Source of the DNA: a virus
Virus record (IMG/VR): IMGVR_UViG_3300031512_000004
Coordinates: 1 to 40,327 of that record
Length of the DNA: 40,327 bases
Strand: one strand, 5' to 3'
Translations under genes and position numbers: made by a program
Shown: positions 1-40,327 of the stretch, in pieces
Numbering within the stretch: the stretch's first letter is position 1
Layout of the letters: every line of letters begins with the position of its first letter
Notes under the pieces: model-generated
What the model was told of the DNA's origin: nothing
Database searches by the model: none
The model's input: only the letters and a program-made list of their open reading frames with translations

Positions 1-855
1 CAAATACCTATTCCAGTTTTTTATGAATGGGATTTAGGCAGCGTTCTCCCTCATGTTTGTCCTTATATAGATTTTTTTGACAATACAATTTATGTCTTTA
101 CATCCTGCTGGGGAGGAGGAAACTTATACGGAATTGACTATAATACTGGAATTCTAAAAAAGTTTATTACAGGGTTTTATTTTGAAATGGCTTTTGGTGA
201 GAAATGTGAATCAGCTCCTCCAGTAATTCACAATGGAATTTTGTTTAGAAGAAGCGCTTTTTGGGTATTTAGGACAACTATTACAGGATATTTTGTATTT
301 CCTGTTTTATATCAAAATTATTTTGGAACTACAAATTTAGTTAATGTAGAACTATTACCTATAAATGTTGAGGTATCAAAGGTTTATCCTTATATTACTT
401 ATAACCCCTTTGAATATTGGTTACCAAGCGTTTCAGGGTCTTTAGTTCCCTTTAGTGGTGGTTTAGGGACAAAAATTTATACAATTGATTTTTCAGCTTT
501 TAGTTACACCAGCTTAACGGGAAATGATGAACGCATTGTGGACATTATGGAAATTCCATATATTGCATCAGGAATTGTAGAATCTGGTATAATTGATATA
601 GAAAATATGCGTTATATTGCAATTCCTGTTAATAAGAGTTTATATATCCAAGATATTGATTTAAATACAAGTCCTGCAGTTCTTAAGTACAGTAATAATC
701 TTATTTATCATGTTGAAACTTCTAATATTCCTCCAACACCATTTGTATTTATGAATGACTTAAGTACCTTTTACGAATTTGATAAGGAAATTTGGAGGAC
801 ATGTCCCAATCCTCCTGCCAAAATTCTGACAATTCGTGTGGATGATTTATTATGA
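1..855 (+). CDS. Phage structural protein, 5'-truncated (tail-associated)
   Basis: The reading frame is open from the first base of the window, so the N-terminus is missing and the ATG at 187 is internal. The visible 284 residues are rich in Tyr, Phe, Ile and Asn, have no transmembrane segment, and show short blade-like stretches such as NTIYVFTSCWGGGNLYGIDY that recall beta-propeller repeats. No family is recognised. Its stop overlaps the next start as ATGA. A tail or baseplate structural role is inferred from the tail-fibre genes directly downstream. Confidence 0.7.
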   Translation, partial: QIPIPVFYEWDLGSVLPHVCPYIDFFDNTIYVFTSCWGGGNLYGIDYNTGILKKFITGFYFEMAFGEKCESAPPVIHNGILFRRSAFWVFRTTITGYFVFPVLYQNYFGTTNLVNVELLPINVEVSKVYPYITYNPFEYWLPSVSGSLVPFSGGLGTKIYTIDFSAFSYTSLTGNDERIVDIMEIPYIASGIVESGIIDIENMRYIAIPVNKSLYIQDIDLNTSPAVLKYSNNLIYHVETSNIPPTPFVFMNDLSTFYEFDKEIWRTCPNPPAKILTIRVDDLL

Positions 856-2150
856 ATTTTGAACGATTTTTTTATGAGGTTCTTGATAATGTAAGAAGGT
901 ATATTGAGTCTCGACCCCTTCATTTAGGCGGTTCAAGTGGAGAGGCTGGAGGTGAAGGCTCTAGACCTGGGGGTTATATAGGCTATCTACCTCAAACAAG
1001 GGTAGCTTATGACACTAGCGAGGCAGCTACACCAACAACTTCTGGTTCGCCTTCTCTCTTAGATAATTTAAATCACATTCGCTATCGAATTGGCAACCTT
1101 GAAACAGCATTAACATATTCTGGTTTGACAATTCAAGAAGAGGGCGCGGTTATTGCCAATGATGTTCGTTTAATGAATTTTATCGGAGCAGTTGCAGTTG
1201 AACCTATTGGTAATAGCGGAGTTAATATTTTTATTACAACATCTGGTTTAGAAAATAATGTTATCATTCCCTCTGGCATTTGTAATGTAAATTTATCTAG
1301 TCAAATTGATGGTTCTAGAACTATTTTTTCTCTACCTCATAGCATTTTACAAAATAGTTTACAAGTTTTTCTTAATGGGTTGCAACAAACTCCAACTAGT
1401 GTTAGTTCAAATAGTTTTCAATTAGACTTTGCTCCTCAAACTGGTGATATTCTCTTTGTAAATTATGATGTTGGGGTTAGTGTCCCATTAGCAATTCCTA
1501 TTAGTCATGGTTCATTATCCAATCTAGATGCAGATGACCATATTCAATATCTTAATTATGAACGGGCAATAAATTATTTTTATACAAAAGATGAGGTTAA
1601 TTCTTTAGTTGCTCCAATTACAATTTTTTCTGGGCTACTGCCTGGGCAATTGGGCAGCCTTATTGTTGGGAACGGCAGTGGTTTTAGTAAGCTGTATCAT
1701 CCAGCAAGTGGCAATCTAATTTTAGTAACTGACTTGACTGAGCCTCTAGGGATGCGTTGGGCAAATCTAGACGCGATTAGCTTTACTAAACAGATTAGGC
1801 AACAAATTGTTTTTACAATCGCGGGAAATAACTTATATAATATTGAGGTGAAGCCAATTAGAATTTATCTTCATCAAGTAGGTAATAATCCTAAAATTGA
1901 GGAAATCTTATGTTATGTAAATACCCCGCCAAGCACAAATAATTTAAGATTGAAAATCTTGAAAAATGGTTCAAATATTCTTACTACGCCCAATTATATT
2001 GAAATCCCAGTTGGACAAAAAATAAAAACTATAAACACGGGATTTAATGATTCAATTACTTACAATGATTACTTTCAACTTGAGATTTCTCAAGGCGATA
2101 TAACAGCGAGTGATTTAACAGTTCATATTCGTATTGTTTCGGAGGTTTAA
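852..2150 (+). CDS. Tail fibre-like structural protein
   Basis: This 432-residue protein overlaps the preceding stop by 4 bases (ATGA). After a Gly-rich N-terminal linker (about residues 20-45), residues about 218-235 carry HGSLSNLDADDHIQYL, a motif common in phage tail fibre and receptor-binding proteins. The C-terminal 120 residues look beta-rich. No enzymatic motif is visible. It lies between other tail-type genes, so a fibre or adhesin subunit is the most economical reading. Exact position in the virion cannot be told from sequence alone. Confidence 0.7.
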   Translation: MNFERFFYEVLDNVRRYIESRPLHLGGSSGEAGGEGSRPGGYIGYLPQTRVAYDTSEAATPTTSGSPSLLDNLNHIRYRIGNLETALTYSGLTIQEEGAVIANDVRLMNFIGAVAVEPIGNSGVNIFITTSGLENNVIIPSGICNVNLSSQIDGSRTIFSLPHSILQNSLQVFLNGLQQTPTSVSSNSFQLDFAPQTGDILFVNYDVGVSVPLAIPISHGSLSNLDADDHIQYLNYERAINYFYTKDEVNSLVAPITIFSGLLPGQLGSLIVGNGSGFSKLYHPASGNLILVTDLTEPLGMRWANLDAISFTKQIRQQIVFTIAGNNLYNIEVKPIRIYLHQVGNNPKIEEILCYVNTPPSTNNLRLKILKNGSNILTTPNYIEIPVGQKIKTINTGFNDSITYNDYFQLEISQGDITASDLTVHIRIVSEV

Positions 2151-2151
2151 A

Positions 2152-3150
2152 ATGGCTTTATTATTTGCCACTGGATTTGAGACTAATAGTGCTTTATTCA
2201 ATTATTTTGACGCCGTAGATACTAGATATTCTTTATCTTCTTATAGAAGAAATGGTAATTATGCTCTTCGGGGAATTTATGGAGGTGGGGACGTAACAAA
2301 AAGAATTCCCGGGGGGGTATCAACTGCTATATCTGGAATAGCATTCTATACAAGTAGTCTTCCTTACGACCATTATTTTTTGGGTTTCGCTAATTCAGCG
2401 AATAATATGAATGTAGAATTACGTATAGATACTTTGGGTTTGCTTTATGTGCCTATTAGGCAAGGAGCTGCATATTATTATACAAATATTTATATTTCTA
2501 TTAATACTTGGTATTATGTTGAGATGAAGGCTTATTGTGCTTCATCTGGAGGATATGTTATCGTAAGACTAAATGGGGTAGAAATTTTAAATGTTTCTGG
2601 GATAAATACTGCCTATAGTAGTGGTAATCCAAACACTGAAAGAGTTAAAATTAGGGGTCATGACGGGTTTTTTTTCGATGATTGGTATATTTGTGATAAT
2701 TCAGGCACGAAAAATAATGACTTTCTAGGAGATATAAAAGTATTATCCTATACCCCATCAAGAAATGGTTCGCGTATTGATTTTACACCTGTAGGGGCTA
2801 CCTCAAATTACCAAGCCGTAAATGAAACTTTGCAAAATAGTGATACAAATTATGTTACCCAAAGCGGAATTGGGATGTACGATTTATATGGGTTTACAGC
2901 ACCTAGTATAAGTGGTTCTTTACTTGGTATTCAACAAACTGTTACAGCAAGAAAAGATGACTCAGGAACTAGATTTATTAAATTAATCGGCTCTTATGGT
3001 AGTAATAATGCAGAATCTAGTTCTATTTCTTTATTAGATACTTATAGAACATATTTTAATATTTATGAATCTAGAATTGGAACTAATGAAGATTGGTCTT
3101 TTAATGATTTAAATTCAGCCGAATTTGGATTTAAGATAGTAGAGTCATAA
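2152..3150 (+). CDS. Structural protein with concanavalin/LamG-like fold (predicted)
   Basis: The ATG at 2152 is chosen over an upstream in-frame TTG at 2134 because GGAGGTTT lies just before it. The 332-residue product begins MALLFATGFET, and the first 190 residues alternate short beta-strand-like segments (INTWYYVEMKAY, GGYVIVRLNGVEILN, FFFDDWYICDNSG). That pattern is typical of jelly-roll LamG/concanavalin-like domains in phage structural proteins. The remainder is Ser/Asn-rich and beta-prone. A carbohydrate-facing or decoration role is inferred from fold style and neighbours; no catalytic residues are evident. Confidence 0.6.
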   Translation: MALLFATGFETNSALFNYFDAVDTRYSLSSYRRNGNYALRGIYGGGDVTKRIPGGVSTAISGIAFYTSSLPYDHYFLGFANSANNMNVELRIDTLGLLYVPIRQGAAYYYTNIYISINTWYYVEMKAYCASSGGYVIVRLNGVEILNVSGINTAYSSGNPNTERVKIRGHDGFFFDDWYICDNSGTKNNDFLGDIKVLSYTPSRNGSRIDFTPVGATSNYQAVNETLQNSDTNYVTQSGIGMYDLYGFTAPSISGSLLGIQQTVTARKDDSGTRFIKLIGSYGSNNAESSSISLLDTYRTYFNIYESRIGTNEDWSFNDLNSAEFGFKIVES

Positions 3151-3443
3151 TGCCAATTAGAGTTACACAAGTTACATTAGATAATATAATTCGCGGTATT
3201 CCGAAGTCGCGAGTTACCCAAGTTACGCTGGATAACGTGATTCGCGGTATTCCGAAGTCGCGAGTTACCCAAGTTACGCTGGATAACGTGATTCGCGGTA
3301 TTCCGAATTCACGAGTTACCCAAGTTACGCTGGATTTAGTTATTGCTGAGCCTAGACCAGTGAGAGTTACTCAAATAACTGCTGATATAATCATGGCTAA
3401 TCCTAAAATAGGACAATATGATTATACTGTTCAGGTTATCTAG
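3150..3443 (+). CDS. Small repeat protein, five 17-residue RVTQVTLD units
   Basis: A 97-residue protein built almost entirely of five tandem 17-residue units, with three leading residues and a nine-residue tail. Consensus of units 1-3 is RVTQVTLDNVIRGIPKS; units 4 and 5 have diverged (RVTQVTLDLVIAEPRPV, RVTQITADIIMANPKIG). RVTQ-type segments also occur singly in other phage structural proteins, from memory. The start overlaps the previous stop by one base. Function is unknown; beta-solenoid or fibre-linker use is a guess from periodicity. Confidence 0.75.
   Translation: MPIRVTQVTLDNIIRGIPKSRVTQVTLDNVIRGIPKSRVTQVTLDNVIRGIPNSRVTQVTLDLVIAEPRPVRVTQITADIIMANPKIGQYDYTVQVI
3159..3413 (+). repeat. 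Five tandem 51-bp coding repeats
   Basis: Units start at 3159, 3210, 3261, 3312 and 3363. Units 2 and 3 are identical except for their last six bases, and unit 4 shares their first 24 bases. Unit 1 differs from unit 2 mostly at silent positions, pointing to recent duplication of units 2-4 alongside older units 1 and 5. Confidence 0.9.
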
Positions 3444-3460
3444 ACTACAAGGAGGATAAC

Positions 3461-3820
3461 ATGTTGCTGCTTGAAAATGCACGAAAATTTTTTACGCCAA
3501 TTAAGCTATTTTCATTTATAATTATAATGATGGCAATAATTAATGGGTTTGAAATACGTTTTACTTCTATAAACGAATACAATTTTTTGGTTAATTTTCT
3601 TATTAGGATTCTGCTATTTAATGCCGCATTCTTTGGAATTTTCGGTAACGGAAATACAACCAGGCTGCGGACTACAATAGTTTCTTTGCCATTTATCTAT
3701 TTTGGTATCTATTATTTATTGCTATTTTTCCAAGAAGTTATAATTTTATACTTCCTAAATGCCATAATATTCATAATTTTAGGCGTGTGGATTTTACTTT
3801 TTGGAGATTATTATGAATGA
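3461..3820 (+). CDS. Integral membrane protein (holin candidate)
   Basis: A 119-residue, very hydrophobic protein with about four predicted membrane spans (residues about 14-29, 43-62, 72-90, 93-115) and almost no soluble domain. It starts after a strong AAGGAGGATAAC site. Size and topology fit a holin, and lysis genes follow 2.5 kb downstream, but four-span phage membrane proteins are diverse. No signature sequence proves the role. Confidence 0.6.
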   Translation: MLLLENARKFFTPIKLFSFIIIMMAIINGFEIRFTSINEYNFLVNFLIRILLFNAAFFGIFGNGNTTRLRTTIVSLPFIYFGIYYLLLFFQEVIILYFLNAIIFIILGVWILLFGDYYE

Positions 3821-4169
3821 ACAAATCATTGCTGCTTTAATTGCCGCTATTGTAGGATTTATAACAAATGTTGTCATAAAGAAAATAGAAAAAGAAAAGC
3901 CTAAAGAGGAAAAAGATAAAACTGCTATTGAGACAGCGGAGAAATCATTAAGAATTATGAAAGAAACGCTTCTTGTCCTAGAAGAAAAAAATAAAAAACT
4001 AGAAGATAAAATATTGCAATATGAAGATAATAAACAATTAGTTAATATGTTATATTCAATAATTTATGATATTTTACAATCTCCCGAAATTATTATCCCG
4101 CCTGAAAAGAGAAAGGAGATAGAAACTAGTATTCAGCGAGGATGGAAAAATGCCAAGACGGAAAATTAA
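3813..4169 (+). CDS. Membrane-anchored coiled-coil protein
   Basis: The ATG at 3813 follows TTGGAGATT; an in-frame TTG at 3801 is less likely. The 118-residue product has an N-terminal membrane segment (about residues 4-23, IIAALIAAIVGFITNVVIKK) followed by a charged Lys/Glu helix, a probable coiled coil (about residues 25-80). It overlaps the 3' end of the preceding membrane protein gene, suggesting co-translation. A lysis-accessory or structural anchor role is possible; no family is recognised. Confidence 0.6.
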   Translation: MNEQIIAALIAAIVGFITNVVIKKIEKEKPKEEKDKTAIETAEKSLRIMKETLLVLEEKNKKLEDKILQYEDNKQLVNMLYSIIYDILQSPEIIIPPEKRKEIETSIQRGWKNAKTEN

Positions 4170-5538
4170 ACCAAACTTAGATGTAGATATTACTTGGGAT
4201 GATGTCCAAAATAAACCTTCTACCTTCCCACCCAGTTCTCACAATCACGATGATAGATATTACACAGAAACAGAGCTGCAGACATCTGGTCAAAGTCAGG
4301 TGCATTGGGGTAATGTAAGCAATAAGCCATCTCTAATTACGGGTTCGGGGACAGCTAATACCATTCCCAAATTCACTGGGACGAATGCGATTGGCAATTC
4401 AACTTTAACGGAGTCAGCAGTTTCGGGTCATATATCAAGCACTTCTAATCCGCACAACACGACGGCAAGCCAAGTTGGATTGGGTAACGTTACCAATGAC
4501 GCTCAGTTAAAGCGTGCTGCAAACGATTTTACAACATTTACCGAGAAATCTACTCCCGCTGATGCTGATGTTACGCTGATTGAAGATAGCGCAGCGAGTT
4601 ATGCGAAGAAAAAGTTGACCTGGTCTAACATCAAAGCAACGCTAAAAACATATTTTGATAGTTTGTACGCAACGCTAAGCCATACACATACTAATATGAT
4701 AACGGGTTCAGGGACTAGCAATTATCTTCCGAAATTTACAGGTACTTACACTATTGGAAATAGCACAATCTCAGAATCGAATTTTTTATCTGCTAATAGA
4801 ACTTATTATGTAGCTACAACGGGTAGTGATAGTAATGATGGTTTATCCCCTAGTACACCTTTCGCGACAATCCAAAAAGCAGTTAACGTAATAAGTACGC
4901 TACATCTAAACGGATATACAGTAACAATCCAAATAGCGGATGGAACATACAATGTATCTTCGATAACTTTAAAAAATCCTGCTTCAGGCTTTGGTGTGGC
5001 AGGACAATTAATCATAAATGGTAATTCTACCACTCCGACTAATGTTGTTATAAATGGTACAGGTGATACTTTTTCTGCTACACAATTAAATTGTGTGTGG
5101 AGACTTCAAAATTTCAAAGTTACCTCTACCGCACGTTGCATTATGGCTATGCAATCGGGATTGCAAATACGAAGGATTGATTTTGGGACCTCCTCATCAA
5201 ATTATCATTTAGTATCTATTTATAATGCTTTCGTGGATATTATTGAAAACTATACAATAAGTGGTAGTGCGGTAGGTCATTATTATATAGCTTATAGCGG
5301 AGTCTTAAGATTCTTTGGCTCATATACTTGTACTATAAGTGGCACACCAAATTTTTCTGAGGCATTCTTGTATGCTATTTTTGGTGGTAATGCTTTACTC
5401 TGGTCAGTTACTTATAGTGGAAGTGCAACAGGATATAAGTACAAAGTAGAAAGCAATTCGGCGGTGCGTTGCAATGCAACATTGCCTGGTAGCATAGCAG
5501 GTATAACATCTACAGGAGGTCAATTCATAGCTTCATAA
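4150..5538 (+). CDS. Tail fibre/tailspike with pectin-lyase-like beta-helix segment
   Basis: A 462-residue protein. The N-terminal part carries the tail-fibre motif SSHNHDDRYYTETEL (about residues 29-43) and two copies of a GSGT-x-N-x-(I/L)PKFTGT-x-x-IGNST unit (about 63 and 183), a common phage fibre repeat. From about residue 216 the sequence TYYVATTGSDSNDG...TIQKAV matches the entry of right-handed beta-helix (pectate-lyase-like) tailspike domains. It probably binds or depolymerises a host surface glycan; no specific enzyme class can be assigned. It is followed closely by a tail assembly chaperone gene, the classic pairing for a receptor-binding fibre. Confidence 0.8.
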   Translation: MPRRKIKPNLDVDITWDDVQNKPSTFPPSSHNHDDRYYTETELQTSGQSQVHWGNVSNKPSLITGSGTANTIPKFTGTNAIGNSTLTESAVSGHISSTSNPHNTTASQVGLGNVTNDAQLKRAANDFTTFTEKSTPADADVTLIEDSAASYAKKKLTWSNIKATLKTYFDSLYATLSHTHTNMITGSGTSNYLPKFTGTYTIGNSTISESNFLSANRTYYVATTGSDSNDGLSPSTPFATIQKAVNVISTLHLNGYTVTIQIADGTYNVSSITLKNPASGFGVAGQLIINGNSTTPTNVVINGTGDTFSATQLNCVWRLQNFKVTSTARCIMAMQSGLQIRRIDFGTSSSNYHLVSIYNAFVDIIENYTISGSAVGHYYIAYSGVLRFFGSYTCTISGTPNFSEAFLYAIFGGNALLWSVTYSGSATGYKYKVESNSAVRCNATLPGSIAGITSTGGQFIAS

Positions 5539-5547
5539 GGAGGAATT

Positions 5548-5994
5548 ATGAAAATATATAAGCAAGGAAAAACAATCATAGCAACTGAAACCTATAATGA
5601 TATAACGTTTAGGTTTGACATACCACAAAGCGAATTACCTACTAATTGGTATCAATTTCTTCAAAATAAACTTCAGGAAGCAATAACGGCAAAAAAGACA
5701 GAATTGCACTCACCAAAATCGGATGAGTATGGAACAACATTGCCAATTGAACCACATTTGTTAACTAAAATCACATGGATAAGACAATATAGGAATAAAC
5801 TTCTAAAAGATAGTGATTTCGTTATGCTTCCTGATGTGGTTGTTACCAATAAAACTGCATGGCAAACCTATCGACAGCAATTGAGGGACTTGCCGAGGAC
5901 GTGGAATTTGGACGACAAACCAAATATTGATTTGAGTAATATTTACAGTTTCGATGACGTAGCAACATTGCCATTTCCGAAACCACCCGAATAG
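5548..5994 (+). CDS. Phage tail fibre assembly chaperone (Phage_tail_APC-like)
   Basis: A 148-residue soluble protein starting after AAGGAGGAATT. Residues about 88-130 read RNKLLKDSDFVMLPD...TAWQTYRQQLRDLP and end in a Pro-rich tail (LPFPKPPE). This is the hallmark of the phage tail assembly chaperone family typified by R-x-x-LL-x-x-(S/T)D followed by W-x-x-YR-x-x-LRDLP. Members help fold or attach tail fibres and usually sit next to the fibre gene, as here. The first 85 residues are less conserved. Confidence 0.8.
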   Translation: MKIYKQGKTIIATETYNDITFRFDIPQSELPTNWYQFLQNKLQEAITAKKTELHSPKSDEYGTTLPIEPHLLTKITWIRQYRNKLLKDSDFVMLPDVVVTNKTAWQTYRQQLRDLPRTWNLDDKPNIDLSNIYSFDDVATLPFPKPPE

Positions 5995-6055
5995 GATGAT
6001 AATAAAACATGATAAAATTAAGTTACAAATAATTTTTGAATAGAGGAGGTATAAA

Positions 6056-6349
6056 ATGTCTGAATTTTTACTTTGGCTTGTTAGTGGCGGCTGTGTTATT
6101 ACAGCCTCATGGGCTTTAGAGCAACTAAATTGGTTTCAAAATTTAACTCCTCAACAAAAGAGATATTTGCAGTTTGGTTTAAGTGCTTTTCTAGGTCTGG
6201 GAGCTTTATTGGTTTCAAATTTTGTCCCTCAGGAAATTTTGCAAACTTTAGAACCGTATTTTCAAGTTTTAGCTTCTGTGTTCGGAATGATTTTCTTAAA
6301 TCAAGCTGCGCACAGTTTAGACCCTAATAGGAAAAAGACCTATGGTTAG
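6056..6349 (+). CDS. Small membrane protein, holin-like
   Basis: A 97-residue protein after a strong AGGAGGT site. It has two to three predicted membrane spans (about residues 4-21, 38-58, 66-84) and a charged C-terminus (DPNRKKTYG). It overlaps the start of the protease-lysozyme gene by eight bases. Position directly before the endolysin, small size and topology make it the better holin candidate of the two membrane proteins here, but this is inference from context. Confidence 0.6.
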   Translation: MSEFLLWLVSGGCVITASWALEQLNWFQNLTPQQKRYLQFGLSAFLGLGALLVSNFVPQEILQTLEPYFQVLASVFGMIFLNQAAHSLDPNRKKTYG

Positions 6350-8315
6350 AAAGTATATTAATCAGTTTAAACGAGCTTTTAAGAGCTTATCTAGGGAGGA
6401 AATTAAAGCTCTTAAAGAAGAACATGAGGACTCTTTTATTAGGAGCGGAGCTTTAGCAGTAGGCTATGATGATGAGGGATTAGTTATCTTTACGGATAAA
6501 GACATCCCTTATCTAAATAGTTATAGCCTTAGTAAAGTTAAAGTTATTAAAGTAGATTCATTTAAAGCCTATGATAGAACGGCTAGGATTCGACCTTTAC
6601 AGGGGAGTATTTCTATCGGGCATGAAAAAGTTACGGCGGGAACTCTTTCTCTAGTTGTACAGGAAAAAACTAGTGGTGAATTTTTACTTTTGTCAAATAA
6701 TCACGTATTTGCTAATACAAATAAAGCTCAAGTTGGAGATAGAATTTACCAACCTGGTAAATATGATGGAGGTACTGAAGTTGTAGGTACTTTGTATAAA
6801 TTTATCAAGTTGGAAAATGGTGCAACAGTTGATGCAGCCCTGGCTAAACCAACCGCTAAATATTTGACAGGGATATGGAATTTACTTCCCACAGTAAATG
6901 GGTGGAAAGACCCCTTAGTTGGGATGCTTGTAAAGAAATACGGGCGTTCTACAGATGCTACATTTGGTTCTGTTACTGCTATCGGAGTTACAGTTAATGT
7001 TGATTATGATGGGACAACGTATACATTAAAGGATTGCTTTATTTGTAAAATGGGGGGCGCCCCTGGAGATAGTGGCTCTCCAATTTTAGAACAGGGAAGT
7101 AATAAAGTAGTTGGCATTCTTTTTGCAGGTGGAGGGGGGTACATCGTAGGATGTAAAATCAGCAATATAATGAACCTTCTTAATATAGATATTCCATTTG
7201 ATAGACGAGAGGTTATTTTAGATATTTCTAAGTGGAATGGACGGATTTTAGATGTAAATAAAATGAAGGAAAACAATGTCATTGGGGTCATTATCAAATG
7301 TACCCAAGGAGATTATACTAAGGACTCTAAATTTGAAGAGTTTTGGCAAATTTTAAAGGATGCTAAGATACCTGTTAGCTGCTATATTTTCGTTGACCCT
7401 AAAGTAAGTGCTGAGGCTCATTTTGAGTTTTTTAAGAAATCATTTGGCGATAAAGTTCCAGATTTTCCAGTTGCTTTAGATTGTGAATTTGATAACGGAC
7501 AGTCCAAAGAAAAAATTACCTCCGTAATTCAGAAGCTGGCTCAACTGCTAGAGGAGTGGCTGAAGCAATATAATTTACACCCGCCTTTGATTTATACAAG
7601 AGGCTCGTGGTGGAATGCCTATGTTAATAGATGGTCTGGTTGGTCTAGATACGGGTTATGGGTAGCTAGATACGGAACTGATTTGCCCTGGTTCGGTGAG
7701 AAAGATTCTTATCGACCTTTAGATTGGACAAAGTGGGAGTTGTGGCAATTTTCCGCTGATGGTAACTTTGAAGGTAAATTATACGGCTTAGAGAGCAATC
7801 ATGTAGATAAAAATATTGCTACTGCCGAATTTAAACAAAAGTATCTATCTGGAACTCCCACACCCCCACCTTCAGAGCCTGAATATAAATATAGAGGAAC
7901 TGTTCTGGTTGATAACTTGCGAATCAGGAAAGCTCCAAGTATCGGTGCGCCTATTGTAGGATACCTGAGAAAAGGCGAAACTGCCGGGATTGAATCCATT
8001 GTTTTAGATGCTTCAGGCAATAAATGGGTAAAATTAGGTCTTGACAAATTTTCAGCTTTTGTGTATAATGGTAACAAGTATATAGAAGTGCATGGATTAG
8101 AAGATGAGCCGTCCAGCAGAAAAGGCGGAGTAGTTGTGAATATTTTAAATGTAAGAGATAAGCCTGTGGGCGCTGTAATAGGAAAACTTTATTACGGAAA
8201 TATTATTAGCATTTTGGAAGAGGTAAAAGTAGGTTCTGATATATGGATAAAAATTGGAGAGAGTAAATACTGTGCAATGCTATACAATGGTCAGAGATAT
8301 GTTCAATATGTTTAG
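6342..8315 (+). CDS. Trypsin-like protease - GH25 lysozyme - double SH3 fusion (endolysin)
   Basis: A 657-residue, three-part protein. Residues about 60-285 look like a chymotrypsin-fold protease: LLSNNHVF supplies His, ATVDAALA supplies Asp and GAPGDSGSPIL supplies the nucleophile Ser. Residues about 287-500 are GH25 lysozyme-like: VILDISKWNG, VIIKCTQGDYTKD, VALDCEF and a distal LWQFS match the muramidase barrel with its Asp/Glu pair. Two bacterial SH3 wall-binding repeats follow (about 518-580 and 595-655, NLRIRKAPS and ILNVRDKP). It should cut peptidoglycan between MurNAc and GlcNAc. The protease may trim the enzyme or a structural protein. No signal peptide is seen, so release would need a holin. 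Confidence 0.88.
   Translation: MVRKYINQFKRAFKSLSREEIKALKEEHEDSFIRSGALAVGYDDEGLVIFTDKDIPYLNSYSLSKVKVIKVDSFKAYDRTARIRPLQGSISIGHEKVTAGTLSLVVQEKTSGEFLLLSNNHVFANTNKAQVGDRIYQPGKYDGGTEVVGTLYKFIKLENGATVDAALAKPTAKYLTGIWNLLPTVNGWKDPLVGMLVKKYGRSTDATFGSVTAIGVTVNVDYDGTTYTLKDCFICKMGGAPGDSGSPILEQGSNKVVGILFAGGGGYIVGCKISNIMNLLNIDIPFDRREVILDISKWNGRILDVNKMKENNVIGVIIKCTQGDYTKDSKFEEFWQILKDAKIPVSCYIFVDPKVSAEAHFEFFKKSFGDKVPDFPVALDCEFDNGQSKEKITSVIQKLAQLLEEWLKQYNLHPPLIYTRGSWWNAYVNRWSGWSRYGLWVARYGTDLPWFGEKDSYRPLDWTKWELWQFSADGNFEGKLYGLESNHVDKNIATAEFKQKYLSGTPTPPPSEPEYKYRGTVLVDNLRIRKAPSIGAPIVGYLRKGETAGIESIVLDASGNKWVKLGLDKFSAFVYNGNKYIEVHGLEDEPSSRKGGVVVNILNVRDKPVGAVIGKLYYGNIISILEEVKVGSDIWIKIGESKYCAMLYNGQRYVQYV
8041..8069 (+). 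promoter_or_regulatory. Consensus sigma70/sigmaA promoter inside the endolysin gene
   Basis: TTGACA (8041-8046), 17-base spacer, TATAAT (8064-8069): a perfect match in both boxes, located within the first SH3 repeat of the lysin. It would start a transcript near 8076 serving the genes from 8329 onward, including the M23 peptidase and the Dam-type methylase. Confidence 0.7.
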
Positions 8316-8328
8316 GAGTAGGAGGAAG

Positions 8329-8601
8329 ATGGAAAGTTTATTAATTCTCTTATTAATATTTTTAACAGGTGTTATAGTTTACAGTTTCCATCTAACTTTT
8401 AGGAGACAAGAAATACTCTTAGATAGGGACTTGATTTCTTATCGGATTACTTATCTTAATCAAATCGGAGAGGAAAGGCACAAAATTATCTTAGCACGAA
8501 ATTTCTTCGAGGCTATAAGTGATTTCGAGGCTAAATATCCAGAGTGTGAGGTAATTAACTGTCAGGACTTAAAATCACTTCTTACAAAATCTAAAGAATA
8601 G
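8329..8601 (+). CDS. Small single-pass membrane protein
   Basis: The ATG at 8329 is chosen because GGAGTAGGAGG lies directly before it. The 90-residue product starts with a hydrophobic segment (about residues 3-20, LLILLLIFLTGVIVYSF), followed by a soluble, mixed-charge domain containing NFFEAISDFEAKYPECEV. It sits between the endolysin and peptidase genes, so a lysis-accessory role is possible, but no family is recognised. Confidence 0.55.
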   Translation: MESLLILLLIFLTGVIVYSFHLTFRRQEILLDRDLISYRITYLNQIGEERHKIILARNFFEAISDFEAKYPECEVINCQDLKSLLTKSKE

Positions 8602-8614
8602 AAAGGAGAATAAA

Positions 8615-8875
8615 ATGTTTAAAGCTGTGCTTGGAAATAAGGTTTTTACAGTTACTTGGGTTCATGATGTAGAACATCGACAAACAATGTGCTTTATTGA
8701 ATCTCCAAACGGACAAATCTATACGGGATTTGCAAGAGTACACCCAGAAGATAAATATGTTAAGGCTATTGGGCGAAAAGTTTCTCTAGCAAAAGCGCTT
8801 CAAAGTTTTACTTCTAATAAAAGTATTAGAAAATTTTTTTGGGATGAGTATAAAAAGCGCTGCAAACTAAATTAG
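8615..8875 (+). CDS. Hypothetical small basic protein
   Basis: An 86-residue soluble protein after GAAAGGAG. It contains aromatic and basic patches (TVTWVHDVEHRQTMCFIES, KSIRKFFWDEYKKRCKLN) and no recognisable domain. The gene lies in the lysis cluster immediately before the M23 peptidase gene, separated by 10 bases. Function is unknown. Confidence 0.55.
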   Translation: MFKAVLGNKVFTVTWVHDVEHRQTMCFIESPNGQIYTGFARVHPEDKYVKAIGRKVSLAKALQSFTSNKSIRKFFWDEYKKRCKLN

Positions 8876-8885
8876 GGGTATTTCG

Positions 8886-9464
8886 ATGAGATTTCCTGTT
8901 GATTCAGTAATTGTTACTCAGGAGTTTGGCGAGAATCCTGATAAATATCCGAAAACAGGGGGTCATACAGGTATTGATTTTGCGGGCAAGCTAGGCGACT
9001 ATATTTATGCTGCCGAGGATGGTAAGGTCAAAAAGATAGGATTTGACCCCCAGGGTTATGGCAATTATTTAATCATAGATTGTGATAATGGAATAGAAAC
9101 TCTTTATGCTCATCTAATGAGTACTCCAGAAGTAAGCGGAAAGGTTAAGCGAGGGCAGATTATAGGCTATATGGGAAGTACTGGCTGGTCTAGCGGGGTG
9201 CATTTACATTTTGAGGTTAGATTAAACGGAAAACCTCAAAATCCTAGGTTCTTTTTTGATGCTGTTGAGAGGTTACAAAAAGTTACTAAGAATAAACCGA
9301 GTATTAACTTAAGAATTAGTCCTGTTCTATCTCCTGAAACAGTTTATGCAACTTTGTATGCCGATGATACTTTTGATGTACTGGAGGAAAATCAGGATTG
9401 GGTAAGAATCAAAATAGATAAGGAGCTTTGGATTCATAAATCAGTTATAGAGAGAGTTAAATGA
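8886..9464 (+). CDS. M23 family peptidoglycan endopeptidase with SH3-like tail
   Basis: A 192-residue protein. Residues about 25-130 are a complete M23 (LytM/lysostaphin-type) zinc endopeptidase core: GGHTGIDFAG gives the first His and Asp, LYAHL and VHLHFEV give the downstream catalytic and zinc-binding His residues. The C-terminal 60 residues (NLRISPVLSPETVYATLYAD ... WVRI) resemble a bacterial SH3 domain. It would cleave peptide cross-bridges and complement the GH25 muramidase upstream. No signal peptide, so it could act during exit with a holin or as a virion-associated lysin. Confidence 0.85.
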   Translation: MRFPVDSVIVTQEFGENPDKYPKTGGHTGIDFAGKLGDYIYAAEDGKVKKIGFDPQGYGNYLIIDCDNGIETLYAHLMSTPEVSGKVKRGQIIGYMGSTGWSSGVHLHFEVRLNGKPQNPRFFFDAVERLQKVTKNKPSINLRISPVLSPETVYATLYADDTFDVLEENQDWVRIKIDKELWIHKSVIERVK

Positions 9465-9542
9465 GGGGAATCAAAATTTCTTAGAAAGAATTAAAATGAT
9501 TCTGCTGTTTTAAATATATTTATGAAAGAAAGGAGTAATATC

Positions 9543-10604
9543 ATGAATGAGGTAAAACATCGTCCACCGTTTCCCTGGTTCGGAGGGAAATCAAGAGTAG
9601 CTGATATTGTTTGGGATAAATTAGGAGATGTTGATTTATATGTTGAACCATTTTTTGGCAGTGGTGCGGTCTTGTTTCTAAGACCTACTACGCCTAAATT
9701 AGAAACCGTAAATGATAAAGATAGCCTAATCGCTAATTTTTGGCGGGCTGTTAAACATGACCCTGAACAGGTAGCTTATTATGCTGATAATCCTGTAAAT
9801 GAAGCCGACTTGACGGCGAGGCATATTTGGTTAATTAAATATGGATTACCTAATATTCGAGAGAGAATTTTTGCTGACCCAGATTTCTATGATGCAAAAG
9901 TAGCTGGATGGTGGGTATGGGGAATCTGCTGCTGGATAGGTAGCGGTTGGTGCAGAGGAGAGGGGAAATGGACTGAACATGAGGGCAAACTTGTTGATAA
10001 AAAAACTATTAACGAACTAGATGGGGTATCTAAACAAAGACCTCATATAGGTCATGGCGGGGCGGGAATTAATGCCATAGCTAGTGGGGTTAACAAAAAA
10101 AGACCTCATATATCTCATGGAGGACAAGGAGTTAATACTATAGCTAGAGAAGCTAATAAGCAAACACCCTATCCTTTAATTGAGTATTTTAGCACTTTAA
10201 GTGAGAGGTTGAGATTTGTTAGAGTTTGTTGTGGGGATTGGTCAAGGGTAGTTACTAAGGGCGCGCTGGATTATGGAAAATCTGTAGGAATATTCCTTGA
10301 CCCCCCTTACAAGCAGGATTTACGAGATGATGATTTATATAATGAGGATACAGATAATTTATCCGCCCAGGTCAGGAAATGGTGTATAGAGAACGGTAAC
10401 AATCCCAGGTATAGAATCGCCTTATGCGGATATGAGGGAGAGCATAATGAGCTAGAAGAATTCGGCTGGAAAAAAGTCGAGGGTAAGGCAGTTAGAGCTT
10501 ATGGAAACAGTAAAAACAAAAACTCTCCCAATGCTGAAAACAGGTATAAGGAGAGAATCTGGTTTAATCCCAACTGTATCAATTTAGATAATCAGGAGGA
10601 ATAG
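9543..10604 (+). CDS. Dam-type DNA N6-adenine methyltransferase (D12 class)
   Basis: The ATG at 9543 follows AAGGAG; an in-frame ATG at 9522 lacks a site. The 353-residue protein opens with PPFPWFGGKSR, the FxGxK-type motif of Dam/D12 enzymes near the AdoMet pocket. It has VEPFFGSGAV as motif I and FLDPPYKQ as the catalytic DPPY. Residues about 155-205 are an insertion holding two 21-residue repeats (K(Q/K)RPHI-x-HGG-x-G-(I/V)N-x-IA), a style I recall from other phage Dam-like enzymes. It probably protects phage DNA from restriction. Part of its C-terminus recurs as a decayed fragment at 38.4 kb. Confidence 0.88.
   Translation: MNEVKHRPPFPWFGGKSRVADIVWDKLGDVDLYVEPFFGSGAVLFLRPTTPKLETVNDKDSLIANFWRAVKHDPEQVAYYADNPVNEADLTARHIWLIKYGLPNIRERIFADPDFYDAKVAGWWVWGICCWIGSGWCRGEGKWTEHEGKLVDKKTINELDGVSKQRPHIGHGGAGINAIASGVNKKRPHISHGGQGVNTIAREANKQTPYPLIEYFSTLSERLRFVRVCCGDWSRVVTKGALDYGKSVGIFLDPPYKQDLRDDDLYNEDTDNLSAQVRKWCIENGNNPRYRIALCGYEGEHNELEEFGWKKVEGKAVRAYGNSKNKNSPNAENRYKERIWFNPNCINLDNQEE
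10030..10155 (+). repeat. Two 63-bp in-frame repeats in the Dam-type methylase gene
   Basis: The shared core AGACCTCATATA starts at 10038 and again at 10101, a period of 63 bases (21 codons). The units encode KQRPHIGHGGAGINAIA and KKRPHISHGGQGVNTIA. A weaker third unit may follow (EANKQTPYPL). Confidence 0.8.
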
Positions 10605-10606
10605 AA

Positions 10607-10933
10607 ATGCCTTATAATATCCCCCAGAATCTAGGAGGAGATAGCCCCGAAAATACAAAGTGGATGGAGGAGTGCGTTAACTCTATTACGGGAATCAATA
10701 AACGCACTCGAAGACCTTACACCAAAGCAGAAAAGGTAGCCATTTGTAAAACTATGTTGCGGGAGAAAAAATCGCGCGAGAGTGCAGAACTCTTCATCAA
10801 TGGGAGAATTAATCAACTAGTTCTCCGCGTAATGCGAAACGATAACCTGACCTTTAATCAAGCCCAGGCAAAAGTATTAGCTTTATGTAATAAGTATGAA
10901 TTTGATTTTGATAGAGTACTAAGAGAGCTATGA
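10607..10933 (+). CDS. Hypothetical phage protein
   Basis: A 108-residue soluble, basic protein starting after AGGAGGAATAG. It begins MPYNIPQNLGGDSPENTKWM and has a Lys/Arg-rich centre (KRTRRPYTKAEKVAICKTM) and a helical C-terminus. A similar MPYNIP...GGD opening is seen in various small phage proteins, from memory, but no function is known to me. It is translationally coupled (ATGA) to the next short gene. Confidence 0.6.
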   Translation: MPYNIPQNLGGDSPENTKWMEECVNSITGINKRTRRPYTKAEKVAICKTMLREKKSRESAELFINGRINQLVLRVMRNDNLTFNQAQAKVLALCNKYEFDFDRVLREL

Positions 10934-11076
10934 TTATCGAGCTGGAGAAAATAAATCAACTACCGAGGGATTATATTTACAGAGCCTTTGTCGGACTGCC
11001 TAAAATAGAATTTGAAATCGCCTATAAGTTTAAATACCTCTATTTTATCCCATACAAACTAATAAACCCGCCCTAA
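10930..11076 (+). CDS. Hypothetical 48-residue protein
   Basis: The ATG at 10930 overlaps the preceding stop as ATGA. The product begins MIIELEKINQLPRDYIYRAF and ends YKLINPP. It has an aromatic-rich centre and no clear membrane span. Its last 18 bases overlap the 3' end of the convergent HNH gene. The 4-base coupling is the main support for it being real. Confidence 0.5.
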   Translation: MIIELEKINQLPRDYIYRAFVGLPKIEFEIAYKFKYLYFIPYKLINPP

Positions 11077-11403
11077 ATAAATATTTTTACCCTTTTCATA
11101 TTTATATTTATAGATTTTCCCCTTTATCCTAACCAAGCCTTTTTCCTCCTCAGGCTTGGTTTTCCATTTAATATTATTATTAATCCTCAGATTACATAGC
11201 CGATTATCCAATTTATCGCCGTTAATATGCTCGACCTTAAAACCTTTCGGCGGGTTAACTAAGAACCTATGTAAATAAGTAAGCCCCCCATGAAAATCAT
11301 TTGTCGCCAGGTAGCCATTAATTAACCTCCACCTGTACTTCGTTAGGAGATATTTATACTCCTCATCTATCTTCACTCTGTCAAAAATTTCGGCGGGAAT
11401 CAT
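11059..11403 (-). CDS. Free-standing HNH homing endonuclease-like protein
   Basis: A 114-residue protein on the opposite strand to its neighbours, preceded by TGGAGG at correct spacing. The N-terminal half (VKIDEEYKYLLTKYRWRLIN) and the core LHRFLVNPPKG...VEHINGDKLDNR with CNLRI match HNH_3-type homing endonucleases of phages: LHR and EHINGD supply metal-binding His residues and N the third H/N. The C-terminus is Lys-rich (KGKIYKYKYEKGK) and may bind DNA. Its antisense insertion at the boundary of the hairpin-rich island suggests a mobile gene. It would nick or cut DNA at an uninterrupted allele. Confidence 0.85.
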   Translation of the reverse strand: MIPAEIFDRVKIDEEYKYLLTKYRWRLINGYLATNDFHGGLTYLHRFLVNPPKGFKVEHINGDKLDNRLCNLRINNNIKWKTKPEEEKGLVRIKGKIYKYKYEKGKNIYLGRVY

Positions 11404-11764
11404 AAATCCTCCATTAGCAAGTATACCAGAGAGGAGAGTAGAGTGGCTAAAGATGGATAGAGGGAGTTAAGGGGAGATTATCGAGAATTTACGGATTGAG
11501 AGCGGTGGTGGGAGGGGGAGTACACCAGCGCCAGCAATTCTGGTTGCAGAAAATTTTTTCGGGCGCAAACTTTGTTGCAGCAATGCGGATTGCGGGGTTG
11601 GAAGCTTGCATGCTATATTTTTTGCATTTTGCGTTGCAGAACGAAAGATTAATAAACAGAACGTAAGATTAGAGTTTGATTAGAGTTACTCAAAAAACTT
11701 GACAATGGGCAATCTGGTTGGTATGCTAAAGCAAAAAACGTTTTTGCAGAAAGGAGCTAATGAG
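11404..11764. other. Intergenic region, left edge of hairpin-rich island
   Basis: No gene seen. It holds the start-side control of the HNH gene (TGGAGG, minus strand), three TTGCAG repeats (about 11543, 11572, 11633) and small hairpins such as GCAAT-GCGG-ATTGC. A strong rightward promoter at 11699-11727 ends it. Base composition changes from AT-rich to mixed within this stretch. Confidence 0.6.
11699..11727 (+). promoter_or_regulatory. Sigma70/sigmaA promoter for the hairpin-rich island
   Basis: TTGACA (11699-11704), 17-base spacer, TATGCT (11722-11727). The predicted start near 11734 leaves a short leader before the AAAGGAG and ATG at 11765. Confidence 0.75.
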
Positions 11765-12088
11765 ATGAAAAACCCCAACAACCCCAGCAAGACCAGCAAG
11801 GTCAAGCCCCCCAGCAAGGGGCAGATGTTGGCTACCATCGAGCAAGCCATCTCCAAGATGGAGTGGCCATTCGAGGTTAGGTTAACCCCCAAAGCTAAGC
11901 GTGACCTGATGGCGCCGGCGAACTACACATATCTAACTCAGGCGTACACTTGGGCAAACTACATTCTGACGTGGCAATACGGCAGAATGTATAGTGATGA
12001 CATTAATGCTGACTATGGAGAACTGATTAATATACTTGAAAGAATGTACACAGATAGGGTATTAGATTGGTCAATGAAGGAGCAATAA
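11765..12088 (+). CDS. Hypothetical protein, paralogue of the 12283 gene
   Basis: The ATG at 11765 follows AAAGGAG. The 107-residue product has a Pro/Lys/Ser-rich N-terminus and then a helical domain: IEQAISKMEWPFEVRLTPKA ... LTQAYTWANYIL ... GELINILERMY. The domain aligns with the gene two positions downstream (VEHAIQKMEAPRQVHLSSRA ... LDEAFRLAYRI ... RKLISVLVKMW), so the pair arose by duplication. Codon use here is GC-richer than in the replication genes. No known family; small size, promoter and island position suggest an accessory, perhaps host-takeover, protein. Confidence 0.65.
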   Translation: MKNPNNPSKTSKVKPPSKGQMLATIEQAISKMEWPFEVRLTPKAKRDLMAPANYTYLTQAYTWANYILTWQYGRMYSDDINADYGELINILERMYTDRVLDWSMKEQ

Positions 12089-12091
12089 GCC

Positions 12092-12286
12092 ATGAGTGAA
12101 AACCAGAGTTTTAAAAACCTTGTTAATCGCCGTGAGCGGAAAGCCGCTCGCCGGCGGGATTATGTCCGTGCGGCGTACTACGCCGCAGACCACGATAAGC
12201 GTTATGGCTTGCGTGTGTGGACAGCCATTAACGCTTTTCGGCGCCCTCTCGACCTGGGCGCCCCAGCTAGAAGGAGGGGAGAATGA
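12092..12286 (+). CDS. Hypothetical Arg-rich 64-residue protein with hairpin-packed gene
   Basis: The ATG at 12092 follows AAGGAG at the end of the previous gene, and the stop overlaps the next start as ATGA. The product is basic (NRRERKAARRRDYVRAAYYA, ending RRGE) and could bind nucleic acid. The 195-base gene holds four strong hairpins: GAGCGG/CCGCTC (12134-12149), GCGGCGTA/TACGCCGC (12170-12186), AGCGTTATGGCT/AGCCATTAACGCT (12198-12235) and GGCGCCC/GGGCGCC (12240-12262). The Arg and Ala richness may follow from, rather than cause, the hairpins. Confidence 0.5.
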   Translation: MSENQSFKNLVNRRERKAARRRDYVRAAYYAADHDKRYGLRVWTAINAFRRPLDLGAPARRRGE

Positions 12287-12549
12287 AACCGTTTGACCCT
12301 GACCCTGCGAGCTATCCCACATGGCTCAAGACTGTCATTGTCGAACACGCTATCCAAAAGATGGAAGCCCCTCGACAAGTACACTTGTCGAGCCGGGCTA
12401 GTCTTAAATTAATGAATTCTCGGTACAGACAGTATTTAGACGAGGCTTTCCGTCTGGCATATCGTATCACTTCTTTTTCAAACAATGACAACGATAAAGA
12501 ATATAGAAAATTAATTAGCGTTCTGGTCAAGATGTGGAAAGGAGAATGA
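12283..12549 (+). CDS. Hypothetical protein, paralogue of the 11765 gene
   Basis: An 88-residue product coupled by ATGA to the previous gene and preceded by AAGGAGGGGAG. It aligns with the 11765 gene across its helical domain (V-E-x-AI-x-KME ... A-x-x-x-LM ... LI-x-x-L-x-x-M). Within it lies a near-perfect 22-base palindrome, CTCGACAAGT-AC-ACTTGTCGAG (12371-12392). No recognised family. Confidence 0.6.
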   Translation: MKPFDPDPASYPTWLKTVIVEHAIQKMEAPRQVHLSSRASLKLMNSRYRQYLDEAFRLAYRITSFSNNDNDKEYRKLISVLVKMWKGE

Positions 12550-12552
12550 CAG

Positions 12553-12615
12553 ATGCTTTACGTACTACTAATTTTACTGTTCGTGTCCTTTTTCGTGTTC
12601 TTCCCCCGCCCGTAG
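12553..12615 (+). CDS. 20-residue hydrophobic micropeptide
   Basis: ATG at 12553 lies 8 bases after AAGGAG and encodes MLYVLLILLFVSFFVFFPRP, a single membrane-spanning stretch. Its stop codon TAG lies at the hinge of a perfect hairpin CCCCCGCC-CGTA-GGCGGGGG (12603-12622). The ribosome site and the uniform hydrophobicity support translation; the length makes it uncertain. A toxin, membrane-signal or leader-peptide role is possible. Confidence 0.45.
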   Translation: MLYVLLILLFVSFFVFFPRP

Positions 12616-12640
12616 GCGGGGGCGAACCCCAACTTCAATC

Positions 12641-12702
12641 CGTCCCTCCCTCATGAGGGAGGGACGCTATCCTCGATGATGCCAGTATCGACATCATCGA
12701 GG
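12641..12702. repeat. Two long perfect inverted repeats between genes
   Basis: 12641-12666 is a perfect 26-base palindrome centred on CTCATGAG with arms CGTCCCTCCCTCA. 12671-12681 (CCTCGATGATG) pairs perfectly with 12692-12702 (CATCATCGAGG) around a 10-base loop. Neither is followed by a T-run, so they are not ordinary terminators. Confidence 0.8.
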
Positions 12703-12728
12703 GGTGGGTTGGGAAGTGTACGTATCCT

Positions 12729-12756
12729 TTGACGATGCTGCGAACAGGGATATAAC
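12729..12756 (+). promoter_or_regulatory. Possible promoter for the Cys-rich gene at 12823
   Basis: TTGACG (12729-12734), 16-base spacer, TATAAC (12751-12756). It overlaps the two mutually exclusive hairpins described at 12742-12779. Match is good but not perfect. Confidence 0.4.
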
Positions 12757-12779
12757 TGTTCTTGCATACACAAGAACAG
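12742..12779 (+). promoter_or_regulatory. Mutually exclusive hairpins (switch-like leader)
   Basis: GAACAG (12742-12747) can pair with CTGTTC (12756-12761), while CTGTTCTTG (12756-12764) can instead pair with CAAGAACAG (12771-12779, 9 bp, 6-base loop). The shared middle strand makes the two folds incompatible, as in attenuators. It lies upstream of the AAGGAG of the 12823 gene. Confidence 0.4.
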
Positions 12780-12822
12780 AAGTAAAATTAGTTTATCTTA
12801 ATCTTAATAAGGAGTGTGTAGA

Positions 12823-13119
12823 ATGGAAGTTAAAGTTGTGATGTCGTGTAACTGTGAATGCAAGTGGCACGATTTAGACGTGCCGCCCGCGGTCAATGCT
12901 CCGTGTTATTGTGAAGCCCACGGAGACGTCGAAATTAAAGACGTCTCCGTAACCGGCGTCGCGGACTTCTTCGTCCGCGACATGTCCGGTAACTGGTGGC
13001 ATCGCGGAGAAATCATTTCGGATGAGGAGCTAGCTTCAAAGCTAGCGAACACTGAACACGAGACTTTTCCGTGTTTCACGAAAAGCGTTCCGCCGGCGTT
13101 AATTATTATTAACTATTAA
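12823..13119 (+). CDS. Hypothetical Cys-rich protein with hairpin-packed gene
   Basis: The ATG at 12823 is favoured by AAGGAG at 12809. The 98-residue product starts MEVKVVMSCNCECKWHDLDV and has a second Cys cluster (APCYCEAHG), a possible metal-binding N-terminus; the C-terminus is hydrophobic. The gene contains CGGAGACGTC/GACGTCTCCG (12921-12949), GTCGCGGAC/GTCCGCGAC nested inside ACCGG/CCGGT (12952-12990), GCTAGCTT/AAGCTAGC (13029-13046) and AACACG/CGTGTT (13055-13075). No family recognised. Confidence 0.55.
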   Translation: MEVKVVMSCNCECKWHDLDVPPAVNAPCYCEAHGDVEIKDVSVTGVADFFVRDMSGNWWHRGEIISDEELASKLANTEHETFPCFTKSVPPALIIINY

Positions 13120-13132
13120 TGGAGGTGTAACA

Positions 13133-13558
13133 ATGAATACTTTCGATAAACGAACACTAAAAAGAGTATCAAGTGCGCTACTCTCTCTGTCGAGTAGCAC
13201 GTACACTTCAGTTCGCGTGCCATTCGGCCCCCAGGTTGACACCTGGGGGCGGAACGGGCGAAACCCGAAGTGGGCAGTCCGTGATAAAAGCCCACTTCTA
13301 GAAGAACTGGAGGGGTATTTCGTCTTCGACAACGGGAAGCACGCATGTATTGTTTCTTCATATTTCGTTAATTTAAACATCGATATTAAAACAGTATATG
13401 CCCCGATGCCTATCCACTCTGTTTTCCCCCTGTTCAGGGGGGTGGGGGAGGTCTTCCTCGCCTCCTCCCCCGAAGGGGTGAGAAGGCTGTTCTTTCCTTG
13501 GGCTGTTGCTCACGTGTGGGTGGCAAACCCGTACGTGGAACTGTTAAAAGTCGGTTAA
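13133..13558 (+). CDS. Hypothetical protein with hairpin-packed gene
   Basis: A 141-residue product after TGGAGGTGTAAC. It begins MNTFDKRTLKRVSSALLSLS and has a hydrophobic C-terminal third (LFFPWAVAHVWVANPYVELL). Inside the gene are GCCCCCAGGT/ACCTGGGGGC with a 4-base loop (13227-13250), GAAGTGGGC/GCCCACTTC (13267-13298), CCCCCT/AGGGGG (13426-13441) and GGGGGAGG/CCTCCCCC (13444-13471). It ends 29 bases before the next start. No family recognised. Confidence 0.5.
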   Translation: MNTFDKRTLKRVSSALLSLSSSTYTSVRVPFGPQVDTWGRNGRNPKWAVRDKSPLLEELEGYFVFDNGKHACIVSSYFVNLNIDIKTVYAPMPIHSVFPLFRGVGEVFLASSPEGVRRLFFPWAVAHVWVANPYVELLKVG

Positions 13559-13587
13559 CTCGATTAATATTTTACAAGGAGTGCAAA

Positions 13588-13998
13588 ATGAGCGAAAAAT
13601 TAGAAGTCATAAAAACCCGGCGGGGCAACCCCGCCCTCTGGGTGGGCGGGGGCGCCACTACCTCGAAATTCTCCGCCCGCTTCGTGATGCGGGCGGAGGA
13701 GCTAGCCCGGGCGTGCTTCATTGCCCGGCACGGGCACAGATGCAATGCCGGGCAAGCCCTTGTCCCCCTTCTGGAGGGGGACATCGTTGTTGAACTGAGC
13801 GGCCGGCGTCCCGCGTCGCCGGACAATCCAGACTTATTCATTCTCGCTCGTCGTATAATTAGCTTTGAAGACGATAACCAGCACAAAATTGCTATCGTCG
13901 AGTACGTCGACGTTTCTGTCGACGACATTCCCCCCTCCGTGTGGAGGGGGTGCGAAATCTATCACAACAGAGATGGACGCTACTTTATAGCTGAGTAG
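13588..13998 (+). CDS. Hairpin-packed accessory protein, copy 1 (LWVGGGAT family)
   Basis: The ATG at 13588 follows AAGGAGTGC. The 136-residue product contains PALWVGGGATTSKFSARFV, QALVPLLEGDI, RPASPDNPD, DDIPPSVW and a terminal DGRYFIAE; it aligns along its whole length with the 15393 gene. At least six perfect hairpins lie within its 411 bases, for example GGCGGGG/CCCCGCC (13619-13635), CTCCGCCCGC/GCGGGCGGAG (13671-13698), TTGCCCGGC/GCCGGGCAA (13721-13755), GTCCCCCT/AGGGGGAC (13762-13782), CGTCGAC/GTCGACG (13905-13924) and CCCCCTCC/GGAGGGGG (13931-13950). A strong terminator follows. Function unknown; I vaguely recall similar W-GGG-containing small proteins but cannot name a family. Confidence 0.65.
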   Translation: MSEKLEVIKTRRGNPALWVGGGATTSKFSARFVMRAEELARACFIARHGHRCNAGQALVPLLEGDIVVELSGRRPASPDNPDLFILARRIISFEDDNQHKIAIVEYVDVSVDDIPPSVWRGCEIYHNRDGRYFIAE

Positions 13999-14051
13999 CG
14001 TCTATCTCTCCCCAATTCCCCGCCGGCTAGCCTCCACTAGCCGGCACCGGA

Positions 14052-14090
14052 GCCGGGGCTACTTACGACGTAGCCCCGGCATTTTTGTTT
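14052..14090 (+). terminator. Rho-independent terminator after copy 1
   Basis: GCCGGGGCTA (14052-14061) pairs perfectly with TAGCCCCGGC (14071-14080), 9-base loop, followed by ATTTTTGTTT. The stem end and tail closely resemble those of the terminator after copy 2 at 15854. Confidence 0.85.
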
Positions 14091-14170
14091 ACCAACACTG
14101 CCCACTGCCCAGTATCCAGTGTCCACTACCCACCGGGCAGGGGAGGGGCAGGTAGAAAAAAAAACCCAAT

Positions 14171-14273
14171 GCGCCAAAAATGCCACCCAAGCCTCAGGGC
14201 GCCACTTCCCCCTGGGCAACTTAAAAATGGCATTAGGCGCGGGCTAAAAATTTTTCGCCCCGATTCACGGGGC
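14171..14273 (+). promoter_or_regulatory. Repeated structured leader element, copy A1
   Basis: GCGCC (14171-14175) pairs with GGCGC (14236-14240), and TGCC with GGCA inside it, across an A-rich internal loop. The conserved block CTTAAAAATGGC (14220-14231) is followed after 12 bases by CTAAAAATTTTT (14244-14255) and hairpin GCCCCG/CGGGGC (14257-14273). No gene follows directly; the element runs into copy A2 after 23 bases. Confidence 0.6.
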
Positions 14274-14296
14274 AGAAGATAAGCAAAAAACTTGAT

Positions 14297-14409
14297 GCGC
14301 CAAAAATTCCGCCCCTGAAGCTTAGGGAAAGCCACCCCCAAAGGCGGCTTAAAAATGGCGCAAAATGAAACCAAAAATTTTACGAACAACACGCCCCCAT
14401 CTACGGGGC
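14297..14409 (+). promoter_or_regulatory. Repeated structured leader element, copy A2
   Basis: GCGCC (14297-14301) pairs with GGCGC and CCGCC with GGCGG, flanking an AAAAATT/CTTAAAAAT internal loop. A CCCT/AGGG hairpin lies inside. CTTAAAAATGGC (14348-14359) is followed after 11 bases by CCAAAAATTTT (14371-14381) and hairpin GCCCC/GGGGC (14393-14409). It sits just before the AAGGAG of the 14443 gene, so it is probably its 5' leader. Confidence 0.65.
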
Positions 14410-14442
14410 AATAAACGACAGATAAGAAAGGAGAATAGAAAA

Positions 14443-14883
14443 ATGTACTACTATAAAGACAGTAACAAAATCTACGAAGTGGTTTCCATTCGGGACATCT
14501 ACCCCGAAGAAGCTGCCTTCCCGTATTATATCTGCCGAAAGGGCGACCCTATTCCCAAAGGCTATACCATCATCTGCCGGGGTATCCGGCGATACAGTAA
14601 TGATGGATTTGTTTACCTCTATCCCGTAAAGGATAACGAGGATGGAGATTATATCGTCTGTGTCTATGAGGGGGAGCAAGAGATGGTAGACGAAAAAAGT
14701 TTTGAAGAACTACTAGATAGGTATGAGCGCGCTTTAAATGGCGCACTCTACGAGTACACAATCAAGGAGTATTCTAAAACTCACGGCGGAATTTGGATAT
14801 TGGAGGGGGAAACGAAATCAATTGACATTCCGCCGGGAAACCCTGTGGAGGTGCAAAAAATCGAAATCTTGATTGAGAAATAA
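14443..14883 (+). CDS. Hypothetical acidic protein behind leader element A2
   Basis: The ATG at 14443 is preceded by AAGGAGAATAG; an in-frame ATG at 14365 lies inside the leader element and is rejected. The 146-residue product (MYYYKDSNKIYEVVSIRDIY...) is acidic and Tyr-rich with no membrane span. It contains fewer internal hairpins than its neighbours (GCCGG-GGTAT-CCGGC near 14577 is one). Function unknown. A stem GCCCCGCC/GGGCGGGGC follows the stop. Confidence 0.6.
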   Translation: MYYYKDSNKIYEVVSIRDIYPEEAAFPYYICRKGDPIPKGYTIICRGIRRYSNDGFVYLYPVKDNEDGDYIVCVYEGEQEMVDEKSFEELLDRYERALNGALYEYTIKEYSKTHGGIWILEGETKSIDIPPGNPVEVQKIEILIEK

Positions 14884-14934
14884 AACTATCGCCCCGCCTT
14901 TTGTCCGATGGGCGGGGCGAGAAAAAATTTTCAT

Positions 14935-15049
14935 CTCGCCAAAAAATTCACCCTCAAAGCTTTGGGAATGTCATATCCCTAAACGGCTTAAAAATGGCGA
15001 GTAGAGAAATCTAAAAATTTTATCAATTCACGCCTCACACGCGAGGCGT
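14935..15049 (+). promoter_or_regulatory. Repeated structured leader element, copy B
   Basis: CTCGCC (14935-14940) pairs with GGCGAG at 14996-15001 around the A-rich internal loop; CCC/GGG hairpins lie inside. CTTAAAAATGGC (14987-14998) is followed after 12 bases by CTAAAAATTTT (15011-15021) and hairpin ACGCCTC/GAGGCGT (15030-15049). The AAAGGAG of the 15075 gene follows within 20 bases. Confidence 0.65.
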
Positions 15050-15074
15050 AAGAAAAACAAGAAAGGAGTATAAA

Positions 15075-15380
15075 ATGGACACTATCAATATCATATCGTT
15101 CACACTATCGGTTGCAAAATATACTACTGCAACCCCCGAAGAATTGGCTGAGTTAATTAGCCTAACTCGAAAATTGCACACAATAAATGAGCGCCTCTGT
15201 ATGGAGGAAGATGTAGAACGCCTGCTAAAAAAGCAGGAACGCCTAATGGCGCATATTTATGATTTGGCAAACAAAATCGGGGCTAGTGCTGTTTGTGGTA
15301 GCGACCCTCGATTTGCAACCGTCAAACTTTTCTTCGAGGGTATGCCGAACTTCATGGATGGTATAAGTGTACCATATTAA
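15075..15380 (+). CDS. Hypothetical helical protein behind leader element B
   Basis: A 101-residue product after GAAAGGAG. The centre is a long charged helix (ELISLTRKLHTINERLCMEE, then DVERLLKKQERLMAHIYDLA), a possible coiled coil. The gene holds short hairpins: GGTTGCA/TGCAACC near 15110, GAGTTA/TAACTC near 15150, CCTGCT/AGCAGG near 15222, CCCTCGA/TCGAGGG near 15305 and ATGGTA/TACCAT near 15357. The stop is 12 bases before the start of copy 2 of the LWVGGGAT pair, so they probably share a transcript. Confidence 0.6.
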   Translation: MDTINIISFTLSVAKYTTATPEELAELISLTRKLHTINERLCMEEDVERLLKKQERLMAHIYDLANKIGASAVCGSDPRFATVKLFFEGMPNFMDGISVPY

Positions 15381-15392
15381 TAGGAGAATAAA

Positions 15393-15809
15393 ATGAACGA
15401 TATACTATACGTATTCACTGAAAAAACTCAAAAGGGATTCCCCACCCTTTGGGTTGGGGGCGGAGCAACCAGTAACCGTTTTTCCGCAACTTTTGTTTTA
15501 CGGAACGGGGGGCTTGCTCCCGCAAGTTTTATTCGCACATCTAGATTTCGCTCCAATAACGAACAAGCCCTTGTCCCTCTCCAGAAGGGGGATATTCTGG
15601 TAGGTGTAGAGGGATTCCTCCCCGCAAGTCCGGACAACCCCGTAATCGGAATTCACGGGTGGAAGGTAAAGGGGTTCAAAATCTATGATGACAATATACT
15701 TGCCATCATGGAATCCGTAGATATTAATAGCGATGATATTCCTTCCTCCGTCTGGGAGGGAGCGAATATCTACTGTAATCTGGATGGGAGATATTTTGTT
15801 TCCGAGTAA
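15393..15809 (+). CDS. Hairpin-packed accessory protein, copy 2 (LWVGGGAT family)
   Basis: A 138-residue product after TAGGAGAATAAA, homologous to the 13588 gene along its length. Shared blocks include LWVGGGAT, QALVPL, PASPDNP, DDIP-x-SVW and DGRYF. Stems occur at the same codons although bases differ: TTCCG/CGGAA (15482-15505), GTCCCTCT/AGGGGGAT (15573-15593) and TTCCTCC/GGAGGGA (15743-15761) match the positions of copy 1 stems at 13671, 13762 and 13931. It is followed by a terminator like that of copy 1. Function unknown. Confidence 0.65.
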   Translation: MNDILYVFTEKTQKGFPTLWVGGGATSNRFSATFVLRNGGLAPASFIRTSRFRSNNEQALVPLQKGDILVGVEGFLPASPDNPVIGIHGWKVKGFKIYDDNILAIMESVDINSDDIPSSVWEGANIYCNLDGRYFVSE

Positions 15810-15853
15810 GTAACCTCCCCTCCCCACCTCCATTTGTAATTGCGCAACTGGAA

Positions 15854-15895
15854 CCGGGGTTATCTTCATAGATAACCCCGGCGTTTTTGTTTATT
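15854..15895 (+). terminator. Rho-independent terminator after copy 2
   Basis: CCGGGGTTATC (15854-15864) pairs perfectly with GATAACCCCGG (15871-15881), 6-base loop, followed by CGTTTTTGTTTATT. The tail is nearly the same as in the copy 1 terminator at 14052, supporting duplication of a gene-plus-terminator cassette. Confidence 0.85.
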
Positions 15896-15968
15896 GATAC
15901 AACTACGGGCAGATAATTTTGAAGAGTATTCTTACTAATGCATACGTTCCTTGTTCACTGGAGGAATC

Positions 15969-16022
15969 ATGATTATCTTAATTACTTATCCCAATATCAA
16001 AACTTCAAAACCGAATACGTGA
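15969..16022 (+). CDS. Possible 17-residue peptide
   Basis: ATG at 15969 follows CTGGAGGAATC, an excellent ribosome site, and encodes MIILITYPNIKTSKPNT. A small hairpin ACGTG-AAA-CACGT spans the stop. The good site is the only support; it could be a leader peptide or chance. Confidence 0.25.
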   Translation: MIILITYPNIKTSKPNT

Positions 16023-16092
16023 AACACGTTTACAAGCATTGACAAGTGCGAAAATTTGTTTCTGAGCTTCTGAAGAAAATTTTTTCCGCATG

Positions 16093-16188
16093 TCAAAAAT
16101 TTTCCGCTCAAGGCTTCAAAAACGACTACACCATAGAGCAGCTTAAAAATGGCGCTAGACAAAACTAAAATTTTTCAGATTCTGAAAA
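16093..16188 (+). promoter_or_regulatory. Repeated structured leader element, copy C (divergent)
   Basis: CTTAAAAATGGC (16142-16153) is followed after 11 bases by CTAAAATTTTT (16165-16175) and hairpin TTTTCAG/CTGAAAA (16172-16188). The 5' side is weaker: GTC (16093) pairs with GAC near 16158, and GCTC with GAGC inside. It lies 216 bases before the next gene and may be decaying. A further 3' fragment (TGGC then CTAAAAATTTTT after 11 bases) is at 16291-16317. Confidence 0.5.
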
Positions 16189-16404
16189 GTTTTTCGGTTT
16201 TTGAGGAGGAAGACGGTAAGGTGAAAATTTTTCAAAAAACGAAAAAATTTGACAAGGCGCTAATGTTAAGAAAAGTTTAAAGAAAGTCGATGGCACAGAA
16301 CAAAACTAAAAATTTTTCGCATATCTATCACTCCTTCAAAAATTCTTCGATTAACGAACGAATTGCAGGTATGCTAGTATAATAATTGTAGGAGATGAGA
16401 TGTC

Positions 16405-17223
16405 ATGTTACCACTCGAAAAAATAGAAGTTAATATACCTCTAAAAGAGTCAGAAATTGACCCAAAAGGGTTGGAGGAGATAGAGAAAATTTTAAATAAA
16501 TCCGGGATTTTCCTGAACTTCTCTTATCTAATTGAGAGAATCTCCCCCGATTGGATAGTTTCAAAGGGGGAATTCGCAGGTACATTCCCCAAAAGATTTG
16601 CGAAGATTTGCAAACAATGGAAAATTACCCTTGATAACAGAATATTAGGGGATATTGGGAATATCGTCCGAAAATATACTCTCAACCGGGAATATTTTAT
16701 CGAGTTTTCCAAAAATTTTAACTGGACTCCTGGAGAATTCGGTGATAAAAATTCTTGCTTCTTTGGTATGTATAGGTACCAAAGGACAAGAATTAAACTA
16801 TTAGGGGGATATGCAATGAAGGTTTATGATGAATCTCAATCCCCCCTTGGTAGAGCTTGGGTTCTACCTTATGATGAAAAGGAGAAAAACTTTCTGGTGT
16901 TTAATTCTTATAACACCAGGAATTATAATCTAATCTTCTTCGCCAGATTATTGGCGATTTATTTGGGGGGAATTTATGAAATGATAACCGGGAATATACC
17001 CAACATTTATACAAATAATAAACACTTTTACTTCATCACTACAGAGGGGGTAGAGTTTAGCTGGGCGGAACTGTGGAGGTATATAGAAAGTAACTTAATA
17101 ATCTGCCCCACTTGCGGGGAATCTCACCCCATACTAGATTTAAAAACATACCTAAATGATACCAAGTTATATTGTCCATCATGTGGCACTACACTGGCAG
17201 GAGAGGAAGATGTTCAATATTAA
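16405..17223 (+). CDS. Hypothetical protein with C-terminal zinc ribbon
   Basis: A 272-residue product after AGGAGATGAGATGTC. The bulk is a mixed, aromatic-rich domain with no recognised motif. The last 45 residues form a zinc ribbon, CPTCGESHP ... YCPSCGTTL (two CxxC pairs). Base composition returns to the AT-rich phage norm. It overlaps the next small gene by 14 bases. A nucleic-acid role is suggested only by the ribbon and the RuvB-like neighbour. Confidence 0.6.
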   Translation: MLPLEKIEVNIPLKESEIDPKGLEEIEKILNKSGIFLNFSYLIERISPDWIVSKGEFAGTFPKRFAKICKQWKITLDNRILGDIGNIVRKYTLNREYFIEFSKNFNWTPGEFGDKNSCFFGMYRYQRTRIKLLGGYAMKVYDESQSPLGRAWVLPYDEKEKNFLVFNSYNTRNYNLIFFARLLAIYLGGIYEMITGNIPNIYTNNKHFYFITTEGVEFSWAELWRYIESNLIICPTCGESHPILDLKTYLNDTKLYCPSCGTTLAGEEDVQY

Positions 17224-17367
17224 AAGATTAAAAGAAAGTTGCTTAGAAAAAACTCCCGATTTAGTAAATAAAGGGAATAATTATCTATTTCGAAATACAC
17301 AAAAGATTGCTCAAAATGCGGAGCAAGGTTTTATGAAGAAAACTTAGATTATAACTATATTTGCTGA
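17210..17367 (+). pseudogene. Small zinc-ribbon gene with a -1 frameshift (programmed or inactivating)
   Basis: ATG at 17210 follows GGAGAGGAAG and encodes MFNIKRLKESCLEKTPDLVN and onward; the zero frame ends at 17345-17347 without a domain. If the frame slips back one base at ACACAAAAG (17297-17305) it continues DCSKCGARFYEENLDYNYIC and stops at 17365-17367, giving a plausible zinc-binding tail. The run CAAAAG could allow slippage, or the gene may be broken by an indel or a sequencing error. Confidence 0.5.
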
Positions 17368-17392
17368 TATTATAGAAAGGCAGGAAAGCACA

Positions 17393-18163
17393 ATGAGTAG
17401 TAAATTTATCAATCAAGAAAGAATAATAACCCAGTTGAACTATTTACAAAAAGAAATCGAGAAGGGGGCTAATTTTAATATTTTACTTAGGGCGCCCTCT
17501 GGGTATGGTAAAACTACCCTTGCCCTTAAATTCCTTGAGGGCAAGGATTATATAATGTATCCACCAGGAGAAGGGGACTTTTTTACAAATATAAGATTCC
17601 ATTTTTTCGATGAGGCGCACACACTCAAAAATTTCGAGTTCCTCTATAGATTTATGGACTCGAAAAGATATACAATCATTCTCGCTACGAATTTATCGGG
17701 TTCTTTACCAGAACCTGTAATAAACAGATGTATAAACTTCGTTTTTGAAGAGTACTCCTCCGAACATATAAAAGAAATTTTAAAATCAAATTTAGAAATA
17801 ACTTTAAAAGAAGAATTAATTGATTTTCTTAGTTATCAATGTAGAAATAACCCCCGTGTAACAAAAATGATAGCTTTTCGTCTATCAATTATCTGTAGAT
17901 ATGAAGGTATTCCTCAAACGATAGAAGAGTTGGAATGGTGTTTAAATAGAATAGGAATTTACAGATACGGATTGAATGAATTAGACTTAAGGTATTTGGA
18001 ATTCCTGCAGGAAGTAAAAATATCCTCTTTGGAAAGACTTCAGAGAGGAACGGGGTTAGATAGAGATACAATTATTAATGAGATTGAACCCTACCTTGTG
18101 AAGATGGGATTTATTAGAATCTCATCAAGAGGTAGGGAATTTACAGAAAAAATATTAATATAA
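17393..18163 (+). CDS. RuvB-like AAA+ ATPase
   Basis: A 256-residue protein. Walker A is APSGYGKTTLA (about residues 34-44), Walker B FFDEAH (about 70-75), sensor I ATNLSGS (about 99-105) and a sensor II-type NPR (about 160-162). The C-terminal 70 residues (GLNELDLRYLEFL ... TIINEIEPYLVKMGFIR, SSRGREFT) match the winged-helix end of bacterial RuvB closely. RuvB is the ring motor of Holliday-junction branch migration. It is shorter than the usual 330-350 residues and no RuvA is seen nearby. It may process recombination intermediates together with the resolvase-like nuclease at 29.8 kb. Confidence 0.75.
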   Translation: MSSKFINQERIITQLNYLQKEIEKGANFNILLRAPSGYGKTTLALKFLEGKDYIMYPPGEGDFFTNIRFHFFDEAHTLKNFEFLYRFMDSKRYTIILATNLSGSLPEPVINRCINFVFEEYSSEHIKEILKSNLEITLKEELIDFLSYQCRNNPRVTKMIAFRLSIICRYEGIPQTIEELEWCLNRIGIYRYGLNELDLRYLEFLQEVKISSLERLQRGTGLDRDTIINEIEPYLVKMGFIRISSRGREFTEKILI

Positions 18164-18513
18164 AAGAAGGATTGAAATAGATAAAGTGAAACGATTCAAA
18201 GCCCTTCTAGTTTTATCTTCACCACCCTAATTTTCGAGGGTGGTAAAAAAATTTAATTCCAAAAGTAAAATTTTACTAGAAATGGCACTTAAACTTTCTG
18301 GAATTTTTCCAAGTGATTTTTTGCCGGCAAAAATACCCTCTCTTCAATTTCAATTCTAACATGACGGCAATTATTTTACACATTATTCTCTTCCACTTTC
18401 GCTACCCATTCAAAAATTAAATTTAAAGCATTAAAAAGCCAGGAAAAATCCTGGCTTTTATAGCTGCAATTTGTATATAGCATTCCTCGTATCTAAAGTC
18501 CTAAATAACTTTA
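18164..18513. other. Convergent intergenic region
   Basis: No gene seen. It holds hairpin ACCACCCT/AGGGTGGT (18221-18244, no T-run on the plus side), palindromes AGTAAAATTTTACT (18264-18277) and TTTTTGCCGGCAAAAA (18318-18333), and a bidirectional terminator at 18434-18459 between the rightward RuvB-like gene and the leftward ribonucleotide reductase gene. Confidence 0.65.
18434..18459. terminator. Bidirectional rho-independent terminator
   Basis: AAAAGCCAGGA (18434-18444) pairs with TCCTGGCTTTT (18449-18459) around AAAA. A-run on one side and T-run on the other let it stop transcription from both directions. Confidence 0.85.
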
Positions 18514-20109
18514 TCATAATCCACAAACCCCGTTCTGGCACTCCACTTCTTCATACCCCGCTTGATGTTTAATCGCGTCTTTATAAGATATTCTTGTCAA
18601 GGGCTGCCCTCCTCTAGCACCATCTGGATAGACAGTTATACCCCTTAAATGCTTTAAAAATGGCAAAAGTATTTTCCCAAATTTTTCGTAATCATTATTA
18701 AATTCACTTCCCCAAGCGGGCAAATTTATGGTACTTGAAATTGCGTTGTCAACATATTTCTGAACAAATGCCTGGAATTCTATTCTTCTTTTTACATCTT
18801 GCGCTAGGGAAAACGAGTCCTCAATATCATCTGGATTTATCCCAAAAAGGTTAACTAACCTCTCCGCTACGGGGTCAATAACTACCATCTCCTTCCAGCC
18901 GGAGGGTGTTAAATACCTCCTTAAGTAAGCTACACCAAAAATCGGCTCAATGCCAGAGGTTGTCTCACCTATGATAGAAATCGAACCAGTCGGGGCAATA
19001 GCTCTCTTCTTTATCGGGACATTTATACTAAACTTATTTGCCCACTTTTCAGCAAATTCATCTGATTTCTCCTGCCAAATTCTTAACCACTCTCCTAATT
19101 CGAGATTGGCTTCATATTGATAGCCTCTCAAAATTAACCATTCATGGATACCCATTAATCCTAAACCAGTTCGCCTATTCTTCTCCCTAACATTTTTTAC
19201 TAAGGGATAAGGAACGTCAGAATATTCTGTCCCGCATAATAAAAATATCATAGCTAATTCAGTAATCCACTCCAATTCATCCGTATTACTGATATTCGCT
19301 AGATTAATACTTCCCAGACAGCAAACATCACAATCATTTTCGGAGACAATCTCCGTACAAGCATTCCGTAAAGACTCACTGGGATTATCGTAATCAATAC
19401 TAAAACCAGGCTCGCCTGTTTTACACATTCTCTCTACAGTATCCCAATAGACTTTTTGAGCTTTCTCATCGCCCTTTTCAAACGCTTCAAAAAATTCCTT
19501 ATCCAAAATAACTGAAATATTGGTCATATCCATTGTGGCAGGAAAATTAAAATCTTTCTCCTTTAGCTTTCTAATTTCTGGCTGCCAATTTTTCATCTTA
19601 ATAAAATCAAAAATATCGTCATGTTTCCAGCTTAACCCACCCCAAATTGCTGACCTTCGCTTTCCTCCACACATCACTCCCCTGCCGATTTCATTGATTA
19701 CATTCATCAAGGGAAGAGGACCCGAAGCAGTTCCTCCGGAACTTTTAAGAGCAGAACCGTAAGGTCTAATCTGTGAATAATCCACACCAACCCCGCCCCC
19801 AGACATCAGCATTAAAGAGGCTTTTTTCATCAATTCTCCCCAGCCTTCTCTTGAATCTTCAGCTCGGAGGAGGAAGCAGTTATTTACCTGGTGAAACTTT
19901 CTTCCCGCCTGGGCTAAAAACCTTCCACCAGGGATAAATTTTTTCCGTACAATAATTTCATAAATAGCGTCCTTTATAGATTGCTGGACATCAAAAACAC
20001 TTAAAACATTATCAACAACCCTTTGAGCAACCTCTTCCCAAGTCTCTTTCATACCGTTACCTTTATCCCAAGCATAACGCAGGTTAAGAATTTCTTGTGA
20101 TAGGGACAT
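18514..20109 (-). CDS. nrdJ: Class II (B12-dependent) ribonucleotide reductase
   Basis: A 531-residue protein with an AAGGAGG site before its ATG. Landmarks: GGRFLAQAGR and NNCFLL near the N-terminus, SGGGVGVDYS, LRNACTEI with the active-site Cys between Asn and Glu, CCLGSINLANI, RTGLGLMG, and RAIAPTGSISIIGETTSGIEPIF, which is typical of adenosylcobalamin-dependent NrdJ enzymes. The C-terminus ends CQNGVCGL, a redox Cys pair. There is no ATP cone, and no small (beta) subunit gene is nearby, both fitting class II. It reduces ribonucleotides for phage DNA synthesis. It is the last gene of the leftward unit that also holds dUTPase. Confidence 0.88.
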   Translation of the reverse strand: MSLSQEILNLRYAWDKGNGMKETWEEVAQRVVDNVLSVFDVQQSIKDAIYEIIVRKKFIPGGRFLAQAGRKFHQVNNCFLLRAEDSREGWGELMKKASLMLMSGGGVGVDYSQIRPYGSALKSSGGTASGPLPLMNVINEIGRGVMCGGKRRSAIWGGLSWKHDDIFDFIKMKNWQPEIRKLKEKDFNFPATMDMTNISVILDKEFFEAFEKGDEKAQKVYWDTVERMCKTGEPGFSIDYDNPSESLRNACTEIVSENDCDVCCLGSINLANISNTDELEWITELAMIFLLCGTEYSDVPYPLVKNVREKNRRTGLGLMGIHEWLILRGYQYEANLELGEWLRIWQEKSDEFAEKWANKFSINVPIKKRAIAPTGSISIIGETTSGIEPIFGVAYLRRYLTPSGWKEMVVIDPVAERLVNLFGINPDDIEDSFSLAQDVKRRIEFQAFVQKYVDNAISSTINLPAWGSEFNNDYEKFGKILLPFLKHLRGITVYPDGARGGQPLTRISYKDAIKHQAGYEEVECQNGVCGL

Positions 20110-20144
20110 AAAAATACCTCCTTAAAATTGTGTTAAAATGGCGA

Positions 20145-20160
20145 TTTTAGTTAACTAAAA
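20145..20160. promoter_or_regulatory. 16-bp palindrome upstream of the reductase gene
   Basis: TTTTAGTTAACTAAAA is a perfect palindrome 36 bases before the reductase start, within a 120-base gap. It could be an operator. No B12-box-like sequence is visible in the gap. Confidence 0.4.
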
Positions 20161-20231
20161 TTATTAAGAAGCTGTTTATGTCAGAATTATCCGATGCCCA
20201 TCAAGGCATTAAGACTCTTCAAATGGTATGA

Positions 20232-20426
20232 CTACTCCTTACTAATCTTTTTATTAACTTCGGCAGCCTCTAAAGCAAGGATAGCTTCATAAACCTCTCT
20301 TTCCGTATCAAAAGCTAACCCTGTTACATACCCCACAATTGTTTCAGTGTCTAATGAATATTTAGCAACTCGCCAAAGTTTTTCCTCTCCTATATAAACT
20401 GGTCGATAAATAATTCTTTCTACCAT
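20232..20426 (-). CDS. Hypothetical 64-residue protein
   Basis: The start is preceded by GAAAGGAGTAGAAAAT on the minus strand. The product (MVERIIYRPVYIGEEKLWRV...) is soluble, beta-prone at the N-terminus and ends with a charged helix (YEAILALEAAEVNKKISKE). It lies between a methyltransferase and the ribonucleotide reductase in the leftward unit. No family recognised. Confidence 0.55.
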   Translation of the reverse strand: MVERIIYRPVYIGEEKLWRVAKYSLDTETIVGYVTGLAFDTEREVYEAILALEAAEVNKKISKE

Positions 20427-20431
20427 ATTTT

Positions 20432-21262
20432 CTACTCCTTTCTATCTAAGGAATTTAATCTCGCATTTGCAATCTCACAATATTTAAGATTTATATCTAT
20501 TCCAATAAAATTTCTACCCAACTTTTTTGCAGCAACGGCTGTAGTACCGCTCCCTACAAAAGGGTCAAGAACTAAATCTCCTACAAAAGTTGATAATTTT
20601 ATTATCCTAGCAGGAATTTCCTCAGGAAACGGCGCTGGGTGTTTAGCTCTTAAAGCATTCTCTGGTCGTACCTCCCAAACCTGCATACCATATACCTTAA
20701 ACTCCTCACTGGTTAAGCTTGATAATTTCCTCATTTCATCAGTAATATCAGTTCTTTTACCCTTCTTCTTAAACCATAAAATAAATTCACACTCCCCAAC
20801 AATGGGAATAGAACCTGGCGAACCAAATCTTCCATAACTACCCAATAATCTAGAAGCTCCTCCGCTGGCGTGCTTTCCTCTAATCTTCCTCCAAAGTACT
20901 AAATCTTTATAATCATAAACCTTTGACAATTCAACAGTTAAAAAGGCATGAGTAGGAAGCGTAATATTACGCTTATATTCCGACTTCAAACTAGTGTGGA
21001 CATCATCAACATTAATCCACAAATGACCGCCAGGTTTCAAAACCCTTTCAGACTCTATAAAAATATTGATTAGAGAATTCAGGTATTTTTCATATCCAGA
21101 TTGAGTTTTATAAGTATCTTCATACTCTTTTCCAGCATAGTAAGGTGGTGATGTAACTACACAATCAATAAAACTATCTGGAAAAGTTTTTAATACTTCT
21201 AGAGAGTCGCCACAAATTATTGTATTACACTCTACCGCCGTAAATCCACCTAAAAAATTCAT
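20432..21262 (-). CDS. Beta-class DNA methyltransferase (TSPPY type)
   Basis: The ATG at 21262 (MNFLGGFTAVECNTIICGDS) is chosen because it lies just past the dUTPase stop; upstream in-frame ATGs at 21304 and 21301 overlap that gene and cannot be excluded. The 276-residue enzyme has CGDSLEVLKTFPDSFIDCVV, catalytic motif IV TSPPYY, and near the C-terminus DPFVGSGTTAVAAKKLGRNF, the AdoMet motif I. That order (IV before I) marks the beta class. TSPPY is often seen in N4-cytosine enzymes, though m6A members also exist. It is one of three methyltransferases here, probably restriction evasion; no cognate nuclease is adjacent. Confidence 0.85.
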   Translation of the reverse strand: MNFLGGFTAVECNTIICGDSLEVLKTFPDSFIDCVVTSPPYYAGKEYEDTYKTQSGYEKYLNSLINIFIESERVLKPGGHLWINVDDVHTSLKSEYKRNITLPTHAFLTVELSKVYDYKDLVLWRKIRGKHASGGASRLLGSYGRFGSPGSIPIVGECEFILWFKKKGKRTDITDEMRKLSSLTSEEFKVYGMQVWEVRPENALRAKHPAPFPEEIPARIIKLSTFVGDLVLDPFVGSGTTAVAAKKLGRNFIGIDINLKYCEIANARLNSLDRKE

Positions 21263-21281
21263 TTTACCTGAAACTTTCTTT

Positions 21282-21680
21282 CTATCGATTAATTCCTCCA
21301 TCATTATTTCTATCTGTTTCGGAAAGAAACAAAACCAGCTCAATTGCATCATTAATCTGAGGTAAAAGAATTAGCTGAGCGATTGCATCACCTTCTTTGA
21401 TATAAATTTTTTTATTTAGCACATTAAATATTCTGACTTTTATCTCGCCTCTATAGTTATTATCTATAACCCCTGCTCCGACTAGGTATTCTTTAGAGCT
21501 TTTATTTGTAATCCAGCCAAAAAATCCGCTTGGCAATTCAATAGCGATGCCTGTAGGAATAATTGCGGTTGTATGAGGCTCAATGACTACATCAATAGTA
21601 GAATACAAGTCAAAACCAGCATCACCCGCATATTTTTTAGTTGGTACTTTAGACTCTTCAGTAAGTATGCAAACCTTCAT
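21282..21680 (-). CDS. dut: dUTP diphosphatase, trimeric type
   Basis: A 132-residue protein. Motifs I-IV are clear: AGDAGFDL, NKSSKEY, GVIDNNYRGEI with the catalytic Asp, and GDAIAQLI. The expected Gly-rich motif V at the C-terminus (usually R-x-x-GGFGSTG) is degenerate: the protein ends LSETDRNNDGGINR. It hydrolyses dUTP to dUMP, limiting uracil in DNA and feeding dTMP synthesis, and partners the ribonucleotide reductase in the same leftward unit. The start is coupled to the upstream gene (ATGA). Confidence 0.88.
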   Translation of the reverse strand: MKVCILTEESKVPTKKYAGDAGFDLYSTIDVVIEPHTTAIIPTGIAIELPSGFFGWITNKSSKEYLVGAGVIDNNYRGEIKVRIFNVLNKKIYIKEGDAIAQLILLPQINDAIELVLFLSETDRNNDGGINR

Positions 21681-21880
21681 TTTCTTTCTCCATATTTTAT
21701 AGCATCATGTACTAAAATTAGAATTAATACAAAAGTAGCTGCGGCTGAGAAAGCAAAAAATATTTGTAATATTCCGCTTTCAAGAACAGTGCCAACGATA
21801 AAAAGAATAAAAAATATAATAAACATTGAGACAATTTTTAAACATTCACCAATTGTTAGAGGTGTATAATCGTTATCCAC
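21677..21880 (-). CDS. Small two-span membrane protein
   Basis: A 67-residue protein with two hydrophobic segments (about residues 15-33 and 36-57) and a short charged tail (HDAIKYGERK). Its stop overlaps the dUTPase start by 4 bases. It sits among nucleotide-metabolism genes, so its presence in the early unit is odd. Superinfection exclusion is one possible role; there is no direct evidence. Confidence 0.55.
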   Translation of the reverse strand: MDNDYTPLTIGECLKIVSMFIIFFILFIVGTVLESGILQIFFAFSAAATFVLILILVHDAIKYGERK

Positions 21881-21881
21881 C

Positions 21882-22247
21882 TTACCAATCCTTTCCCAAT
21901 AAAATAACTTCTAAATTAGAATAGTTATAATAATCCACATCATCGTCTAGTCGTGCCACTAAACCAAAAACAGCATTTTTAAGAATCGGCTCAGTAAAAC
22001 ACAATAGAAAAATATTACGAACTTCTCTAAGACTATCATCGACAATTCTATTTTTAACCACCTTGAAAAATTCAATAGGCTTAAGCTCTACAAAATGCTC
22101 AATAGGCGTTAAAGTAAACTCACTCTGTTTAATATTCTTTTTAGCATCTTGAAAAATATCTAAAAGTCCTTGCTCGTCCTTAATAGATAAAATCCCACTA
22201 AAGAAATTCTGCCTATGTTTCTCACTAAAAGTTAATTTAATATCCAT
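21882..22247 (-). CDS. Hypothetical protein
   Basis: A 121-residue acidic soluble protein (MDIKLTFSEKHRQNFFSGIL...), preceded by GAGGAGG on the minus strand. No recognised domain; the C-terminus is Asp/Tyr-rich (RLDDDVDYYNYSNLEVILLG). It lies between a methyltransferase and the small membrane protein. The stop is one base from the next start, consistent with operon membership. Confidence 0.55.
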   Translation of the reverse strand: MDIKLTFSEKHRQNFFSGILSIKDEQGLLDIFQDAKKNIKQSEFTLTPIEHFVELKPIEFFKVVKNRIVDDSLREVRNIFLLCFTEPILKNAVFGLVARLDDDVDYYNYSNLEVILLGKDW

Positions 22248-22260
22248 TTTATCCTCCTCT

Positions 22261-22860
22261 CTAGTCAGATTCTTCTATTCGTTTTTTAGCAATTTCAAAA
22301 GTTTCCTTGTCTAGCTCAATTCCTATAAAATTTCTTCCTAGTTTCTTGCAAGCTACTCCAACAGTCCCTGTACCCATAAAAGGGTCTAAAACGATATCAC
22401 CTGGGCTTGTAACTTGCAAACAGTAAGAAGCCCAGGATAAGCTTTGCTGCCAACCATGTAATGTCTTCTCTCTTTCACAAAAAAACATATCCCTCATAAA
22501 ACCTTTATGTCGATAAGCACCTTTTACCCACCAGCCTATGGGTTTCCACAGCACCTGGATTCCTATGCGCATCCTGGCGTGTTTATTTCCCTTCTCCTGA
22601 TTCATACAGATAATCCAACGCCATTTCAAAAATTTGCTTGTTTCTGCAATAATTTCAGGCATAGCATAGTGAGGAATTATTGCAAAATAACTACCTCCTT
22701 TCTGTAAAATCCGATAAATGTGAGGCAAAATATCTATATAAAGATTGAGGTACTGTTTAGCATAAGGCGGGTCGAGTACAACTACCTTTATACTTTCATC
22801 TGGAATTTTATCAAAAATATTAAAGCAATTATCATTATATAAAGTAATATTACCAGTCAT
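22261..22860 (-). CDS. Beta-class DNA methyltransferase (DPPY type)
   Basis: A 199-residue enzyme. Catalytic motif IV is VVLDPPYAKQYL near residue 30, and the C-terminal AdoMet motif is DPFMGTGTVGVACKKLGRNF followed by IGIELDKETFEIAKKRI. The arrangement is beta class. DPPY suggests N6-adenine modification. It is short for the class, which implies a minimal target-recognition region (about residues 75-145, including HARMRIGIQVLWKPIGWW). The C-terminal motif resembles that of the 20432 enzyme, hinting at common origin. Confidence 0.82.
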   Translation of the reverse strand: MTGNITLYNDNCFNIFDKIPDESIKVVVLDPPYAKQYLNLYIDILPHIYRILQKGGSYFAIIPHYAMPEIIAETSKFLKWRWIICMNQEKGNKHARMRIGIQVLWKPIGWWVKGAYRHKGFMRDMFFCEREKTLHGWQQSLSWASYCLQVTSPGDIVLDPFMGTGTVGVACKKLGRNFIGIELDKETFEIAKKRIEESD

Positions 22861-22867
22861 TTCCTTT

Positions 22868-23092
22868 TTAGTTAACCTCTTCCGCTGTATAATTATCGCA
22901 TACGTAATTTACAGCCACTCCGTTATTATCTAAAAAATTTTCTAGAGCATTCCAATAATCATTATCATTTAGGTCATATTCTGGAGGAGTTTGACCTCCT
23001 AGTCCACAATATAAATTATCAAAACTACTCTCTATTGAGCGAAGATACTTGCATGTATAACAAGTATCTACCCGACGAAAATTTTTACGCAT
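22868..23092 (-). CDS. Small Cys-motif protein, tandem copy 2
   Basis: A 74-residue protein with TCYTCKYLRS (CxxC) near residue 11, a middle YCGLGGQTPPEYD and a terminal YVCDNYTAEEV. Spacing and motifs match the 23120 gene, so they are tandem duplicates. The four Cys can bind one zinc. Function unknown. Confidence 0.65.
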   Translation of the reverse strand: MRKNFRRVDTCYTCKYLRSIESSFDNLYCGLGGQTPPEYDLNDNDYWNALENFLDNNGVAVNYVCDNYTAEEVN

Positions 23093-23119
23093 TTTATATT
23101 CTCCTTTCTAATCGACCCA

Positions 23120-23326
23120 CTATGATTCATAATAATCACAAATATAATCAGGCTCTATTCCATAGAGCTTCAAAAATTTTTGAAGCGCTCTTCTAGAAAC
23201 TTCCTCATCATCGGGATTAAATTTAGGAGGCTTTTCCCTATAAAAACCACAATAAAAATAATCATTAAAAACGCTGCGAAAATATTTACAAGTTTCACAA
23301 CAATCTGCTTTCCGCAAATTTTTCAT
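23120..23326 (-). CDS. Small Cys-motif protein, tandem copy 1
   Basis: A 68-residue protein with CCETCKYFRS near residue 9, YCGFYREKPPKFNPDDEE in the middle and DYICDYYES at the end, homologous to the adjacent 22868 gene. It probably binds zinc. The gene carries a perfect 18-base palindrome CTTCAAAAATTTTTGAAG at 23168-23185. The role is unknown. Confidence 0.65.
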   Translation of the reverse strand: MKNLRKADCCETCKYFRSVFNDYFYCGFYREKPPKFNPDDEEVSRRALQKFLKLYGIEPDYICDYYES

Positions 23327-23483
23327 TTAATATTCACATTACCTTATTTGCAATCCAAATGAAAATACAAATTTATAAATTTTGATATGTAAAATATCTA
23401 AAATACCTACCATATAACTAAAAATTTCAATTGAAAGTAAGCTGGGGGTTTCACCCCAAAAATACCCAGCCTCCAAATAAAAC

Positions 23484-23654
23484 CTAGTTCCAATATTTCT
23501 CATCCCTTTGCTCCTTCCAATATTTTTTCCTTTTCGTTTGAGTTTTTTGGACATGCACATCAACAACTTTCGAAAGGCAGTCCAAACAAATGTTTTGATA
23601 CTTATCAAAAAAGTAATCTGGTCGTTTCTTGTGGCAAATAGGACAACGTTTCAT
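23484..23654 (-). CDS. Small zinc-finger protein, first gene of the leftward unit
   Basis: A 56-residue product (MKRCPICHKKRPDYFFDKYQ, then NICLDCLSKVVDVHVQKTQT, ending KYWN). CPxC and CLDC pairs make a compact zinc ribbon, followed by a Lys/Arg-rich tail that could bind nucleic acid. The start is preceded by AAAGGA at about 11 bases. A perfect leftward promoter (23690-23718) lies directly upstream, which makes this the first gene of that transcript. Confidence 0.65.
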   Translation of the reverse strand: MKRCPICHKKRPDYFFDKYQNICLDCLSKVVDVHVQKTQTKRKKYWKEQRDEKYWN

Positions 23655-23689
23655 GGCTTTCTTATCCTTTCTATTTTGATTGTACTCAT

Positions 23690-23718
23690 ATTATAGCATA
23701 AAGCTTGAAAAATGTCAA
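23690..23718 (-). promoter_or_regulatory. Consensus leftward promoter
   Basis: On the minus strand TTGACA (23718-23713), 17-base spacer, TATAAT (23695-23690): perfect in both boxes. It lies between the primase stop and the small zinc-finger gene and should drive the methyltransferase, dUTPase and reductase genes. Confidence 0.85.
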
Positions 23719-23729
23719 GAAGTCATAGG

Positions 23730-24608
23730 TTAAGGCTTCTTAACAATCTGATAGGCTTTTCGACTCTTTGAATTAACAATCCTTAACAAGTCGGCTTTGC
23801 TACCGCCATCTCTAAAGTAATCAACTGGGTCATAGCCCTTCTTTTCAAAATCTTCAAAGCAATAGATATAACAGCGCTCAACGCCAAGCCGTTTAGCAGT
23901 GGCTAGTGCCATATTCATCCCACCGCTATCGTTATCAAACAAAATAAAAATCTTTTTTACATTAACAAATAAAGAATAATATCGAGGTCTAATAATGCCA
24001 AATGAACTAATCGCAGGTAGCCCAACTTGAATTAAGTTCAAAGCGTCTATTGAGCCTTCTGTAATAAAGACAGTATTCACAAAGTTAAGAATATCCACAT
24101 TAAAAATAACCTGACCTACATTCGCATAATATTGCTTAATTTGTTTAGATGGAGTATCTCGCCTGAGTTCAATATTAAGTAACCTATCACTCTTATAATA
24201 CGGTATCGAATACCAACCATTGTAATATCCTAACATAAATCTATCGATAGTAGCATCAGTTAAGTTTCGGCGATAGAAATAATCTCGATTATTTTTTCCA
24301 GCTTCATAAAAAAATTTAACCAAACTTTCATCCTGCTCCTGCTCTTGCTCATCAGAAGCTTCAGAAATCGTTTGCAAGTAATTTAAATAACCATTCTCTC
24401 TTAAAAAATTATTAGCTTGCTCCTTAGAAAAACCTCTTACAAAGATAAGATATTCAACTACCCCGCCAAATAAACCAACAGAATTCCAATAAAACTTTTC
24501 ATGTTGTTTATCAACTACAAGTGAATCATGTTTCCGAGCCTTTAACCACCGCTCAGTTTCATTCTTAATACCAAAATCCTCTTGCACCAATTTAGCTAGA
24601 ACGCTCAT
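23730..24608 (-). CDS. DnaG-type primase, TOPRIM domain with degenerate zinc motif
   Basis: A 292-residue protein. The TOPRIM core is clear: VFITEGSIDALNLIQVGLPA provides the catalytic Glu and Asp, and ILFDNDSGGMNMA the DxD. The N-terminal 75 residues align in pattern with the zinc-binding domain of DnaG (HDSLVVDKQHEKFYWNSVGL, then FGGVVEYLI), but the zinc-ligand Cys positions are replaced (FYWNSVGLFGG versus the usual FYCFGCGAGG). A middle acidic linker (EASDEQEQEQDESL) separates the parts. Being far shorter than cellular DnaG (about 600), it probably works with the adjacent DnaB, whose gene overlaps its start by 4 bases. Confidence 0.82.
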   Translation of the reverse strand: MSVLAKLVQEDFGIKNETERWLKARKHDSLVVDKQHEKFYWNSVGLFGGVVEYLIFVRGFSKEQANNFLRENGYLNYLQTISEASDEQEQEQDESLVKFFYEAGKNNRDYFYRRNLTDATIDRFMLGYYNGWYSIPYYKSDRLLNIELRRDTPSKQIKQYYANVGQVIFNVDILNFVNTVFITEGSIDALNLIQVGLPAISSFGIIRPRYYSLFVNVKKIFILFDNDSGGMNMALATAKRLGVERCYIYCFEDFEKKGYDPVDYFRDGGSKADLLRIVNSKSRKAYQIVKKP

Positions 24609-25891
24609 AGATGCTCAATAATCTTATTTGTTTCAGCATTAAAAATGGCGAATAATGTACCTGTAGCCCCCTCCCGATGTTTACGGATAATAAACTCCAT
24701 TAAGTCTTTTTGAGCAGTGTTTGGGTTATACATTACATCCCTATAAAGCATAAGAACAACATTAGCGTCTTGCTCCAGCCCACCACTCTCCCTCAAATCG
24801 GATAATATAGGTCTTTTATCACCTCTTAGTTCAGTAAGTCTATTTAATTGAGAATACGCAATTACAGTAACATCTAAAGCATTTGCTAAAACTTTTAAAC
24901 TTCTTGATATAGATGAAAATTCCCGCACTGCATTTGCATTATCCGCAATATCAATAAGTTGTAGATAATCTATATGAACAAGTTTTATTCCGTTTGTATG
25001 AACCAGCCTTCTAGCTGTACTCCTAATATAGTAAATATTTGCGTCAAATTTTGTATCAATAAATAAAGGCAATTCTTTTATATTTTGCGCTTCTTGTTTA
25101 ATAATTTCCAACTGCTCTTGATTAATCAATCCCAATCGAATATTCGTAATCGGAATCCCAGTTCTCAAAGCTAGTAATCGATAAACTAAAGCCGTTTTAT
25201 TCATTTCTAAAGAAAAAATGAGGCTAGGTATTCCGTTAGAAATAGCTGCGTTTATTGAATTCAAACACCATGCAGTCTTGCCCATACTAGGTCTGCCCGC
25301 TACATACCACAAATCACCTGAAATAAATCCTCCAGTAATAGCGTCAAGGTGTCTAAATCCAGTCGTAACATCTATTTTATTTTGGGACTGTATTTTATGC
25401 TCCAAGGCTCCGATAGATTCTGGAATTGCTGCCCCAAGTTTAGATACAAAAGAATCATCAGATAGAGTATCCAGATTATCTAGATAATTTTTTAGCTCAT
25501 AAACCAAATTATCAACTCTATCAACTGGAATAGTAGATGAATCTAAGCTATTCAGCATTCTAACAAGCCGACGCCTTTTATAATGCTTTACCAATAAACT
25601 AATATACTCTTTTAGATTCTCAACATAATATTGAGAATCTTTCAGATACCTAAGATAATCAATCCCTCCACAAGTTTCAAGCATATTTCTTGATGCTAAA
25701 GTACTATGCACCAAGTCAAAAGAGGGCAAGAATCCGCTAATAGAAAGAGATTTAATTACCTCAAAAAGGCTTTTATTAACAGACGATGAAAAAATATCAG
25801 AGGGCAGACTCTGATATTCAAGCACTAACTCAGGGTTATTAATAAACAAAGACAGTACAGCAACTTCTAAAGTAATAGAATCTTCAATCAT
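24605..25891 (-). CDS. dnaB: DnaB-like replicative DNA helicase
   Basis: A 428-residue protein with the DnaB N-terminal domain (residues 1-100, LEVAVLSLFINNPELVLEYQ) and a RecA-type motor: Walker A VAGRPSMGKTAW (about 189-200), Walker B VHIDYLQLI, then SQLNRLTELRGDKRPILSDL and SGGLEQDANVVLMLYRD. It unwinds DNA ahead of the phage fork and recruits the primase encoded next. Length is close to normal for the family (about 450). No separate loader gene is recognised nearby. Confidence 0.93.
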   Translation of the reverse strand: MIEDSITLEVAVLSLFINNPELVLEYQSLPSDIFSSSVNKSLFEVIKSLSISGFLPSFDLVHSTLASRNMLETCGGIDYLRYLKDSQYYVENLKEYISLLVKHYKRRRLVRMLNSLDSSTIPVDRVDNLVYELKNYLDNLDTLSDDSFVSKLGAAIPESIGALEHKIQSQNKIDVTTGFRHLDAITGGFISGDLWYVAGRPSMGKTAWCLNSINAAISNGIPSLIFSLEMNKTALVYRLLALRTGIPITNIRLGLINQEQLEIIKQEAQNIKELPLFIDTKFDANIYYIRSTARRLVHTNGIKLVHIDYLQLIDIADNANAVREFSSISRSLKVLANALDVTVIAYSQLNRLTELRGDKRPILSDLRESGGLEQDANVVLMLYRDVMYNPNTAQKDLMEFIIRKHREGATGTLFAIFNAETNKIIEHL

Positions 25892-25892
25892 T

Positions 25893-26087
25893 TTAACCTA
25901 CTTTTGATAGCTTAAAGATTTCTCTAACCTTATCAGCTTTCTCAGAATTATCTTCTTGGGGAAATTCCCAATCAGAAATATATCGATAAACTCTGCCACA
26001 AAATAAACAGACAAAATAAATTACAGATTCATCGTCAAAATCAATTCTTGTTATCTTAAGACAGGAGTTGCAAAATTTACATTTCAT
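25893..26087 (-). CDS. Small zinc-ribbon protein
   Basis: A 64-residue product with two CxxC pairs (CKFCNSCLK and CLFCGRVY), a classic zinc ribbon, and an acidic-basic tail. It lies one base from the helicase gene start in the leftward unit. Function unknown; small ribbons of this type often bind nucleic acid or polymerase. Confidence 0.65.
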   Translation of the reverse strand: MKCKFCNSCLKITRIDFDDESVIYFVCLFCGRVYRYISDWEFPQEDNSEKADKVREIFKLSKVG

Positions 26088-26092
26088 AAAAT

Positions 26093-26281
26093 TTATCGAC
26101 CTCCAAATTCATTATACTCATATTCTCCGCTAAGTAAACCTTCGATAAACTTACCATCAGTATCAGTACGTGCACTAAACTCATCCCAACTGATTTTTGT
26201 ACCACTCTGGGATTCCTTTGATAATTTCACGGGAAATATCTTTCCAATAATGATTGAATAAAGCCTCGCAAATATTTTCAT
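26093..26281 (-). CDS. Possible gene overlapping the RNA ligase 3' end out of frame
   Basis: ATG at 26281 sits right after AAAGGAGGAGT on the minus strand and gives a 62-residue product ending DEFSARTDTDGKFIEGLLSG and onward to FGGR. About 100 bases overlap the ligase gene in another frame. The non-overlapping tail looks protein-like. A rival reading is a 35-codon ORF starting at the ligase stop (ATGA), MSLVHVLILMVSLSKVYLAE and onward. Only one is likely real. Confidence 0.35.
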   Translation of the reverse strand: MKIFARLYSIIIGKIFPVKLSKESQSGTKISWDEFSARTDTDGKFIEGLLSGEYEYNEFGGR

Positions 26282-27047
26282 ACTCCTCCTTTCTAACATC
26301 TGCTAAAACCTCATCAATAATCCTAGGAATATCCCTCGGACTACCTTCTAACAATCCTCGCTCTTTCAAATGAATTACAGCCTTCTGCCACCTAGCCTCA
26401 GTCCTCAAAGCTGTACCTAGCTCTTTTACTATATTAGATTGAGACCAAACCTGTTTAGCCACTTCTTTAAATTTATCTGATACAATCTTAGCTACTAAAA
26501 TTTTCTTATCAGCGCCAAAAAGATTGTAGTTTTTAATCACAACCCCCTCAACAAGCGAACCTCCTAAAAAAGATTCCTTATCTAATAACTTTTCTAATTC
26601 TTCTACGTTAGACACAAACCCACTGTAGAGGACTGGTACAACTTCGATACCTAACCGATTAAACTCTTCCAGCTTCTCTTCAGGAGAAAGATAATCCTCA
26701 TATCCTTTATCAATATCAAAACCAACAATAAAAGTTCTAGGCGTTCTGGAGTATTTAATAACATTGTGTTTTTCTTTGCTTATGCACTCACCTCTGTAAA
26801 TATACCCAGGAGTTAATAACGCCTGAATAGATAAAACAAACTCAACGGCAGGTTTAAAAAGGCTTTGAGGATACTCCAAATTAATCTCAACATTCTTTGA
26901 GAAACAATGAACAGTGCCAGTATTCCTGTCTTTGTAAAAAGAAAATTGACTACCGTCAACCTTTTCTTCAACAACGACAGGCGTAGAAAAAATATCTCTA
27001 ACTTGTTTATGATACAGGCTGAAAACTTCAGGATAAGAGTGATACAT
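26181..27047 (-). CDS. RNA ligase, Rnl2-like nucleotidyltransferase
   Basis: The ATG at 27047 (MYHSYPEV) has GGAAGGG at good spacing; GTG/ATG codons at 27056 and 27053 are alternatives. In the 288-residue protein, motif I is VEEKVDGSQFSF (adenylated Lys), motif III IYRGEC, motif IV VEGVVIKN and motif V VAKIVSDKFKEV, the order of the ligase superfamily; KVDGS with EGVVIK resembles T4 Rnl2 and related RNA ligases. It would seal nicked RNA, for example tRNA cut by host defence nucleases. No kinase/phosphatase partner is in this window. A DNA ligase role cannot be fully excluded. Confidence 0.82.
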   Translation of the reverse strand: MYHSYPEVFSLYHKQVRDIFSTPVVVEEKVDGSQFSFYKDRNTGTVHCFSKNVEINLEYPQSLFKPAVEFVLSIQALLTPGYIYRGECISKEKHNVIKYSRTPRTFIVGFDIDKGYEDYLSPEEKLEEFNRLGIEVVPVLYSGFVSNVEELEKLLDKESFLGGSLVEGVVIKNYNLFGADKKILVAKIVSDKFKEVAKQVWSQSNIVKELGTALRTEARWQKAVIHLKERGLLEGSPRDIPRIIDEVLADVRKEEYENICEALFNHYWKDISREIIKGIPEWYKNQLG

Positions 27048-27333
27048 CCTCATCACCCTTCCTTATCTCATACTGCTGAAGGGTTGCCCCAGCATTTTCC
27101 ATATCCTCTAAAGTCCATTCCTGACCTCTAGGAGACTTCCCAGACTTAAATTCAATCGCAAAATATTTAGCCGTTAAAGATGCTAAAGGAGGAGGCAATA
27201 CCCCGATTACAATCGCGCCATTAACATCGGCTTCAGAAACCTCTGCCTTTACCTCCCAATCTAATGTATTGGGATAGTGCTTGTGAATCCAGTCAACAGC
27301 TCCTTTATGTCTAGTTACAATTAGTTTACGCAT
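27028..27333 (-). CDS. csx16: Csx16-like protein (type III CRISPR ancillary family)
   Basis: A 101-residue protein. The N-terminus KLIVTRHKGAVDWIHKHYP, the middle AIVIGVLPPPLASLTAKYFA and the C-terminal RGQEWTLEDMENAGATLQQY match, from memory, the Csx16 (VVA1548) family, whose members start xxVTRHxGAxxW, contain VxGxLPxxLAA and end RGxELTxEEMxxxGAxL. These proteins accompany type III CRISPR systems and are linked to cyclic-oligoadenylate signalling. No cas genes are near here; it lies in the phage replication operon, overlapping the RNA ligase start. A counter-defence function is inferred. Confidence 0.72.
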   Translation of the reverse strand: MRKLIVTRHKGAVDWIHKHYPNTLDWEVKAEVSEADVNGAIVIGVLPPPLASLTAKYFAIEFKSGKSPRGQEWTLEDMENAGATLQQYEIRKGDEDVSLLS

Positions 27334-27520
27334 AATTAACCTCCTGTAAAATTAGATTTAGCCAATCTTCATAGCTCACCTCATAGTCAATCTCAGGTTT
27401 ATCACCTAAGACGCACGCCCACCAGCTTTCTTTTTCAATATCCGTTGCTATAGAGTAAAAATCAAAATTATCGTAGTGATAATCCTCTTCAACTATATTA
27501 TCTTGAAGCCTCCACTCCAT
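27326..27520 (-). CDS. Hypothetical acidic protein
   Basis: The ATG at 27520 (MEWRLQDNIVEEDYHYDNFD) is preceded by AAAGGAGTTGAAA; an ATG at 27541 inside the previous gene is rejected. The 64-residue product is strongly acidic and aromatic (DKPEIDYEVSYEDWLNLIL), a composition seen in DNA-mimic proteins, but no known inhibitor is recognised. It is coupled to the Csx16-like gene by an 8-base overlap. Confidence 0.5.
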   Translation of the reverse strand: MEWRLQDNIVEEDYHYDNFDFYSIATDIEKESWWACVLGDKPEIDYEVSYEDWLNLILQEVNYA

Positions 27521-27522
27521 TT

Positions 27523-27729
27523 TCAACTCCTTTCTATCCATTCTTTATATTCATTAACAACCATTTGAATTGTTTTATAATTAATAAATTTCCTAAATAA
27601 TATAAATTTAAGAATTGCCGTTAGCGCAAATATAGGAATGACTAAATTTCCATCCTTCGTTATATAAATCCCCAGATTATGAGGATTTTTTATAACTAAA
27701 TTATTTTTCAATCTATGAATATAAATCAT
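27523..27729 (-). CDS. Hypothetical small hydrophobic protein
   Basis: A 68-residue product (MIYIHRLKNNLVIKNPHNLG...) with a central hydrophobic stretch (LVIPIFALTAILKFILF, about residues 29-45), probably one membrane-associated segment, and a basic profile. Its start overlaps the previous gene by ATGA. No family is recognised. Confidence 0.5.
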   Translation of the reverse strand: MIYIHRLKNNLVIKNPHNLGIYITKDGNLVIPIFALTAILKFILFRKFINYKTIQMVVNEYKEWIERS

Positions 27730-27998
27730 AATACTGAAGTATTAGGTTGTACTAATTCTATACCGTCAAATTCTTTTATTATTCCTAAGGAAATATATAT
27801 TTCTAACATAGCTTTTTGATATGCCCTAAATATATCACTATCAAAACCTGATGCACTAAATATCATTTCCTCAGGCTGCCCATCTTTATAAATAATTCTT
27901 TTATAACTAACATCTACCTGAACAATATTATTGTTCAAGGCTTTTACCTGCATTACAGAAATAATTTCCGCATCTGGGTTTTTCATATTATAGCTCAT
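27726..27998 (-). CDS. Hypothetical protein, first gene after a leftward promoter
   Basis: A 90-residue soluble protein starting after GAAAGGATGAGC on the minus strand. It has a beta-rich pattern (NNNIVQVDVSYKRIIYKDG) and a helical middle (FRAYQKAMLEIYISLGII). A promoter at 28026-28053 lies 28 bases upstream, so this gene may lead a sub-transcript with the Csx16-like and ligase genes. Function unknown. Confidence 0.55.
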   Translation of the reverse strand: MSYNMKNPDAEIISVMQVKALNNNIVQVDVSYKRIIYKDGQPEEMIFSASGFDSDIFRAYQKAMLEIYISLGIIKEFDGIELVQPNTSVL

Positions 27999-28025
27999 CC
28001 TTTCTTTAGTTGATATTGTACATAT

Positions 28026-28053
28026 ATTATAACATACTTTATCAGTTTGTCAA
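28026..28053 (-). promoter_or_regulatory. Leftward promoter upstream of the Csx16-like/ligase genes
   Basis: On the minus strand TTGACA (28053-28048), 16-base spacer, TATAAT (28031-28026). Both boxes are perfect; it sits in the gap between the exonuclease-like gene and the 27726 gene. Confidence 0.8.
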
Positions 28054-28056
28054 GAG

Positions 28057-28716
28057 TTAAATACTTCTCTTTGACCACTTTCTGAACGGTTCAAGTTGAT
28101 TATGTAACGCTTCCAGTATTTCAACATCTGCCTTGTTATGTTCGAGGACAGCCTTCAGCGCGTTTGACTCACCTAGCGATGCTTTCATCCAAACAAGAGA
28201 ATCTAGATGAGTTTTACCCTCTATACCCACCAGCCGACAAGCATTCTCTAGAGTATTTCTACTCAATTTCAATTTAGAACGCACTGTCCAATACAAATCC
28301 CAAGTATAAATTTCTCCATAAGCTGGAAATTCTAGTTTATGGTACAAAGCCCTAGTCCTTATAAAGGGTAGGTCAAACCTGTCGCCGTAATATGTAATAA
28401 TGATTTTAAAAGACTTAAGTTGTCCAATCAAAGATTTTACAATCCGATAATCAAATGAATATGAAGATAAATCCTTTTTTGAAATTACATCATAATATAT
28501 CTTACCATCTTTTTCTTTTACACACCAAGAAAGCATAAAACCATAATCACCGTTTAATTGAGTTGTTTCAATATCTAAATACCCAATTCTATATGCAGGA
28601 TATTTATACCAAGGCTGACCAGTCTTCTTTTCGAAGTCTTTATCATCAACATATCCCTGCGCAAAACAAGATGGATGCTCTTCAATTGTGTGTCTATGTT
28701 TACAACGTAATATCAC
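28057..28716 (-). CDS. DEDD-family 3'-5' exonuclease-like protein (YprB type)
   Basis: A 219-residue RNase H-fold protein. Acidic motifs are in order: RIGYLDIETTQL (DxE), ITYYGDRFDLPFI (NGxxFDxPF-type exo II), and HNKADVEILEAL (HNxxDV-type exo III). This set matches the predicted 3'-5' exonuclease family that includes Bacillus YprB. It could proofread, process recombination ends or trim RNA. It is coupled by overlap to the upstream sigma-region-4-like gene and lies in the leftward replication operon. Confidence 0.72.
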   Translation of the reverse strand: MILRCKHRHTIEEHPSCFAQGYVDDKDFEKKTGQPWYKYPAYRIGYLDIETTQLNGDYGFMLSWCVKEKDGKIYYDVISKKDLSSYSFDYRIVKSLIGQLKSFKIIITYYGDRFDLPFIRTRALYHKLEFPAYGEIYTWDLYWTVRSKLKLSRNTLENACRLVGIEGKTHLDSLVWMKASLGESNALKAVLEHNKADVEILEALHNQLEPFRKWSKRSI

Positions 28717-29128
28717 TACTTAACTCCTTATTAAAAGTCTGAATTAGTTTTCTAAATTCGTCTTCTGTAAGATTATATTTCTTCATCAAATATCTAGCGT
28801 AACCTTCATTAGTAAACTTCCCGCCCAAATATAAAGCTAATTTGTTACATATACTATCAAATTTTTTGGAGATTGTTATTCTGGAAATACCATAAATTTT
28901 TTCCAAACTACGAAAGGACTTATTTAGCGTAATAAGATTTAAAATTAAAATTTCCTCATCTGTAATTAAACCAGCTTTATATAGAGTTTCTATCTTAGTC
29001 TCTAATGTCATTAAATCGTCATACAAATCAGAATCAAAATTAAAATAAACAACATCATCTACTTGCTGAACGATAGATGTTTTTATTTCGTCTCGATTTA
29101 ACAATAACAGTTTAATATAAGCACTCAT
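28700..29128 (-). CDS. Helix-turn-helix protein, sigma region 4-like
   Basis: A 142-residue protein. Residues about 55-95 read LITDEEILILNLITLNKSFR then SLEKIYGISRITISKKFDSI, the spacing of a sigma-70 region 4 helix-turn-helix; a matching region 2 is not apparent. It could be an anti-sigma, an accessory factor or a divergent phage sigma factor for late genes. The gene overlaps its neighbours by 4 and 17 bases within the leftward operon. Confidence 0.5.
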   Translation of the reverse strand: MSAYIKLLLLNRDEIKTSIVQQVDDVVYFNFDSDLYDDLMTLETKIETLYKAGLITDEEILILNLITLNKSFRSLEKIYGISRITISKKFDSICNKLALYLGGKFTNEGYARYLMKKYNLTEDEFRKLIQTFNKELSSDITL

Positions 29129-29478
29129 GCCTTTCGTTCATTTGCCGACTGCGTTCGCCATAAATCAGCAATCATTTTATAGAGGTCTAATTGTCTGGAT
29201 TTATAATTCACCTCTGATTCTAATTCAATCAGCTTAGCTCGTAATTTTGAAAGTTCATTGTTTAAACCCGTGATAGCATATGTGGCTTGAATCTGAGAGA
29301 TAGGCAGTGGCTTACCATTTTTAAAATATTGAGGATTATTTGCTACAAGATTAACAACCTCAGCCTCTTTGAGTTTGATTGCCAATTTAACTTTACCCAG
29401 CTCTTGCTCTAACTGATATAATTCAAAAATCGTATCTTGAACTTTTTCAATATCAGGTAAATCAATTAACTTTGTCAT
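29125..29478 (-). CDS. Hypothetical coiled-coil protein
   Basis: A 117-residue, largely helical protein: residues about 8-38 (EKVQDTIFELYQLEQELGKV) and 67-110 (ITGLNNELSKLRAKLIELES) are probable coiled coils. The start follows GGAGGATTTAT. No enzyme motif. It may be a structural partner of the flanking HTH proteins; function unknown. Confidence 0.55.
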   Translation of the reverse strand: MTKLIDLPDIEKVQDTIFELYQLEQELGKVKLAIKLKEAEVVNLVANNPQYFKNGKPLPISQIQATYAITGLNNELSKLRAKLIELESEVNYKSRQLDLYKMIADLWRTQSANERKA

Positions 29479-29866
29479 ATAAATCCTCCAGTTCCTTCAA
29501 TAATTCCTTATACCTTTGACACACTTTAAAAGATTTTTTTATCAACCTATCGTTATAATAAAAGGGAGATAACATCAAAAACCTTTGACGATAGTATTCA
29601 AAATCATTAGACGATAAATTATAAATAGCAATAGGACTTATATCTAAATCGGCATCCCAGCCATAGAAATTCAAAAAATCATAGAGGACATCCTCTATAT
29701 AATCAACAGGTAACTTTAGCCTCCTGCTAATAGTCAAATTGCTATACCCCTCAACACATAGTCTAAAAATATCAATACAGGCTGCTAAATCTAAATATCG
29801 AGGAGGCACATTAAAAGTATCCTGATAATATTTCTTAACCAAATCCCAAACCGTTAGCTCTGTCAT
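29462..29866 (-). CDS. Hypothetical protein with HTH-like segment
   Basis: A 134-residue soluble protein. The segment NLTISRRLKLPVDYIEDVLY near residues 43-62 resembles a helix-turn-helix; the C-terminus is helical and Tyr/Lys-rich. It overlaps both neighbours, consistent with tight operon packing. A DNA-binding role is plausible but unproven. Confidence 0.5.
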   Translation of the reverse strand: MTELTVWDLVKKYYQDTFNVPPRYLDLAACIDIFRLCVEGYSNLTISRRLKLPVDYIEDVLYDFLNFYGWDADLDISPIAIYNLSSNDFEYYRQRFLMLSPFYYNDRLIKKSFKVCQRYKELLKELEDLYDKVN

Positions 29867-30281
29867 ACAGTAAATCCAGTTCTTTTTTCAAACTTAAACA
29901 ATAAGTCAGCAATTCAACAAACGTTTCAAAGTCAAAAGCAATTATATATCTTACTTGTCCCTTTGCCCTAACGCCTGAAAATTTCAGTGCAACCCCCGGA
30001 ATACTCATGGTTTTAGATGCTTCTTCTTTTATCTTATCAAACCATTCTCGCTTTATTGTTAATTGAGTTTCATTACCATACCCAGTCTTACACTCAAATC
30101 TAAATTTTCTGGGAAAATCATTAACAGCGAAAACAACATCTCCTGTTAATTGAGGTTCGTCCAATTGAGTTCCAAACGCACCAGAGCCGGCGATTCGCTT
30201 TGCCGAACATTCTGGAATACTATTTACTAATTCGACAAATTCTCTTTCCCAAGTTACTCCTTTCCGTTTTTGTCTGTTCAT
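29835..30281 (-). CDS. PD-(D/E)XK nuclease, Holliday-junction resolvase-like
   Basis: The ATG at 30281 is chosen for spacing to CGGAG. In the 148-residue protein, KGVTWEREFVELV gives the first Glu, RIAGSGAFG and PQLTGDVVF the catalytic Asp, and KFRFECKTGYG the ExK. This layout is that of Hjc-type resolvases and related phage nucleases. It may resolve branched replication intermediates, perhaps with the RuvB-like motor at 17.4 kb. It starts within the 3' end of the previous gene (62-base overlap). Confidence 0.7.
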   Translation of the reverse strand: MNRQKRKGVTWEREFVELVNSIPECSAKRIAGSGAFGTQLDEPQLTGDVVFAVNDFPRKFRFECKTGYGNETQLTIKREWFDKIKEEASKTMSIPGVALKFSGVRAKGQVRYIIAFDFETFVELLTYCLSLKKELDLLYDRANGLGFG

Positions 30282-30609
30282 CATTACTCCGATATAATCT
30301 TTTCAAGTTATTATTAGCAACACCTGTTAAATCAGAAGATGTACTTTGTAAAGTTCTTTCCAAGAAAAGATTTTTACAAACTCTAGCCAAATAAGATTTA
30401 AAATTAAGAGGGTCAATATCAGACATAACGGTAATCAAAATACTCTCGAAAACGATTATCTCACCGTAAAGTTGCACTAATCTACCGATAAACCCATATA
30501 GCTTATTGTCAGCAGGATAAAATTCTCGCAAAAATGCAACCAACACGGCAGGTTTATTTGCAGATTTTTCGAGAAGATTATAATACTTTTCTGATATTGA
30601 CCCTTTCAT
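30220..30609 (-). CDS. Hypothetical protein
   Basis: A 129-residue protein (MKGSISEKYYNLLEKSANKP...), mostly helical, with a basic C-terminus rich in Arg/Lys (DEQTKTERSNLGKRICRISK). No recognised domain. It sits between the ssDNA-binding protein gene and the resolvase-like gene. In T4-like phages a helicase loader sits near the ssDNA-binding gene, but no similarity to a loader can be claimed here. Confidence 0.5.
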   Translation of the reverse strand: MKGSISEKYYNLLEKSANKPAVLVAFLREFYPADNKLYGFIGRLVQLYGEIIVFESILITVMSDIDPLNFKSYLARVCKNLFLERTLQSTSSDLTGVANNNLKRLYRSNDEQTKTERSNLGKRICRISK

Positions 30610-30617
30610 ACAGCAAA

Positions 30618-31448
30618 CTAATCGTTACCTAAGAATTGTTTTAAAGTTTCCGCAACCTCATCTGCAATCTCATTATTGCTATCCAATGCAAAATCTGAGG
30701 TTACAAATATAGATTCTTTTTTAGCGTTTCGGCTGGAAAGAACATCTCTAAAACTTTCTCCCTCTAAAATTCTCATCAGCTCGTCTGCCGAAAAATTTAA
30801 TGCTGCCTTTGTGTGCTCAATAAACTGAGATGTATCAACTTCAACATCCCCAATTCCATCCAGAGCTGGCGCTGGAGTAATTGTTTTCTTACCGTTACTA
30901 GAAACTGTTACTGTAACATTAATATCATACTTATTTACAGGAATAATATTACCCTCAGCATCCATTACAGAAAGTGCAGCAGTCTTTAATTGATTTCTAA
31001 AAGTTTCACTAAAAGATGCAATTCTAATCTCATTTAAGGGCGCCAATTCCGTAGATGCTAAAGACATCCCGCAATTTGTACACTTATTACCAGTTTTCTG
31101 TAATAAGAAATAATAATTAGATGTCCCACATCCTGGGCAAATTCTTACGCGTGTTCTATCTAAAATATTACAAACATATCGATAATTAATTGAATAGTAA
31201 TTAGGTAGTTTCCAATAATTTTGAGGGTCAGCAGCCATTAACTTCATATTATTAGCGCAAATCGGACAACTATCCCCAAGGCATAATACAGAAATTTTTT
31301 GACTCCGAATATAATGCGTATTAAGGAGCTTCAAAGGCTCTAAAATCCGAATTCTGTACACGCCAGGGTCTTTAAAAGACATTATCTTCCCAAAATTAGC
31401 TGTTCGTTCTCGATTAATGTCGGTTCCAAAAAATTCATTAAAATTCAT
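30618..31448 (-). CDS. Phage single-stranded DNA-binding protein, zinc-containing
   Basis: A 276-residue protein with a gp32-like layout: an N-terminal segment (NEFFGTDINRERTANFGKIM), an OB-like core with metal sites (GDSCPIC, RICPGCGTSN, NKCTNCGMS), and an acidic C-terminal tail (DEVAETLKQFLGND) of the sort that docks replication partners. The number of CxxC pairs (three) is higher than in T4 gp32. It lies beside recA and the polymerase gene. It would coat ssDNA at the fork and in recombination. Confidence 0.7.
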   Translation of the reverse strand: MNFNEFFGTDINRERTANFGKIMSFKDPGVYRIRILEPLKLLNTHYIRSQKISVLCLGDSCPICANNMKLMAADPQNYWKLPNYYSINYRYVCNILDRTRVRICPGCGTSNYYFLLQKTGNKCTNCGMSLASTELAPLNEIRIASFSETFRNQLKTAALSVMDAEGNIIPVNKYDINVTVTVSSNGKKTITPAPALDGIGDVEVDTSQFIEHTKAALNFSADELMRILEGESFRDVLSSRNAKKESIFVTSDFALDSNNEIADEVAETLKQFLGND

Positions 31449-31450
31449 TT

Positions 31451-31780
31451 TTAACTCTCCTTTTCAAATTTAGATAAAATAGATTCTTTGATTAAATCAA
31501 TCAGATTAGCCTTCTCCGTCTCTAAAAATGTAATCGAATCTTCTAAATTCAAATCACTTAGCTTTTTCAACAACTCTAGATACCTACGAAAAGCCAACTC
31601 CAAATTCACAAATTGTAGTAAACGCACTCTATCTACAAATTCATTATCAAATAGCACCTCCTTTCCAGTTCCTTCTAAAATCAAATCTGCTAACTCACTA
31701 AGACTAAACGAATCAAATAGTTTAATATTCTCATATTGCTTAATCGCATACGTTCTTTCAACTGAAATCGACCTCGGCAT
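31451..31780 (-). CDS. Hypothetical helical protein downstream of recA
   Basis: The third of three consecutive ATGs (31780) has the best spacing to GAAAGGAG. The 109-residue product (MPRSISVERTYAIKQYENIK...) is helical and acidic with no recognised domain. The gene starts inside the end of recA (23-base overlap) and is preceded by an internal promoter at 31836-31864. Confidence 0.5.
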   Translation of the reverse strand: MPRSISVERTYAIKQYENIKLFDSFSLSELADLILEGTGKEVLFDNEFVDRVRLLQFVNLELAFRRYLELLKKLSDLNLEDSITFLETEKANLIDLIKESILSKFEKES

Positions 31781-32783
31781 CATCATCTCCTTTCTCTAGA
31801 ACCTCAAAAGATACATTATCAAATTTTTCAAGTAAATTATAGCACCTTTCTTTGATTTTGTCAAGTACTTCTGGACTAGATTCTAAAAATTTAATCGCAT
31901 TATTCATACCTAATCCAAGATTTATATCATCAAAGACATAATACGAGCCTCTTTTATTAATTATACCAGCAACCTCGCCAAATTGAATAATATCTCTAAT
32001 CTTATCTACGCCCTTCCCATAAATAATCGGAACTGGAAAACTACGTAAAGGGGTCGCTAACTTGTTCTTCTTTATTACAATCGGAGTATTCTGACCGATT
32101 TTATCATCTCCCTGCTTTATCATACTAGGGAACTTTAACTCAATGCCTAAAGTAATTAGATGCTTCCAAGCAAACCCACCTGGTGTAGCAAATGACTTTA
32201 TATAACTACCAAAGTCAGCTCTAACCTGGTTGATTCCGATAAAAGTACACGCATTTATTCGCGCATTAGACATATTTCGCTGTAAAAACTGGGTAAAGAT
32301 TCTAGATAAAACAGCAACATGACTATCGCCCAAATTATTTTTCAAAACCGCCTGAGGAACTAAAGACCCAATTGAGTCTAAAATAACAAGGCTGCATGAC
32401 TTTGAATTAATCGCCTTTTCGCAAACTGTAAGCGCATCTTCTAGAGTGCCGGGCTGAAGTAGCAAAAATCTCTCTCGCAATTCAGGCGTAATAAAATAAC
32501 TAATAAAAGACTCAGATAACCCCTGCTCAGCATCACAATATGATACAAACCTATCATCAGCTTTTAAAAACTCACTAACAATTGTCATCGCAATTGTCGT
32601 TTTACCACTGGCAGGAGGACCAAATAACTCTATAAATCTACCTAAAGGAATCCCTCCAGTTCCCAAAATAATGTCTAAACTAACAATTCCAGATGAAATT
32701 ATCTTCAAAGTGTCATCAGGATTCGTTATATACTCAGCTAATTCTGCTAGTAAATTTTCAAATTGTTGTTTTTTCTTTATCAT
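31758..32783 (-). CDS. recA: RecA recombinase
   Basis: A 341-residue protein. Walker A is ELFGPPASGKTTIA (about residues 52-65), Walker B SLVILDSIGSLVP, and loop regions include IGINQVRADFG and SFATPGGFAWKH. The C-terminus is acidic (GDDDAEVDF). Length is near that of bacterial RecA (about 350). It mediates strand exchange in phage recombination and recombination-dependent replication. It lies between the polymerase and ssDNA-binding protein genes in the leftward operon. A consensus promoter is embedded near its 3' end. Confidence 0.93.
   Translation of the reverse strand: MIKKKQQFENLLAELAEYITNPDDTLKIISSGIVSLDIILGTGGIPLGRFIELFGPPASGKTTIAMTIVSEFLKADDRFVSYCDAEQGLSESFISYFITPELRERFLLLQPGTLEDALTVCEKAINSKSCSLVILDSIGSLVPQAVLKNNLGDSHVAVLSRIFTQFLQRNMSNARINACTFIGINQVRADFGSYIKSFATPGGFAWKHLITLGIELKFPSMIKQGDDKIGQNTPIVIKKNKLATPLRSFPVPIIYGKGVDKIRDIIQFGEVAGIINKRGSYYVFDDINLGLGMNNAIKFLESSPEVLDKIKERCYNLLEKFDNVSFEVLEKGDDDAEVDFS
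31836..31864 (-). promoter_or_regulatory. Promoter inside the recA coding sequence
   Basis: On the minus strand TTGACA (31864-31859), 17-base spacer, TATAAT (31841-31836), both perfect. It would start a transcript inside recA and boost the ssDNA-binding protein and downstream genes. Confidence 0.75.
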
Positions 32784-32795
32784 AAAATCTCCTAT

Positions 32796-34901
32796 TTATT
32801 TTGTCCAATGTTTGTTAATTTTCACCTCAACAACGGCGGGTATTTCGCCCAAAAATTTTTGTTCTACCTCCTCCATCGTTTTTATAACAAAATCTTTAGC
32901 GTCATCAATAATCTCCTCCGCAACCTCGAACACAATTTCGTCATGCACTTGTAAAATAATTCTAAACTTATCTAATCCGAAAGGATTTTCATAAAAACAT
33001 CTAACCATTGCTAGTTTAACAATATCTGCCCCCGTGCCTTGAATAAGCGCATTATAGCCCTGTCTCATAATCCTAGATTTTAACTCTTTAAACTCATCAA
33101 CCGAATTGTAGATAACTGGCTTTTCATACCACCGTCTTCTTCCAAAAGCTGTAACAGAATAACCCCGCTCAAAAGTTTTCTCACCAAACAATTTTCTAAA
33201 TTGCACTGAAGTTACATAAGACGTATTTATTGAATCAATGATTTCTTGCGCATACTCCAAATTAAATCCCAAAACTTTGTGCAATTTCATTGCAGAACCG
33301 CCATACAAAGTCAAAAAATTAATTTTTTTTCCATCTGTTCTCTGTTCTTTAGTTACCTGTTCTAAAGGCACTTTATAAGCAATTGAAGCTGTAGCCGTAT
33401 GAATATCATGTCCCGCTTTGTAAGCATTTATAATCTTTTTATCTCCCGATAATGCCCCAGCTAATCTATACTCCTGCTGATTATAATCAGCGTCTAAAAT
33501 TAAAAACCCAGGTCGGGCAATAAACATCTTTCTAAACTCCTCAGTAGCGGGAATATTTTGACAATTGGGGTTGCTTGAACTAAATCTGCCAGTAGCTGTC
33601 CCTACCTGATTAAATTCAGGGTGAAGACACCCTGTTAAAGGATGAATCTTACTAACAATATTTTTACCATAAGTTGTTAACAACTTTTGTATTTCTCGAT
33701 ATTTTAAAAGCATTTTTATAATATCATGAGATAGATAATCTTGTAATGTTTGTTCATTCGTGTTTGGCACTTCCACTCCCAACAAATGTAGAATCGACAA
33801 TACCTGTTTAGGAGAATCTAAATTAATATTATCTAGTAACCAATCTTTTATATAATCAATATCATAAACAGTCTCTAAAAATTGTTTAGCTTTTTTAGTC
33901 TTTACGGGTATGCTTAACTCTTCACAAATCTCTAAAAGATTCTTACCTTCCAAACGGTCAAGCAAATAAGTAAACAAATAAGATTTCAAATTTCTCTCCT
34001 CTTCATCTCTTCTTGATTCAAGTAAAGGTAATGTTTGAGTCCAAGTATCGGTATCAATTTTTATGCCTAGATATTCCATCATCGTAACTACAGGAACGAG
34101 CTTCATTTCCAAATCTAAGACGTGTTCTAAATTAAATTCCTTAGAAAGCTCTACCTGTTTTAAGTATATCCTATCAAGGTATTTTAGGTCATTTATCAAA
34201 TAATCTATTTGCTCCTCAGAAAATTCATCATTTTCTTTACCGATAAAAGTATCTCTTATCTCCTTTTCTAATTGTACACCAAAATATTTATTTGTCAAGT
34301 CGTTTAAGGATAAAAATGAGCTACCTAAACCCGCGGTTAATACGCCCTCGGCAATAAAAATATCAAAAATATTTTTTAATAAAACACCATATTTAGCGTA
34401 AATAAACTTCAAGTCAAACTTAAGATTATGCCCGATAAATAATTTATCTTGTAAACTTGTAAAAAATTTCACAATCGGGGCGGTTTGACGAGGATTTATA
34501 ATTATAAGAATGCCATCATCTTTTTGTAGAACGATTGTTCCGCTTTCGGAAAATTCGGTTTGAAAGTCCCGAAAGGAATTAAAATCTTTTTGTAGAACAA
34601 TTGTTCTATTTTCGGAAGCCTCGGTTAAGGAGGCTAGATTCGATTCTAAATTTTTTTGTTCTGAGCGGAAAGGGTGGGTGGGTGGGAGAACAGCATTCGC
34701 TTGAAAATCGGTTTTATTTTTTAGACACGCTCTATTAGAATCAACGAAGTTGATACTATTCGGTATAAAAAGACCAATTAACAAAACAGAATCGGTAAGA
34801 AAATCTAATCCGCTTGTTTCGAGGTCAATGCAAAGAATTCTGCAATTTTGCAGAAAATTTTGCAATTTTTCTAAGATTTCGGTTTGTTTATCTACACGCA
34901 T
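32796..34901 (-). CDS. polA: Family A DNA polymerase with 3'-5' exonuclease domain
   Basis: A 701-residue protein lacking the 5'-nuclease domain. Exonuclease motifs: RILCIDLETSGLDF (exo I), FIGHNLKFDLKF (exo II) and YLINDLKYLDRIY (exo III). Polymerase motifs: A, ILDADYNQQEYRLA; B, RTDGKKINFLTLYGGS; C, LQVHDEIVFEV. In motif B the position equivalent to E. coli Phe762 is Phe, and the following Gly is replaced by Leu. Residues about 58-130 are an insertion between exo I and exo II with Asn-rich and repeated sequence. It is the replicative polymerase, first gene of the leftward operon. Confidence 0.93.
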   Translation of the reverse strand: MRVDKQTEILEKLQNFLQNCRILCIDLETSGLDFLTDSVLLIGLFIPNSINFVDSNRACLKNKTDFQANAVLPPTHPFRSEQKNLESNLASLTEASENRTIVLQKDFNSFRDFQTEFSESGTIVLQKDDGILIIINPRQTAPIVKFFTSLQDKLFIGHNLKFDLKFIYAKYGVLLKNIFDIFIAEGVLTAGLGSSFLSLNDLTNKYFGVQLEKEIRDTFIGKENDEFSEEQIDYLINDLKYLDRIYLKQVELSKEFNLEHVLDLEMKLVPVVTMMEYLGIKIDTDTWTQTLPLLESRRDEEERNLKSYLFTYLLDRLEGKNLLEICEELSIPVKTKKAKQFLETVYDIDYIKDWLLDNINLDSPKQVLSILHLLGVEVPNTNEQTLQDYLSHDIIKMLLKYREIQKLLTTYGKNIVSKIHPLTGCLHPEFNQVGTATGRFSSSNPNCQNIPATEEFRKMFIARPGFLILDADYNQQEYRLAGALSGDKKIINAYKAGHDIHTATASIAYKVPLEQVTKEQRTDGKKINFLTLYGGSAMKLHKVLGFNLEYAQEIIDSINTSYVTSVQFRKLFGEKTFERGYSVTAFGRRRWYEKPVIYNSVDEFKELKSRIMRQGYNALIQGTGADIVKLAMVRCFYENPFGLDKFRIILQVHDEIVFEVAEEIIDDAKDFVIKTMEEVEQKFLGEIPAVVEVKINKHWTK
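34519..34626. repeat. 42-bp direct repeat with palindrome inside the polymerase gene
   Basis: Copies at 34519-34560 and 34585-34626 (66 bases apart, 22 codons) share CTTTTTGTAGAAC and a TCGG-rich end. Both encode a TIVLQKD segment. Copy 2 contains a perfect palindrome TAGAACAATTGTTCTA (34593-34608); copy 1 has a decayed version. Confidence 0.8.
34672..34686 (+). other. G-quadruplex motif in the polymerase gene
   Basis: GGGTGGGTGGGTGGG on the plus strand: four G3 runs with single-base loops, the tightest canonical quadruplex form. The gene is on the minus strand, so the mRNA has the C-rich form and the template strand the G-rich one. Confidence 0.8.
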
Positions 34902-35197
34902 TAAACCTCCTTTCGGAAAAATTATTGGGCAGTTAGTTCATCTATAATTTTTTATTTTTATCATAATTATCCTAAGTTTAATTGCGTTTATCGTTAATAA
35001 GCGTTTAGTTTATTCCGAATTCCGTTCACCGCTTACGGTCATTGTAATTTATTTTTTATTTATTATCCAAGTCTTGTCCCCGCAATTTTACCTATTTTTT
35101 AGCAGAAAAGTCAAGACTTGTCAAGGGTTTTTTCGTTAGAGTTTTATTAATTTTCTATAAGAAGAGTATTAGAATCTTTGCTTTTAGCTTATACCTA

Positions 35198-35226
35198 AGA
35201 ATACCAAACTAACTGTAACTTGTCAA
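35198..35226 (-). promoter_or_regulatory. Leftward promoter for the replication operon
   Basis: On the minus strand TTGACA (35226-35221), 17-base spacer, TATTCT (35203-35198). Its -35 is one arm of the palindrome TGTCAAGCCTTGACA. Confidence 0.65.
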
Positions 35227-35229
35227 GCC

Positions 35230-35258
35230 TTGACAATAGGTTGATTATGCGCTAAAAT
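35230..35258 (+). promoter_or_regulatory. Rightward early promoter
   Basis: TTGACA (35230-35235), 17-base spacer, TAAAAT (35253-35258). Its -35 is the other arm of the same palindrome. The gene at 35296 follows with AAAGGAGG. Confidence 0.75.
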
Positions 35259-35295
35259 GCAATAAAAGAGTTATAATTATAATAAAGGAGGTTTT

Positions 35296-35523
35296 ATGGC
35301 TTATAGATGTGTTTATTGCAATGCTGAGTATAACGCATCAATCGATGCGGTAAAGTGTGCACAAAGCCACAATCTGGTAGTAGTTTACCTTACGAGAGAG
35401 GACTTGACAGCGCTTATCCGATTTTTATATTCGAAGGATGATTCTCTGTTGACGGAGAGTTTAATTGACAGCCTGATGAGGTACAAAAGTTATAAGATGA
35501 GTTTAGGAGATTTGCTCGAATGA
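35296..35523 (+). CDS. Small zinc-finger protein
   Basis: A 75-residue protein beginning MAYRCVYCNAEYNASIDAVK, followed by CAQSH: a CxxC...CxxxH zinc finger of the C2H2 sort used by many small phage proteins. The rest is helical (LTREDLTALIRFLYS). It is the first gene after the rightward promoter, preceded by AAAGGAGG, so it may be an early regulator. The stop overlaps the next start. Confidence 0.65.
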   Translation: MAYRCVYCNAEYNASIDAVKCAQSHNLVVVYLTREDLTALIRFLYSKDDSLLTESLIDSLMRYKSYKMSLGDLLE

Positions 35524-36191
35524 AAGATTATATATCTAAAAACAGGATTAGAAATCTTAAGCAATATAGGAATTTATCTGACGAGGAGTTTGATAAAATT
35601 TACTCTGAAATGGTTACGGGCGTATCGCTTACTCAAGAATTTGAGAAGCGAATCCAAGATAAAATAAATGAATTTTCTCGTGATTATGATTTGTCTGACT
35701 TGAAAATTAATGACTTATTAGCTTTAAGGGCTTTAGCTCAGGCGTTTATTAGCCTTGAAGATTTTGAAAGATACTCCTATAAATTACAAGAGGGTGAGGG
35801 AGGATTTGATGAGGTTGATATCGTCAGGTTGGAAAAGTTAAATAATATTAAGTCTAATCTGCGCAATGATATTAACAAGTTACAGGACAGTCTTGGTATT
35901 ACTCGGCGAAATCGAAAAGCTAGCGAGCAGGAGTCTATCATTGACTTTGTTGAGAGCCTGAAACAGAAAGCTAAGAGATTCTATGAGTCTAAAATGAAGA
36001 TTGTTCTTTGTCCGAAATGCGGAACTTGGGTTGCGTCAGTCTGGATGCTCTATCCAGAAAGCAAAAAGGCTAAATTGAGGTTCCATTGCAAAAGAAAGTT
36101 TTCAGATGGTACTTATTGTGATACTGTCTTTGATTTGACCGGTGATGAGCTAGTTAGAAAGGATAATAGAATTCCAGAATCAATCTCTTGA
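35520..36191 (+). CDS. Hypothetical protein with C-terminal zinc ribbon
   Basis: A 223-residue, helical protein (N-terminal KNRIRNLKQYRNLSDEEFDK; basic middle IRLEK-type helices) with a C-terminal ribbon: VLCPKCGTWVASVW ... FHCKRKFSDGTYCDTVFDL. It overlaps the previous gene by 4 bases and ends at the next promoter. The ribbon suggests nucleic-acid or protein binding; no family name is offered. Confidence 0.6.
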   Translation: MKDYISKNRIRNLKQYRNLSDEEFDKIYSEMVTGVSLTQEFEKRIQDKINEFSRDYDLSDLKINDLLALRALAQAFISLEDFERYSYKLQEGEGGFDEVDIVRLEKLNNIKSNLRNDINKLQDSLGITRRNRKASEQESIIDFVESLKQKAKRFYESKMKIVLCPKCGTWVASVWMLYPESKKAKLRFHCKRKFSDGTYCDTVFDLTGDELVRKDNRIPESIS

Positions 36192-36216
36192 CAAACTTGA
36201 AAAAGTGTGCTATAAT
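36188..36216 (+). promoter_or_regulatory. Consensus rightward promoter overlapped by nested inverted repeats
   Basis: TTGACA (36188-36193), 17-base spacer, TATAAT (36211-36216), both perfect. Arm AAAGTGTGCTA (36202-36212) pairs with TAGCACACTTT (36249-36259), and a near-perfect palindrome TTGTTGAAAATTTTTCAACA lies inside at 36227-36246. Confidence 0.85.
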
Positions 36217-36278
36217 ACTGACAGAATTGTTGAAAATTTTTCAACAAATAGCACACTTTATGAAAGGAGAAAAAAAAA

Positions 36279-36602
36279 ATGAACGCTTTTGTATATGATG
36301 AAAAAGTTTATAAACAAGTACCTGTCGCTGCGATTATGAAAACACCTTTTGAAGATTTTTATCTACTTGACCCAGAAATAAAAACTCTTAATGGTCAGGC
36401 TCTTTATAAAATTTGGGGAGTACCCGTTTACTCTTTTTATTCTAATGCTGAGATAAGGGAAAAAATAAAATCTTTTAAAGAGGGCGTAAATGTGTCTAGA
36501 TTAGGAATTTTTTCCTACCCTCGAACTATTTTAATCTCTGGAAATTTTATTGTTGAGTATCTAGATAATTGTTCAATTTTTGTAGAGGTGTTAGAGGGTT
36601 AA
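36279..36602 (+). CDS. Hypothetical protein after a strong promoter
   Basis: A 107-residue protein starting after AAAGGAG and an A-run. It begins MNAFVYDEKVYKQVPVAAIM, is mixed alpha/beta in appearance and contains no recognised motif. It is the first gene of the transcript from 36188 and is followed directly by a tRNA gene, so the tRNA is co-transcribed. The strong promoter suggests high expression. Confidence 0.55.
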   Translation: MNAFVYDEKVYKQVPVAAIMKTPFEDFYLLDPEIKTLNGQALYKIWGVPVYSFYSNAEIREKIKSFKEGVNVSRLGIFSYPRTILISGNFIVEYLDNCSIFVEVLEG

Positions 36603-36609
36603 TTTTTTC

Positions 36610-36683
36610 GCCCCAGTAGTTCAATGGACGAACAGCGGTCTTCTAAACCGTTAGTCATGCAGGTTCGAATCCTGCCTGGGGCA
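36610..36683 (+). tRNA. tRNA-Arg (anticodon UCU)
   Basis: A full cloverleaf: acceptor GCCCCAG/CTGGGGC, D stem GTTC/GAAC, anticodon stem GCGGT/ACCGT with loop CTTCTAA (anticodon TCT), T stem GCAGG/CCTGC with loop TTCGAAT, discriminator A. CCA is not encoded. The variable loop is somewhat long (7 bases). It reads AGA codons, common in these AT-rich genes. Confidence 0.92.
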
Positions 36684-36716
36684 TTAAAAATTTTAGAAGA
36701 AAGCGAGGATTAGACA

Positions 36717-37472
36717 TTGTTTCCTACAGACCATTTATCCTATTCGAGTATATCGACTTTTTTAGATTGCGCCCAGAGGTGGAAGCGAATTTATATTGAT
36801 AAGGAGCCTAAACCTCAAACTATCGATACCTTATTCGGCTCTTTATTCCACCAAACTGTTGCGCAATTTTTATCTAATAAGCAGCAAAAATTAGAAGATA
36901 TTTGGGAGTCCACTTGTCAAAAATCGAAGTTGTCTTTACCAAGTGATTACGTTCAAAAAGGTAATTTATTATTTTCATCACCCCATGTAGAGAGTGAATT
37001 ATCTAAACTACAGCCATACTATATAGACGCTGAACCAGTTCTAGAAAAAGAATTTCAATTTAGCTCAGCGTCAATTCCTATCCCAATAAAGGGATTTGTT
37101 GACTGTGTTTTAGCAGATGGTACGGTTGTAGATTTTAAGACTTTCGGCAGTAAATTTCACTGGGAAAGTTATTGGTTACAACCTGCTATTTATTTGAGAG
37201 GAGTACGAACTACATTTGGCATAGGTAATAAATTTAAATTTATTTCATTCTCAAAAAATAGTGGGTTTCGAATTGAAACTTATGTAGTTAATTTATCAAA
37301 GGAGGATGTGGAGGACAAATTGGACGCTCTTTTAGAGTTTGTTTGGTATAGGATGAATTTATTTATAAAAAATAATAATTTTCCACTGAACACAAGCAGT
37401 CCGTTTTGTAATGAAAAGTTATGTCCATTTTGGGCTAATTGTGCTGGAAAATTAGATTTAATTTTTGCATAA
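36717..37472 (+). CDS. Cas4/RecB-like PD-(D/E)XK nuclease with Fe-S cysteines
   Basis: A 251-residue protein starting at TTG (36717), 7 bases after AGCGAGGAT; no ATG has a better site. It begins with LSYSSISTFLDCAQRWKRIY (Cys near residue 18), then the nuclease core KGFVDCVLADGTVVDFKTFG (Asp...DxK), and ends with the cluster FCNEKLCPFWANC. One Cys up front and three at the end is the [4Fe-4S] arrangement of Cas4 and AddB-type nucleases. It could resect DNA ends for phage recombination or degrade host DNA. It follows a tRNA in the rightward unit. Confidence 0.8.
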   Translation: MFPTDHLSYSSISTFLDCAQRWKRIYIDKEPKPQTIDTLFGSLFHQTVAQFLSNKQQKLEDIWESTCQKSKLSLPSDYVQKGNLLFSSPHVESELSKLQPYYIDAEPVLEKEFQFSSASIPIPIKGFVDCVLADGTVVDFKTFGSKFHWESYWLQPAIYLRGVRTTFGIGNKFKFISFSKNSGFRIETYVVNLSKEDVEDKLDALLEFVWYRMNLFIKNNNFPLNTSSPFCNEKLCPFWANCAGKLDLIFA

Positions 37473-37488
37473 GAAAGGAGACCATAGA

Positions 37489-37710
37489 ATGAATAATCCA
37501 GAAGAAGATTATGTTATAGCTACTGTTAGTTTAGGACTAGTCTATAAGGAACTTGTTAAGGACGCAGATGAGGCTGTTTTTTCAATCTCTCTCGATGAGT
37601 TAGAAGACTTGGCAAGAAAATTCCACGTAGAGATTACTTCGGATAGTTTAGATGAAAATATAATTATTGTAAATATTAGAAGAATTAAGCAGGAGGAGTA
37701 TGTTTCCTAA
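37489..37710 (+). CDS. Hypothetical acidic protein
   Basis: The ATG at 37489 lies after GAAAGGAGACCATAGA; an upstream in-frame ATG at 37465 overlaps the nuclease gene and is less likely. The 73-residue product (MNNPEEDYVIATVSLGLVYK...) is acidic with alternating strand and helix segments (SISLDELEDLARKFHVEITS). No family recognised. It overlaps the next small gene by 11 bases. Confidence 0.5.
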   Translation: MNNPEEDYVIATVSLGLVYKELVKDADEAVFSISLDELEDLARKFHVEITSDSLDENIIIVNIRRIKQEEYVS

Positions 37711-37846
37711 TCAATATAGAGATGGCTATTGTATTATTTACTATGACGAAGATGATGAACAGTACGCAGAATTGGACACTGAGCAGATTATTTTGGATGA
37801 AATAAATAAAAAGAAAGAAGAAAAGGAAGGTGCTGAGGATAGCTAA
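37700..37846 (+). CDS. Hypothetical 48-residue acidic protein
   Basis: ATG at 37700 follows GCAGGAGGAGT closely. The product reads MFPNQYRDGYCIIYYDEDDE then QYAELDTEQIILDEINKKKE and EKEGAEDS: an acidic, Tyr-rich protein ending in a Lys/Glu helix. It overlaps both neighbours, consistent with operon packing. Function unknown. Confidence 0.55.
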   Translation: MFPNQYRDGYCIIYYDEDDEQYAELDTEQIILDEINKKKEEKEGAEDS

Positions 37847-38282
37847 TTATTTCAATATTTTTGATACACCTTCACATTTTGAAATTGTTGTACCTGTAAA
37901 CTGTGTTGGCGTTGCGGGTGCTGGATTGGCTAAAGACATTATGTCTCGCCATAAGATTCTTTTTACTGCATATAAAGAGATTTGTAATCGCGGTTCGTTT
38001 TCGCCAGGTGATGTGGTAAGGGTCTATTTTTATAGTGATACTCGACCTGCTTGGATTTTATTTGCTACAAAAGACCACTGGCGAGATAAATCAAAACTTG
38101 AATGGATAGAGAAAGGATTTGATATGCTAAGTCATATAGAGAAATCTAGATATATCGCATTGCCTGCTGTAGGATGTGGTTTAGGAGGTTTGAATTGGAA
38201 AGATGTAAAGAATCTGGCTATCAAATATTTAGGATATTTACCCAATAAAGAGATTATTTTGATTAAACCCAAGGAGTATTAG
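37830..38282 (+). CDS. Macro-domain protein (ADP-ribose-binding/hydrolase type)
   Basis: A 150-residue single-domain protein. VVPVNCVGVAGAGLAKDIMS is the ADP-ribose-binding loop and ALPAVGCGLGGLNWKDV the second, together the hallmark of macro domains; the pattern is closest to the DarG/TARG1-like type that removes ADP-ribose from nucleic acid or protein. The start is probably GTG at 37830, overlapping the previous gene; spacing to GGAAGG is poor, so it is uncertain. In a phage it could reverse host ADP-ribosylation defences such as DarT-type toxins, or process ADP-ribose signals. This function is inferred. Confidence 0.78.
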   Translation: MLRIANYFNIFDTPSHFEIVVPVNCVGVAGAGLAKDIMSRHKILFTAYKEICNRGSFSPGDVVRVYFYSDTRPAWILFATKDHWRDKSKLEWIEKGFDMLSHIEKSRYIALPAVGCGLGGLNWKDVKNLAIKYLGYLPNKEIILIKPKEY

Positions 38283-38286
38283 GATA

Positions 38287-38361
38287 ATGGTTAAAAAATA
38301 TATTGTTTTATTTCCGTCCGAATTATTGAATGCTTTGGTGGGCATTAAGACGATAGGGTGA
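38287..38361 (+). CDS. Possible 24-residue peptide
   Basis: ATG at 38287 follows AGGAGTATTAGGATA and encodes MVKKYIVLFPSELLNALVGI then KTIG. It may be real or a leftover from the same event that left the methylase fragment next to it. The good ribosome site is the only support. Confidence 0.3.
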   Translation: MVKKYIVLFPSELLNALVGIKTIG

Positions 38362-38475
38362 TGTGCCTATGGAACTAGTAAGCGGGAGAATAAAAACGCT
38401 GAAAACAGGTTTAAAGAGCGAATTTGGTTTAGTCCTCATTGTTTAACGACTGATGGAGAAGTAAATGAAAACTAG
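38362..38475 (+). pseudogene. Decayed C-terminal fragment of a Dam-type methylase
   Basis: The frame reads CAYGTSKRENKNAENRFKER then IWFSPHCL and a divergent tail to TAG at 38473-38475. It aligns with the C-terminus of the Dam-type methylase at 10.5 kb (AYGNSKNKNSPNAENRYKER then IWFNPNC). No start codon or upstream catalytic part remains. It marks a lost second methylase copy or a recombination scar. Confidence 0.75.
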
Positions 38476-38488
38476 AAAGGAGCTTTTT

Positions 38489-38707
38489 ATGGACGAAGAT
38501 AAAAAATTCAAACTTCTAAGAAAAAAGGGATATAATTTTATAATGAGTAAAGAAGGTAATGTTTATTCTGTAAGTTGTAAATCTCCAGCGGGTGATGAGT
38601 ATATTTATTCAATAACTGCAAGTTCTGGTCGAGGAATGACATTTCATTCATTGATAAAGCGACTTTTTTCTACAATGCCCGCTGAAATTTTTACAGAAGA
38701 TGTTTAA
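38489..38707 (+). CDS. Hypothetical protein
   Basis: The ATG at 38489 follows GAAAGGAGCTTTTT; an ATG at 38465 overlaps the methylase remnant and is rejected. The 72-residue product (MDEDKKFKLLRKKGYNFIMS...) is basic with a beta-rich middle (GNVYSVSCKSPAGDEYIYSI). No recognised family. Confidence 0.55.
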   Translation: MDEDKKFKLLRKKGYNFIMSKEGNVYSVSCKSPAGDEYIYSITASSGRGMTFHSLIKRLFSTMPAEIFTEDV

Positions 38708-38746
38708 GCATTTGAACGAAATAAATAGTTTATTGAGGAGGTAGAT

Positions 38747-39721
38747 ATGAGAAGAGCTTTAGTTTTAGGCGCTGGAGGGTTTATTGGAGGACATTTGGTG
38801 AATAGATTGAAAGAAGAAGGATTTTGGGTTAGAGGTGTTGATAGAAAACAAAATGAATGGCAGCCTGTATATACCGACCATTTTATTTTGGGAGATTTAC
38901 GGGATATAAATGTTGTTAAAGAGTCTTTTGAGGGTTCATTTGATTTTGTATTTCAATTGGCTGCTGATATGGGAGGAGCTGGTTTTGTTTTTACTGGGAG
39001 GCATGATGCTGACTTGGTAACAAATTCGGCGATGATTAATTTGAATGTGGCGCGGGTGGCTTCCCAGTCTAATATTGGAGTTTTATTTTTCAGTTCCTCA
39101 GCTTGTGTTTACCCATCCCATAATCAGCTTTATCCTGATAATATCATAATCAGTGAGGACACAGCTTTTCCAGCAAACCCCGATAGCGTTTATGGCTGGG
39201 AAAAATTGTTTAGCGAAATAGTGTATGATTCTTATAGAAGAAATTATAATTTAGACATAAGAGTTGCTAGATTCCACAATATTTATGGGGAGAAGGGGAC
39301 TTGGAAAGGAGGTCGGGAAAAGTCAATCGCAGCATTGTGTAGAAAAATTGCCCAAGCTAAGAATAAAGGAGAAATTGAGGTCTGGGGAGATGGAACGCAA
39401 ACCAGGTCATATCTTCACGTAGAAGATTGTCTAGACGCCGTGCTAGCTTTGGTAAACTCTCCTTATAAAGAGACGGTAAATATTGGCTCTGAGGAGATGG
39501 TTTCGATTAATCAGTTAATTTCTATGATTAGCAGCATAGCTAGAAAAAATATTCGAGTAAAATATGTACTAAATAATGCACCTGTCGGTGTTAAGGCTAG
39601 AACTTCCGATAACAGACTAATCAAAAGACTTTTAGGTTGGTCTCCTAGGATTTCTTTGGAAGAGGGATTGAAGCGGACATATTTTTGGATTGAGGAGCAG
39701 GTTAGAAAGGAGTTAGCATGA
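38747..39721 (+). CDS. GDP-mannose 3,5-epimerase-like NAD-dependent sugar epimerase
   Basis: A 324-residue SDR enzyme. The NAD fold is LVLGAGGFIGGHL; the catalytic Ser/Tyr-x3-Lys are in FFSSSACVYPS and SVYGWEKLFSE. Also present are AADMGGAGF, RFHNIYGEKGTWKGGREKS and EVWGDGTQTRSYLHVEDC, a combination I associate with GDP-mannose 3,5-epimerase (GDP-D-mannose to GDP-L-galactose or gulose). It starts after TTGAGGAGG and is coupled (ATGA) to a glycosyltransferase, suggesting DNA or virion glycosylation or host-surface alteration. Other nucleotide-sugar epimerases remain possible. Confidence 0.82.
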   Translation: MRRALVLGAGGFIGGHLVNRLKEEGFWVRGVDRKQNEWQPVYTDHFILGDLRDINVVKESFEGSFDFVFQLAADMGGAGFVFTGRHDADLVTNSAMINLNVARVASQSNIGVLFFSSSACVYPSHNQLYPDNIIISEDTAFPANPDSVYGWEKLFSEIVYDSYRRNYNLDIRVARFHNIYGEKGTWKGGREKSIAALCRKIAQAKNKGEIEVWGDGTQTRSYLHVEDCLDAVLALVNSPYKETVNIGSEEMVSINQLISMISSIARKNIRVKYVLNNAPVGVKARTSDNRLIKRLLGWSPRISLEEGLKRTYFWIEEQVRKELA

Positions 39722-40327
39722 TTACTACTACAAATCTTTTTGACGTTATTCTTGAGTCAAAGTTGAAAAATTTTTCAATTAAAACTGCTATAGTAACTAC
39801 AACTATTTATAAGCCCTCCAGAGCAATTTTACGATTTTGTGAAATTGCCGAACAACATAACTGTTTATTTATTATAGTTGGTGATTTAAAAACACCTCAT
39901 GAAGATTATTATGAACTTGAAAAAAATTTCAAAAATATAGTTTATCTCTCGCCTGAATTTCAGCAAGATATTGATGTTGAACTTTCTGAGCTAATCGGGT
40001 GGAATTGCATCCAGAGAAGAAATTTAGGTGTTTTATACGCCTATCAGGAGGGCGCTGAATGGATAGCCTTAGTTGATGATGATAATATTCCCTACCATGA
40101 TTGGTATGACTTTATGTTTTTACGAAAATTTACTGGGAGTAATTTTAATGTTTTAAGACCTAAACCTGAAAAACCCGTTCTTGTGAATATTCTTAATTAC
40201 TACACAAAAAAGTATAATTATCTTTTATCGGATATGGTACACGACTCAATGTGGGTTAGGGGATTTCCTTTTGAGTTGTACTTTGATGGTTTACTAGAGG
40301 AATTTGATATTAAATATGACTTACTTG
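39718..40327 (+). CDS. Glycosyltransferase-like protein, 3'-truncated by window end
   Basis: ATG at 39718 overlaps the epimerase stop as ATGA, with AAAGGAG upstream. At least 203 residues are visible. ILRFCEIAEQHNCLFIIVGD and NLGVLYAYQEGAEWIALVDD with the following DNIPYHDWYD give a GT-A-like fold with a DDD metal site. IAL-VDDDN after QRRN resembles STELLO/DUF288- and reversibly-glycosylated-protein-type transferases, an uncertain link. It probably uses the sugar made by the upstream epimerase. A perfect palindrome TTGAAAAATTTTTCAA lies at 39763-39778. Confidence 0.65.
   Translation, partial: MITTTNLFDVILESKLKNFSIKTAIVTTTIYKPSRAILRFCEIAEQHNCLFIIVGDLKTPHEDYYELEKNFKNIVYLSPEFQQDIDVELSELIGWNCIQRRNLGVLYAYQEGAEWIALVDDDNIPYHDWYDFMFLRKFTGSNFNVLRPKPEKPVLVNILNYYTKKYNYLLSDMVHDSMWVRGFPFELYFDGLLEEFDIKYDLL

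Follow-up and report, generated by a model that had tools for sequence, protein, structure and literature searches.

A repeated, hairpin-forming element of ~110 letters was identified ahead of some of the accessory genes in a phage contig (record IMGVR_UViG_3300031512_000004; 40,327 nt, analysed over its full length and referred to here as the window). The preferred reading, with a probability put at roughly 40%, is that of a cis-acting, phage-specific module at which expression units of the accessory island start, the mRNA beginning, most likely by processing of a read-through transcript, in a linker within the element. Seen directly in the sequence are the set of copies, the pairing and covariation of a stem, P1 (in copies A1, A2 and B and in the copy of related phage G001), a hairpin, P4, formed by different letters, and a placement between terminators.

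The contig carries a tailed-phage gene set that includes its own polymerase, a helicase, a ribonucleotide reductase, methyltransferases and one tRNA. G+C content is mostly 32–40% across the window, and is higher (41–52%) in an island at 11–16 kb (11000–16300), the genes of which are probably acquired accessory genes. The island consists of small orphan genes and lies near a change of sign in the GC skew. The order of features is gene X, terminator T1, A1, A2, gene 14443, a hairpin, B, gene 15075, gene X', terminator T2, C, D and the 16405 gene, placing A1, A2 and B between the strong terminators T1 and T2 in the GC-rich accessory stretch. The genes, terminators and promoter concerned are:

11699–11727, plus strand: textbook promoter, TTGACA-17-TATGCT, for the first unit of the island, a unit that ends at T1.
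14052–14080, plus strand: intrinsic terminator T1, upstream of A1, with an 11-pair stem and a ATTTTTGTTT tail.
14443–14883, plus strand: gene 14443, behind A1/A2, encoding 146 aa with no family match.
14889–14920, plus strand: strong hairpin TCGCCCCGCC/GGCGGGGCGA after gene 14443 and upstream of B, with no U-tail (-24 kcal/mol, z -4.1).
15075–15380, plus strand: gene 15075, behind B, encoding 101 aa with no family match; its G001 homologue is without the element.
15393–15809, plus strand: gene X', a paralogue of gene X (13588–13998) with 51% identity, a similar terminator following each.
15854–15881, plus strand: intrinsic terminator T2, which resembles T1, upstream of C.

The gene X family (13588–13998 and 15393–15809) shares the motif WVGGGAT..FSA.FV, with duplicated terminators behind the copies, and found no match in Pfam, PHROG or PADLOC. 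The gene 14443 product likewise had no match in Pfam or PADLOC.

Four copies plus a fragment had been described in a first-pass annotation of the sequence. The 12-mer CTTAAAAATGGC was confirmed at 14220, 14348, 14987 and 16142, exact in each case, all on the plus strand and nowhere else in the window; the chance of an exact 12-mer at the same composition, in 40 kb and on both strands, is estimated at ~0.01 for a 12-mer that was picked after being seen. The second block, reported as C(T/C)AAAA-A/T-TTTT, was found as YYAAAAWTTTT 11–12 nt after CTTAAAAATGGC in every copy. The tandem arrangement of A1 and A2 (128 nt apart) and the position of A2 and B directly ahead of the AAGAAAGGAG ribosome sites of genes 14443 and 15075 were also as described. 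The fragment is present, and is actually a degenerate copy, D, orthologous to an intact copy in G001. The copies are:

14169–14274, plus strand: copy A1, with 5' arms GCGCC (14171–14175) and AATGCC (14179–14184), block CTTAAAAATGGC (14220–14231), GGCGC (14236–14240), linker CTAAAAATTTTT (14244–14255) and P4 (14256–14274).
14296–14410, plus strand: copy A2, with 5' arm TGCGCCA (14296–14302), block (14348–14359), 3' arm TGGCGCA (14356–14362), linker CCAAAAATTTT (14371–14381) and P4 (14392–14410); missing from related phage G002.
14935–15049, plus strand: copy B, with 5' arm CTCGCCA (14935–14941), block (14987–14998), 3' arm TGGCGAG (14995–15001), linker CTAAAAATTTT (15011–15021) and P4 (15030–15049).
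16092–16206, plus strand: copy C, with block (16142–16153), linker CTAAAATTTTT (16165–16175), an A/T-rich hairpin and a weak 5' stem.
~16279–16316, plus strand: copy D, degenerate, with GTCGATGGC for TTAAAAATGGC (covariance model 24.3 bits, E 0.016).

Outside the window, true copies were found only in the related phages G001 (IMGVR_UViG_3300031245_000003) and G002 (IMGVR_UViG_3300031948_000002) by whole-collection pattern scans of viral contigs. G002, which is ~88–98% identical, has A1, B and C; the gain or loss of A2 looks like recombination between the tandem copies. G001 has one intact copy, the orthologue of D, at the contig edge. A position weight matrix scan of the three phages gave no additional copies. 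A2 and B, together with A1 and B of G002, stand immediately ahead of ribosome sites; C and D are exceptions, and one strand is used throughout.

P1 consists of the 5' arm paired with the end of the conserved block. All seven pairs form in A2 (UGCGCCA/UGGCGCA), in B (CUCGCCA/UGGCGAG) and, with two wobble pairs, in the G001 copy (GUUGCCA/UGGCAGU), and A1 pairs in a shifted register (AAUGCCA/UGGCAUU plus GCGCC/GGCGC). The 5' stem with compensating bases proposed earlier thus stood for A2, B and, in the other register, A1, and failed for C, where 5/7 pairs form. Against shuffled 5' regions, the 5' pairing gave p = 0.0025 for A1, 0.016 for A2, 0.017 for B, 0.10 for the G001 copy and 0.92 for C; with all copies combined, own-arm pairing against shuffles reached a Fisher value of 2.4e-4, and the summed own-arm pairings ranked 4th among 120 arm permutations. 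RNAalifold recovered P1 unaided, with 3 pairs changed on both sides, and 85.7% of cells in the named structure are paired versus 19–38% in slid controls; the level of covariation was matched by 31/500 shuffles. G002 substitutions around the A1 stem preserve the pairs GCGCC/GGCGC and AAUGCC/GGCAUU. These figures lend support of moderate strength, rather than proof, to a P1 stem kept by compensatory changes, there being ~5 independent copies, among which C fails. Arm complementarity could also persist without selection, via repair between quasi-palindromic arms.

A downstream hairpin had been assigned to every copy. Those of A1, A2 and B are more stable than shuffled sequences (z -4.4, -2.7 and -4.5, respectively), whereas C has no excess fold stability. 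In G002, copy B forms an unrelated hairpin, UCACGC/GCGUGA, at the same place as P4 of B in the window. The half of A1 from the block to P4 (14206–14278) differs from that of G002 in 2/73 columns, compared with 37/136 on the 5' side. The description of a structured element ahead of ribosome sites therefore applies to A1/A2 and B, given the covariation and the hairpin kept in the sister phage, and not to C, which is weakly structured and has no ribosome site after it.

In the proposed RNA fold, P1 would be a closing stem of 7 pairs with an A-rich internal loop that carries the conserved CUUAAAAA strand, followed by an unpaired linker, CYAAAAAUU(UU), then P4 and ~15–30 nt to the ribosome site. 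The genes would be reached by transcripts reading through T1, and a host endoribonuclease would cut in the A/U-rich linker that separates P1 from P4. This would leave a mature mRNA that begins at or just before P4, a hairpin that would shield the 5' end and leave the ribosome site open. RNase E recognises a core RN|WUU in single-stranded RNA and prefers A/U-rich single-stranded sites (PMC5222698). AAAUU is found in all linkers, between P1 and P4, and is compatible with this core on sequence grounds, though in A/T-rich linkers it is expected by chance. T1 is a strong terminator, and read-through is therefore an assumption of the model. Other points were counted against processing: copy C is almost without P1 but retains the two sequence blocks; the intact G001 copy has a textbook TTGACA-17-TATAAT promoter ~60 nt downstream; and the two blocks, 17–18 nt apart with a free spacer, have a promoter-like arrangement.

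The main rival, rated somewhat less likely than processing but still strong, is that the element acts in DNA as a promoter or operator of a non-canonical kind that probably depends on an activator, with starts near P4 and with arms that bind a phage regulator. The parts would be CTTAAAA at -35 and CTAAAAW at -10, 17–18 bp apart. The spacing TTAAAA-17/18-YAAAAW is seen in all intact copies and the spacer sequence is free. No textbook promoter was found in the T1–T2 interval, leaving the island unit there with no other promoter, and a -10 of TAAAAT is used elsewhere by the phage (35230). Copy C, which keeps both blocks in the absence of a good P1, is the best plus-strand site between T2 and 16405 (7.7 bits), and in G001, where genes 15075 and 15393 belong to a different operon, they lack the element. 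However, while the sigma-70 spacing of 17–18 bp is satisfied, the hexamers score 3.6–7.7 bits; A1, A2, B and the G001 copy reach 3.6–4.1 bits, against 12–15 bits for the phage's real promoters, which are textbook, CTTGACA-17-TATAAT-like sigma-70 sites. The ATGGC in the spacer has no explanation under a promoter, the outer stem positions of the two arms change together, something not required of a plain operator, and the hairpin of G002 copy B starts 2 nt past the would-be -10.

Processing and initiation predict alike that the mRNA starts in the linker before P4, with the ribosome site 15–30 nt further on. Processing is favoured because P1, which is upstream of any start in the linker, covaries on both sides, and because the element is a poor sigma-70 promoter. 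The near-invariant block-to-P4 half of A1 and the finding of no sigma-70 site >5 bits from T1 to gene 14443 were also counted for it.

The element may instead be a dispersed quasi-palindromic repeat with no regulatory role, spread by duplication of a module of gene X, terminator and element. The duplicated X-terminator module, the gain or loss of A2 by recombination between tandem copies and the decay of D fit such a history. Against it, the 3' half is far better conserved than the 5' side (the 2/73 versus 37/136 columns above), the two blocks stay unchanged in copies that have otherwise diverged, and hairpins are maintained with different letters; passive spread is judged improbable.

The 15075 and 15393 (X') genes occupy another place in G001, where they follow a methyltransferase gene, use a ribosome site of their own and lack the element, and the intact G001 copy, standing upstream of its promoter, would form no 5' leader from that promoter. 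A riboswitch-like, gene-specific leader, a riboswitch being one of the options named in the first-pass annotation, thus fared poorly, since the element stays neither with gene 15075 nor with any functional class. More broadly, a regulatory leader sensing a ligand or protein (a riboswitch, an autogenous repressor site or an antitermination RNA such as HK022 put) would account for the stem and conserved A-rich loop, the tandem copies and the placement before ribosome sites. It is nevertheless rated quite improbable, as the genes behind the copies are small orphans unrelated to one another, 15075 and 15393 manage without the element in G001, no switching terminator or hairpin sequestering the ribosome site was seen at the element, Rfam gave no match and C stands ahead of no ribosome site.

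Translation from the ATG within AAAAATGGC, as small coding sequences or leader peptides, was given very little credence. ORFs of 6–43 codons do begin there, and the products of A2 and D are alike (MAQNETKNF and MAQNKTKNF). The ATG has no ribosome site ahead, though, copies with 11-nt and 12-nt spacing differ in frame but not in nucleotides, and there is a 7-nt gap in that stretch between C/D and G001. These frames span ~14356–14415 in A2 (19 codons), ~16150–16281 in C (43 codons; MALDKTKIF) and ~16289–16381 in D (30 codons), and in A1, B and G001 they run to 6 codons only. ORFs on the minus strand across A2 and C were discarded, as their frames are not kept.

No known RNA class had been recognised in the first reading, and Rfam 15 gave no significant match at 14000–16450, even in a permissive search; the only Rfam 15 match in the window at the gathering score was the tRNA at 36610. 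Type III toxin-antitoxin RNAs, short tandem repeats ahead of a ToxN-like nuclease gene, were rejected, the unit here being ~126 nt in two copies and the 14443 product having no Pfam or PADLOC match. Integron attC sites and solitary CRISPR repeats were dropped on sequence or layout.

The closest known kind is the start-associated sequences (SAS/ESAS) of Cluster K mycobacteriophages, where a GGGATAGGAGCCC consensus lies at start codons (PMC3203893). Both are repeats particular to a phage lineage that precede small accessory genes from several families, mostly share a single orientation and have upstream an imperfect inverted repeat whose spacer varies; for both, the function is unproven. However, the SAS has a different sequence, spans 13 bp and sits at the start codon, and its consensus GGGATAGGAGCCC is absent from the element. 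The ESAS arms are 17 bp with spacers of 4–13 bp, compared with ~50 bp here, and the authors saw little support for mRNA hairpins, whereas the arms here covary. No downstream hairpin appears in the part of the description used, while the element here has P4.

Several other phage elements offer partial parallels. T4 gives a precedent for processing of this sort in a phage: RNase E cuts 71 nt upstream of the gene 32 start codon in a polycistronic mRNA, a site conserved in T4-related phages (PMC3014915). There too, a structured A/U-rich leader is found in a polycistronic phage mRNA, the T4 cut falling upstream of the ribosome site and yielding a stable downstream mRNA; however, the T4 case concerns one gene, autoregulated by gp32, with an experimentally proven cut and no repeated element, whereas here the cut is only predicted (PMC3014915). 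The 17-bp repeat of Cluster O mycobacteriophages is likewise a dyad repeat spread in phage genomes, but has invariant arms and >30 copies, also within genes, whereas here the arms vary and 4–5 copies are confined to one island (PMC4351075). The put RNA of HK022 is a phage RNA element that acts in cis, as is proposed here, but put suppresses pausing and termination in early transcription, and no such arrangement was seen here (PMC9378689).

Further members of the family, to be sought with a covariance model as the first-pass annotation had proposed, did not emerge. Model R1, run over 324 kb, returned the known copies, D in both phages and then chance-level matches. Among viral contigs, the strict bipartite pattern matched G001 and G002 only, the relaxed pattern added 12 contigs, none with arms, and the 5'-arm pattern picked up nine unrelated stretches in addition to G002, most of them gene starts TAAAAATGGC. 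In the species-genome collection, the pattern had 18 matches, all judged to be chance (no arms, many in coding sequence). Relatives sought via neighbouring proteins were again G001 and G002 only, and when the element region was compared with phage and plasmid records by similarity search, only chance matches resulted. The covariance model and pattern searches together thus revealed no true members outside the window, G001 and G002.

Small genes of obscure use are common in phage accessory islands, and it is seldom clear how newcomers become expressed. A module specific to one lineage, marking unit starts and keeping its fold as the letters change, would serve as a portable expression signal and aid the recognition of expression units in uncultured phages. 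If processing occurs as proposed, an exchangeable accessory gene would gain expression by landing behind the element. The combination of stem, A-rich loop, A/U linker and hairpin might even define a new class of phage leader RNA that makes and protects mRNA 5' ends behind a terminator, although this is an uncertain, rather unlikely prospect. Should the element be a weak regulated promoter instead, it would point to a phage transcription regulator not yet known.

Further observations were made in the course of the comparison. In G001 (33001–34532; L028 8852–10383), the 15075/15393 pair has an extra 248-aa gene between its members, and the pair may be a mobile cassette with its junction at the ribosome site. 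In the window (16340–16400) and in G002, where C is present, the TTGACA-17-TATAAT promoter that the 16405 homologue has in G001 (43978, minus strand) is degraded. A minus-strand gene at 28700–29128 encodes a 142-aa protein with a sigma-like helix-turn-helix look and no Pfam match. Divergent promoters, TTGACA-17-TAAAAT rightward and TTGACA-17-TAAAAA leftward, were found at 34900–35290, at the GC-skew minimum, and this region is likely to be the early control region and origin.
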